Below are positions 1-36,300 of a stretch of DNA of 36,300 nt, in pieces (position 1 is the stretch's first letter; each line of letters starts with the position of its first letter). The DNA is from a virus, in the IMG/VR virus record IMGVR_UViG_3300044530_000424, positions 1-36,300 of that record, one strand, 5' to 3'. Position numbers and translations under genes: made by a program. The notes beneath the pieces were generated by a model. The model saw nothing but the letters and a program-made list of their open reading frames with translations. It was not told where the DNA came from and searched no databases.

Positions 1-2
1 AT

Positions 3-959
3 ATTACTGATTATCCAACTGCTATAGAATTTTCAGAACAACAGGCATCAATAATTTGGTTTCCAGATGAAATAGAAGTAGAAAAGGATCTTCATGATCT
101 GAAGACGAATTGCACAGAATCAGAGTATCACGGCGTAATATCAACACTGAAATTATTCACTCTATATGAATTAAATGTTGGTAATGATTACTGGCAAAAT
201 TATGTCAGTAAAGTCTTTCCTAGACCAGATATTCAAAGAATGGCCTCTACCTTCTCGTTTATGGAATTAGGAGTACACGCTCCATTCTATAATAAAATCA
301 ACGAAGTTCTTGGATTAGATAATGTTGACTTTTATAACTCTTACAAAGAAGATGAAGTACTAGCCAATAGAATGAATTGGATTGCAAAAAGAACTACTAA
401 AAAAGATTCTGTGTACAATGTCCTAAAATCGGTTGGAGTGTTTTCAATGATTGAAGGAGCTATTCTTTATAGTTCATTTGCATTTCTTAAACATTTCAAC
501 TCGGCAGGAAAAAATAAACTCATCAATATAAATGCTGGAATAAATTTTTCAGCAATTGATGAAACCTTACACTCACAAGCAGGCGCATGGTTATTCAGAA
601 CATTAAAGTCAGAAGCTTTCGCCGATGAACAATTGACCTCTATTGAGTTAGTTGGCCTCAAAGAAGAATTGATAGAAACCGCAAGAGTTATTCTAGAGCA
701 CGAATCAATTATTATTGATAAAATTTTTGAGAAGGGCCATATTAAGGGAATAACAAACACCCAATTAAAAAACTTTGTTGAATCTAGATTAGATATATGT
801 CTAGAAAATCTTTCATATAGTGGAATATTTAAACCGTCTTATAACCCAATTAAAACCTGGTTCTATAAAGATATTGAAAGCTCAACTTTACATGACTTCT
901 TTTCAAGTCAAGGTAATGATTATAGTCGCAATTGGTCAGAAGGAAAATTTCAATGGTAA
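3..959 (+). CDS. nrdB: Ribonucleotide reductase class I small subunit (beta), 5' end cut by window edge
   Basis: The frame is open from base 3 with no stop, so the start lies outside the window; the ATG at 240 is internal. With NrdA, this di-metal radical protein reduces ribonucleotides. The first carboxylate/His motif reads ELGVHAPFY, the third is ETLHSQ, and the middle carboxylate is in IEGAILYSSFAF. A Tyr lies four residues after the first His, as expected for the radical Tyr. Two oddities: the first motif is E-x3-H rather than the usual E-x2-H, and the upstream ligand position falls on Glu in TLYELNVG rather than Asp. It overlaps nrdA by 7 bases, implying translational coupling. Confidence 0.93.
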   Translation: MTDYPTAIEFSEQQASIIWFPDEIEVEKDLHDLKTNCTESEYHGVISTLKLFTLYELNVGNDYWQNYVSKVFPRPDIQRMASTFSFMELGVHAPFYNKINEVLGLDNVDFYNSYKEDEVLANRMNWIAKRTTKKDSVYNVLKSVGVFSMIEGAILYSSFAFLKHFNSAGKNKLININAGINFSAIDETLHSQAGAWLFRTLKSEAFADEQLTSIELVGLKEELIETARVILEHESIIIDKIFEKGHIKGITNTQLKNFVESRLDICLENLSYSGIFKPSYNPIKTWFYKDIESSTLHDFFSSQGNDYSRNWSEGKFQW

Positions 960-2659
960 GAGAATTATCAATCTATGAAGAATTAGGTGAAGAACGTAAA
1001 CTACTACAAGAGAATGGTTCTCTTCCCCATTGGTGCACTACTGCCGCATGGCAAATGCTAAAAGAAAATTATCTTTCAAACAAATATACTGATTTGAAGT
1101 CTGTATATTCTAGAATAGCAAAACACGCGGCAACATATACTAATGATCCAGCAACATGGGAATTAAAGTTCTTTGACTTATTATGGAATGGTTGGTTAGC
1201 AGCATCAACACCAGTGTTATCTAATATGGGAACTGGTATTGGATGTCCTGTATCATGCTCAGGCGGATTCATTAGTGATTCTGTCTATTCATTTTATGAA
1301 TCACAAAAGGAAGCTGCGGTATTATCAAAAAATGGATTTGGAACTTCTGGTTATTTAGGTGACATCAGACCAAGAGGATCTAAAATATCTGGAATAAAAG
1401 GAAGTTCGTCTGGAGTTCTTCCAGTATTCAAAGACTTTGTTCAAATGTCAAGAGACATTAGCCAAGGAAGTCAACGACGCGGAGCTTGGGCAGGTTATAT
1501 AGAAATTGACCATCCAGATTTCCATGAACTAGTCAATTATATTAACAAACAACCAGATGATGCAAATATTGGTTGGAATATTAGTAATGACTTTATTAAA
1601 AGATTAGATGCCGGAGATAAAGATGCTATTGAAAGATATCAAAAGGCATTGAAATTAAAAATGATTACAGGAAAAGGTTATTTTGAATTCATTGATAAAG
1701 TTAACGAACAAAATCCTGCAATGTATAAAGATTTGGGCCTTACAGTAAAAGCTTCCAATCTCTGTTCGGAAATACAATTATTCTCAGATGACGAACATAC
1801 TTTTAGTTGCGTATTATCATCAATGAATGCATCACTTTTTGATGAATGGAAAAATACAACAGCAGTATTTGATGCCACAGTTTTCCTTGACTGTGTTAAC
1901 CAAGATCTAATAGAGATTGGAAAGAACACTCGTGGAATGGAAAAGGTTGTTAGATTTGCAGAGAAAAGCAGAGCACTTGGATTAGGTTTATTAGGATTCC
2001 ATACGTATCTTCAAGATAATAATATTGCTTTTGAATCGTTTGAAGCCCAATTAAAGAATACTGAAATCTTTAAACATATCAATGAAGAATCATTAAAAGC
2101 TTCTCAATGGATGGCATCACAATTTGGCGAACCTGAATGGTGCAAAGGTTATGGAGTTAGAAACACTCATAGAATTGCTGTTGCGCCAAATCTCAGTTCC
2201 GCTTTAATCTGTGGTTCTGTTAGTCAAGGCATAGAGCCAATTTATAAAAATGCATATGTTCAAAATACGGCAGCAGGAAAGATTGACCGAGTTAATCCAA
2301 CACTATTAAAGTTAATGAAAGAACGTGGTGTCTATTCTGATGATACTGTAAAGGATATTATCAACAAGAAAGGTTCGGTACAACATGTTGAATGGTTAGA
2401 TGACCATGAGAAACTAGTATTTAAGACTGCATTTGAAATTGACCAAATGCATATTATTAGATTAGCATCAAGCCGTCAGAGATATATAGATCAAGCGCAA
2501 AGCATTAATTTATTTTTTAGCTCAGATGAGACTGAACAGTATATTAGTGAAGTACATAAAATGGCTTTCAAAGATCCCTATATTAAGAGTCTTTATTATA
2601 TTAGATCTGAAAGCGGAGTTCAAACTAATAAAGGCGAATGTGTAGCCTGTCACGGATAA
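953..2659 (+). CDS. nrdA: Ribonucleotide reductase class I large subunit (alpha), compact form
   Basis: This is the catalytic subunit that reduces NDPs to dNDPs. At 568 residues it is much shorter than T4 or E. coli NrdA (about 750), and no N-terminal ATP-cone is seen. The catalytic parts are present: redox Cys102 (SCSGG), the N-x-C-x-E radical site at 269-273 (NLCSE), the partner Cys286, the Tyr548-Tyr549 radical relay, and a C-terminal Cys563/Cys566 pair (ECVACHG) for thioredoxin or glutaredoxin. The ATG at 953 sits inside the 3' end of nrdB. A TTG at 932 is in frame but less likely. Lack of an ATP-cone suggests loss of dATP feedback inhibition. Confidence 0.93.
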   Translation: MVRELSIYEELGEERKLLQENGSLPHWCTTAAWQMLKENYLSNKYTDLKSVYSRIAKHAATYTNDPATWELKFFDLLWNGWLAASTPVLSNMGTGIGCPVSCSGGFISDSVYSFYESQKEAAVLSKNGFGTSGYLGDIRPRGSKISGIKGSSSGVLPVFKDFVQMSRDISQGSQRRGAWAGYIEIDHPDFHELVNYINKQPDDANIGWNISNDFIKRLDAGDKDAIERYQKALKLKMITGKGYFEFIDKVNEQNPAMYKDLGLTVKASNLCSEIQLFSDDEHTFSCVLSSMNASLFDEWKNTTAVFDATVFLDCVNQDLIEIGKNTRGMEKVVRFAEKSRALGLGLLGFHTYLQDNNIAFESFEAQLKNTEIFKHINEESLKASQWMASQFGEPEWCKGYGVRNTHRIAVAPNLSSALICGSVSQGIEPIYKNAYVQNTAAGKIDRVNPTLLKLMKERGVYSDDTVKDIINKKGSVQHVEWLDDHEKLVFKTAFEIDQMHIIRLASSRQRYIDQAQSINLFFSSDETEQYISEVHKMAFKDPYIKSLYYIRSESGVQTNKGECVACHG

Positions 2660-2660
2660 T

Positions 2661-3098
2661 ATGAAGAAATTATTATTACTATTAACATTAATCAGCACCT
2701 CGGTTTCGGCCGAGGTTTACAACTATCCTATTACTAGGGTCATTGACGGTGATACTGTCGAATTCAAAGCTGAATTCTTGCCTAAACCATTAAAGCCAGT
2801 GTTATCAATTCGCGTATTAGGAGTTGATACCCCAGAAAAAGGATTCCGTGCAAAGTGTCCAAGTGAAGCAGAAAAAGGTAAATCTGCGTCGGAATTTACT
2901 AAACGCCTAGTTGCAGAATCTAAAGTCCAACAGGTTTCTATTAAGGATTGGGATAAATACGGTGGTAGAGTATTGGGTGATGTTATTCTTGATGGCAAAT
3001 CTCTATCAGAAGAACTAATAAAAAACGGATATGCTCGTTCATATCATGGTGAGAAAAAAGAATCTTGGTGCGGTATGACTACAGGGAAAGTAAAATGA
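2661..3098 (+). CDS. Secreted staphylococcal-type (thermonuclease) nuclease
   Basis: Residues 1-17 form a Sec signal peptide (MKK, Leu-rich core, SVSA then EV). The rest matches the SNase OB fold: Asp29-Gly-Asp31-Thr, Arg51, the DTPE loop at 56-59 (Asp56, Glu59) and Arg103 in DKYGGR, matching SNase Asp19/Asp21, Arg35, Asp40/Glu43 and Arg87. It should cleave DNA and RNA with Ca2+ outside the cytoplasm, probably in the periplasm. It starts two bases after nrdA stops and overlaps the next ORF by ATGA. An export signal on a phage nuclease hints at attack on incoming competitor DNA or scavenging; that role is inferred. Confidence 0.88.
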   Translation: MKKLLLLLTLISTSVSAEVYNYPITRVIDGDTVEFKAEFLPKPLKPVLSIRVLGVDTPEKGFRAKCPSEAEKGKSASEFTKRLVAESKVQQVSIKDWDKYGGRVLGDVILDGKSLSEELIKNGYARSYHGEKKESWCGMTTGKVK

Positions 3099-3244
3099 CA
3101 AAACAAATGTTTGACTGTGACTCATGCGAGACACAAGGGATTATAACAATCCGAACAGATGGTGTTGAGAAAAATGATATTATCTATTGCCCAATCTGTG
3201 CAAGTCCAATCTTTAGAGATGAAGACGACACGGATGACGAATGA
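3095..3244 (+). CDS. Small zinc-ribbon-like protein (49 aa)
   Basis: A short ORF starts on the ATGA that overlaps the nuclease stop and ends on an ATGA that overlaps the next gene. It has two CxxC knuckles, CDSC near residues 8-11 and CPIC near residues 32-35, and an acidic tail (DEDDTDDE). This is a minimal zinc ribbon. Function is unknown; binding nucleic acid or a protein partner would fit. Tight coupling on both sides supports it as a real gene. Confidence 0.7.
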   Translation: MTKQMFDCDSCETQGIITIRTDGVEKNDIIYCPICASPIFRDEDDTDDE

Positions 3245-3681
3245 GTTGGACTCATAACGGAAAATTAGTAACCGAATTGCCAGAGTGCGAAGGCTTTGTC
3301 TACTTGATATCTAACAAGATTGATGGTAGACAGTATATCGGCAAGAAATTAGCAAAGTTTTCCAAAACGTCTATTAAGACTGTAGTACTGAAATCTGGTG
3401 AAAAGAAAAAGAAACGAGTAAAGACAAAGGTTGAATCTGACTGGATGAAATACTGGTCATCATCAATTGAATTGCAACACGATGTTAAGACATTAGGTGA
3501 AGAAAATTTTACTCGTGAGATTATTCATTTCTGCCAAACCAAGGGTGAATGTTCGTACCTTGAAATGAAAGAACAGATCATAAACGAAGTACTAATACAA
3601 CCAGACAAATGGTACAATGCCTTTGTTGGTGGTAAGATTCATCGTAATCATGTAAAAAATTTATTTAAAGAGGTAAAGTAA
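3241..3681 (+). CDS. GIY-YIG-like putative endonuclease, conserved phage protein
   Basis: 146 residues. The N-terminal part holds a GIY-YIG core: VYLISNKIDGRQYIGKK at about residues 20-36 gives the 'VYLI' and 'YIG' strands with a following Lys pair. A basic KKKKRVKTK stretch near residues 58-66 could bind nucleic acid. The central and C-terminal parts resemble a family I recall in T4-like phages rather than the Seg homing enzymes, and no NUMOD repeats are seen. The gene overlaps neighbours on both sides by a few bases (ATGA, TAATG), arguing for an operon member and not a recent insertion. The target is unknown. Confidence 0.65.
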   Translation: MSWTHNGKLVTELPECEGFVYLISNKIDGRQYIGKKLAKFSKTSIKTVVLKSGEKKKKRVKTKVESDWMKYWSSSIELQHDVKTLGEENFTREIIHFCQTKGECSYLEMKEQIINEVLIQPDKWYNAFVGGKIHRNHVKNLFKEVK

Positions 3682-4169
3682 TGTTCCATGAAAGTCCGGA
3701 ATTCATAAAGCATCTTGATAGATGGTTAGATATGAGTGAACAAGTAGATGCAAAATTTCTTAATACTAATAAGACAAAAATACCTGCAATGTTTAGAACA
3801 TATACTAAATCATTATATCGAGGTTTAGTATTAAATCAAACTGAACTGACTGCTTACCAAAAGACTGGTAAATTAACTTTACCAAAACATACATCATGGT
3901 CTAAAGATAAAAAGATTGCAATAAAATTTGTTGATGATCCGCAATATAAAATAAGCGGTAGCGGCAGTATAAAACTTATTTTGACCAAATCCTTCACGCC
4001 TGCTAATATTATTCTTGACATTAATGCTTTATTTCTTTTCTATGGACAGTCAAAAATGATACAGTTAGGAATAGATGATATGAGTGCGGATAGTGCTATG
4101 AAGGAACAAGAAGTATTGATTGCATCAGGTATAAAAATAACGCCCGCAGAAACTGAATTGTGGTTTTAA
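3681..4169 (+). CDS. Putative ADP-ribosyltransferase (R-S-E / ExE type)
   Basis: 162 residues. The three ART signature parts are in order: Arg47 (LYRGLVL) for NAD binding, an STS-like motif TSWS at 71-74 followed by the typical KDKKIAIKF helix, and an E-x-E at Glu142/Glu144 (MKEQEVLIASG). ExE enzymes such as T4 Alt, ModA and ModB modify arginine, often on host RNA polymerase or ribosomal proteins. It lacks the long N-terminal region of Alt and no capsid-targeting start is seen, so it is probably made in the cell. The target cannot be read from sequence. TAATG junction with the upstream gene. Confidence 0.75.
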   Translation: MFHESPEFIKHLDRWLDMSEQVDAKFLNTNKTKIPAMFRTYTKSLYRGLVLNQTELTAYQKTGKLTLPKHTSWSKDKKIAIKFVDDPQYKISGSGSIKLILTKSFTPANIILDINALFLFYGQSKMIQLGIDDMSADSAMKEQEVLIASGIKITPAETELWF

Positions 4170-4224
4170 TTTAGTGATAAATAATCTATTAAAGGAACAA
4201 AACCCTTTAACAAAGGAGCAAAGA

Positions 4225-4338
4225 ATGGAGTTGCTCTATACAGCAAAGATTCTGGATAAGGATGGAAACTACCACCCAGATTTCTTTAGTGAAGAAACCG
4301 TTCGGAAAAGTAAGGAAGCTAAGCAAATCGAGGAGTAG
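4225..4338 (+). CDS. Small hypothetical protein (37 aa)
   Basis: A short ORF with a good ribosome site (AAAGGAG at 4213-4219) starting at ATG 4225 and reading MELLYTAKILDKDGNY. It ends in a charged KSKEAKQIEE tail. Its last codons (GAG GAG) form the ribosome site for the following GNAT gene, which suggests coupling. No domain is recognised. Confidence 0.55.
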   Translation: MELLYTAKILDKDGNYHPDFFSEETVRKSKEAKQIEE

Positions 4339-4341
4339 CCT

Positions 4342-4842
4342 ATGGTAACCATAGAATTTACTTATGATTATGATCCGAAGTTTCTACCAATCTATAGAGA
4401 ATTTTTTGAATCTGAATTTACTGGTAGAGACTGGTTTGATAGAATACAATATATACCAGACAGAGTTCTGGAACTTAGACTCAGGAAAAGATTACTAGAA
4501 CGATTGTTGGATGAAACTCAAATGCCAATGACTGTTATCAAATACAATAACATTCCAGTTGGATTATCATTTCCAAGAACCCTATTTACTGAAGAAGAAA
4601 AACAGAAGTTTGAAGTTGAGGATTTTGAGTATTATAAGATTGGTTCAATTATCATTCTTAAAGAATATAGGAATAAGGGGATTGCTTATGAGGCTTGTAA
4701 GCTGTTCATGGAACGCTATGGTCCCATCATATATCATGTAGATGAACTTAACCATGCTTCAATAAAATTAGCATTAAAACTAGGGCTTACTTTTTCACAC
4801 AGAACAAATATCAATAATGTGCATTACCTAGTATACAAATAG
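4342..4842 (+). CDS. GNAT-family N-acetyltransferase-like protein
   Basis: 166 residues. The C-terminal half has a GNAT acetyl-CoA-binding arrangement: strand IGSIIIL, then EYRNKGIAYEA (a Q/RxxGxG/A-type turn and helix) near residues 103-120, and the later NHASIKLALKLGL helix typical of motif B. The N-terminal half is diverged. It should acetylate an amine or a protein; the substrate is unknown. It is the last gene before a rho-independent terminator and starts four bases after the 37-aa ORF. Confidence 0.65.
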   Translation: MVTIEFTYDYDPKFLPIYREFFESEFTGRDWFDRIQYIPDRVLELRLRKRLLERLLDETQMPMTVIKYNNIPVGLSFPRTLFTEEEKQKFEVEDFEYYKIGSIIILKEYRNKGIAYEACKLFMERYGPIIYHVDELNHASIKLALKLGLTFSHRTNINNVHYLVYK

Positions 4843-4866
4843 CCCAGTCAGTCTGGGTTTCTTTTT
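4841..4866 (+). terminator. Rho-independent terminator after the nrdB operon
   Basis: Stem AGCCCAG/CTGGGTT (core CCCAG 4843-4847 with CTGGG 4853-4857), loop TCAGT, followed by CTTTTT. It separates the left operon from the first strong promoter at 4902. Confidence 0.8.
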
Positions 4867-4901
4867 GTTTCTTATCTATTGACACTCTTTTATAAATAAA
4901 A

Positions 4902-4930
4902 GTGTACTATTATTGAAATCTTGATATAAT
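4902..4930 (+). promoter_or_regulatory. GTGTAC-type promoter P1
   Basis: -35 GTGTAC (4902-4907), 17 bp, extended -10 TGaTATAAT (4925-4930). It drives the gene at 4976. Bases 4899-4946 are almost identical to the promoters at 5331 and 5614. Confidence 0.85.
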
Positions 4931-4975
4931 AGACTCATACCAAATAAATATTTTAAACGTAACTTAGGAATAAAA

Positions 4976-5257
4976 ATGAAAACTTTTAATCAATTCGCAT
5001 TAGAACTTATTGAAGCAAAATTACCTATAACTTCATCAGAAGATGAACTTACTTGGGATCCTAAATCTCGTCAAACTACATTGTCGCCAAAGCAAGCACT
5101 TGCTTATGCAGTTTCTCAATTATCGCCTGAAGAAGTTGCTGCAGTACTTGCTGCAGAAAAATTAAAAAAGATGTCAAGAACACCTCAGCAAAAAGCATTT
5201 GATAAGAAAATGGCTAAACTTGCCAAAAATCACGAAAACGATACTAGATTAAAATAA
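4976..5257 (+). CDS. Predicted internal head protein with T4-like capsid-targeting sequence (93 aa)
   Basis: The N-terminus MKTFNQFALELIEA resembles the T4 internal-protein capsid-targeting sequence (MKTYQEFIAEA). It contains a site fitting the gp21 prohead protease rule (I/L-x-E, then cut) after Glu13 in L-I-E-A. The remaining about 80 residues are Lys/Ala-rich and basic at the C-terminus, as in T4 IP proteins. It is predicted to enter the prohead core, be trimmed and be injected with DNA. Single-gene transcription unit: promoter at 4902, terminator at 5288. Function after injection is unknown. Confidence 0.6.
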   Translation: MKTFNQFALELIEAKLPITSSEDELTWDPKSRQTTLSPKQALAYAVSQLSPEEVAAVLAAEKLKKMSRTPQQKAFDKKMAKLAKNHENDTRLK

Positions 5258-5287
5258 TTAAGTTTTCAATATAAGTTATTATAATTA

Positions 5288-5310
5288 GCCGGTAATTATA
5301 CCGGCTTTTT
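5288..5310 (+). terminator. Rho-independent terminator
   Basis: Perfect stem GCCGGTA (5288-5294) / TACCGGC (5299-5305), 4-nt loop, then TTTTT. It ends the 4976 unit, just before the promoter at 5331. Confidence 0.9.
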
Positions 5311-5330
5311 ATTGTCCGGTGAAAATAATA

Positions 5331-5359
5331 GTGTACTATTATTGAAATCTTGATATAAT
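5331..5359 (+). promoter_or_regulatory. GTGTAC-type promoter P2
   Basis: -35 GTGTAC (5331-5336), 17 bp, TGaTATAAT (5354-5359). The leader can form a small hairpin, CTCAT 5363-5367 with ATGAG 5380-5384, whose right arm overlaps the ribosome site of the 5394 gene. Confidence 0.85.
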
Positions 5360-5393
5360 AGACTCATACCAAATAACCAATGAGGAATTACAC

Positions 5394-5606
5394 ATGAATA
5401 AAGAACAACAGATCCAAACCCTTCTAGATACTTTGTTTGAAAATGCAAAAGAATCATCTCAAAACGCTAGTTGGAATATTGATAAAACGGTGAACTATGC
5501 TTATGTTACTGGTTATTATGAATCTTCATTCAGCAATCTTCTGAAAAGTATGAATCTTACCAAAGCACAGATGGATATCTTATCACAAAGATGTGAAATT
5601 AAATAA
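5394..5606 (+). CDS. Hypothetical protein (70 aa)
   Basis: A small acidic-to-neutral helical protein. The ribosome site GAGGA lies 8-9 bases before ATG 5394. It has its own promoter at 5331, and another promoter follows immediately after its stop, so it forms a one-gene cassette. No family is recognised. Confidence 0.7.
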   Translation: MNKEQQIQTLLDTLFENAKESSQNASWNIDKTVNYAYVTGYYESSFSNLLKSMNLTKAQMDILSQRCEIK

Positions 5607-5613
5607 AATAATA

Positions 5614-5642
5614 GTGTACTATTATTGAAATCTTGATATAAT
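5614..5642 (+). promoter_or_regulatory. GTGTAC-type promoter P3
   Basis: -35 GTGTAC (5614-5619), 17 bp, TGaTATAAT (5637-5642). It begins eight bases after the preceding stop codon and is nearly identical to P1 and P2, including the downstream leader. Confidence 0.85.
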
Positions 5643-5677
5643 AGACTCATACCAAATAACCAATGAGGAATTTAATT

Positions 5678-5905
5678 ATGAAAAACTATAAAGCATTAAA
5701 AGACAACGAGGCCATTTTAATAGTAATGGCCGCTGAACACAATGCCAGGCTAACGATGATAGAGAATGGTCTTGATTTCCAAGATTATGATAATCAGGAC
5801 TTGCTGGATTCTTATATAGAGAATAGTATTATTGGTACCTTATCTTCTGAAAAATATTCAGAAGATGTTATTGCTGAATTTGCCAGTATCGGCATTGAAG
5901 CATAA
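5678..5905 (+). CDS. Hypothetical protein (75 aa)
   Basis: Starts at ATG 5678 (MKNYKALKDNEAIL), eight bases after GAGGA (5665-5669). The in-frame ATG at 5663 lies in the leader hairpin and has no ribosome site. An acidic helical protein with no recognised domain, preceded by promoter P3. It is probably co-transcribed with the next two genes. Confidence 0.65.
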   Translation: MKNYKALKDNEAILIVMAAEHNARLTMIENGLDFQDYDNQDLLDSYIENSIIGTLSSEKYSEDVIAEFASIGIEA

Positions 5906-5931
5906 ACCACCAACACGAGGCGTGGAATACT

Positions 5932-6279
5932 ATGAGAAAAGGTGAAAAGAAATTTGTATCTGCGATGCCGACTACGCGTCAAACCACTCCGTATGAACTT
6001 GAAAAAGCATACAAGACTATTGCCTTTTCAAGATCAAATAAGGTGGAATATAAAAATCTTGATGATCTTGACAATGAAGCATCGCGTATTAGAAGATGTG
6101 TTGAACACTATTACACATATTCAAATCACGACTTATCTTTCTCTGACTTCTGCACCAAATTTATTATGGAAAATTTCAAAGAAATGGTATTTGGAACAGA
6201 ATTCGATGGAACATACTTAGATGATTTGGAAGTGAATCGTGCTGACGAATACATTGATGATTATAGATTGGTGGCTTAA
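5932..6279 (+). CDS. Hypothetical protein (115 aa)
   Basis: Starts at ATG 5932 after a GAGGCGTGGA purine stretch. It has a basic N-terminus (MRKGEKKF) and an acidic C-terminal half (YLDDLEVNRADEYIDDY). The next gene starts directly after its stop. No family is recognised. Confidence 0.65.
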   Translation: MRKGEKKFVSAMPTTRQTTPYELEKAYKTIAFSRSNKVEYKNLDDLDNEASRIRRCVEHYYTYSNHDLSFSDFCTKFIMENFKEMVFGTEFDGTYLDDLEVNRADEYIDDYRLVA

Positions 6280-6615
6280 ATGATAAATGCAAAAGAAGAA
6301 CTTGTAAACACGCTTGATGATATTACCAAAAAGCATTCGGTATCTTTAAAGTGTGCTTGGGTAACATACGAAAGTCATTATAAGGCATCTCATGCCTATT
6401 CTTCTCTGCCAATAGGATTTGAATTGGATGAATTCTTGTCATTTTTAGAAGAATTAGATTTTGACTATAACAATGGATATGGCGGCCAGCATTTACATGG
6501 CACAGTATGGTTTGATGACGGTTCATGGATGGAACGAGGTGAATACGATGGTTCGGAATGGTGGGAATACAAAACAACACCAGAGATTCCTGAAGATTTA
6601 AAATGTGTACAATAA
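6280..6615 (+). CDS. Hypothetical acidic protein (111 aa)
   Basis: ATG 6280 follows the previous stop directly. The C-terminal half has an aromatic/Gly-rich region (NNGYGGQHLHGTVWF, then SEWWEYK) that looks like a beta fold with exposed Trp residues. The promoter for the DNA ligase is embedded in its last codons (from 6605). Function is unknown. Confidence 0.65.
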   Translation: MINAKEELVNTLDDITKKHSVSLKCAWVTYESHYKASHAYSSLPIGFELDEFLSFLEELDFDYNNGYGGQHLHGTVWFDDGSWMERGEYDGSEWWEYKTTPEIPEDLKCVQ

Positions 6616-6633
6616 CAAAATTTGTGATATAAT
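6605..6633 (+). promoter_or_regulatory. GTGTAC-type promoter for DNA ligase
   Basis: -35 GTGTAC (6605-6610), 17 bp, TGaTATAAT (6628-6633). The -35 lies inside the coding end of the 6280 gene. An AT-rich dyad, AAAATT 6617-6622 with AATTTT 6636-6641, is centred on the -10. Confidence 0.8.
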
Positions 6634-6660
6634 GTAATTTTAAACAACTTGGAAAATATT

Positions 6661-7932
6661 ATGATTTATTCTATTATTGAGCAGTTAAGATCTACCAATT
6701 CCCGACTAGGAAAAGAAACCATTTTAGAAGCAAACGTCAATAATGACCTTTTGAAATCGGTACTTACTAGAACATTTGCTCCTCATATCAATTATTATCA
6801 AAGGAAAATTCCAGCGTATTCTACATCAGGAAATTTAGACTTAAAAGAAGCTCTTGAACAACTAAATGACTTAGCCGATAGAAAAGTTACTGGAAATAAA
6901 GCCATTGAATTTTTGTCAAATATACTTTCATCAGTTTCTGCAAGAGATGCATTCGTTATTGAATGCATCATTAAGAAAGATTTAGGTTGCGGAATTGGTA
7001 TTCCTACTGTTAATAAAATATGGAAAGATTTAATTCCTACCTTTGATGTTATGCTTTGCTCTCCATTGAGTGATAAAGTTTTAGCAAAGATAAAATACCC
7101 TGCTATGGCTCAATTAAAAATGGACGGATTGCGATGTAATGTGGTTGTTAAAGACAATACAGTAACTTTCTATTCACGCAATGGAAAAACCTTTGATTTG
7201 CTTGGTAATCTTGAACAAGAATTCATTGATGCTGCTCGTGGATTAGATGTTGTTTTTGATGGTGAACTGTTGGTTACTAAAGATAGCAAGGTAGTCGATA
7301 GACAAACTGGTAATGGCATTCTTAATAAAGCGAATAAAGGTACTATAAGCGAAGAAGAAGCTAAGTTAGTTACTATGACAGTATGGGATATTATCTCGTA
7401 TGATAATTGGATTGCTGGTAAAGATTCAATGATTTATGTACACAGATATAATCGTCTTATCAGTCTGAATCTTCGCGGCAAAATCAATATAGTTCCAAGT
7501 ATAGAGGTCAGATCTTTAGATGAAGCTAAAATTGTCTATGAAAATTATTATGCCAAAGGATATGAAGGTATCATCCTTAAAAATACTGACAACATCTGGG
7601 AACCAAAACGATCTCAAACTCAGATTAAATTTAAAGGTGAAGAAACCGCATCCTTACACGTAGTAGGTATTCAACATGGTAATGGTAAATATGAAGGTCA
7701 GATTGGTTCTTTGATTTGTGAATCTGAAGATGGCGAATTGATGGTAAATGTTGGTTCAGGATTGACTGATGAAGATAGACTCCGAACAGATTTCATTGGT
7801 AAAATCATTGATGTGAAATACAACGCCAAAATCAAATCGAAAGGTTCTGATACCTGGTCACTGTTTTTACCACGTTTTCTTGAAATTCGCTTTGACCGCG
7901 ATACTGCTGATACTATCGACCACATCAAATAA
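6661..7932 (+). CDS. 30: ATP-dependent DNA ligase, T4 gp30 type
   Basis: 423 residues. It seals nicks during phage replication and repair. An N-terminal helical DNA-binding region spans about 1-125. The nucleotidyltransferase domain has motif I KMDGLR with adenylated Lys153, motif III-like FDGELLV, motif IV-like YEGIILK and motif V IKFKG. A C-terminal OB domain ends in LPRFLEIRFDR. Start: ATG 6661 has GGA seven bases upstream; a TTG at 6649 is in frame but lies on that ribosome site. It has its own promoter (6605). Confidence 0.92.
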   Translation: MIYSIIEQLRSTNSRLGKETILEANVNNDLLKSVLTRTFAPHINYYQRKIPAYSTSGNLDLKEALEQLNDLADRKVTGNKAIEFLSNILSSVSARDAFVIECIIKKDLGCGIGIPTVNKIWKDLIPTFDVMLCSPLSDKVLAKIKYPAMAQLKMDGLRCNVVVKDNTVTFYSRNGKTFDLLGNLEQEFIDAARGLDVVFDGELLVTKDSKVVDRQTGNGILNKANKGTISEEEAKLVTMTVWDIISYDNWIAGKDSMIYVHRYNRLISLNLRGKINIVPSIEVRSLDEAKIVYENYYAKGYEGIILKNTDNIWEPKRSQTQIKFKGEETASLHVVGIQHGNGKYEGQIGSLICESEDGELMVNVGSGLTDEDRLRTDFIGKIIDVKYNAKIKSKGSDTWSLFLPRFLEIRFDRDTADTIDHIK

Positions 7933-7934
7933 TA

Positions 7935-7963
7935 GTTGACAATCTGACAATATGGTTTATAAT
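7935..7963 (+). promoter_or_regulatory. Promoter (GTTGAC variant) for gene 7994
   Basis: -35 GTTGAC (7935-7940), 17 bp, TATAAT (7958-7963). It starts two bases after the ligase stop. Dyad ATGGTT (7952-7957) / AACCAT (7965-7970) flanks the -10. Confidence 0.8.
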
Positions 7964-7993
7964 GAACCATCTTAACTGAACTGAGGAATTAAA

Positions 7994-8377
7994 ATGATTT
8001 TTATCGATGAAACACGAACAAAGAAAAAACTTGTAATCAGAAAAGAAGATGGCATATTCTCTGATGCTATCGTAATTAAGTTTAAACATATTCCAATCTT
8101 TCTGATGATGATACAGAAACATTATGGTGAATTTTCTGAAGGTGAATCATTTGGAAAACACGAAGTTGTCAAAAGAGAAAATGGATTAGATACCATCGTT
8201 AAAAAGAAAGGATGTTCTGATGCCAGTTCAAAGTATGCAATAGGCAACTATGATGATATTGAAAGATTGTATGGTCTGGATTTTGAAGATTATCTTGTCA
8301 TTACTGAAGATGAATCTAAAGACTTGATTTTACAATTGGCTGATTATTACATTACGGTTATGAATGAAGAAAATTGA
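7994..8377 (+). CDS. Hypothetical protein (127 aa)
   Basis: ATG 7994 has a strong GAGGAA site 7 bases upstream. Alternating basic N-terminal and acidic C-terminal halves; the C-terminus (FEDYLVITEDESKDLILQLADYYITVM) is helical. No family is recognised. First gene of a small operon running to dsbA. Confidence 0.65.
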   Translation: MIFIDETRTKKKLVIRKEDGIFSDAIVIKFKHIPIFLMMIQKHYGEFSEGESFGKHEVVKRENGLDTIVKKKGCSDASSKYAIGNYDDIERLYGLDFEDYLVITEDESKDLILQLADYYITVMNEEN

Positions 8378-8525
8378 TATACTGTTAAGAATGATTGGTA
8401 ATAGGGTTGATAGGATTCCAAAACGAACTATGAATGCTAATAGATTGCACAAGATGCTAACAGGAAGAAACCAAAAGATGTACTTTCATGGGAGAACCAA
8501 CAGGTGGACGCGGTGGAAGAAATAG
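8364..8525 (+). CDS. Small very basic protein (53 aa)
   Basis: ATG 8364 lies within the end of the preceding gene in another frame. The product starts MKKIDILLRMIGNRVDRIPK and ends RTNRWTRWKK. It is strongly Arg/Lys-rich with no acidic patch, so nucleic-acid binding is possible. The ribosome site is weak; its filling of an otherwise empty 125-bp gap supports it. Confidence 0.45.
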   Translation: MKKIDILLRMIGNRVDRIPKRTMNANRLHKMLTGRNQKMYFHGRTNRWTRWKK

Positions 8526-8671
8526 TCGAATATAAACATAACTGGGTTAAGGCAGAATTGTCAGACCCAAAATATCGACATAAAGTTGTTAGATTGAAAA
8601 CTGATTATAAGAGAGACCAAAAGTCTCTAACTAAATTATTGAAACGTGAAATGGAGAATGAAAATGACTAA
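8504..8671 (+). CDS. Small hypothetical protein (55 aa), GTG start
   Basis: The frame is open between the previous and next gene. GTG 8504 has GGAG at 8491-8494, nine bases upstream; no usable ATG is present. The product is charged and helical (YKHNWVKAELSDPKY, then LTKLLKREMENEND) and overlaps the next gene's start by 8 bases. Function is unknown. Confidence 0.5.
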   Translation: MDAVEEIVEYKHNWVKAELSDPKYRHKVVRLKTDYKRDQKSLTKLLKREMENEND

Positions 8672-8915
8672 AGAAGATTTGATTAACCAATTAAAAATAT
8701 CAGAAGTTACTATTAACTTTACGAAAAAGGATGGAACCGACAGAATATTGGTAGGAACATTGGATCCTGACAAATTGCCGGTTCGTGAATCTACTGAACA
8801 GAAAGAACGTAAAGAATCAACAACTGATGCTATTGCAGTATACGACATTGAGAATGAAGGATGGCGCTCATTCAATTTTGCTAATGTAAATTTTATTAAT
8901 GGAGAACCACAATGA
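8664..8915 (+). CDS. WYL_2 / SH3-like beta-barrel small phage protein (83 aa)
   Basis: Starts at ATG 8664 after GGAG. The pattern INFTKKDGTDRILVGTL followed by VYDIENEGWRSFNFANV is the one I recall for the phage WYL_2 / DUF2693 family, a small SH3-like (Sm-like) barrel. No biochemical role is established to my knowledge. ATGA overlap with the next micro-ORF. Confidence 0.6.
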   Translation: MTKEDLINQLKISEVTINFTKKDGTDRILVGTLDPDKLPVRESTEQKERKESTTDAIAVYDIENEGWRSFNFANVNFINGEPQ

Positions 8916-8992
8916 TTTTATTATACTTGGTAACTGGTGCTACTATTGCTACTGGAATCTGGTTAACTATCTACACACTGAAAGGATTATAA
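8912..8992 (+). CDS. 26-residue single-span membrane peptide
   Basis: ATGA overlap with the upstream stop, GGAG six bases before the ATG. The sequence is almost entirely one hydrophobic helix (MILLYLVTGATIATGIWLTI) with a short basic end. It ends one base before the next gene's start. Function is unknown. Confidence 0.5.
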   Translation: MILLYLVTGATIATGIWLTIYTLKGL

Positions 8993-8993
8993 T

Positions 8994-9395
8994 ATGGTCT
9001 GGTTTACTAACGAAAAAAAGATACAAGAATTAGCAAACAACCTTGCTAATCTGCATGTTAAGTTTGATAATCTTAAACGTAAGAATAATGAGTTAGAAGA
9101 TAAAATATCCAATTTAGATATTCAACTTACAAGACTTCAAGTAGATAATCGTAATCTTAAAATTGCTTTCAGTGAGAATTTTAAAAAATCAGTAACCACG
9201 TTTCCAGCAACTCCAAGTTTGGTTGACCATTCTAACATAGTTACTAATGCTAATATAGTTTCAACCGTGGTACCCAATCCATACAGCACTAATGATATTA
9301 TTAGCAGTTCATCATATGCAAGTTCTTATGATTGTGCTTATAGTTCTGATTCATCTTCATGTTCTGACTCATCTTCATCTTGCTCATCTGACTAA
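8994..9395 (+). CDS. Coiled-coil protein with Ser/Cys-rich tail (133 aa)
   Basis: Residues about 5-62 form a heptad-patterned coiled coil (KIQELANNLANLHVKFDNL and onward). A linker is followed by a tail from about residue 100 that is mostly Ser with four Cys and Tyr/Asp (SSCSDSSSSCSSD). This low-complexity tail is unusual in this compact genome. Oligomerisation through the coil is likely; the tail could bind metal or be a phosphorylation or disulfide target, which is speculation. Confidence 0.65.
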   Translation: MVWFTNEKKIQELANNLANLHVKFDNLKRKNNELEDKISNLDIQLTRLQVDNRNLKIAFSENFKKSVTTFPATPSLVDHSNIVTNANIVSTVVPNPYSTNDIISSSSYASSYDCAYSSDSSSCSDSSSSCSSD

Positions 9396-9407
9396 TAGGA
9401 ATATATT

Positions 9408-9659
9408 ATGACAACCATTTCAAATCCAAAAGACCAAGAAAAAATCCGTACTATGTTATCTGAAATTTCTAATTCATATACTCGGATTTCAGCGGAACGC
9501 GATCTTATTAACGAAACTATTCAAGCACTTTCTGAAGACTTTGAAATCGACAAGAAAATTCTTCGTAAAATGGCGCAAATATTCCATAAGCAGAATTATA
9601 CTGAAGTTGAGAACGAACAAGAAGAGCTTGCACTATTATACGAATCTATTGTAAAATAA
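9408..9659 (+). CDS. dsbA: DsbA-like double-stranded DNA-binding transcription factor
   Basis: 83 residues. The pattern SNSYTRISAERDLI...DKKILRKMAQIFHKQ matches, from recall, the T4-like DsbA family. In T4, DsbA is encoded beside rnh and gene 33, binds late promoter regions and stimulates late transcription. Here rnh is one gene away, which supports the call. The product is all-helical and charged, and AGGA precedes the ATG. A new promoter begins immediately after its stop. Confidence 0.7.
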   Translation: MTTISNPKDQEKIRTMLSEISNSYTRISAERDLINETIQALSEDFEIDKKILRKMAQIFHKQNYTEVENEQEELALLYESIVK

Positions 9660-9660
9660 T

Positions 9661-9689
9661 GTGTACATAACACAAGGATGTGTTATAAT
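9661..9689 (+). promoter_or_regulatory. GTGTAC-type promoter for gene 9720
   Basis: -35 GTGTAC (9661-9666), 17 bp, TATAAT (9684-9689). It starts one base after the dsbA stop. A local dyad AACAC 9669-9673 / GTGTT 9680-9684 lies in the spacer. Confidence 0.8.
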
Positions 9690-9719
9690 AGACTTTTATT
9701 AAACTTACCGAGATCAACC

Positions 9720-10856
9720 ATGGGAAAGACAATATCACTAAAACCAACCTCATCGTCAAAGGCTGAAAAACAAGCCTTAAAACGTAGATCTCTTATAGAC
9801 AGAGTAGACGCAAAATTCAAAGGCGTCGGAGAACCACAAATATCATTTCTGAATTACAGACTAGATTTGATGCATGCTTTAAATTGGTTTAATGTTTATG
9901 CATCAAACATAGACAAAAAGAAATGGACTCTAGCATCAATTGAAGATAAGAAACAAAGGTTGTTATTGTCAAACCTAGACGACTCTCTATTTAGACAACT
10001 AGGAGTGTTAATTCGCTTAAGAGACAATGGACAATATCTCGATGACAAAGAATTAAAATTCATTAGCGATAGAATTTCTCAATTAGAAAAAATTGCTACT
10101 ACTCCTAAAGAAATAAAAGAGAATGGCATTGCTCCTAAGTCTAAACCAATAGTTACTATTGATAAGAATAAATTAGAAGCAATTCAGTTTGCTTGTGAAA
10201 TTGATGGTGAGATAGATGAGTTTATAAAATCTGGATATCCTAGAACATTTGAATTCAAAAATTCGGTAAAGACTATTAGTGGATCAGCTGCTAAACAGGT
10301 TCCTCCTTTATATAAGCCACTAATAATGGAAATTGAAGAAGCACTAGAAGGATCCTGTGATCAATTAAATGAAGCATATTCGCATGTCAAGACGGTACAA
10401 TTGAAACATTTCTTAAAAATGCTAAAGGATTTAATATCATCGTGTTCTCAACATGTTGTTAGCATCAGAAAGCCAAAAGTGATTAAACAGAAATCACCTG
10501 GAGAATTAGTAAAGAATCTTAAATATCTTCCAAAATTTGAAGAACTTAATATCAAATCTGAAAATCCTATTAAGTTAGTAGAATGCCAGGAAGTGTGGCT
10601 ATATGATACTGTTAATCGTAAACTGTTTAATTATAAAGCAGTAAAGGACCAAAAGCTATCGGTACATGGAACATCCATTAGTGGATTTGACGTAGAAACT
10701 TCATTGGTCAAGAGTATCAGAAAGCCTGAAGTGATTAAGGAATTCATCGGAAATAAAAAGGACTTTGCTATTAAATTTTCTGAATTAACAACTCGTCCTC
10801 AGAAGCCAAATGGCAGAACAAATGCTAATATTATTATTTTAAAAATCTTTTCATAA
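9720..10856 (+). CDS. Conserved-looking hypothetical protein (378 aa) between dsbA and rnh
   Basis: Start set at ATG 9720 (MGKTISLKPTSSSKAEKQ), downstream of the promoter; an earlier in-frame codon at 9678 overlaps the -10. The protein is helical and Lys-rich, with a long internal helix-rich region and a C-terminal segment (VWLYDTVNRKLFNYKAV) that looks beta-rich. No catalytic motif is seen. Its place beside rnh suggests a replication or recombination accessory role, but this is positional inference only. It ends 12 bases before rnh. Confidence 0.7.
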   Translation: MGKTISLKPTSSSKAEKQALKRRSLIDRVDAKFKGVGEPQISFLNYRLDLMHALNWFNVYASNIDKKKWTLASIEDKKQRLLLSNLDDSLFRQLGVLIRLRDNGQYLDDKELKFISDRISQLEKIATTPKEIKENGIAPKSKPIVTIDKNKLEAIQFACEIDGEIDEFIKSGYPRTFEFKNSVKTISGSAAKQVPPLYKPLIMEIEEALEGSCDQLNEAYSHVKTVQLKHFLKMLKDLISSCSQHVVSIRKPKVIKQKSPGELVKNLKYLPKFEELNIKSENPIKLVECQEVWLYDTVNRKLFNYKAVKDQKLSVHGTSISGFDVETSLVKSIRKPEVIKEFIGNKKDFAIKFSELTTRPQKPNGRTNANIIILKIFS

Positions 10857-10868
10857 CTGGAGAACATA

Positions 10869-11762
10869 TTGATTATTATCGACTATTCACAAGTGGCATT
10901 GGCATCTATCTTTATGTTTGAAAAAGATCTCACTTCAGATGATGTAGAAAAGAATAAGGATATTATTAGACACGCAATTCTTACTAGTATCCTTTCCAAT
11001 AAGAAAAAATTCGAATCTGAATTTGGTAATGATGTAGTATTGGCATGTGACGGATTTAATTATTGGAGAAAATCTGAATTTGCTCCTTATAAAGCAGCAA
11101 GAAAAAAAGCTAGAGACGATTCTAAACTAGATTGGAAATTTGTATTTGAGATTTTGTCTGAAACGAGAGAAGACTTACAAAAGTATTTTCCTTATAAAGT
11201 CATTAGGATTGAAAGAGCAGAAGCTGATGACATTATTGCTTGTCTATCAAAATGGACTCAGACTAATGATTTAATGTCTGAAGGCATTGAACCTATTCCT
11301 AAAAGAACTCTTATTATAAGTTCTGATAAGGACTTTAAGCAATTGCATAAGTATTCCAATATTAAACAATACAGTCCAATGTTTAAGAAGTATGTCGAGA
11401 AACCTCCAAAGGTACTGGACTTTATTAATGAACATATTGCAAAGGGAGATGCTAGCGACGGAATTCCCAATATACTAAGTGTTGATAATAGTTTTATTGA
11501 CAAGATTAGACAAAAGTCAATGACTAAACCTAGATTGGAAGAATTCATAAAACATGGAATTGGAGCTTGCAAAACGGAAGACGAAATCAGAAATTGGCAT
11601 CGAAATGAATTGTTAATCTCATTTGATAAAATTCCAATAGATATTGAAGAGTCTATACTGAAGGCCTTTAATGAACCTGCTAAAGGTAATAAGAGTGAAA
11701 TATTTAACTACTTAGTCAAAAACAGAATGAGACTACTACTAAACGATATTGATAGTTTCTAA
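10869..11762 (+). CDS. rnh: RNase H / 5'-3' exonuclease, T4 Rnh type
   Basis: 297 residues (T4 Rnh is 305). It removes RNA primers and a short DNA stretch from Okazaki fragments. It aligns along its length with T4 RNase H: IIIDYSQVAL (Asp5), ACDGFNYWR (Asp61), YKAARKKAR arch, ERAEADDIIACL (Glu118, Asp120, Asp121), SSDKDFKQLHKY (Asp153, Asp155) and GDASDGIPN. Start is TTG 10869, with GGAG 6 bases upstream; no better ATG exists. This FEN/PIN-like metal-binding site is intact. Confidence 0.92.
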   Translation: MIIIDYSQVALASIFMFEKDLTSDDVEKNKDIIRHAILTSILSNKKKFESEFGNDVVLACDGFNYWRKSEFAPYKAARKKARDDSKLDWKFVFEILSETREDLQKYFPYKVIRIERAEADDIIACLSKWTQTNDLMSEGIEPIPKRTLIISSDKDFKQLHKYSNIKQYSPMFKKYVEKPPKVLDFINEHIAKGDASDGIPNILSVDNSFIDKIRQKSMTKPRLEEFIKHGIGACKTEDEIRNWHRNELLISFDKIPIDIEESILKAFNEPAKGNKSEIFNYLVKNRMRLLLNDIDSF

Positions 11763-11777
11763 CAACAAAGGAAAATT

Positions 11778-12335
11778 ATGGAATTGAATAAACGTGAAAG
11801 CGTACCAGAAATGTTACAACGATTTAATGATGGTGATACTCTTACATTATTAAAGCAGAATTTCAGTAATGAAAGCCTTAAAATGCTATTTGGTTATGGG
11901 TTTATTCCAAAAGGTAAGTGGCTTTTGCCTGAAGGAACTCCACCTTACAGAGAAGATGCTGCTCCTGTCGGTATGGCAAGGGCAAATCTCTGGATGGAGA
12001 TTAAAAAGTTTGAAAGATTCATGAGAGCAGATTTGAATAAACTAAGACGCGAACAGTTGTTCATTCAACTCTTAGAAGAATTACATCCATTAGAATCAAA
12101 ATTAGTATTAGCTATTAAGGACCAGACTATACCAGATCTCTATCCTAACATTACACTAGACAAAGTAGTCGATGCAGGATTCTTCATTTGGCCGCATGGT
12201 ATTGATGAAACCGAATATAGAAATTCTGTAAAGAATAAGGAGGTCAAACCAGCACCAATCCCAAAGTCAGAATCGAACCCACCAGTCTCTGGAAAAAAAC
12301 GAGTACAGAAACAAAAGACAGTAGAAAACACTTAG
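11778..12335 (+). CDS. DUF6433-like conserved phage protein (185 aa)
   Basis: AGGA precedes ATG 11778. The segments KMLFGYGFIPKGKWLLPEGTPPY and later RANLWMEIKKFERFM resemble a family found in T4-like cyano- and vibriophages that I recall as DUF6433. The C-terminus (about 155-185) is a Pro/Lys-rich basic tail. It sits directly behind rnh. Function is not known; association with replication or late transcription is positional inference. Confidence 0.6.
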   Translation: MELNKRESVPEMLQRFNDGDTLTLLKQNFSNESLKMLFGYGFIPKGKWLLPEGTPPYREDAAPVGMARANLWMEIKKFERFMRADLNKLRREQLFIQLLEELHPLESKLVLAIKDQTIPDLYPNITLDKVVDAGFFIWPHGIDETEYRNSVKNKEVKPAPIPKSESNPPVSGKKRVQKQKTVENT

Positions 12336-12389
12336 ATAGCATTCAGGTCTTATTAATCAAATTATCACAATTCTTATTAGGAGTTTAAA

Positions 12390-12545
12390 ATGATCAAATC
12401 TTGCAACTGCCCAGATAATACACCTGCTGCAAAATGCCAAACTGAAACTTATGGGAAAGGCCAACGAGTATGGACTCAGGATAAGGGTATTGCAAAGGCA
12501 TGTACAATTTGTGGTGCTAGAGGTGACGGAAGCAAAAAGAAATAA
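12390..12545 (+). CDS. Small Cys-rich zinc-binding-like protein (51 aa)
   Basis: AGGAG precedes ATG 12390. Cys at positions 5, 7, 16, 38 and 41 (CNCPDN..., CTIC) and a basic tail (GDGSKKK) make a zinc-ribbon-like unit; YGKGQRVW is a conserved-looking block recalled from other T4-like phages. A promoter follows immediately after its stop. Confidence 0.65.
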   Translation: MIKSCNCPDNTPAAKCQTETYGKGQRVWTQDKGIAKACTICGARGDGSKKK

Positions 12546-12546
12546 T

Positions 12547-12576
12547 GTTTACAAATGTGGCATTTTGAATTATAAT
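12547..12576 (+). promoter_or_regulatory. Promoter (GTTTAC variant) for the MazG-like gene
   Basis: -35 GTTTAC (12547-12552), then 18 bp, or TTTACA with 17 bp, to TATAAT (12571-12576). The only one of the 19 copies whose hexamer-to-hexamer distance departs from 17. Confidence 0.7.
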
Positions 12577-12596
12577 TAATTTTTTTGGAGTTTAAT

Positions 12597-13001
12597 ATGA
12601 GTACAAATTTTGTAAAAGATATTTCTGACATGCACACCAAGTTTGGTGTTAACACTACAGTTAATAAGTTTGATAAAGAAAGATTAACAGCATTTCTGGA
12701 TTTTAGAATTGGGTGTTTGCAGGAAGAATTAGATGAACTTAAACATGCTGAAAATGCTGATGATGCGGTAGATGCCTTAATAGATCTAATAGTATTCGCA
12801 GTAGGTACCTTAGATGTGTACCAGGTTGACTCTGTTAAAGCCTGGCAAAGAGTGTATGATGCTAATATTGTTAAAGAAGTAGGAATTAAGGAAGGTAGAC
12901 CCAATCCTTTTGGATTACCCGATCTAATTAAACCAGAAGGTTGGGTTGCTCCATCACATGTAGATAATGTTGGTTTATTAGATATAGTGTTTGCGGATTG
13001 A
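12597..13001 (+). CDS. MazG-like all-alpha nucleotide pyrophosphohydrolase
   Basis: 134 residues. The Mg-binding helix pair is visible: EELDEL (ExxE) near residues 43-48 and DDAVDALIDLIVFAVG (acidic helix) near 56-71, followed by the PNPFGLPDL region seen in phage phosphoribosyl-ATP-pyrophosphatase-like proteins. It should hydrolyse an NTP to NMP and PPi. Given a dCMP hydroxymethylase nearby, it may act as the dCTPase/dUTPase that T4 encodes as gp56, which belongs to the same superfamily; this is inference. Start ATG 12597 after TTGGAG; the TTG at 12585 is the ribosome site. Confidence 0.75.
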   Translation: MSTNFVKDISDMHTKFGVNTTVNKFDKERLTAFLDFRIGCLQEELDELKHAENADDAVDALIDLIVFAVGTLDVYQVDSVKAWQRVYDANIVKEVGIKEGRPNPFGLPDLIKPEGWVAPSHVDNVGLLDIVFAD

Positions 13002-13002
13002 T

Positions 13003-13983
13003 ATGTATTCTCTGACGGCCTTTGCATCGATATACGACAACAAAACTCACCGTCAAGTAAGCCATAACACCTGGGAGTCGTTTGAGAAAATGCTATATGG
13101 CATGTCAAAACTTCCAGGTTATAAACTTAAAAAGGGAGAATTCAGAGCGCCTAAAGGTGTTAAGGCTTCTCCCTTAATCACACCAGCTTCTTATAGAGAA
13201 GGAACAACCCGTTCTAATGATGCTGTTGTAGAATGGTCTGGTTGGGCTGCACTTGATATTGATAACCATGTCTTTAAAGGAAACCTTAAAGAAGAGTTAA
13301 GTGAGAAATATGGAAAGACCTATTTTGTATGCTATTCTACATCAGGGTCAACGGTAGAACATCCTAAATTTAGACTAGTATTTCCATTAACTGGTTCTGT
13401 GAAAAAGGAAAAGATAAAACATTTTTGGTTTGCCTTGAATAGAGAGTTTGACGATCTTGGTGATGGTCAAACAAAGGATCTTTCCAGAATGTATTACGTG
13501 CCTGCGATTTATCCTAATGCTTATAATTTTATCTTTACTAATATTGGTGAGATTATAGACCCTGATAGATTAATGTTCAATCATCAGTATGAGCAACCGC
13601 GAGGACCTCTAAGTATATTAGAACAGATGCCGTCAGATATTCAAAAAATGATACTAGCTCAAAGAGCAGATATGCTTGAGGAAATCTCGCATAAGAATTA
13701 TTCGTGGTCTTCTTATGAGGATTGTCCGTTCGTAAACAAAAAAATGATTCATGAGTATAGTTCTATAGCACATACCGATGGTTCTGGAAGATATGCGATG
13801 ATGTATAAAATCATGACAAGTATTGCGTGTAATGCTATAAGAAGAAAGTATCCATTGAATGCTGTACAATTGGAAGAATTAATCCGTCAATTGGACAGAA
13901 ACACTTCTAACTGTTATTCTAAGCGTCCTCTTCATACCGAGTCATCTAGAGCAATAGAATATGCTTATAGGAATATTAACTAA
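13003..13983 (+). CDS. Archaeo-eukaryotic-primase-like (prim-pol / VirE-N type) protein
   Basis: 326 residues. The core resembles small plasmid and phage prim-pols: WAALDIDNH gives the metal-binding D-h-D (Asp85, Asp87), then YSTSGSTVEHPKFRLVFPL at 111-129, and DLSRMYYVP. This points to primer synthesis or RepB-like replication. The C-terminal third is helical and Arg-rich, perhaps a helicase-interaction or PriCT-like region. T4 uses a different primase (gp61), so this may be an alternative or additional one. It starts one base after the MazG-like gene. Confidence 0.6.
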   Translation: MYSLTAFASIYDNKTHRQVSHNTWESFEKMLYGMSKLPGYKLKKGEFRAPKGVKASPLITPASYREGTTRSNDAVVEWSGWAALDIDNHVFKGNLKEELSEKYGKTYFVCYSTSGSTVEHPKFRLVFPLTGSVKKEKIKHFWFALNREFDDLGDGQTKDLSRMYYVPAIYPNAYNFIFTNIGEIIDPDRLMFNHQYEQPRGPLSILEQMPSDIQKMILAQRADMLEEISHKNYSWSSYEDCPFVNKKMIHEYSSIAHTDGSGRYAMMYKIMTSIACNAIRRKYPLNAVQLEELIRQLDRNTSNCYSKRPLHTESSRAIEYAYRNIN

Positions 13984-13984
13984 T

Positions 13985-14013
13985 GTGTACAAATATAGAA
14001 ATTAAGTTATAAT
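13985..14013 (+). promoter_or_regulatory. GTGTAC-type promoter for gene 14033
   Basis: -35 GTGTAC (13985-13990), 17 bp, TATAAT (14008-14013), directly after the stop at 13983. Dyad AAATTAA (13999-14005) / TTAATTT (14015-14021) is centred on the -10. Confidence 0.8.
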
Positions 14014-14032
14014 ATTAATTTATGAGAATTAT

Positions 14033-14575
14033 ATGATTAGAAAAATAGCATTAATGCTAAAAGATGCTGGAACAGTTGAGATTGACAAAGATACTATTCA
14101 TAATGATGTACATTTAATGGCTTCTAGTATTTTTGAAAAACCTTTCATGAGAAAGGAAAGATCATTTGAACAAGTGTATGAACACTGCGCGTATACTGCT
14201 ATCGAGTATGCTCTTGCTAATGTTATTGACGGACAACGCAATCCTTTAAAATTCGATAAGACTAATCCTGAGTCTTACAAATATGATGTTATTAAGGACG
14301 ATTTGAAATTTGAAGTAAAGAAACATGCTTTTAACAATTCCTATTTTACATATCAAAAGTCTAATATTAATACATTTCTTAAGCACTGTCAAACATTAGA
14401 CTATTTGGTAACTGCTACAATGGCAACTAATGTTGATTCTTACTTAATAGATTTTTACATGATTATTAATGCAAAGAAATTCTCAGATAATTTCAAGCAA
14501 TCAAAATTTAATGAAGGATGGTATTATGACCATCGATTCAATAATGACAATATTATTATTAAAACCCTGGAGTGA
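14033..14575 (+). CDS. Possible PD-(D/E)XK-type nuclease (180 aa)
   Basis: The centre carries YDVIKDDLKFEVKKHAF, with Asp85 followed by Glu94-Val-Lys96, the D...ExK spacing of the restriction-endonuclease fold, preceded by a helix with acidic residues (EQVYEHCAYTAIEYAL). The following YLVTATM strand fits the fold. The family is not one I can name. It heads the operon that contains dCMP hydroxymethylase, so cleavage of unmodified DNA is conceivable, but this is inference from position. Confidence 0.45.
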   Translation: MIRKIALMLKDAGTVEIDKDTIHNDVHLMASSIFEKPFMRKERSFEQVYEHCAYTAIEYALANVIDGQRNPLKFDKTNPESYKYDVIKDDLKFEVKKHAFNNSYFTYQKSNINTFLKHCQTLDYLVTATMATNVDSYLIDFYMIINAKKFSDNFKQSKFNEGWYYDHRFNNDNIIIKTLE

Positions 14576-14577
14576 AT

Positions 14578-14985
14578 ATGACTGAAGCAAAACGTAAATC
14601 TGTTGAAGTATTAGAAGAAGCAATTGCTCTTCAAATTAAGAAAGGTAATGATTACCAGAATTCTGCATCAAGAGTAAGACAGGCAGATTACTATCCTCAC
14701 GGAATCAATAGTATTTTAGATACTATTAATGCTAAAGTCTTACGAATGTTTTCTGTTATTGAAACAATGGAAGCGGGTGGATCTGTCAATTTTGAATCAA
14801 TCGAGGATTCTGCTATCGATGGAATCAATTACTTATCATTCTTAGTTTCATACATGAGAGGTGAAATCGATGGTCAACAACCTGATAGAGATATTTTCAA
14901 TAAGACGGGTCAACAAAATCGTGCCTTAATTCCTACTAAATTCAGAACACAAACTGGCGGCAATATTATTGGAGTAAACAAATAA
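14578..14985 (+). CDS. DUF1599-like (nucleotide-modification-associated) protein
   Basis: 135 residues. KKGNDYQNSA followed by INSILDTINAKVLRMFSVIE and IEDSAIDGINYLSFLVSYM follows the pattern of the DUF1599 / Nmad1 family ('KN.DYG', then an Asn/Lys helix and a D..NY helix). That family is linked by gene context to modified-base synthesis in phages. It lies between a possible nuclease and dCMP hydroxymethylase. ATG 14578 follows GGAG; TAATG overlap with the next gene. Confidence 0.55.
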   Translation: MTEAKRKSVEVLEEAIALQIKKGNDYQNSASRVRQADYYPHGINSILDTINAKVLRMFSVIETMEAGGSVNFESIEDSAIDGINYLSFLVSYMRGEIDGQQPDRDIFNKTGQQNRALIPTKFRTQTGGNIIGVNK

Positions 14986-15653
14986 TGGAACAATACTCTG
15001 TAAAAGATATTAGAAATGAATTTAAGTCACTATTGGAAAATGACGAATTTGTAATAGACAAGACCGGTTGCAAAATGGTTGAAATTGCCGGAACATCATT
15101 TATTGCTAGTGAACCTACTATCTTTGGAACTCTTAATGAAGACTATGCTAAAAGAGAAATAGAATGGTACAAATCCATGTCTCTTAACGTTAATGACATT
15201 CCAGGTGAAACTCCAGCAGTGTGGAAACAGGTTGCTGATGCAAATGGAATGATCAATTCTAATTATGGTTGGTGTGTTTATTCAAGAGAAAACCATTATC
15301 AATTCCAGAACGTACTTCAAGAATTAGTAAGAAATAGATTCTCTAGAAGAGCAATAATGATTTATACCCGGCCTTCTATTTGGGCCGAATTTGAAACCGT
15401 GGGAATGTCTGATTTTATTTGCACCAATACAGTTCAATATCTTATTAGAAATAATAAACTTCACGCATTTGTACAAATGCGGTCAAATGATGCAATTTTT
15501 GGATATAAAAATGACTTATATTGGCAACAGCACGTCCATACTGAATTGCATGAATGTCTTAATGAGAGTGGAGTACAATGCGAAATCGGTGATATTATCT
15601 GGAATGCAACATCGCTTCATGTTTATGAAAAACATTTCCATTTGATAAAATAA
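14985..15653 (+). CDS. 42: Deoxycytidylate 5-hydroxymethylase, T4 gp42 type
   Basis: 222 residues (T4 gp42 is 246). It converts dCMP to 5-hydroxymethyl-dCMP with methylene-tetrahydrofolate. Long blocks match gp42: EFVIDKTGCKMVEI, EIEWYKSMSL, DIPGETPAVWKQV, NSNYGW, SRRAIMIYTRPS, MSDFICTNTVQYLIR (catalytic Cys146) and MRSNDAIFGYKND. Asp177 takes the place of the dUMP-recognising Asn of thymidylate synthase, which marks specificity for cytosine. The C-terminus ends at LHVYEKHFHLIK, about 24 residues earlier than T4. It predicts a hydroxymethylcytosine genome. Confidence 0.93.
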   Translation: MEQYSVKDIRNEFKSLLENDEFVIDKTGCKMVEIAGTSFIASEPTIFGTLNEDYAKREIEWYKSMSLNVNDIPGETPAVWKQVADANGMINSNYGWCVYSRENHYQFQNVLQELVRNRFSRRAIMIYTRPSIWAEFETVGMSDFICTNTVQYLIRNNKLHAFVQMRSNDAIFGYKNDLYWQQHVHTELHECLNESGVQCEIGDIIWNATSLHVYEKHFHLIK

Positions 15654-15655
15654 TA

Positions 15656-15684
15656 GTATACTTTTATAATTAGTATGATATAAT
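15656..15684 (+). promoter_or_regulatory. Promoter (GTATAC variant) for the dCMP deaminase unit
   Basis: -35 GTATAC (15656-15661), 17 bp, TGaTATAAT (15679-15684). It starts three bases after the hydroxymethylase stop and is followed by the leader hairpin at 15692. Confidence 0.8.
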
Positions 15685-15691
15685 AGCTTCA

Positions 15692-15711
15692 GGTTACTAA
15701 TAATGGTAATC
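15692..15711 (+). promoter_or_regulatory. 5'-terminal leader hairpin
   Basis: GGTTACT (15692-15698) can pair with GGTAATC (15705-15711), with two G-U pairs, around loop AATAAT. It lies at the predicted 5' end of the mRNA and matches the hairpin at 16547. Confidence 0.5.
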
Positions 15712-15737
15712 ATAAATTAACACAGGAATTTTATATT

Positions 15738-16004
15738 ATGAGCAGCAATCCAAGATCTTCTAAAAATTATGTTACCACTGTCAAAATGACCAACCCAGTT
15801 GACCGAGTATTTGTTGAACAGTTACGCCAATATATTAATGAAACAAACCATCTTCGTAAAGTCAAACAAAGAGTAGTTCTTCGTGGTAGACTAGGCCATG
15901 ATAATCCCGCGGCTCCTTACTATTATAACCAACCAACATGGTTCTATAACGTTAAAATTCAGCACTCTGAAAGATCTGATGTGTATATTTACGAACGAAG
16001 ATAA
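15738..16004 (+). CDS. Hypothetical basic protein (88 aa)
   Basis: AGGAA precedes ATG 15738. The product is rich in Arg, Asn and Tyr (KQRVVLRGRLGHDNPAAPYY) and basic overall, with no recognised domain. TAATG junction with the dCMP deaminase, so the two are co-translated. A link to nucleotide metabolism is positional only. Confidence 0.65.
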   Translation: MSSNPRSSKNYVTTVKMTNPVDRVFVEQLRQYINETNHLRKVKQRVVLRGRLGHDNPAAPYYYNQPTWFYNVKIQHSERSDVYIYERR

Positions 16005-16450
16005 TGATGGAAAACAAATGGAATAATAGATTCATGGACATGGCGAAAGCTGTGTCCTTATGGTCCAAAGACCCCAGTACTAAAGTCGGTGCGGTTGCAG
16101 TAGGAAGCAAAAAACAAATCTTAGCTACTGGGTTCAATGGTTTTCCAAGAGGAATATCTGATACTATTGAGAGATTAGAAAATCGTGAAATTAAGTATGA
16201 CTATATTGTACATGCTGAAAAGAATCTAATCTATAATGCTTCATATACAGGAACATCATTAGATGGAGCAGCAATATATGTGTATGGACTTCCAGTATGT
16301 CTTGAATGCGCCAAGGGAATTATTCAAGTTGGAATTAGTGAGATTTACGTAAGTAAAGAATGTCTAATGTCTAAACCAAATTGGTATGACTCTTGGCTTA
16401 AATCAAAAGCTATGTTTGAAGAAGTTGGGTTATTCGTAGATTTAGTTTGA
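16004..16450 (+). CDS. cd: dCMP deaminase, phage type
   Basis: 148 residues. It deaminates dCMP to dUMP, feeding thymidylate synthase. Zn-binding and catalytic residues are visible: His70-Ala-Glu72 (IVHAEKN) and Cys99/Cys102 (PVCLEC), with PSTKVGAVAVG and GFNGFPRGI as substrate and fold blocks. It is shorter than T4 Cd (193 aa) and lacks the second structural zinc insert. It sits on the same transcript as the 15738 gene, under the promoter at 15656. Confidence 0.9.
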   Translation: MMENKWNNRFMDMAKAVSLWSKDPSTKVGAVAVGSKKQILATGFNGFPRGISDTIERLENREIKYDYIVHAEKNLIYNASYTGTSLDGAAIYVYGLPVCLECAKGIIQVGISEIYVSKECLMSKPNWYDSWLKSKAMFEEVGLFVDLV

Positions 16451-16510
16451 ACATCCTTGTCCATGCATATCCCTATGCAGTTCCATTATTGTATTTATAC
16501 TAAAATAATA

Positions 16511-16539
16511 GTGTACTATTTCGATAATCATGATATAAT
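16511..16539 (+). promoter_or_regulatory. GTGTAC-type promoter for gene 16589
   Basis: -35 GTGTAC (16511-16516), 17 bp, TGaTATAAT (16534-16539). The 5'-terminal hairpin at 16547 follows. Confidence 0.85.
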
Positions 16540-16546
16540 AGTTTCA

Positions 16547-16566
16547 GATTACCAATAATGGTAATC
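16547..16566 (+). promoter_or_regulatory. 5'-terminal leader hairpin
   Basis: Perfect 7-bp stem GATTACC (16547-16553) / GGTAATC (16560-16566), loop AATAAT, starting about 8 bases after the -10, hence at the mRNA 5' end. The copy at 15692 has G-U substitutions that keep pairing. Confidence 0.55.
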
Positions 16567-16588
16567 ATCATTGAAGAGGAATTTTATA

Positions 16589-16867
16589 ATGGCTTATTTT
16601 AATAACACTATTACTAATGGCGGATTATTCAACAATGGTCTTGCCAATTTTGAATACAGAGTTAGTACAGGTGATGCAGAAGGTCAAGGAACTTGGGGCA
16701 TTGAAAACGGGTTTAAGTATGAAATAGCAATGTCTGACGGTTCCGTTAGATTTGCAAACATTAAGAAAACTGTTGCTTATGTGTGCATCGATATTGATGA
16801 TCTATGTAAACCAATAGTAGAAAAGTGGAAAATTAAACATGTTTGGACCAACGAATTTTTAAAATAA
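16589..16867 (+). CDS. Hypothetical protein (92 aa)
   Basis: ATG 16589 follows GAGGAA by eight bases; the earlier in-frame TTG (16571) is upstream of that site. The N-terminal half is Gly/Asn-rich (NNTITNGGLFNNGLANF) and looks beta-structured; the rest is mixed. Single-gene cassette between promoters at 16511 and 16870. No family is recognised. Confidence 0.65.
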   Translation: MAYFNNTITNGGLFNNGLANFEYRVSTGDAEGQGTWGIENGFKYEIAMSDGSVRFANIKKTVAYVCIDIDDLCKPIVEKWKIKHVWTNEFLK

Positions 16868-16869
16868 TA

Positions 16870-16898
16870 GTGTACAAGATGGTACTATATGATATAAT
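16870..16898 (+). promoter_or_regulatory. GTGTAC-type promoter with 13-bp dyad
   Basis: -35 GTGTAC (16870-16875), 17 bp, TGaTATAAT (16893-16898). Perfect arms AAGATGGTACTAT (16876-16888) and ATAGTACCATCTT (16897-16909) flank an 8-bp centre on the -10. It starts two bases after a stop codon. Confidence 0.85.
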
Positions 16899-16930
16899 AG
16901 TACCATCTTAACTTGACGAGGAACTTAATC

Positions 16931-17152
16931 ATGCTATCAAAAATCACCAAAGCAAATCCTGCTTTCAAAACCAATATCCTATTTGCAATATATGGATTAC
17001 TCATTGGCGCCGTACTTACCAGTGGAATCATCTATCAATCCACTAAGCATTCATATTTCAAGGTATTTAATACTAAAATTGGCTTGATGGTTATCGTCAA
17101 TGGCGGAGTCTATACACTTGAAGAAATCCGTAAATGTTCTAATGATTGCTAG
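16931..17152 (+). CDS. Small membrane protein (73 aa)
   Basis: ATG 16931 follows GAGGAA. One transmembrane helix, about residues 16-36 (NILFAIYGLLIGAVLTSGII), then a soluble tail of about 37 residues ending in two Cys (CSNDC). Promoter at 16870. Function is unknown. Confidence 0.65.
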   Translation: MLSKITKANPAFKTNILFAIYGLLIGAVLTSGIIYQSTKHSYFKVFNTKIGLMVIVNGGVYTLEEIRKCSNDC

Positions 17153-17213
17153 GAGAACTAAGATGAATGTAATTGAACCAACTTGAAGCTGAAAGAACCA
17201 TTGGAACCAAATT

Positions 17214-17441
17214 ATGAAAGATAAAATTAAAGAACTTGCTTACCAAGTTAAACTACTCGATGACGACGGATGGAATACTTCTAACTTGACTCGGGACGTT
17301 GAAAAGTTTGCTGAATTGATTATTCAAGAATGTATTGGTCAATGCTTGTCTGTAACAGGAACTGAACACTATGGTTCAGTGGATGGATTTGTTGTGGATG
17401 AATGTGTAAAAAGAATTAGAAACCATTTTGGAGTAAAATAA
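17214..17441 (+). CDS. Hypothetical protein (75 aa)
   Basis: A small, mildly acidic protein with four Cys (IIQECIGQCLSV, VVDECVKRI). The 60 bases before it include a well-placed AGGAG and a 7-codon ATG ORF (17163-17186) that may be a leader peptide. TAATG junction to the next, frameshifted gene. Confidence 0.6.
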   Translation: MKDKIKELAYQVKLLDDDGWNTSNLTRDVEKFAELIIQECIGQCLSVTGTEHYGSVDGFVVDECVKRIRNHFGVK

Positions 17442-17627
17442 TGACTACTGTTGCTGAATTTATGGCCGTATCTACAAACTCTTCCTCAGGATGCACAAGT
17501 TAAAGTTTTATCATATGATACTGGAAGATGGGAACCTTTGTTCATCGCGGCAGAATTGGATCCTTATTACAGTGATACTTGTTGGTTTGATGTTGATGGT
17601 AATGAACTTAGACTTGGAGAAAAATAA
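17441..17627 (+). pseudogene. Small phage gene broken by a one-base shift near 17468
   Basis: ATG 17441 encodes MTTVAEFMA and then stops after 20 codons. Removing one base around 17466-17468 joins it to an open frame from 17469 that reads YLQTLPQDAQVKVLSYDTG and ends DGNELRLGEK at 17627, for a plausible 61-residue protein. No homopolymer or slippery site is present, so this is a mutation or a sequencing error rather than programmed shifting. The downstream gene starts on the same TAATG. Confidence 0.7.
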
Positions 17628-17878
17628 TGGCTAATGTATATGTTGTAACTGCTTATCGATTTGGTGACCGTGAAAGACATTCTTACGTGGTTGGAGTTTT
17701 TACTAATGCAGAATTGGCAATTGAAGTTGCTGAACAAGTACCGGATGAACGTGCAGGAAAATATTACGCTGAGGTACTTAAATTTGGTCTTAACAAAACT
17801 GATAATGATGAATTTGATGCTGTGTGGCCATTATCACGGTACGATGAAATCAAAAAACTATATGGCGAGGGAGTATGA
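17627..17878 (+). CDS. DUF7336-like small protein (83 aa)
   Basis: The pattern VYVVTAYRFGD...SYVVGVFTNAELAIEVAEQ...YYAEVLKFGLN (strand, strand-helix, strand) fits small phage and bacterial proteins I recall as DUF7336. Function is not known. TAATG with the preceding broken gene and ATGA with the next, so it sits in a translationally coupled string. Confidence 0.55.
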   Translation: MANVYVVTAYRFGDRERHSYVVGVFTNAELAIEVAEQVPDERAGKYYAEVLKFGLNKTDNDEFDAVWPLSRYDEIKKLYGEGV

Positions 17879-18066
17879 GAAGATTTAAGTTAAACGCGGG
17901 TATCCATTTGATGGAAGAATCAGATGATGGTTATTGGGTAAGATACATAGATTTGGAACCAATCGTAAAAGCAATAGCATCAGGCAATACTGATGACTAT
18001 GGCGATTTAATTATTCCGGTAGAAAAAGTACAAATACTTTTAGATTTTGCACAGGTAAAGCGATGA
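17875..18066 (+). CDS. Hypothetical protein (63 aa)
   Basis: ATGA overlap on both sides, GAGGGAG before ATG 17875. The product has a mixed alpha/beta look (GYWVRYIDLEPIVKAIAS). It is directly upstream of, and coupled to, thymidylate synthase. No family is recognised. Confidence 0.65.
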   Translation: MRRFKLNAGIHLMEESDDGYWVRYIDLEPIVKAIASGNTDDYGDLIIPVEKVQILLDFAQVKR

Positions 18067-19052
18067 AACAATATTACGATCTTCTTCAGAAAATCATGGA
18101 AACTGGTAATCCAACTAATGATAGGACAGGAGTTGGCACTCTTTCACTTTTCGGCGAGCAACTTAAATTCAATCTTCAATCTGGATTTCCTTTACTTACT
18201 GGCAAGTTTACTTCATTCAAGACAATCTCAAACGAACTGTTGTGGTTCCTGAATGGGTATACAAACAATGAAGATTTAAGAAAATTGAATGGTAATGATA
18301 AACCAACCATTTGGGAAGAATGGTCAACGCCTTCGGGTGACTTAGGTCCAATCTACGGTAAACAGTGGCGTAACTGGGGTGCCGTTCCTATTCCAAATAT
18401 GCCAACAGAATCTATGGATGGTATTGACCAAATTGAAAATCTTATCCGTGGTCTTAAAGAAAGACCATTCAGTCGTCGTCATATTATATCAGCATGGAAT
18501 GTTGCTGATTTGCCAAGCGAAGAATTAACGCCTCAAGAAAATGTAGAATCAGGTAAGATGGCTTTGGCGCCTTGTCATGCATTTGTTCAGTTTGGTGTTA
18601 GAGAATTATCCTTCAGTGAACGCGCTGTTCTGTATGTCCAGAAATATTTTGGTACTCATTTTGGACTTGGATATGATAGGGACTATGAGAATCTTATGAA
18701 TAATGTTGGTGTTCCTAAATATGGATTATCTTGTCATTTATACCAAAGAAGTGCTGATATCTTTTTAGGAGTTCCCTATAACATTGCTAGTTATGCGTTG
18801 TTCACTGAAATACTCGGCAATTTGACAAATATGTTACCAGAGAATTTGATTATCTCATTTGGCGATGTTCATCTATATAAGAATCATATCAACCAAACAA
18901 AAGAACTACTATCGCGGAATCTTGCAGAATATGCATTACCTACGTTGGTATTCAATGACCATTATAATTCTATTGATGAGATTAATGAATATAGTTATAC
19001 CATTAAAGATTACCGGTCACTTGGATCTATTAAAGCAGAGGTTGCGGTGTGA
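18063..19052 (+). CDS. td: Thymidylate synthase (ThyA type) with an internal insertion
   Basis: 329 residues. It methylates dUMP to dTMP. Diagnostic parts: NDRTGVGTLSLFG, catalytic Cys171 in LAPCHAFVQF, SRRHIISAWN, and RSADIFLGVPYNIASYAL with Asp232 and Asn240 (the dUMP-recognising Asn). Compared with T4 Td (286) and E. coli ThyA (264), about 40 residues (181-220, FSERAVLYVQKYFGTHFG and on) are inserted between two core strands; I recall similar inserts in some Aeromonas-phage enzymes. Coupled to DHFR downstream by a 4-base overlap. Confidence 0.93.
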   Translation: MKQYYDLLQKIMETGNPTNDRTGVGTLSLFGEQLKFNLQSGFPLLTGKFTSFKTISNELLWFLNGYTNNEDLRKLNGNDKPTIWEEWSTPSGDLGPIYGKQWRNWGAVPIPNMPTESMDGIDQIENLIRGLKERPFSRRHIISAWNVADLPSEELTPQENVESGKMALAPCHAFVQFGVRELSFSERAVLYVQKYFGTHFGLGYDRDYENLMNNVGVPKYGLSCHLYQRSADIFLGVPYNIASYALFTEILGNLTNMLPENLIISFGDVHLYKNHINQTKELLSRNLAEYALPTLVFNDHYNSIDEINEYSYTIKDYRSLGSIKAEVAV

Positions 19053-19522
19053 AGCCATTTGATAATTTATATTTAATTGCCGCAGTAGCAAAATTCGGTG
19101 TTATTGGAGACTCATACACTCCTGGCATGCTTTGGCATTGCCGAGAAGAACTTAAACACTTCAAAAATACGACAATGGGTTCTACTATAGTTATGGGTAG
19201 GATTACTGCTGAAACCACTGGCAAATTACCTGGGCGTGACTGTATTGTATTAAGTAGAGATCCTAATTATAAATTAGAAGGATTTACTACAATGACAATT
19301 GATAATTTCTTGACTTATGCTCAATGTAATCCAACAGTAAGTTTTATGATATGTGGTGGAGGTGAAATATATCTTTCTCTTATAGCTTATTGTAGGATTG
19401 CTATTGTATCAAGAATGAAGTTAGAAGTCAAAGGTGATATTACTTTTTATGTTCCGTCAGAATTTGAAAAGTACAATGTAAGAGAATTTTCTGACTTTAC
19501 TGTAAACTACTATTCACGCTGA
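19049..19522 (+). CDS. frd: Dihydrofolate reductase
   Basis: 157 residues. It regenerates tetrahydrofolate used by thymidylate synthase and consumed by dCMP hydroxymethylase. Visible parts: LIAAVAKFGVIG, active-site Trp29 and acid Glu34 (LWHCREELKHF), TIVMGRITAE, LPGRDCIVLSR and the NADPH turn GGGE at 103-106 (ICGGGEIY). Start is GTG 19049 with GAGG 7 bases upstream; it overlaps the synthase stop. In T4, frd and td are also adjacent. Confidence 0.9.
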   Translation: MKPFDNLYLIAAVAKFGVIGDSYTPGMLWHCREELKHFKNTTMGSTIVMGRITAETTGKLPGRDCIVLSRDPNYKLEGFTTMTIDNFLTYAQCNPTVSFMICGGGEIYLSLIAYCRIAIVSRMKLEVKGDITFYVPSEFEKYNVREFSDFTVNYYSR

Positions 19523-19535
19523 GGATTTATGAAAT

Positions 19536-19712
19536 ATGATGAAACTATTCTGTATTTTAGTCTTGTTTGTATCTACTGGATGTGCAGTATATCCCACTTC
19601 TTATCGCGGCTATAGTTATTATCCAGGCACTGTTGTGTTGTATCCCAATCATAATAACCATTGGCATGAGTACCAACATAGTCATCGTTGGAATGATAAT
19701 TGGAGTAGATAA
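19536..19712 (+). CDS. Small predicted lipoprotein (58 aa)
   Basis: ATG 19536 (or 19539) gives MMKLFCILVLFVSTGCAVYP: a signal peptide ending in a lipobox-like VSTGC, so lipidation at Cys16 is likely. The mature part is rich in Tyr, His, Asn and Trp (YRGYSYYPGTVV, NHNNHWHEYQHSHRW). Its frame, not the overlapping one, carries the lipobox. Membrane-anchored in the periplasm; superinfection exclusion or lysis control are possibilities. It ends on the next gene's ATG. Confidence 0.65.
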   Translation: MMKLFCILVLFVSTGCAVYPTSYRGYSYYPGTVVLYPNHNNHWHEYQHSHRWNDNWSR

Positions 19713-19897
19713 TGTATTGGTTATATGAATATGCTGAAAGAGCTGGATTTAAAGTTAGTAATGATGGTGTTATCACATCGGATGAGGACTTGAAAATCCC
19801 ATTAGAAACTTTTGCAGATATGATTGCTAATGAGACATTAAAACAATACCTTGCCGGTGTCTGTGCTGCTATGAGAAATGGACAAACTCTGCATTAA
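19712..19897 (+). CDS. Hypothetical protein (61 aa)
   Basis: TAATG junction with the lipoprotein. A short mixed helix protein (MYWLYEYAERAGFKVSNDG) with no recognised domain. Its stop is followed within a base by the promoter at 19899. Confidence 0.55.
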   Translation: MYWLYEYAERAGFKVSNDGVITSDEDLKIPLETFADMIANETLKQYLAGVCAAMRNGQTLH

Positions 19898-19898
19898 T

Positions 19899-19927
19899 GT
19901 TTACAAGACTGTATTATATGATATAAT
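19899..19927 (+). promoter_or_regulatory. Promoter (GTTTAC variant)
   Basis: -35 GTTTAC (19899-19904), 17 bp, TGaTATAAT (19922-19927). AT-rich dyad ATTATAT (19913-19919) / ATATAAT (19921-19927) covers the -10. Confidence 0.8.
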
Positions 19928-19955
19928 GATATTGTCAATACTTTATGAGCTTATT

Positions 19956-20174
19956 ATGGCGCAATTTGAAAAATTAGATGAATATCTTATCGTTAATACC
20001 AATACAAAGAATGGTATGTTATCAGCAAAATCACTTTGCAACGCATTGGTACTTGTTGACGACTTGAACCAAAAGTGTATAGAACATAGCACTGCCACCA
20101 GATACAAAGTCATTGTTAAACCAGATTGGGAATGGATTGGTTGGGACGAAGTTAAAATTTTAGTTGATATTTGA
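19956..20174 (+). CDS. Hypothetical protein (72 aa)
   Basis: Start set at ATG 19956 (MAQFEKLDEYLIVNTN), downstream of the -10 at 19922; the longer reading from 19878 would begin upstream of the promoter. An alpha/beta small protein with a C-terminal VKPDWEWIGWDEVKI. It precedes the RNA ligase on the same transcript. No family is recognised. Confidence 0.6.
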   Translation: MAQFEKLDEYLIVNTNTKNGMLSAKSLCNALVLVDDLNQKCIEHSTATRYKVIVKPDWEWIGWDEVKILVDI

Positions 20175-20185
20175 GGAGAACTTAT

Positions 20186-21232
20186 ATGCCTGTAGAATTT
20201 AGAAAAATGGTTACTATCAATCCAGTAGTTGAAATCAAATCCATCGCTGGTGCTGATTTGATTTGCGCATACAGAGTTAAAGGTTGGTGGGTAGTTGACC
20301 AAGTGGGAAAATATAATGTAGGTGATTTAGTACTCTATGCTGAAATCGATTCTTGGATTCCTCATGATATTGCTCCATTCTTATCCAAAGGTAAAGAACC
20401 TAAAGAGTATAATGGTGTTAAAGGTGAACGATTAAGAACTATCAAGTTGAAAGGTCAAGTGTCTCAGGGATTATTATTACCAATGAATCTTTTGGACTCT
20501 ACTGAATATAATAGTCATTTGCCAGACTCAGCAGAAACTATAGATGTATCTGATTTTTTGAATGTTCAGAAATGGGAAGCTCCTATTCCTGCAAATCTTC
20601 GTGGTCAGATGAAAGGTAATTTTCCTGCATTTATCCGCAAGACTGACCAAGAAAGATGCCAGAATTTGGTAGAAGAAATTGGCCATGAATTTTTCCACCA
20701 ATGTCATTTTGAAGTGTCTTTGAAGTTAGATGGCTCGTCATGCACCGTTTATCATAATGCTGGTTTGGTAGGTGTCTGTTCAAGAAATTTAGATTTGAAA
20801 CTTGAGCAAGAAGGCAATTCATTCGTTGAGATTGCCAAGTCGACTGGATTACTGAAAGCATTGATTACACTTAATGAGAATATTGCGGTCCAAGGTGAAT
20901 TAATGGGACCTGGTATTCAAGGTAATAAAGAAGGATTTGATTCTCATAAGTTGTTCATCTTCGATATCTTTGACATTGATAACCAATGCTATCTTGAATT
21001 TTCTGAAAGAATGAATTGTATTCTTAGACTTAAAGATGCTGGTTATACTGGTGACATAGTACCTACCTATCATGTTGGTCCTTTACAGCATGGAAATATT
21101 GAAGACCTATTGAAAATGGCTGATGGTCCATCGATTAATGCTAAGGTTAGAGAAGGTTTGGTATTCAAACGAACTGATGGTCAATTCTCATTCAAGGCAA
21201 TCTCTCAAAAATTCCTATTGAACGAAAAGTAA
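20186..21232 (+). CDS. RNA ligase, DRB0094/Rnl5-like family
   Basis: 348 residues. N-terminal OB-like region about 1-100 (GWWVVDQVGKYNVGDLVLYAE), then a nucleotidyltransferase domain with motif I KLDGSS and adenylated Lys180, motif III-like IFDIFDI, motif IV-like EGLVFKR and motif V FKAISQKFL. The N-terminal OB before the ligase domain is the layout of the Deinococcus DRB0094 (Rnl5) type, not T4 Rnl1/Rnl2. It should repair nicked RNA, for example tRNA cut by host defence. Start ATG 20186 after AGGAG. Confidence 0.85.
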   Translation: MPVEFRKMVTINPVVEIKSIAGADLICAYRVKGWWVVDQVGKYNVGDLVLYAEIDSWIPHDIAPFLSKGKEPKEYNGVKGERLRTIKLKGQVSQGLLLPMNLLDSTEYNSHLPDSAETIDVSDFLNVQKWEAPIPANLRGQMKGNFPAFIRKTDQERCQNLVEEIGHEFFHQCHFEVSLKLDGSSCTVYHNAGLVGVCSRNLDLKLEQEGNSFVEIAKSTGLLKALITLNENIAVQGELMGPGIQGNKEGFDSHKLFIFDIFDIDNQCYLEFSERMNCILRLKDAGYTGDIVPTYHVGPLQHGNIEDLLKMADGPSINAKVREGLVFKRTDGQFSFKAISQKFLLNEK

Positions 21233-21242
21233 TTTATAATGA

Positions 21243-21266
21243 AGCCAGTCTCTGCACTGGCTTTTT
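21243..21266 (+). terminator. Rho-independent terminator after RNA ligase
   Basis: Stem AGCCAGT (21243-21249) / ACTGGCT (21256-21262), 6-nt loop, T tract 21262-21266. It separates the ligase unit from the promoter at 21305. Confidence 0.9.
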
Positions 21267-21304
21267 ATTGCCCCGAAAATAATTTGATTATTTTGAATTC
21301 TTTT

Positions 21305-21333
21305 GTGTACTATTACTGAAACCATGATATAAT
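21305..21333 (+). promoter_or_regulatory. GTGTAC-type promoter
   Basis: -35 GTGTAC (21305-21310), 17 bp, TGaTATAAT (21328-21333); the leader begins AGACTCATACCA as in P1-P3. First promoter of the small-gene block to 23836. Confidence 0.85.
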
Positions 21334-21365
21334 AGACTCATACCAACTAATAGAGGATTTATATC

Positions 21366-21563
21366 ATGAAAACAGAACCTACATATTTTGAAACTCTTAA
21401 TGAAGCACTTGAAGCTGAAGGTTTAACACAATTTTGGCCAACAAATCTAAACATCAACTATGGCGAAAGTGTTTCTATAATCATTAACTTTTTGTCAATA
21501 TCAATCTATCGTAGCAATACTACTGGTAGATATGAAAGACCTGTCCATTATAAAACAATTTAG
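21366..21563 (+). CDS. Hypothetical protein (65 aa)
   Basis: AGAGGA precedes ATG 21366. The product is a small alpha/beta protein (MKTEPTYFETLNEALEAEGL), with no recognised family. It precedes the duplicated HTH gene and is coupled through a TAGGAG site at its end. Confidence 0.6.
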   Translation: MKTEPTYFETLNEALEAEGLTQFWPTNLNINYGESVSIIINFLSISIYRSNTTGRYERPVHYKTI

Positions 21564-21572
21564 GAGATTACC

Positions 21573-21845
21573 ATGGTTGTTCAAGATAAAGTAACTGGTA
21601 AAATGTATGATCCTCAAGAGGAATTTGATAATTTTTTTAGTCAACCTGAAGTAACTGAACAAATGGTAAGAATGAAAAATCATGATTATGAACAAATGGT
21701 AAGAATGAAAAATCATGATTATGAACAATTAGTTCTTAATATGTACTTCGGCGGAATGTCAATAAAAGAAATAACGTATGAAATAGGAATTCCTGTTGAT
21801 GAAGTTAAAAACATTATTTCATACATGTCATCAGCGGAGAATTAA
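21573..21845 (+). CDS. Helix-turn-helix-like protein with an internal tandem duplication (90 aa)
   Basis: The C-terminal half, YEQLVLNMYFGGMSIKEITYEIGIPVDEVKNII, reads as a sigma-4-like or Mor-like HTH (helix, GMS turn, recognition helix). Two exact copies of the 11-residue EQMVRMKNHDY (33 bp each) precede it, lengthening the linker to the N-terminal part. AGGAG precedes ATG 21573. A DNA-binding regulator is plausible; the target is unknown. Confidence 0.65.
   Translation: MVVQDKVTGKMYDPQEEFDNFFSQPEVTEQMVRMKNHDYEQMVRMKNHDYEQLVLNMYFGGMSIKEITYEIGIPVDEVKNIISYMSSAEN
21657..21722 (+). repeat. 33-bp perfect tandem duplication
   Basis: Units 21657-21689 and 21690-21722 are identical and in frame inside the HTH gene; a third partial unit (GAACAA) follows. 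The absence of mismatches indicates a recent duplication. Confidence 0.95.
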
Positions 21846-21846
21846 A

Positions 21847-22035
21847 ATGAGCATTTATAAAGAAAATGGTTATACCAATAGAAATAATTATTTAAGTCAT
21901 TTGTCAGAAGATTATGGCATTGAACTTGGAATAGTACTTGAACTTGCGGATTTATTTGGTCCTGAAGAAGATTTTGATGGATTATTAGAAGCACTAAATG
22001 ACTATGGCAATTATGGATTTGGAGAGTTATTATGA
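21847..22035 (+). CDS. Conserved small phage protein (62 aa)
   Basis: ATG 21847 (MSIYKENGYTNRNNYLSHL). The pattern LSEDYGIELGIVLELADLFGPEEDFDGLLEAL is one I recall from other phages, function unknown; a longer frame from 21796 runs through the upstream gene and is rejected. It is acidic and overlaps the next ATG by ATGA. Confidence 0.65.
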   Translation: MSIYKENGYTNRNNYLSHLSEDYGIELGIVLELADLFGPEEDFDGLLEALNDYGNYGFGELL

Positions 22036-22064
22036 TAGATATTAAAACAAACACGGAGAATAAC

Positions 22065-22220
22065 ATGAAAGGTCAAATAAGGTTTATATTAGCATTGTTT
22101 ATTATTTTTACTGCTGTCAATCTAGAAGGAATAGTTGATATGCCAACAGAACTTACAATTGCTTTTGTTGGTATTATGATTGGAGCTTGGGGAATGGTTG
22201 ATTCATTGGAGAGAAAATAA
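22065..22220 (+). CDS. Small two-helix membrane protein (51 aa)
   Basis: Start set at ATG 22065 (MKGQIRFILALFIIF), with CGGAG 6 bases upstream; an in-frame ATG at 22032 with its own GGAG would add 11 hydrophilic residues. Two hydrophobic helices (about 6-20 and 30-45) connected by a Pro/Glu loop. I recall MKGQIRF-type small proteins in T4-like phages, uncharacterised. TAATG with the next gene. Confidence 0.6.
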   Translation: MKGQIRFILALFIIFTAVNLEGIVDMPTELTIAFVGIMIGAWGMVDSLERK

Positions 22221-22420
22221 TGAGCGGAAAGAATTTTATCTATTTTATTGATGTACTATTAGCAGTTTCTATACTGCCATTCTTTTTCTACATTGCAACT
22301 TCTGGATTCTTTGTTGTTGCAGCATTCTTTATCATTCTGATAATTGAGATGATGGTCGATTATACTCGAGTTAGAAAGTACTTTGTCAATATGATGTTAA
22401 GAGCAAAATGCGATGTCTGA
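22220..22420 (+). CDS. Small two-helix membrane protein (66 aa)
   Basis: ATG 22220 after GGAGAG. Two hydrophobic segments (FIYFIDVLLAVSILPFFFYI and FFVVAAFFIILIIEMM) and a basic C-terminus (RVRKYFVNMMLRAK), so the C-terminus is probably cytoplasmic. Holin-like size, but no holin family is recognised. It overlaps the next gene by 8 bases. Confidence 0.55.
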   Translation: MSGKNFIYFIDVLLAVSILPFFFYIATSGFFVVAAFFIILIIEMMVDYTRVRKYFVNMMLRAKCDV

Positions 22421-22616
22421 TATAATTAACAAACTTAGAGAAGAACAATCAAGATTGTATTGCAACTTACAAGTCAAATACGACCAATTGTTCCGACTTG
22501 AAGATGAAGTAAAACGACTGAAGTATGAAATATTTAGAATGGAAATAGATAAATGTTTGGTTGAACATGACTTAGGAAAGGAACTCAAGAATGAAAATAA
22601 ATCCAACGGTAATTAA
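22413..22616 (+). CDS. Small coiled-coil protein (67 aa)
   Basis: Almost entirely a charged heptad coil (IINKLREEQSRLYCNLQVKY, RLEDEVKRLKYEIFRMEI). It follows the two membrane proteins by overlap and overlaps the next gene by 26 bases. Oligomerisation is likely; role unknown. Confidence 0.6.
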   Translation: MSDIINKLREEQSRLYCNLQVKYDQLFRLEDEVKRLKYEIFRMEIDKCLVEHDLGKELKNENKSNGN

Positions 22617-22842
22617 TTACATTATCAATAGTAATATCAAGTACAGACAAGACCTAGAATCAATGGTGGATACTATGAAATTCAATCAAGTGCTTACTCA
22701 AATCAAAGAAGCAAATGCTGTTGCTCATTTGATTGATGTTCAAAACAAACAACATAATGATGGACTATACAAAGATCCTACTTGGATTAATGGTGTTCAT
22801 TGTCACAATTCAATCAGCAAACACAACTATACTAAACTATGA
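22591..22842 (+). CDS. Hypothetical protein (83 aa)
   Basis: GGA precedes ATG 22591 inside the previous gene. A basic, Asn-rich helical protein (INYIINSNIKYRQDLESMVD) with several His in its C-terminal part (VHCHNSISKH). ATGA overlap with the next. No family is recognised. Confidence 0.6.
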   Translation: MKINPTVINYIINSNIKYRQDLESMVDTMKFNQVLTQIKEANAVAHLIDVQNKQHNDGLYKDPTWINGVHCHNSISKHNYTKL

Positions 22843-23306
22843 AAATTGAAATTGGAAAAACTTACGGGACTGGACATGGCACTAAAGTTACTATTGTAGG
22901 AACAGATTATACCATTCGTTCTGATTATAAATTTATTGGCACCACTTTTGATGGTTCAGTAAGAACTTATGATAACTATAACGAGCAAGGTATATGTTTA
23001 TTCGGCGATTGGGATAGTAATTTATTAAAGGAATTTAACAGATCATTCGGATTTCCTGAAACTGAAAAACCTTATCATGGAACTCCATATTACTTTCCAG
23101 ATATGTCACCTGATGGATACTCTGGCTGTACTTGGTCCGATGATGCATTCGACCATTGTCTATTGATAAATGGACTGCTATATTTGGATAAAGAGGATGC
23201 TATTCAGGCGTCTGAAATCATAATTAATCTGCTAAAGGAGTATAATGAAAATCGTATCAAAAGAAGAGATAATGGAGAGACTTGGCTGTTCAAAAACCCA
23301 GGTTGA
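22839..23306 (+). CDS. Hypothetical protein (155 aa)
   Basis: ATGA overlap with the previous gene. A beta-rich N-terminal half (GKTYGTGHGTKVTIVGTDY) and a central Tyr/Gly/Asp-rich loop (GTPYYFPDMSPDGYSGC) that looks like a phage conserved block. Its last 62 bases overlap the start of the next ORF, unusual here, so its end or the next start may be misassigned. Confidence 0.6.
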   Translation: MKIEIGKTYGTGHGTKVTIVGTDYTIRSDYKFIGTTFDGSVRTYDNYNEQGICLFGDWDSNLLKEFNRSFGFPETEKPYHGTPYYFPDMSPDGYSGCTWSDDAFDHCLLINGLLYLDKEDAIQASEIIINLLKEYNENRIKRRDNGETWLFKNPG

Positions 23307-23430
23307 GATGGCGGAATATTCTGGTTATATCCCACCTTCAAAAGATGGAGTTTGGGATGCCGATAAACTTGAAGAATATTTGGTAAGATGGGATGCTAAA
23401 CTCAAACGTAAAGCGGAATCAATGCAATGA
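23245..23430 (+). CDS. Small HTH-like protein (61 aa)
   Basis: AAAGGAG lies 5 bases before ATG 23245. The pattern KEEIMERLGCSKTQVEMAEYSGYIPPSKDGVWDADKLEEYL reads as a MerR/excisionase-like winged helix: HTH, then a wing and a DKLEEYL helix. It overlaps the previous frame by 62 bases, and its end overlaps the following micro-ORF. A small DNA-binding factor is plausible. Confidence 0.55.
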   Translation: MKIVSKEEIMERLGCSKTQVEMAEYSGYIPPSKDGVWDADKLEEYLVRWDAKLKRKAESMQ

Positions 23431-23585
23431 CTAGTCATTGCAAAGGATGTAAATACCATCACATTGCAGGACATCCTAAAGATTCAAGATTAATAAAGCA
23501 TAATGATTGGTGCTGTGCTTTTGGTAAAACTGCGTCAAAATGCGTTGGTCATTGTAAACTACAAAATGCTAAGGAACCGAAATGA
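23427..23585 (+). CDS. Cys/His-rich small protein (52 aa)
   Basis: ATGA overlap on both sides. Cys at 5, 8, 29, 30, 39 and 43 plus several His (HCKGCKYHHIAGH, WCCAFGK, CVGHCKL) suggest zinc binding. I recall similar small phage proteins without assigned function. Confidence 0.6.
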   Translation: MTSHCKGCKYHHIAGHPKDSRLIKHNDWCCAFGKTASKCVGHCKLQNAKEPK

Positions 23586-23836
23586 GCGATTTAATCCAAC
23601 TAGTAAGCAAAAAAGAAAAACCATCTGATGCTGAATTCCAAAAGCAACTAGATGATGAATACTATGAACAGATGACTGATCTTAGAGATGAAATAGATTT
23701 GGCTCTCACGTTAGCATATACCAAAGATGGATTACTATTGACGGTATCTAATGGAGTTGATTCAAAAACTGCTCTTTGGATGATTGAAGAGTTTCGGATG
23801 AATTTGTTAACTGGTTCATTTAACGATTATAAATAA
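23582..23836 (+). CDS. Hypothetical acidic protein (84 aa)
   Basis: ATGA overlap with the preceding gene. An acidic helical protein (DDEYYEQMTDLRDEIDLALT), with no recognised family. Last + strand gene before the minus-strand endonuclease-like gene. Confidence 0.65.
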   Translation: MSDLIQLVSKKEKPSDAEFQKQLDDEYYEQMTDLRDEIDLALTLAYTKDGLLLTVSNGVDSKTALWMIEEFRMNLLTGSFNDYK

Positions 23837-23849
23837 GGAATAAAAATGC

Positions 23850-23877
23850 AAACTGGGAATATTACAGTTCCCAGTTT
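23850..23877 (-). terminator. Hairpin terminator, mainly for the minus-strand gene
   Basis: 10-bp stem AAACTGGGAA (23850-23859) / TTCCCAGTTT (23868-23877). On the minus strand it is followed by a TTTTTATT run; on the plus strand the following bases are not T-rich, so it mainly ends minus-strand transcription. Plus-strand text before it (GGAATAAAAATG) looks like a gene start that leads nowhere. Confidence 0.7.
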
Positions 23878-23886
23878 CCTAATTAT

Positions 23887-24657
23887 CTAAAAATATTGTT
23901 TAAATTCAGGATATAATCTAGAAATACATGGTTTAGTATAAGTCTTTCTAGTTTCAATAATCGATAAGAATTTTGGTTGAGGAATTCCTTTCTTTGCTGC
24001 AGATATATTTGGTTGCTTCTTGCCTTTCTTTGTGGCGGATAATTTGTTACCAAATCCTTCTGGTTTAGGAATGCCAGTTTTTACATAAGATAATTTTGCA
24101 CCAAATCCTTCTGGTTTAGGAATGCCTTTAGTACTAGATGATAATTTTGCACCAAATCCTTCTGGTTTAGGAATTCCTTTAGTACTAGATGATAATTTTG
24201 CACCAAATCCTTCTGGTTTAGGAATTCCTTTATTTTTAGAAATTCCTCTATTTCCAGGTTTTCCTTTATTATGAGCCGGTTTTCCTTTTGCTGAAGCAGA
24301 TCGTTTAGCATTAGATTCTTCTGATTGTTTCTTGCCAGAAGTAGTAAATCTGATTTTACTACCGTGATGACATCTTCTGTTAAGCATCAATGGATTTTTA
24401 AGTTCTTGGTATATTAGAAACTGTTCTAGGTCGTATGCCTCGAGTGGATCAACAAATTCCTGGATGATGGTATAGTTAAATTCTTGGAATCTTGGTTCAA
24501 CTGTTTTTGATGATGTAAAATAGTCAATACCTAAATCCTGATTTGCTGGGACTTTATTGGCTTTACGAAATCCAAAATAAAATTCGCCAGTAGTTGGATT
24601 GTCTAGTCTATAGACATAGGATAATACTGGTTCTTGATATATACTTGTGCTGGTCAT
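23887..24657 (-). CDS. GIY-YIG homing endonuclease-like protein with NUMOD-type repeats
   Basis: 256 residues on the minus strand. Residues about 12-40 carry a GIY-YIG core, SYVYRLDNPTTGEFYFGF. The middle is a Gly/Lys-rich run of NUMOD3-like motifs (SGKKQSEESNAKRSASAKGK), then four near-identical 17-residue repeats (GIPKPEGFGAKLSSSTK) and a final ATKKGKKQPN unit. This layout fits Seg-type free-standing homing endonucleases, with the repeats as sequence-reading arms. It is oriented against its neighbours and flanked by hairpins, consistent with insertion. Minus-strand AGGAA precedes the ATG. Confidence 0.75.
   Translation of the reverse strand: MTSTSIYQEPVLSYVYRLDNPTTGEFYFGFRKANKVPANQDLGIDYFTSSKTVEPRFQEFNYTIIQEFVDPLEAYDLEQFLIYQELKNPLMLNRRCHHGSKIRFTTSGKKQSEESNAKRSASAKGKPAHNKGKPGNRGISKNKGIPKPEGFGAKLSSSTKGIPKPEGFGAKLSSSTKGIPKPEGFGAKLSYVKTGIPKPEGFGNKLSATKKGKKQPNISAAKKGIPQPKFLSIIETRKTYTKPCISRLYPEFKQYF
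24041..24234 (-). repeat. 51-bp coding repeat array (about 4 units)
   Basis: Units of 51 bp (17 codons) encode GIPKPEGFGAKLSSSTK and variants. The middle copies are nearly identical in DNA and outer ones diverge, so the array grew from within. A shadow frame is also repeated but has no coding features of its own. Confidence 0.9.
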
Positions 24658-24691
24658 GATAGTTCCTTGAATTATTGATAGAATGATTAGT

Positions 24692-24727
24692 GCTAGTGGG
24701 ATGTAGGAGTCCGCGACTAGCTTTTTG
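24692..24727 (+). terminator. Possible terminator between the endonuclease gene and the next promoter
   Basis: GCTAGT (24692-24697) pairs with ACTAGC (24716-24721), with inner GGA/TCC pairing, and TTTTT follows (24722-24726). It would stop + strand read-through, or it may be the 3' end of a small RNA. The loop is long, so strength is uncertain. Confidence 0.5.
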
Positions 24728-24756
24728 TTTGTATGATCTATTTATAAGATTTAGAT

Positions 24757-24785
24757 GTTGACATTTTTAGAATAGATGATATAAT
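24757..24785 (+). promoter_or_regulatory. Promoter (GTTGAC variant) for the co-chaperonin unit
   Basis: -35 GTTGAC (24757-24762), 17 bp, TGaTATAAT (24780-24785). GAGGAA precedes ATG 24810. Confidence 0.8.
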
Positions 24786-24809
24786 AGATTTTTATCATGA
24801 GGAAATAAA

Positions 24810-25043
24810 ATGCAGGTACTTGGCAAAAACGTATTAGTGTTAAAACAGAAACTAGAATATACTGGATTGATTCAAGGTGTAGAGTCTGATGATAATATTA
24901 GAGCAAAGGCAATGAATCTTGGTGATGACGTTACCCTAGTGGAATTAGGTAATATTCTTATCCTTAACTGGAAGAAAGCTAAATGGGTATCAGGTGAGTT
25001 GTATGTTATCCATGAAGATGAAATAGCCGCAATTATTGAATAA
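24810..25043 (+). CDS. Miniature GroES-like co-chaperonin (77 aa)
   Basis: The sequence tracks the Cpn10 barrel: VLGKNVLVLKQKLEYTGLIQG (strand, then a short TGLIQG in the mobile-loop position), AKAMNLGDDVTLVELGNILIL (the GD.V..G core), and GELYVIHEDEIAAIIE, matching the GroES EEVLIMSESDILAIVE end. T4 encodes a GroES replacement (gp31, 111 aa) needed to fold the capsid protein with GroEL; this one is only 77 aa, with a short mobile loop. Whether it replaces GroES is inference. Confidence 0.65.
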   Translation: MQVLGKNVLVLKQKLEYTGLIQGVESDDNIRAKAMNLGDDVTLVELGNILILNWKKAKWVSGELYVIHEDEIAAIIE

Positions 25044-25054
25044 GGAATTATATT

Positions 25055-25282
25055 ATGTGTGAAACAGTATTGACAGCAGTTAGAGTTAAAATCCTTAAAG
25101 CCAACATGAGAACTTATTGGTATGCCGGTAAAATTGATGAGGAATTTTGGGTACTTAAAGATGATGACAATTCAGGTTATAAATTAGTCGAACACACTGC
25201 GGGTCGATGGATTGACTTTGATGACTGTGAAGTTATCCGCGCTGGTAATCTTCGAGTCATTACTACAATAGAGGAATTATAG
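25055..25282 (+). CDS. Small conserved-looking phage protein (75 aa)
   Basis: GGAATTATATTATG start. Pattern WYAGKIDEEFWVLKDDDNSGYKLVEH...WIDFDDCEVI looks like a small SH3-like barrel I recall from other T4-like phages, function unknown. The next gene (GTG) begins on its last codons. Confidence 0.6.
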   Translation: MCETVLTAVRVKILKANMRTYWYAGKIDEEFWVLKDDDNSGYKLVEHTAGRWIDFDDCEVIRAGNLRVITTIEEL

Positions 25283-26073
25283 TGAAAATAGACGTCATGA
25301 GTGATGTCCATCTTGAATTTGGTTTCTATGAACCAGCGAACGAGAATGGTGCTGATGTTCTCGTTCTTGCCGGTGATATTTGTGTACTTGAGCAATTAGG
25401 AAAAGAGTCTTATACTAGTATAAAAGAGTTCTTCGAGATGGCATCACATAATTATGATGATGTTGTCTATGTTATGGGCAATCACGAACACTATCATGGT
25501 GATATTCTAAATGCGACCACAATTTTTAAAGAAAAGTTCCATATACTTAAGAACATTCATCTCCTGGACAATAGTAGTATTGCTATCGGTGATACTACTT
25601 TTATTGGGGGCACGCTTTGGACAAACTTTAATAATGATTCTTATGCAATGAAAACCATTGCTAGGATGATGAATGACTATAGATGCATTGACTATGACGG
25701 TAAATTGTTTACTGCGGGTAAATCGGTAGAATTGCATTATAATACTATGGAATACTTTAACAAGATGGTGCCAGCATTCCATAAAGTCGTCATGGTCACC
25801 CATCATTCTCCTAGTTTTAAAAATCTTAGCGAAAGATTTTCCCAAGGAAATTCATGTTCAGTTAATGATAACAATATAAGAAACCTGGCATACCATTCAA
25901 ATCTTGATTATTTTATACTAGGACATCCTCAAATTAAAGCATGGATTTCCGGACATACACATGATCCATTTGACCATTATCTTGGAGATACCAGACTTGT
26001 CTGTAATCCAAGAGGTTATATTGGATATGAAAAAACTGCTATTAATTATAAACCATTACAGATAGAGATATGA
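25282..26073 (+). CDS. Calcineurin-like metallophosphoesterase (263 aa)
   Basis: Di-metal motifs are in order: SDVHLEF with Asp8 and His10, AGDICV with Asp32, GNHEH with Asn67-His68-Glu69, THHSP and ISGHTHD. It should hydrolyse phosphomonoesters, phosphodiesters or cyclic nucleotides; the substrate is unknown. Start is GTG 25282 with GAGGAATTATA just upstream. A cyclic-nucleotide-degrading anti-defence role would fit the fold but is not supported by any specific residue. ATGA overlap with the next ORF. Confidence 0.8.
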   Translation: MKIDVMSDVHLEFGFYEPANENGADVLVLAGDICVLEQLGKESYTSIKEFFEMASHNYDDVVYVMGNHEHYHGDILNATTIFKEKFHILKNIHLLDNSSIAIGDTTFIGGTLWTNFNNDSYAMKTIARMMNDYRCIDYDGKLFTAGKSVELHYNTMEYFNKMVPAFHKVVMVTHHSPSFKNLSERFSQGNSCSVNDNNIRNLAYHSNLDYFILGHPQIKAWISGHTHDPFDHYLGDTRLVCNPRGYIGYEKTAINYKPLQIEI

Positions 26074-26192
26074 AAAAACAGACTCCTACACCAGCAATCC
26101 ACGAACAAAATCCAAACTATGAATCCAAAAGAGTAATGCACAATGGTTCTATTGTTGTACTGCATTTTGGACCCAAAAAGAAGACACGATGA
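26070..26192 (+). CDS. Small basic protein (40 aa)
   Basis: ATGA overlap at both ends. MKKQTPTPAIHEQNPNYESK, then a hydrophobic SIVVLHFG and a KKKTR tail. Translational coupling on both sides is the main support. Function is unknown. Confidence 0.5.
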   Translation: MKKQTPTPAIHEQNPNYESKRVMHNGSIVVLHFGPKKKTR

Positions 26193-26749
26193 AAGTATAT
26201 CTCGGCAAACCAAAAAATTTGTGGTTCGGTCCTTATCAATTAGCAGACCTATTAATGCACTTTGGAGTATCAGAAGATAAGTGCGATGAGATAGGAGAAA
26301 AGCTAGCAGATTCCTGGGTTAATGATTTCCTTAATTGGATATATGACCATAACCCGTTAAAGAAACCGACGGAAATAATCCATATTGACGACTGGGATAC
26401 TTGGAGTATGGATTACACTTTGGCCCCTATCATTCTTAAGATGCTGCAGAAATTCAAAGAAAATCTTCATGGTGCACCTGTTGTTGAAGATTGTGATGTG
26501 CCTGATAGTATCAAATCTATGAATGCTCCTAGAGTCAAAGAACTTTATGATACTGATGAATTCTATTTCAAACGATGGGATTATGTCATTGATGAGATGA
26601 TATGGTCTTTTGAGCATATTGTAAATGATGATTGGGAACACACAGTTCTGGTGCAGTTCAATGACCCAGAATCATATAAATTTATGCAAGACCGAGTAGA
26701 CAATGGTTTACGTCTATTTGGAAAATATTTCCGAAATCTATGGAGTTAA
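26189..26749 (+). CDS. Widely conserved phage protein of unknown function (186 aa)
   Basis: ATGA coupled to the 40-aa ORF. The blocks DDWDTWSMDYTLAPIILKML, AP, DTDEFYFKRWDYVIDEMIWSFE and GLRLFGKYFRNLWS match a family I recall across tailed phages, with no established function. It is acidic and Trp-rich, so it may bind protein partners. It lies two bases upstream of the endolysin, whose ribosome site overlaps its end. Confidence 0.75.
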   Translation: MKVYLGKPKNLWFGPYQLADLLMHFGVSEDKCDEIGEKLADSWVNDFLNWIYDHNPLKKPTEIIHIDDWDTWSMDYTLAPIILKMLQKFKENLHGAPVVEDCDVPDSIKSMNAPRVKELYDTDEFYFKRWDYVIDEMIWSFEHIVNDDWEHTVLVQFNDPESYKFMQDRVDNGLRLFGKYFRNLWS

Positions 26750-26750
26750 A

Positions 26751-27359
26751 ATGATTACTGTTGACAAATTCAAACAAATCTTTCCCGCATGTAAAAATCC
26801 TAATGACACAACAAAAGCACTTAATATTATTCTACCAAAATACGGAATCACTACAAAGGACAGACTCTGTGCATTCCTAGCTCAAACGGGACATGAATCA
26901 GGTAGCTTTAATACCCTTAAAGAAAATTTAAACTATAGCGCTGAAGGGCTTTGCAAAGTATGGCCTAAACGATTCCCTACTCTAGCAGAAGCACAAAAAT
27001 ACCATCGTAATCCCGAGAAGATTGCTAATAAAGTTTATGCTGGCAGAATGGGCAATGGACCAGAAGATTCTGGAGAAGGATTCTTATATTGCGGACGCGG
27101 TGCGATTCAATTGACTGGAAAAGAAAACTACACAAAATTTGCGTCAAGCATCGATATGGCAATAGAAGAAGCAGTAGCGTATTGTGAAACTAGAGAAGGA
27201 GCTATTGAATCTGCTTGTTATTTCTGGACTACTCATAACTTGAATGACATTGCAGATAAAGGTGATTTTGTAACATTGACTAAGAAGATTAATGGTGGCA
27301 CTACTGGACTTCCTGAACGTCAAGAAATATGGCATAAGGCATTGAAAGTTCTTTCTTAA
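26751..27359 (+). CDS. Endolysin, glycoside hydrolase 19 (chitinase-like)
   Basis: 202 residues. It cleaves peptidoglycan glycan strands at the end of infection. GH19 marks: AFLAQTGHESGSFNTLKENLNYS with catalytic Glu49 (HES) and Glu58 (KENL), and CGRGAIQLTGKENYTKF. No signal peptide or membrane helix, so it needs a holin. Start ATG 26751 after TGGAGTTAA; the frame from 26703 begins within the previous gene and is rejected. T4 uses a GH24-type lysozyme (E), so the lysis enzyme differs. Confidence 0.88.
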   Translation: MITVDKFKQIFPACKNPNDTTKALNIILPKYGITTKDRLCAFLAQTGHESGSFNTLKENLNYSAEGLCKVWPKRFPTLAEAQKYHRNPEKIANKVYAGRMGNGPEDSGEGFLYCGRGAIQLTGKENYTKFASSIDMAIEEAVAYCETREGAIESACYFWTTHNLNDIADKGDFVTLTKKINGGTTGLPERQEIWHKALKVLS

Positions 27360-27386
27360 TAAATAATTCTATTTGAAGGAATAACC

Positions 27387-27590
27387 ATGTTGTCATTTAA
27401 AGAATACTCATTAATGGAAGATGGATCTGCTGATGTTGCCAAGATTGGTGATGATATGTCAAAAGTAGATATTAATGTACTTACTACGCATTTGGCATTT
27501 CTTGCTAATGCTATTCCTGGTACAGTACAGTTTCAAATGAAGCAAGATATCGAAACAGAATTAGCAAATAGAAATGCAAAATTAGGATAA
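27387..27590 (+). CDS. Predicted internal head protein with capsid-targeting-like N-terminus (67 aa)
   Basis: MLSFKEYSLMEDG resembles the T4 capsid-targeting start, with a gp21-type site L-M-E then Asp (after Glu11). The mature part is helical and mixed-charge (VLTTHLAFLANAIPGTVQF). GGA precedes ATG 27387. It lies 28 bases after the endolysin and immediately before two more candidates. Head packaging is inferred from the N-terminus only. Confidence 0.5.
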   Translation: MLSFKEYSLMEDGSADVAKIGDDMSKVDINVLTTHLAFLANAIPGTVQFQMKQDIETELANRNAKLG

Positions 27591-27594
27591 AATG

Positions 27595-27623
27595 TTGTAC
27601 TTTAATACGGTTCTTGATATAAT
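27595..27623 (+). promoter_or_regulatory. Promoter (TTGTAC variant) for gene 27657
   Basis: -35 TTGTAC (27595-27600), 17 bp, TGaTATAAT (27618-27623). The spacer and -10 region are nearly the same as at 28565, but the dyad is eroded. Confidence 0.75.
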
Positions 27624-27656
27624 AGAATCTATACCACAACTTACTAAAGTAATCAA

Positions 27657-28562
27657 ATGAAAACATTTTACGAATATCTAACAGAATCTCCGCAAATACC
27701 GTCTAATTTTGCTCTCACATTAGATTCACTTACTCCAAAGAATAAGGATAAATTTGATGCGGCATTAATTACTCTTAAAGCCGCTATGGAACAAGGAAGC
27801 ATACGTAAAACAGATTTAGATAATATCAAATCTGTTTTCAATAATTCATGCGAGGCTACTTGGGAAAAACATTACCAATATGCTTATCTTAACCAACCTC
27901 GCGATGTTAGAGATGCTGCTCCTCATGCTAAAGAAGAGGAAGACATTTATTATAAAGCCAAAAATTTTAGAAATATGGATGGCATTATCAAGAAATATTC
28001 TAAATTTGCAAATACGTCTCAATTGATAGGATATGCTATTAGAATTGCCTCTGAGTATGCTTCACTTAAAGATATAATGGATCATTTGGCAACTAATATT
28101 GTTAAAGGCAAAGCTCCTTCATTAAACATTAAGCCTATTAATCCTAATCAAGTAAGAGGAACTTGTGGGTGGTGTTTACGTGATATTGCTATTGATAAAA
28201 GTGGTCTAATGTCTCACCATGGGTTTACAAGACCTGGAGTCGGATATCAAACACAATCATGCGCTGGTGTAAATTATAAAAATTTAGAAGTATCTCGAGA
28301 TGGATTGAAAGCCAGAATTAAAGTCACTGAACAAGAAAAGTCTAATTTAGAATCTCGTTCGAAAGACCTGCCGAAAGTTATAACTCTTAATGTACGAAAA
28401 ACAGGAAGTCGCGATATCATTACCATAGGAAAAGAAGATCCTAATTGGTCAAAAGCATATCACTCAACTGAAGTAAATCTCGAATCTGAGATTCGCAGTA
28501 TAACTAAAGAACTTGAGCAATTAAATCAAACGTTGATAAAGTGGGAAATAAAAACAAAATAA
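27657..28562 (+). CDS. Predicted head-packaged protein with Cys/His motif (301 aa)
   Basis: MKTFYEYLTES gives a capsid-targeting-like start with L-T-E then Ser (cut after Glu10). Near residues 168-202 is RGTCGWCLRDIAI, then SHHGFTRPGVGYQTQSCAGV: a C-x2-C, HHG-x2-RPG and SC arrangement that I recall in phage and plasmid proteins and that probably binds zinc. The C-terminus (YKNLEVSRDGLKARI on) is helical and ends in a coiled coil. Promoter at 27595; the next promoter begins two bases after the stop. Delivered with the DNA, it might act on host defence, which is inference. Confidence 0.6.
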   Translation: MKTFYEYLTESPQIPSNFALTLDSLTPKNKDKFDAALITLKAAMEQGSIRKTDLDNIKSVFNNSCEATWEKHYQYAYLNQPRDVRDAAPHAKEEEDIYYKAKNFRNMDGIIKKYSKFANTSQLIGYAIRIASEYASLKDIMDHLATNIVKGKAPSLNIKPINPNQVRGTCGWCLRDIAIDKSGLMSHHGFTRPGVGYQTQSCAGVNYKNLEVSRDGLKARIKVTEQEKSNLESRSKDLPKVITLNVRKTGSRDIITIGKEDPNWSKAYHSTEVNLESEIRSITKELEQLNQTLIKWEIKTK

Positions 28563-28564
28563 TA

Positions 28565-28593
28565 GTGTACTTTAATATGGTTCTTGATATAAT
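28565..28593 (+). promoter_or_regulatory. GTGTAC-type promoter with 13-bp dyad
   Basis: -35 GTGTAC (28565-28570), 17 bp, TGaTATAAT (28588-28593). Perfect 13-bp arms TTAATATGGTTCT (28572-28584) / AGAACCATATTAA (28594-28606) with a 9-bp centre. Confidence 0.85.
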
Positions 28594-28624
28594 AGAACCA
28601 TATTAACTTACCGAGGATTTTATC

Positions 28625-28834
28625 ATGGCTACTAAATTATTCAAAGTTTCTAAAGAAGGTTCAATAACTATCAAACTGACAAACTTGGAAACTAATCAAA
28701 CTCTTTCTATCATTGTTGATGTTGAAGGAAATGACCCAATTGCTACAATAATCAGAGAATCATATTTCTTCAAAAAAGCTAAAGGATATAAATATGATGA
28801 TTCTTCAGCAATATTAACCGTAAATTACAAATAA
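28625..28834 (+). CDS. Hypothetical protein (69 aa)
   Basis: GAGGA precedes ATG 28625. A small beta-rich protein (SITIKLTNLETNQTLSIIVDV) ending in a basic/Tyr-rich strand. Own promoter at 28565. No recognised family; it precedes the frameshifted capsid-targeted gene. Confidence 0.6.
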   Translation: MATKLFKVSKEGSITIKLTNLETNQTLSIIVDVEGNDPIATIIRESYFFKKAKGYKYDDSSAILTVNYK

Positions 28835-28845
28835 GGAAACCAAAA

Positions 28846-29380
28846 ATGTTAAATTTTAAAGAATTTAAAGAACAACTAAATGAAGCAGAATTTACGCCAG
28901 ATATGAAAGAATCTGTTAAATTAAGTCCGGCTGAAAAGGGCATATTAACTACAGTATTTGATGATAATAATCACAAAGGTGACGATGACATTCTGTCTGA
29001 ATTGGAACATGCGATTGATCATCATGATATGGCTTCAGGCAAAAACAATATCCAAAAATTAGCACATGACTTCTTAAAAGACATTACTAAAAAAAAAATT
29101 AAAAGAAGCTAAACTTCATAAAGTCGTTTATCACGACACATATTCTTCTGCGGTCCAGCATGCTATGAAACATGCTGAAGATAAAGGATATGATATTGAT
29201 GCTAGAGATTGGCAACAACATGTAGGAGATGGTCCAGGTAAACCATCTGACGGAAAGACTACTAGACATAGTATCCCATTATCCAAGAATGGTAAACCAT
29301 CCAAAAAGACTTTAAACATTCAAGTGTACAATCGTGGAACTGATAATAATTCATACGAATTGAATCATTACATTAGTTAA
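28846..29380 (+). CDS. Predicted internal head protein, interrupted by a +1 shift at an A10 run
   Basis: ATG 28846 reads MLNFKEFKEQLNEAEFT, a capsid-targeting-like start with L-N-E then Ala (after Glu13). The frame stops at 29112, just after ten A's at 29089-29098. Shifting +1 there (nine A's) continues LKEAKLHKVVYHDTY and on, ending YELNHYIS at 29380, for about 178 residues. The C-terminal block (YDIDARDWQQHVGDGPGKPS) looks like a conserved phage domain. The A run makes either a sequence error or slippage by polymerase or ribosome possible. Confidence 0.65.
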
Positions 29381-29696
29381 TGGTCTCAGTCAATTCCGTA
29401 TAAAATTCTGCTAGTAATTGCAATTCTCTTAGAGTTGCATCTCTCTTAAGACTATTCGCGCGATTGGATATGACCACTAGATTTCCTGGTACATATCCAA
29501 TCGTGTTGTTTATTCTGTCAATCGAATAACTATCATCTCCTGCACATCCCTTATTCCATTTTAGTCTTATTCCTAAAATGGGACATGTCAACGGAAAAGA
29601 CAAATCACACAGATCAGTCTTTGTTATAGTAAACTCTATTCCTCTAGATTTTGCTGACGATTTCAATTGTGAATATAATACTGATATTGGTTTCAT
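29373..29696 (-). CDS. HNH endonuclease-like protein, free-standing
   Basis: 107 residues on the minus strand. The pattern CPILGIRLKW, then DSYSIDRINNTIGYVPGNLVVISNRANSLKRDATL is the phage HNH-related family (S-x-DRI-x4-GY-x2-GN, RANxLK). It lies exactly between the stop of the 28846 gene (8-base convergent overlap) and the promoter at 29699, and its start codon touches that promoter. No minus-strand ribosome site is visible, so expression may be low. Mobile, homing-type placement is inferred. Confidence 0.75.
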   Translation of the reverse strand: MKPISVLYSQLKSSAKSRGIEFTITKTDLCDLSFPLTCPILGIRLKWNKGCAGDDSYSIDRINNTIGYVPGNLVVISNRANSLKRDATLRELQLLAEFYTELTETIN

Positions 29697-29698
29697 GT

Positions 29699-29727
29699 GT
29701 GTACTTATATTAAAATTGTGATATAAT
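29699..29727 (+). promoter_or_regulatory. GTGTAC-type promoter for gene 29754
   Basis: -35 GTGTAC (29699-29704), 17 bp, TGaTATAAT (29722-29727). It lies three bases beyond the start codon of the minus-strand HNH gene. Confidence 0.8.
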
Positions 29728-29753
29728 AGACTTTTATAATTAAGGAGTCTATC

Positions 29754-30299
29754 ATGAACGTTTTCTATCTATCAAAAAATCAAACCGAATGCGCTCAACA
29801 GCATGTTGACCGACATGTCGTCAAAATGATTCTCGAATATTCCCAATTGCTATCTACTGCCCATCGAGTTTTAGATGGTATAGAAACTGCAGGATTTTCT
29901 GAATCGGGCCGTAAGAAAAAAGTCTGGAAACTTAACAGTTCATACGATAGTATTTTATACTCCGCAACTCATATAAACCATCCATCAGCAATTTGGGCTC
30001 GGCACGGATTCGAGAATTATCAATGGCTCCATTCTTTGCTTGTAGAATTATGCAAAGAATATACTTATCGGTATGGTAAAATTCATAAATGCGAGGCAAC
30101 TGGTTTAGTTGATAAATTGCAATATGCTCCATTTAATATTTCAACAAAACCTTTTACCGAACCAACTCCTGCAATGCCTGACGAATTTAAGGTCCCAGGC
30201 AACTCCGTTTTATCATATCAACAATACTATAATGGATCCAAAACCAGGTTACACAGCTGGAAACTTCGTGATATTCCTGAATTTATTAATCAAAAATAA
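29754..30299 (+). CDS. Conserved phage protein (181 aa), HVVKMILE...QLLSTAHRVLDG family
   Basis: AGGAG precedes ATG 29754. MNVFYLSKNQTECAQQHVDRHVVKMILEYSQLLSTAHRVLDG is a hallmark I recall in many tailed phages; later blocks THINHPSAIWARHGFENYQW, EYTYRYGK and MPDEFK also fit. No function is established to my knowledge. Conserved His, Asp and Arg residues make an enzyme plausible. Own promoter at 29699. Confidence 0.75.
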   Translation: MNVFYLSKNQTECAQQHVDRHVVKMILEYSQLLSTAHRVLDGIETAGFSESGRKKKVWKLNSSYDSILYSATHINHPSAIWARHGFENYQWLHSLLVELCKEYTYRYGKIHKCEATGLVDKLQYAPFNISTKPFTEPTPAMPDEFKVPGNSVLSYQQYYNGSKTRLHSWKLRDIPEFINQK

Positions 30300-30311
30300 T
30301 TGCATTCTTTT

Positions 30312-30340
30312 GTGTACTTTTATGGTATGTTTGATATAAT
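30312..30340 (+). promoter_or_regulatory. GTGTAC-type promoter for gene 30385
   Basis: -35 GTGTAC (30312-30317), 17 bp, TGaTATAAT (30335-30340). The leader starts AGACTCAGATTAAC, similar to P1 and 16511. Confidence 0.85.
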
Positions 30341-30384
30341 AGACTCAGATTAACAATTATTGAATTTTGAATAGGAATTAAATT

Positions 30385-30690
30385 ATGAGTAAAGAAATTG
30401 CGGCGCAAATCATAGTCCAAGCAGATAAACTTGGTTGGACTATAAGCATTCACAGAACGATTCTAGTCATTTCAAAGCATATTGAACCTGATAATACTGA
30501 CGAATTTGTAAAGGCAGATTCTGAATACCATTCAATTCTCAGTTTATTACCATGTACTTATCCAGGACGTACATGGGGTACGGATGGTAGCGGTATAGGT
30601 GCATTATCGGCAATCAGAAATGGATTGTTTGTAATGAATAAATCTGGTGGTTCAAAACGTGTACTTAATGCATTACAAAAATTAATTTAG
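30385..30690 (+). CDS. Hypothetical protein (101 aa)
   Basis: AGGAATTAAATT ATG start at 30385. Helix-turn-like N-terminus (EIAAQIIVQADKLGWTISIH) and a Gly/Ser-rich centre (RTWGTDGSGIGALSAIR) ending in a basic helix. Phage-conserved in appearance; not recognised. Confidence 0.6.
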   Translation: MSKEIAAQIIVQADKLGWTISIHRTILVISKHIEPDNTDEFVKADSEYHSILSLLPCTYPGRTWGTDGSGIGALSAIRNGLFVMNKSGGSKRVLNALQKLI

Positions 30691-30700
30691 GAGAATAGAA

Positions 30701-30895
30701 ATGACTGGTGTAATTTTAACTATGATGATGTACTTTAATGTTGATCAGATTTCTCATGGGACTCCTGAAGTTACCACGATGACATTCGATACTTATGCGG
30801 AATGTGAGTTTTATATTGAACAACATACTCCTGAAATCCAAAAAGAACTGGAAGATGGGTTACTTGGCTATTCTATGAAATGTGAGGTGTTATAA
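30701..30895 (+). CDS. Small protein (64 aa), paired with gene 34329
   Basis: AGGAG precedes ATG 30701. The N-terminus is hydrophobic and may be an export signal; then FDTYAECEFYIEQHTPEIQ, ending YSMKCEVL. The F-x-T-x3-CE and final YS-x-(K)C spacing match the protein at 34329, suggesting paralogues that share a disulfide. TAATG to the next gene. Confidence 0.55.
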   Translation: MTGVILTMMMYFNVDQISHGTPEVTTMTFDTYAECEFYIEQHTPEIQKELEDGLLGYSMKCEVL

Positions 30896-31677
30896 TGAGC
30901 ACAAATTCAACTATCGCGATCCAAAATCTTGACGGTACCATTCATCAAATCTATTGCCATTGGGATGGTTATGTTGAACATAATGGTCGAATCCTAAAAG
31001 AATATTATAATACACCAGCAAAAGTAAAACAATTAGTATCATTTGGTGGCCTGTCGTCCTTGGGTATTCGTTGTGAACCAACCAAAGGCACTGAACATAC
31101 TTTTGCTTTTCCAGAAAAGGACACCTGTGTTTATTATGGCCGTGACCGCGGCGAAAAACATACTAAAGTTAAAATCTGGGACAACTTTGATTTTTACAGA
31201 TACAGATACCAACGTGAAGAATATAATTACTTATTTGTTGAAGAAGAATGCAAATGGTACCTTATTGGATCTGATGGATGTATATCTGAATTCCTAGAAG
31301 AACTTGATAATATTGCAATAGAAAAAGAGGAAATTATGATACATGCAGCAGTGGCTTATGCCAAAACTAAAGAAGTAGAAACTGACCTTAACAAGATCAA
31401 ACAAACGGAAATCACCAAAGCTCTTCAAGAAATTCAAGTATTGATAAATGATGCTATTAAGAATGGAAAATACACAATTTCTTTTAACAAAGTTGATGGG
31501 TTATCTGACCAGACGTTCAATAAGATTGCTGGAATTCTAGTAACTACACTGAAGGAATATGGTTATGTAGCAAACTGTATTGCTAGTAGGTCACCAGATA
31601 TGGCAGCATATGCAAGTTCTGGAATACGTTTTTATACTAACAATGCTGTAATTACTATCAGTTGGGAGAATGCGTAA
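30895..31677 (+). CDS. Two-part conserved phage protein (260 aa), 'IYCHWDGY' family plus extra domain
   Basis: Residues 1 to about 150 follow the pattern MSTNSTIAIQNLDGTIHQIYCHWDGYVEHNG, VKQLVSFGGLSSLG, found in phages and bacteria, function unknown. Residues about 165-260 (ITKALQEIQVLINDAIKNGKY, VATLKEYGYVANC-like) look like a separate small phage domain. It may therefore be a fusion of two proteins usually encoded apart; confirmation needs a search. TAATG on both ends. Confidence 0.65.
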   Translation: MSTNSTIAIQNLDGTIHQIYCHWDGYVEHNGRILKEYYNTPAKVKQLVSFGGLSSLGIRCEPTKGTEHTFAFPEKDTCVYYGRDRGEKHTKVKIWDNFDFYRYRYQREEYNYLFVEEECKWYLIGSDGCISEFLEELDNIAIEKEEIMIHAAVAYAKTKEVETDLNKIKQTEITKALQEIQVLINDAIKNGKYTISFNKVDGLSDQTFNKIAGILVTTLKEYGYVANCIASRSPDMAAYASSGIRFYTNNAVITISWENA

Positions 31678-31784
31678 TGATTGATATTGGACCAAACTTG
31701 TTTGAATTACTATCAACAATAGTACACACCATTGGGGTAGTATTTGTGGTGTTTCTAATAATGAATGCTTATAACAAAATTTGA
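31677..31784 (+). CDS. 35-residue single-span membrane peptide
   Basis: TAATG junction with the previous gene. Mostly one helix (STIVHTIGVVFVVFLIMNAY). Ends three bases into the next gene's ribosome site region. Function is unknown. Confidence 0.5.
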   Translation: MIDIGPNLFELLSTIVHTIGVVFVVFLIMNAYNKI

Positions 31785-31798
31785 AGAGGAATTATAAA

Positions 31799-32245
31799 AT
31801 GTTAAAGAGTAACCCGATTATACAAGAACATCAATTACAAGAAGGCGTTTATCTAAGCGATTATTCGTTTCAGTTACATGCACTCGAGCGTTCTAAATCA
31901 TATATAAGCAATTATTCGTCTCGGTTACATGCACTCGAGCATTCTAAATCATATATTAGAGATCCTGAATTTTTAACAAATAGTTTTGCATGGTATTATG
32001 GCGTATGTGATGGAATTGAAAATTTACTTGAAGTCATCCCAGAACTGTTATCGCCTGACCGCGAATTTGTAGTGTTATTACATAGAATCAGTAAATCTAA
32101 TCAACCTAGATATGAAGGTTGGAGATGGCACAAATGGGGCGACTATATTGGTACACAAACTCCTACTACTGAATACATTTATGACGAACCAATAATCGAT
32201 TTAGTTTACTGCTACCATATCTACGAGACAATCAGTGAAAACTAA
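31799..32245 (+). CDS. Conserved phage protein with N-terminal tandem duplication (148 aa)
   Basis: GAGGAA precedes ATG 31799. The C-terminal part, FAWYYGVCDGIENLLEV, GWRWHKWGDYIGTQTP, EYIYDEP, resembles a conserved phage family of unknown function. Near the N-terminus a 17-residue unit is repeated: SDYSFQLHALERSKSYI and SNYSSRLHALEHSKSYI. Overlaps the secreted protein at 32235. Confidence 0.65.
   Translation: MLKSNPIIQEHQLQEGVYLSDYSFQLHALERSKSYISNYSSRLHALEHSKSYIRDPEFLTNSFAWYYGVCDGIENLLEVIPELLSPDREFVVLLHRISKSNQPRYEGWRWHKWGDYIGTQTPTTEYIYDEPIIDLVYCYHIYETISEN
31855..31956 (+). repeat. 51-bp imperfect tandem duplication
   Basis: Units 31855-31905 and 31906-31956 differ at about four positions and are in frame. 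Older than the duplication at 21657, judging by the mismatches. Confidence 0.9.
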
Positions 32246-32456
32246 AATCCTAATCATGATGTTGGTGTCATTACCCGTAAAGGCTAATTGCATCAACATC
32301 GTTAATCTTATGGAACAATGCTACACAAAGCAATACCTTGATAGTATTGCTAGTCAAAAGAAGTTCTTCAAGACTCATAAGAAATGCTCTCCCATGAAGT
32401 ATGTTAAACTAAATGAGCAATGCCATAAAGGCAAACCTAAGAAGGCAAAGAAATGA
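32235..32456 (+). CDS. Small secreted Cys-rich protein (73 aa)
   Basis: GTG start at 32235 within the previous gene. Signal peptide MKTKILIMMLVSLPVKA, cut before Asn-Cys. The mature part has four Cys (NCINIVNLMEQCY, KKCSPMK, EQCHKGK) and a Lys-rich tail (KPKKAKK). It probably acts in the periplasm with the SLT transglycosylase downstream, to which it is coupled by ATGA. Confidence 0.6.
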   Translation: MKTKILIMMLVSLPVKANCINIVNLMEQCYTKQYLDSIASQKKFFKTHKKCSPMKYVKLNEQCHKGKPKKAKK

Positions 32457-32962
32457 TTAAGACCATTCTGATAGTATCATCGATGATGGCTCCTAGTACT
32501 CAAATCTATACAAGTACAGGAACTGCCAAGTTTGTTAATCATTCATACCAAATGGTTACTACCAAACCGAAGGTTACTCCTAAAGATATTGACCGTTATA
32601 TCCATAATGCTTCATTGAAGTATCAGGTGGACGAAAAGCTGGTTCGTGCTGTAATCAAAACTGAAAGCACTTATCGAACCAAGGCTGTTAGTAAGAAAGG
32701 TGCAGTAGGATTGATGCAACTGATGCCTGCTACTGCAGAACGGTTTGGTGTATCAGATCGTACCAATGTCAAAGAGAACATTTATGGTGGTGTACGGTTC
32801 CTTAGATTCTTATTGGATACCTTTGATGGTAATAAGAAACTAGCATTAGCAGGATATAATGCAGGAGAGAATGCTGTGATTAGACACCACAGAAAGATTC
32901 CAAATTATCCAGAAACAATCAATTATGTAACATTGGTACTAACCGAATATAAGAAGGGCTAA
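32453..32962 (+). CDS. Lytic transglycosylase (SLT domain), exported
   Basis: 169 residues. It cleaves peptidoglycan glycan strands. SLT motifs: catalytic Glu71 in IKTESTYR, GAVGLMQLMPATAERFG at about 83-99, GVRFLRFL and LALAGYNAGENAV. A short hydrophobic N-terminus may direct export. In phages such enzymes are tail- or lysis-associated; here it is beside a secreted Cys-rich protein, away from structural genes, so an accessory periplasmic role is more likely. Confidence 0.85.
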   Translation: MIKTILIVSSMMAPSTQIYTSTGTAKFVNHSYQMVTTKPKVTPKDIDRYIHNASLKYQVDEKLVRAVIKTESTYRTKAVSKKGAVGLMQLMPATAERFGVSDRTNVKENIYGGVRFLRFLLDTFDGNKKLALAGYNAGENAVIRHHRKIPNYPETINYVTLVLTEYKKG

Positions 32963-32969
32963 AATAAAT

Positions 32970-32998
32970 GTGTATAATTGGTACTAATGTGTTATAAT
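32970..32998 (+). promoter_or_regulatory. Promoter (GTGTAT variant) with 9-bp dyad
   Basis: -35 GTGTAT (32970-32975), 17 bp, TATAAT (32993-32998). Arms TAATTGGTA (32975-32983) and TACCAATTA (33001-33009) are perfect and centred on the -10. Confidence 0.8.
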
Positions 32999-33033
32999 AA
33001 TACCAATTAAACAAACTGATGAGGAATTTTGAA

Positions 33034-33438
33034 ATGAAACACAATGCTCTATTCAAACTGGTTGAAGAAATAGAAAAACCAACCAAAGCATCTGAAATGA
33101 TGGAATACTCTAATTCTTATTACAGACAGATGAATCCTAATGAATGGAATATCCCATTTGCTGATAAGGATATTCAATATGTAAAACTTTTCGAGTTTTT
33201 GGATTGTACTGATAGAGAAAAAGACATCATGTTTATTTCCAATTTCTTCCATTCTGCCTATGTTACTTTGCATGTAACGATTCTTGCTTTAGGTGAACGA
33301 CCAAGTCCTGGTTCACTTATCGATTTAAAAAGAACATTTGATACACTACAAAGATTAGATGCAATAGAAACATTGCTGAATGGTAAGATTACAATTGAAG
33401 AATTTAACGATATTATTAGAGGTATGACAGATGACTGA
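33034..33438 (+). CDS. Hypothetical protein (134 aa)
   Basis: GAGGAA lies before ATG 33034 (MKHNALFKLVEEIEKP); the in-frame ATG at 33019 is upstream of that site. An all-alpha, mixed-charge protein with no recognised motif. Overlaps the next gene by 8 bases. Confidence 0.65.
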   Translation: MKHNALFKLVEEIEKPTKASEMMEYSNSYYRQMNPNEWNIPFADKDIQYVKLFEFLDCTDREKDIMFISNFFHSAYVTLHVTILALGERPSPGSLIDLKRTFDTLQRLDAIETLLNGKITIEEFNDIIRGMTDD

Positions 33439-33622
33439 AATCACGCATGACGAATTTATAGAAAAATATGCTGATGTTAGAATGACATTCAGTAGTTATT
33501 ACAAATACTGTTTTACTTACATTGGTCAAACGGATGATGGAGTAAAAGTGTCAGCAAGATACGGTGGAGATGCTAACCAAGTAACATATATTCTTCGGAT
33601 GCTGGACATAACTTCTTACTAG
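33431..33622 (+). CDS. Hypothetical protein (63 aa)
   Basis: Coupled to the previous gene by overlap. A beta-rich small protein (CFTYIGQTDDGVKVSARYGG). No recognised family. Confidence 0.6.
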   Translation: MTEITHDEFIEKYADVRMTFSSYYKYCFTYIGQTDDGVKVSARYGGDANQVTYILRMLDITSY

Positions 33623-33633
33623 GTGAAACTGCA

Positions 33634-33705
33634 ATGTCTTTTAAATGTGGTGTATCTAAACGAATAGATACAAATGAAGAACTTTTTGATTTTTATGATT
33701 TTTAA
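33634..33705 (+). CDS. Possible 23-residue peptide
   Basis: ATG 33634 reads MSFKCGVSKRIDTNEELFDF and stops at 33705. GGTGA lies upstream. Support is weak; it fills an otherwise empty 98-bp gap. Confidence 0.3.
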   Translation: MSFKCGVSKRIDTNEELFDFYDF

Positions 33706-33720
33706 TGGAGATTTGATACA

Positions 33721-34245
33721 ATGAACTTGAAATACTTAGCCTTAACCATATCATTATTATTGACTGCTTGTGGTGAATCTGAACAAGAACGCCAACAGAA
33801 GATTATTAATCAGCAACAGCAACAACTCCGTGAACAGCAACAGATGTTCCAACAGATTCCTCAGGCACAAGTTCAACCTCAGGTAATCCAACAACCTACT
33901 GCTCCTGTAGTTGTCCAATCTGCTCCTCAGCATGACAATACACTAATGAATATGGCTACAGGAGCTTTGATTGGTCATGCTTTAACCAGTGGTTTGAGTG
34001 GTAACACTAACCACAGCAATAATGATACTCATATTATTGAACGTAAAACGGTAATCATAAACAATCCTGCTCCTGTACAGTCTACTGCGGCACCAGTTCA
34101 ACCTGTAGTTACTCCTGTACAACCTAAACCATCATCTATGGATATGAATAAATTATCAGGAGCTTCTAGTTTTTCAACAAGACCACCAACCACAATTAGA
34201 CCAAGTTCGAGTATGAATATGTCTAAACTATCATCTAAGAGGTAA
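33721..34245 (+). CDS. Gln/Pro-rich lipoprotein with glycine-zipper-like segment (174 aa)
   Basis: Signal peptide and lipobox MNLKYLALTISLLLTAC (Cys17 lipidated). The mature part starts with a Gln-rich coil (QQQQQLREQQQMFQQ), then a Pro/Val linker, an ATGALIGHALTSGLSG glycine-zipper-like segment (about 80-95) and a long Pro/Ser/Met tail. Anchored in the inner or outer membrane; the flexible tail could span the periplasm. Similar phage lipoproteins are linked with superinfection exclusion or lysis; here that is inference. Confidence 0.75.
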   Translation: MNLKYLALTISLLLTACGESEQERQQKIINQQQQQLREQQQMFQQIPQAQVQPQVIQQPTAPVVVQSAPQHDNTLMNMATGALIGHALTSGLSGNTNHSNNDTHIIERKTVIINNPAPVQSTAAPVQPVVTPVQPKPSSMDMNKLSGASSFSTRPPTTIRPSSSMNMSKLSSKR

Positions 34246-34246
34246 T

Positions 34247-34336
34247 ATGTTAGAATTTTTTCCTGTAGTAATAATCGCTGTCGCCTTCTACCTTATCCCG
34301 TGCTGGATCAAAACTTTTGGAGAATCTTGTGCATAG
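34247..34336 (+). CDS. 29-residue membrane peptide
   Basis: GAGG precedes ATG 34247. MLEFFPVVIIAVAFYLIPCW is one transmembrane span with a short polar end. It overlaps the next gene's GTG start. First of a run of small membrane genes. Confidence 0.5.
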   Translation: MLEFFPVVIIAVAFYLIPCWIKTFGESCA

Positions 34337-34526
34337 TTACCTATTATACTTCTTTTTATGGAATACTTCTGCTGGAATTGGTCAATCAATAGAACCACAA
34401 GTCTTTGCTACAAGAGAATCTTGTGAGTATGCCGCACATTTGATTGTTCCCGATTTGAAATCTAAAATGCCAGGGTTTTCAATCCAATCCTATTGTGTTC
34501 CTCAAGATATAAAGGAATCCAAATGA
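34329..34526 (+). CDS. Small exported-looking protein (65 aa), paired with gene 30701
   Basis: GTG 34329 with GGAG 6-7 bases upstream; TTG 34317 lies on that ribosome site. Hydrophobic N-terminus (HSYLLYFFLWNTSAGIG) then FATRESCEYAAHLIVPDL and SIQSYCVPQ. The two Cys are placed as in the 30701 protein. Probably exported and disulfide-bonded; function unknown. Confidence 0.55.
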   Translation: MHSYLLYFFLWNTSAGIGQSIEPQVFATRESCEYAAHLIVPDLKSKMPGFSIQSYCVPQDIKESK

Positions 34527-34702
34527 ATATATTTGCAGCCTTAACAGTACTGTTTGTTGGACTTAAATTAACCCATTATATCGATTGGTCATGGTGGTTG
34601 ATATGCTTACCAATACTTGCACCTATCGGGTTATCCATACTAATATTAGTCATTGTCGTAATAGCTGATAGAGTTATGACAATAATGCACAACAGGAAAT
34701 AA
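34523..34702 (+). CDS. Small membrane protein (59 aa), 'Fragile-X-F'-like
   Basis: ATGA coupled start (MNIFAALTVLFVGLKL). LKLTHYIDWSWWLICLPILAPIGLSILIL resembles small phage membrane proteins often labelled transmembrane Fragile-X-F; two helices with a Trp-rich loop. Function is unknown; a holin-like role is possible but not shown. Confidence 0.6.
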   Translation: MNIFAALTVLFVGLKLTHYIDWSWWLICLPILAPIGLSILILVIVVIADRVMTIMHNRK

Positions 34703-34703
34703 C

Positions 34704-34922
34704 ATGAGATCAATGAGACCAGAAGATTTATCATTCCTAGATTATATGTCTGTAGTAATGATAACTATTGTTACAATTTACACTATTGGATATTTCCTAG
34801 CAAGTATCTTATTGACGCTTGAAAAGAGATTTCCAGGAACCATTCTTAGAGGACTCTTAATCATCATTGGTATAATATCATTGAATGGTGCTTGGGTAAT
34901 CTTTGAACATTATAATGGATAA
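34704..34922 (+). CDS. Small membrane protein (72 aa)
   Basis: ATG 34704 after AGGAAATAAC. Two transmembrane helices (VVMITIVTIYTIGYFLASIL and LLIIIGIISLNGAWVIF) joined by a basic loop. No family is recognised; member of the membrane-gene run. Confidence 0.6.
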   Translation: MRSMRPEDLSFLDYMSVVMITIVTIYTIGYFLASILLTLEKRFPGTILRGLLIIIGIISLNGAWVIFEHYNG

Positions 34923-34927
34923 CACTT

Positions 34928-35074
34928 ATGAATATTGCTAATTGGTTTGTGGTTATCCTGCTACTATTCTTTCTTACATTATTGGTAGCACCTCTAGTGG
35001 CTTTTAGAATATCGATTGTAGCAGCAATCGTTTTACCACTTTATATGATTTGGAATTTAGGAAAACCAAGATGA
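34928..35074 (+). CDS. Small membrane protein (48 aa)
   Basis: ATG 34928 starts five bases after the previous stop. Two hydrophobic segments (WFVVILLLFFLTLLVAPLVA and ISIVAAIVLPLYMIW), basic end. ATGA overlap with the next gene. Function is unknown. Confidence 0.55.
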   Translation: MNIANWFVVILLLFFLTLLVAPLVAFRISIVAAIVLPLYMIWNLGKPR

Positions 35075-35316
35075 ATAACAGAATTAGAATATACTGCAAT
35101 GGCAGCGATATTGTATTAGCAATAGATAAAATAACATCAATGATGATGACAAAAGAAACTGCCGACGGTGGAATCGAATACTATAAACTTGTGATTAGAG
35201 TTGGATATACTGAGACCTTTACTTTTCGTAGTGATAAAAGATACAAGAATAGCGATAACTACTTAACTGAACCAGTACTATGGTCTATCCATAATCAATT
35301 TGCTAATGGAGAATAA
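35071..35316 (+). CDS. Hypothetical protein (81 aa)
   Basis: Start ATG 35071 (MNNRIRIYCNGSDIVLAIDK); the reading from 35050 begins in the previous gene. A beta-rich small protein (IEYYKLVIRVGYTETFTFRS) with no recognised family. Confidence 0.65.
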   Translation: MNNRIRIYCNGSDIVLAIDKITSMMMTKETADGGIEYYKLVIRVGYTETFTFRSDKRYKNSDNYLTEPVLWSIHNQFANGE

Positions 35317-35317
35317 G

Positions 35318-35515
35318 ATGACTGAAATTAGATTACACAGAAGTGAACTTGAAAAGATCGTGAAATTACTTGACCGTTTTAGTGACGTGAATAATTTTTC
35401 CTTGCTATACCATACTAACGGCATTGGCAATACCGTGGATATTCAATTCAATTATAAACTGGTTGACCTAGATGCAACTGTTACTTTGCCTGTTACTGGT
35501 GTGGAGTCTTGGTAG
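35318..35515 (+). CDS. Hypothetical protein (65 aa)
   Basis: GGAG precedes ATG 35318 (MTEIRLHRSELEKIV). Helix then beta strands (TVDIQFNYKLVDLDATVTL). Its stop overlaps the next GTG. No recognised family. Confidence 0.6.
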   Translation: MTEIRLHRSELEKIVKLLDRFSDVNNFSLLYHTNGIGNTVDIQFNYKLVDLDATVTLPVTGVESW

Positions 35516-35727
35516 TGGATAGGTTTCTTGACTGTTGGTATTATTGGCTAATGGGTATTATATTTGGATTCAGTGTTGGATGGGATCCAGAGTTTAGAAA
35601 TATACAAGTACATAGAGAAGATGTGAAACGAGTGTGGGCTAAAGATTTCTGCGGTAATGATGACTGTAAACGAATCGTTGGAAATACTTTAGAAACTTCT
35701 TATTATCAAAACCATAAACCGGAATGA
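35515..35727 (+). CDS. Hypothetical protein (70 aa), GTG start
   Basis: GTG 35515 has GGAG 8 bases upstream. Aromatic, partly hydrophobic N-terminus (CWYYWLMGIIFGFSVGW) that may be membrane-associated, then a charged part with Cys pairs (FCGNDDCKRIV). No recognised family. Confidence 0.55.
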   Translation: MDRFLDCWYYWLMGIIFGFSVGWDPEFRNIQVHREDVKRVWAKDFCGNDDCKRIVGNTLETSYYQNHKPE

Positions 35728-35728
35728 T

Positions 35729-36241
35729 ATGGCAACTTGGATAACTTCAGACCAACACTTCAATCATAAGAATGTTCTAAAGTTCTTGAATGAAGATGGC
35801 ACCAAAATGAGACCTTGGTATGATATCGATGAGATGAACCAAGAACTTGTTAGGCGATTCAACGAGAAAGTAAAATTTGGTGATAAATGCTTCATACTTG
35901 GTGATGTTGCACTGAATAGATCAGGATTGAAGATGCTTGATCAGATACATTGTTCGAACTTGATTCTAATCAAGGGCAACCACGATTTCTTTAGAGTAGA
36001 TGAGTATATGGAATATTTTAAAGATATCCGTTCTTATCATGCAGTGGAAAATGTATTGTTAAGTCATATACCAGTACATCCATCTCAGTTAGAACATAGA
36101 TACAAGATGAATGTACACGGACATCTTCATAGTAAAATTATTGATGATGCCCGGTACTTGAATGTTTCAGTCGAACAAACAGATTATTATCCTATACTAC
36201 TGGACGACATTTTACAGTTCGGCCGCACTTTCTTTAGTTGA
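35729..36241 (+). CDS. Calcineurin-like metallophosphoesterase (COG4186-like, 170 aa)
   Basis: Metal motifs: SDQHFNH with Asp8, His10 and His13, LGDVAL with Asp59, GNHDFF with Asn84-His85-Asp86, SHIPVHP and NVHGHLHS. RPWYDIDEMNQELVRRFNEKV is the pattern of the small phage and bacterial phosphoesterase family COG4186. Substrate unknown. It differs from the enzyme at 25282 and is not a duplicate. Its last codons fall in the GC-rich inverted-repeat zone. Confidence 0.8.
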   Translation: MATWITSDQHFNHKNVLKFLNEDGTKMRPWYDIDEMNQELVRRFNEKVKFGDKCFILGDVALNRSGLKMLDQIHCSNLILIKGNHDFFRVDEYMEYFKDIRSYHAVENVLLSHIPVHPSQLEHRYKMNVHGHLHSKIIDDARYLNVSVEQTDYYPILLDDILQFGRTFFS

Positions 36242-36299
36242 TGCTAATTTTTCCTGGGTGCGGCCGTGGGCAGAAATGCCTAAGATTGCACCCATGGCC
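36221..36299. other. GC-rich inverted-repeat zone at the window edge
   Basis: GGCCGCAC (36221-36228) faces GTGCGGCC (36258-36265). GGGTGC (36256-36261) can pair with GCACCC (36288-36293), and GGCCGTGGG (36262-36270) nearly matches the complement of CCCATGGCC (36291-36299). Competing hairpins are thus possible. An ATG at 36276 (MPKIAPMA...) may begin the next gene, cut by the edge. The local GC content contrasts sharply with the rest. Confidence 0.55.
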
Positions 36300-36300
36300 A

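Follow-up and report, generated by a model that had tools for sequence, protein, structure and literature searches.

The GIY-YIG homing endonuclease gene described here lies on the minus strand of a 36,300-nt viral sequence (positions 1 to 36,300 of IMG/VR record IMGVR_UViG_3300044530_000424; this whole stretch is referred to as the window) and is preceded by a structured 5′ leader and a T4-type late-promoter-like box (Table 1). Homing endonuclease expression must spare the carrier phage. Judging from sequence comparisons, we consider it probable that the shared cis-acting leader and the late promoter give late, controlled expression of the nuclease and are exchanged independently of the nuclease domain. 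The leader family has a predicted, covarying structure that is absent from Rfam, and we did not find it described in the literature searched, which was mostly open-access. A sequence-only reading of the locus had centred on 51-bp repeats in the coding region; the repeats are the less unusual part of the locus, and the leader is the more surprising one.

Table 1. Features of the nuclease locus (window coordinates)
Feature	Position	Strand	Remark
GIY-YIG homing endonuclease gene, SegE-like	23887-24657	minus	256 aa
Four 51-bp / 17-residue units	24025-24228	minus	units 1 and 2 (24127-24228) identical
Intrinsic-terminator-like hairpin of the nuclease gene	23850-23877	minus	fold z -3.1
Inserted element, ~964 bp net	23851-24814		missing from four related contigs
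Left-behind ribosome site and start, GGAATAAAAATGCA	23837-23850	plus	left copy of the 12/14 direct repeat
GGAAATAAAATGCA: ribosome site and start for the gene downstream (24810-25043)	24801-24814	plus	right copy of the repeat
Sigma-70-like promoter TTGACA-16-TATAAT, outward	24758-24785	plus	12/12 match; faces the downstream operon
Conserved leader, structured (A-rich run; P1/P2 hairpin around the UCRCG/CYA internal loop; ACTAATCATTC tail)	24681-24727	minus	covariance models R1/R2
T4-type late-promoter-like box before the leader, TATAAATA	24739-24746	minus	position conserved in relatives

The window gene and its insertion site

The window gene is predicted, from its sequence and a structural model, to encode a free-standing, SegE-like GIY-YIG homing endonuclease. 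The protein matches PHROG 314 'homing endonuclease' (E=1.6e-13), and Y16, Y27, G29, E78 and N93, which represent the catalytic Tyr, Tyr-x-Gly, Glu and Asn, do not vary among the 14 proteins aligned. In the structural model, the core (pLDDT mostly 85-97 over residues 11-90) resembles the I-TevI catalytic domain (VIA) over model residues 12-96 with a middling Z of 6.6 (rmsd 3.0 Å, 79 residues aligned), and the restriction enzyme PD-T4-3 and UvrC with a Z of 5.9 each. The top 11 rows of the fold comparison are GIY-YIG nucleases throughout; Slx1, present in the list only below Z 3, was rejected as a match. The catalytic residues, the I-TevI fold match and PHROG 314 bear out the GIY-YIG core that the sequence-only reading had assigned. 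At E≤1, Pfam gave no match for the window protein alone, NUMOD3 (PF07460) included; SegE_GIY-YIG is matched by eight of the 14 aligned proteins and NUMOD3 by four. The terminator that had been ascribed to the gene was found on the minus strand, and the convergence claimed for both neighbours holds for the left one and fails for the right one, from which the gene diverges. A second short GIY-YIG-like gene in the window (3241-3681, plus strand, 146 aa) has no leader.

Comparison with relatives supports the view that the window gene is mobile and was recently inserted into this phage. Four related contigs (L047-L050) keep the flanking genes around an empty site, at which blastn joins window 23850 to 24794 within ~20 bp; three of them are mutually identical in the compared stretch and one is distinct, giving two sequences. 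Since the site is empty in these four contigs, the gene is not a universal feature of the locus with a fixed repeat number, the state that had been named as speaking against mobility. A 12/14-bp direct repeat bounds the insertion, and the empty-site relatives contain one copy only. Because the junction thus holds two copies of the relatives' single site, the original start was left behind by the insertion: the plus-strand start GGAATAAAAATG (23837-23848), already suspected of being stranded, is where the downstream gene formerly had its ribosome site and start. The homing endonuclease gene reached its intergenic site on a self-contained insertion.

The insertion includes an outward promoter that is absent from the empty-site sequences. 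The TTGACA-16-TATAAT sequence at 24758 is the only one within 22000-28000; the whole window has one further exact match. Among T4 homing endonucleases, promoters that serve displaced neighbours have been described before (PMC2988022). Plus-strand TGTACA/TTGACA-16-TATAAT-like sites with a 16-nt spacing occur in the window at 6606, 7936, 9662, 13986, 16871, 19900 and 24758; they are probably the phage's own early or middle promoters, and the promoter of the insertion is of the same type. A megablast search of the window region against isolated phages gave no match, and no Rfam intron was found in the window. At window 26748/26749, L050 carries ~1.3 kb extra (L050 4164-5462), a possible insertion polymorphism.

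Structure and covariation of the leader

The leader was detected through a comparison with a sister phage, because the window gene and a gene of that phage have the same leader and ends but different catalytic cores. The polymorphism is reciprocal: the sister phage is without the window insertion, and at sites that are empty in the window it has elements made up of a leader and a nuclease gene. Its first GIY-YIG gene (L031) is flanked by homologues of window 36223 and 36219, with no gene at this site in the window, and has in common with the window gene the late promoter box, the 5′ leader, the first eight codons, repeat-type units and the C-terminal tail. No terminator was seen at the 3′ end of the L031 element. 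A second nuclease gene occupies the nrdB/nrdA junction of the sister phage, whose window counterpart (877-941) is empty; the nrd names follow resemblance, and for the large-subunit gene the identity as ribonucleotide reductase was confirmed. In another contig (3300045971_000356), a leader-bearing GIY-YIG gene with a 56% identical core (L003:4305-6432) splits an RNA-ligase-like gene and lies on the opposite strand. The RNA-ligase-like gene, so named by resemblance only, is undivided in the window at 20171-21232.

The hairpin of the leader is 30 nt long and consists of a 6-bp P1 helix, a 4-bp P2 helix and an asymmetric loop with 5′-CRC-3′ opposite C or U. The window leader, which was among the 12 training sequences of R1, scores 67.6 bits with this model (E 5.6e-15) and is the only leader that the covariance model finds in the window. 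The TATAAATA box is not enriched window-wide (5 found versus 6.6 expected). An R1 search of 776 kb of loci recovered all 12 leaders and further copies, and it also found leaders by the L003, L013, L024 and L042 nuclease genes, which were known from protein similarity alone.

Covariation was evaluated in two alignments. The 12 distinct leaders, aligned with MAFFT and free of bias towards the structure, are 99.2% paired and contain 28 double-change cells, compared with 10.5 in shuffles, and both helices are compensated. The 21 distinct leaders, whose alignment was fitted to the model and is biased towards the structure, are 99.0% paired, with 67 double-change cells versus 21 in shuffles and a covariation of 0.817 versus 0.248; slid registers score far lower. 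P2 covaries although the scan pattern left its inner pairs free. Compared with shuffled sequence, the folding of individual leaders is only moderately better (z -0.9 to -2.1). No Rfam 15 family matched the window at E values up to 1, and in L136, L143 and L157 none matched over the leader.

In the larger subgroup of leaders, the Shine-Dalgarno region lies within a second hairpin, which has 82.5% pairing and double changes in 5/5 pairs; its pairing of 77.7% versus 57.1% shuffled corresponds to a z of 14 relative to re-paired halves. RNAalifold predicted the first hairpin and not the second in 40 leaders, and single-sequence folds form the second hairpin in some copies only. It is absent from the fold of the window leader, in whose subgroup the first hairpin lies ~14-23 nt from the promoter box, not 3-5 nt. 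In the second hairpin, sense C-A (antisense G-U) outnumbers sense G-U. These mixed wobble counts leave room for an antisense-terminator or DNA function, both of which are weighed below. At two pairs in columns 43-59 of alignment A6, sense C-A far exceeds G-U, as would be the case with a folded opposite strand. Two additional pairings were rejected: a pseudoknot joining the CTAA tail to the loop of P2, given that the loops are too variable, and a switch in which P1 would pair with ACCAGC of codons 2-3, which fits only GCTGGT leaders.

Distribution of the leader and the genes behind it

A scan of viral contigs with a short leader motif found the same layout upstream of many nuclease genes, one of them HNH-like. 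An RNA-only pattern, in which P1, the loop and a few following bases were fixed and neither proteins nor promoters served as a criterion, matched at least 120 viral stretches versus one in bacterial and archaeal genomes totalling 257 Gb. The single GTDB match (L334, an archaeal MAG) has no TAAATA box before the hairpin and was treated as chance. Among the matches listed, TAAATA is located within 25 nt upstream of 118 of 122 hairpins and at 3-5 nt in 114 of these, and the spacing between TAAATA and the stem is exactly 5 nt in 87 and exactly 3 nt in 20. Random 25-nt windows from the same loci contain TAAATA in 1.1% of cases. The Shine-Dalgarno region and the start codon also stand at a near-fixed spacing from the hairpin.

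What kinds of genes follow the leader? Nearly all of the 122 hairpins stand before homing endonucleases, whose folds are unrelated. Among the matches listed, the distinct downstream ORFs with a length of 60 aa or more number 109. PHROG 314 is matched by 68 of the 109 and PHROG 655 by 45 (both homing endonuclease), NUMOD3 by 44, HNH by 15, HNH_5 by 12 and GIY-YIG by 14, the family counts overlapping. One of the 109 ORFs has a TnsA-like Pfam match, and two downstream proteins (L241:256-909 and L261:12183-13097) are PD-(D/E)XK-like by inspection. PD-(D/E)XK is probably a third unrelated fold behind the leader, besides GIY-YIG and HNH. Leader types and nuclease cores combine independently of each other: L138 has a core with 76% identity to one behind the other leader type, and L135 has an HNH with 55% identity to one behind the other leader type. 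Because unrelated nucleases share the module and similar cores follow different subtypes, the module and the nuclease domain appear to be swapped by recombination. The exceptions to a downstream nuclease among the matches listed are L290, L215 and L222. In L290, no nuclease is left and the leader (143-174) directly precedes the gene for a terminase large subunit, possibly as a remnant after nuclease loss; in L232, which is likely a deletion remnant, the leader is fused to the nuclease tail.

Among 30 whole viral records, 15 contain a match at E≤1, 14 of these below 1e-5, and one 166-kb contig has seven leader places, weak ones included. A single leader immediately upstream of a nuclease gene was found in each of three cultured phages: Variovorax phage V45v66 (E 2.5e-8), Pseudoalteromonas phage XG4 (E 1.7e-5) and Rhizobium phage RHph_I1_18, whose leader has a weak score (E 0.007) but retains the box, loop and stems. 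In blastn searches against isolated phages, the window copy gave nothing significant and a consensus-like leader gave a weak lead to RHph_I1_18. The model search found no credible leader in T4, KVP40, ValKK3, Acj61, Aeh1 or Aeromonas phage 25; a T4 match at 14047 (E 0.08), where a matching stem and a nuclease ORF are both absent, was dismissed as chance. Seven cyanophages with related nucleases (S-SRM01, S-N03, ACG-2014f, S-B68, MA01, Sf-CH5 and B23) gave no leader match. The leader provides a sequence tag for homing endonucleases that annotation has missed, several carriers being labelled hypothetical. It also offers a natural series of module-core swaps for evolution studies, and the three cultured phages are suited to direct tests.

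Proposed function and alternative explanations

What is the biological function of the leader? We propose that the T4-type late promoter box, the two-helix hairpin leader, the Shine-Dalgarno region and the conserved first codons constitute a module that would act in cis to give late synthesis of the nuclease behind it at a controlled level. What we infer is where transcription starts, which strand folds, how expression is affected and that a factor binds. In the larger subgroup, transcription would start near the base of P1, and the late mRNA would therefore begin with or near a stem that displays the conserved loop. As the most likely route, the 5′ end of the late mRNA would be shielded and/or a phage or host RNA-binding factor would limit translation. 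Because the nuclease is not the same in every case, its own specificity domain is an unlikely candidate for such a factor. It is a more tentative idea, possible rather than probable, that one new structured-leader family and a T4-type late promoter form a portable module for unrelated nucleases and that one trans factor reads the UCRCG/CYA loop.

T4 homing endonucleases are expressed at middle or late times only, several with translational RNA structures (PMC3014915, PMC2988022). The T4 segA-segG genes (SegE_GIY-YIG, PF19835) have the same GIY-YIG core as the window gene and are likewise intergenic, free-standing and missing in relatives, with middle or late expression and neighbour promoters within or beside the element (PMC2988022). 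Unlike the T4 seg genes, the window gene has near-identical tandem 17-residue units and a leader that is common to unrelated nucleases. The leader-bearing nuclease at nrdB/nrdA of the sister phage occupies the same hotspot as mobE at nrdA/nrdB (PMC2988022); by sequence look it is GIY-YIG-like, not HNH as mobE is, and it has the shared leader. The seg43(25) hairpin of Aeromonas phage 25 is stable and located upstream of the ribosome site without masking it, but is a single case (PMC2988022), and an R2 search of the Aeromonas phage 25 genome found nothing. 5′ RNA structures that regulate homing endonucleases are already known as separate, unrelated hairpins; a homologous leader family common to unrelated nucleases was found neither in Rfam nor in the literature searched. 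T4 regulates gene by gene, whereas here one RNA-plus-promoter module seems common to GIY-YIG, HNH and apparently PD-(D/E)XK nucleases.

Other roles of the hairpin have to be weighed against late, controlled expression. The hairpin could be an ordinary ribosome-site mask of the I-TevI/mobE type that silences read-through until a late start inside the structure, as in the regulation of T4 and Aeh1 homing endonucleases (PMC3014915, PMC2988022), and the second hairpin of the larger subgroup does enclose the Shine-Dalgarno region. RNA structures near the start of late nucleases have been described case by case for I-TevI, I-TevII, I-TevIII, segB and Aeh1 mobE, with the late promoter placed such that late RNA is free of the structure (PMC3014915, PMC2988022). 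In contrast, the leader is one homologous covarying structure 3′ of the late-promoter box, and its first hairpin contains neither the ribosome site nor the start codon. Late transcripts would include most or all of the structure because the box is upstream of the first hairpin, and we find masking of this type very doubtful. It is similarly improbable that the hairpin is an opposite-strand intrinsic terminator against antisense transcription of the nuclease or its neighbours, with the A-rich box doubling as a U tract. An A run directly before the stem in many leaders reads as a stem and T run on the other strand, and sense C-A is equivalent to antisense G-U; however, the run is missing in L131, L137:4200 and L170:1852, and a terminator would not need the conserved UCRCG loop, the CTAA tail or the 5-nt promoter spacing. 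The hairpin might instead act as DNA, either as a folded single strand or as a cruciform, providing a recombination or capture site for domain exchange or insertion. The independent assortment of module and core, the presence of common ends around different cores in the window and L031 elements, and a wobble asymmetry that is not sense-specific would fit such a site. We nonetheless regard it as quite unlikely, given that the fixed spacing to the late-promoter box, the Shine-Dalgarno region and the start codon points to expression, and that each gene has one copy with no matching hairpin at the 3′ end, where the window element has an ordinary terminator.

The sequence-only reading held that the DNA-recognition arm grows by 51-bp repeats and thereby alters the target length, an explanation that is compatible with late, controlled expression from the leader and that we consider unlikely. 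The four 17-residue units that arise from 51-bp DNA repeats are real, as established by Tandem Repeats Finder (period 51, 3.8 copies, 92% matches, score 304, at 24038-24232) and by unit comparison. In order, the units are GIPKPEGFGAKLSSSTK, GIPKPEGFGAKLSSSTK, GIPKPEGFGAKLSYVKT and GIPKPEGFGNKLSATKK. At the DNA level, units 1 and 2 agree at 51/51 positions and the remaining pairs at 39-41/51. The identity of units 1 and 2 indicates a recent duplication that followed older ones, and the 51-bp units represent a recent local expansion in a basic repeat region of the nuclease. Variation in repeat number was observed among related proteins that share the leader and tail (one unit in L031 and L143), which together with the two identical units favours growth of the arm. 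At the exact site, however, the number is constant: two other contigs have the only copies there, and no repeat-number change within the locus was seen among the window and these two contigs because they are 100% identical to the window over 7-10 kb and carry the same allele. Growth of a recognition arm is further disfavoured by a repeat region that is modelled with pLDDT <50 and no confident structure and by the lack of a Pfam NUMOD3 match in the window protein. A low-complexity spacer is an equally possible role for the repeat region as lengthening of the DNA target. Elsewhere in the window, a 33-bp tandem repeat (2.2 copies, 100% identical) is located at 21656-21728, and a 51-bp tandem duplication that is unrelated to the nuclease repeats (2.1 copies, 91%) is located at 31850-31956, near the start of ORF 31781-32245.
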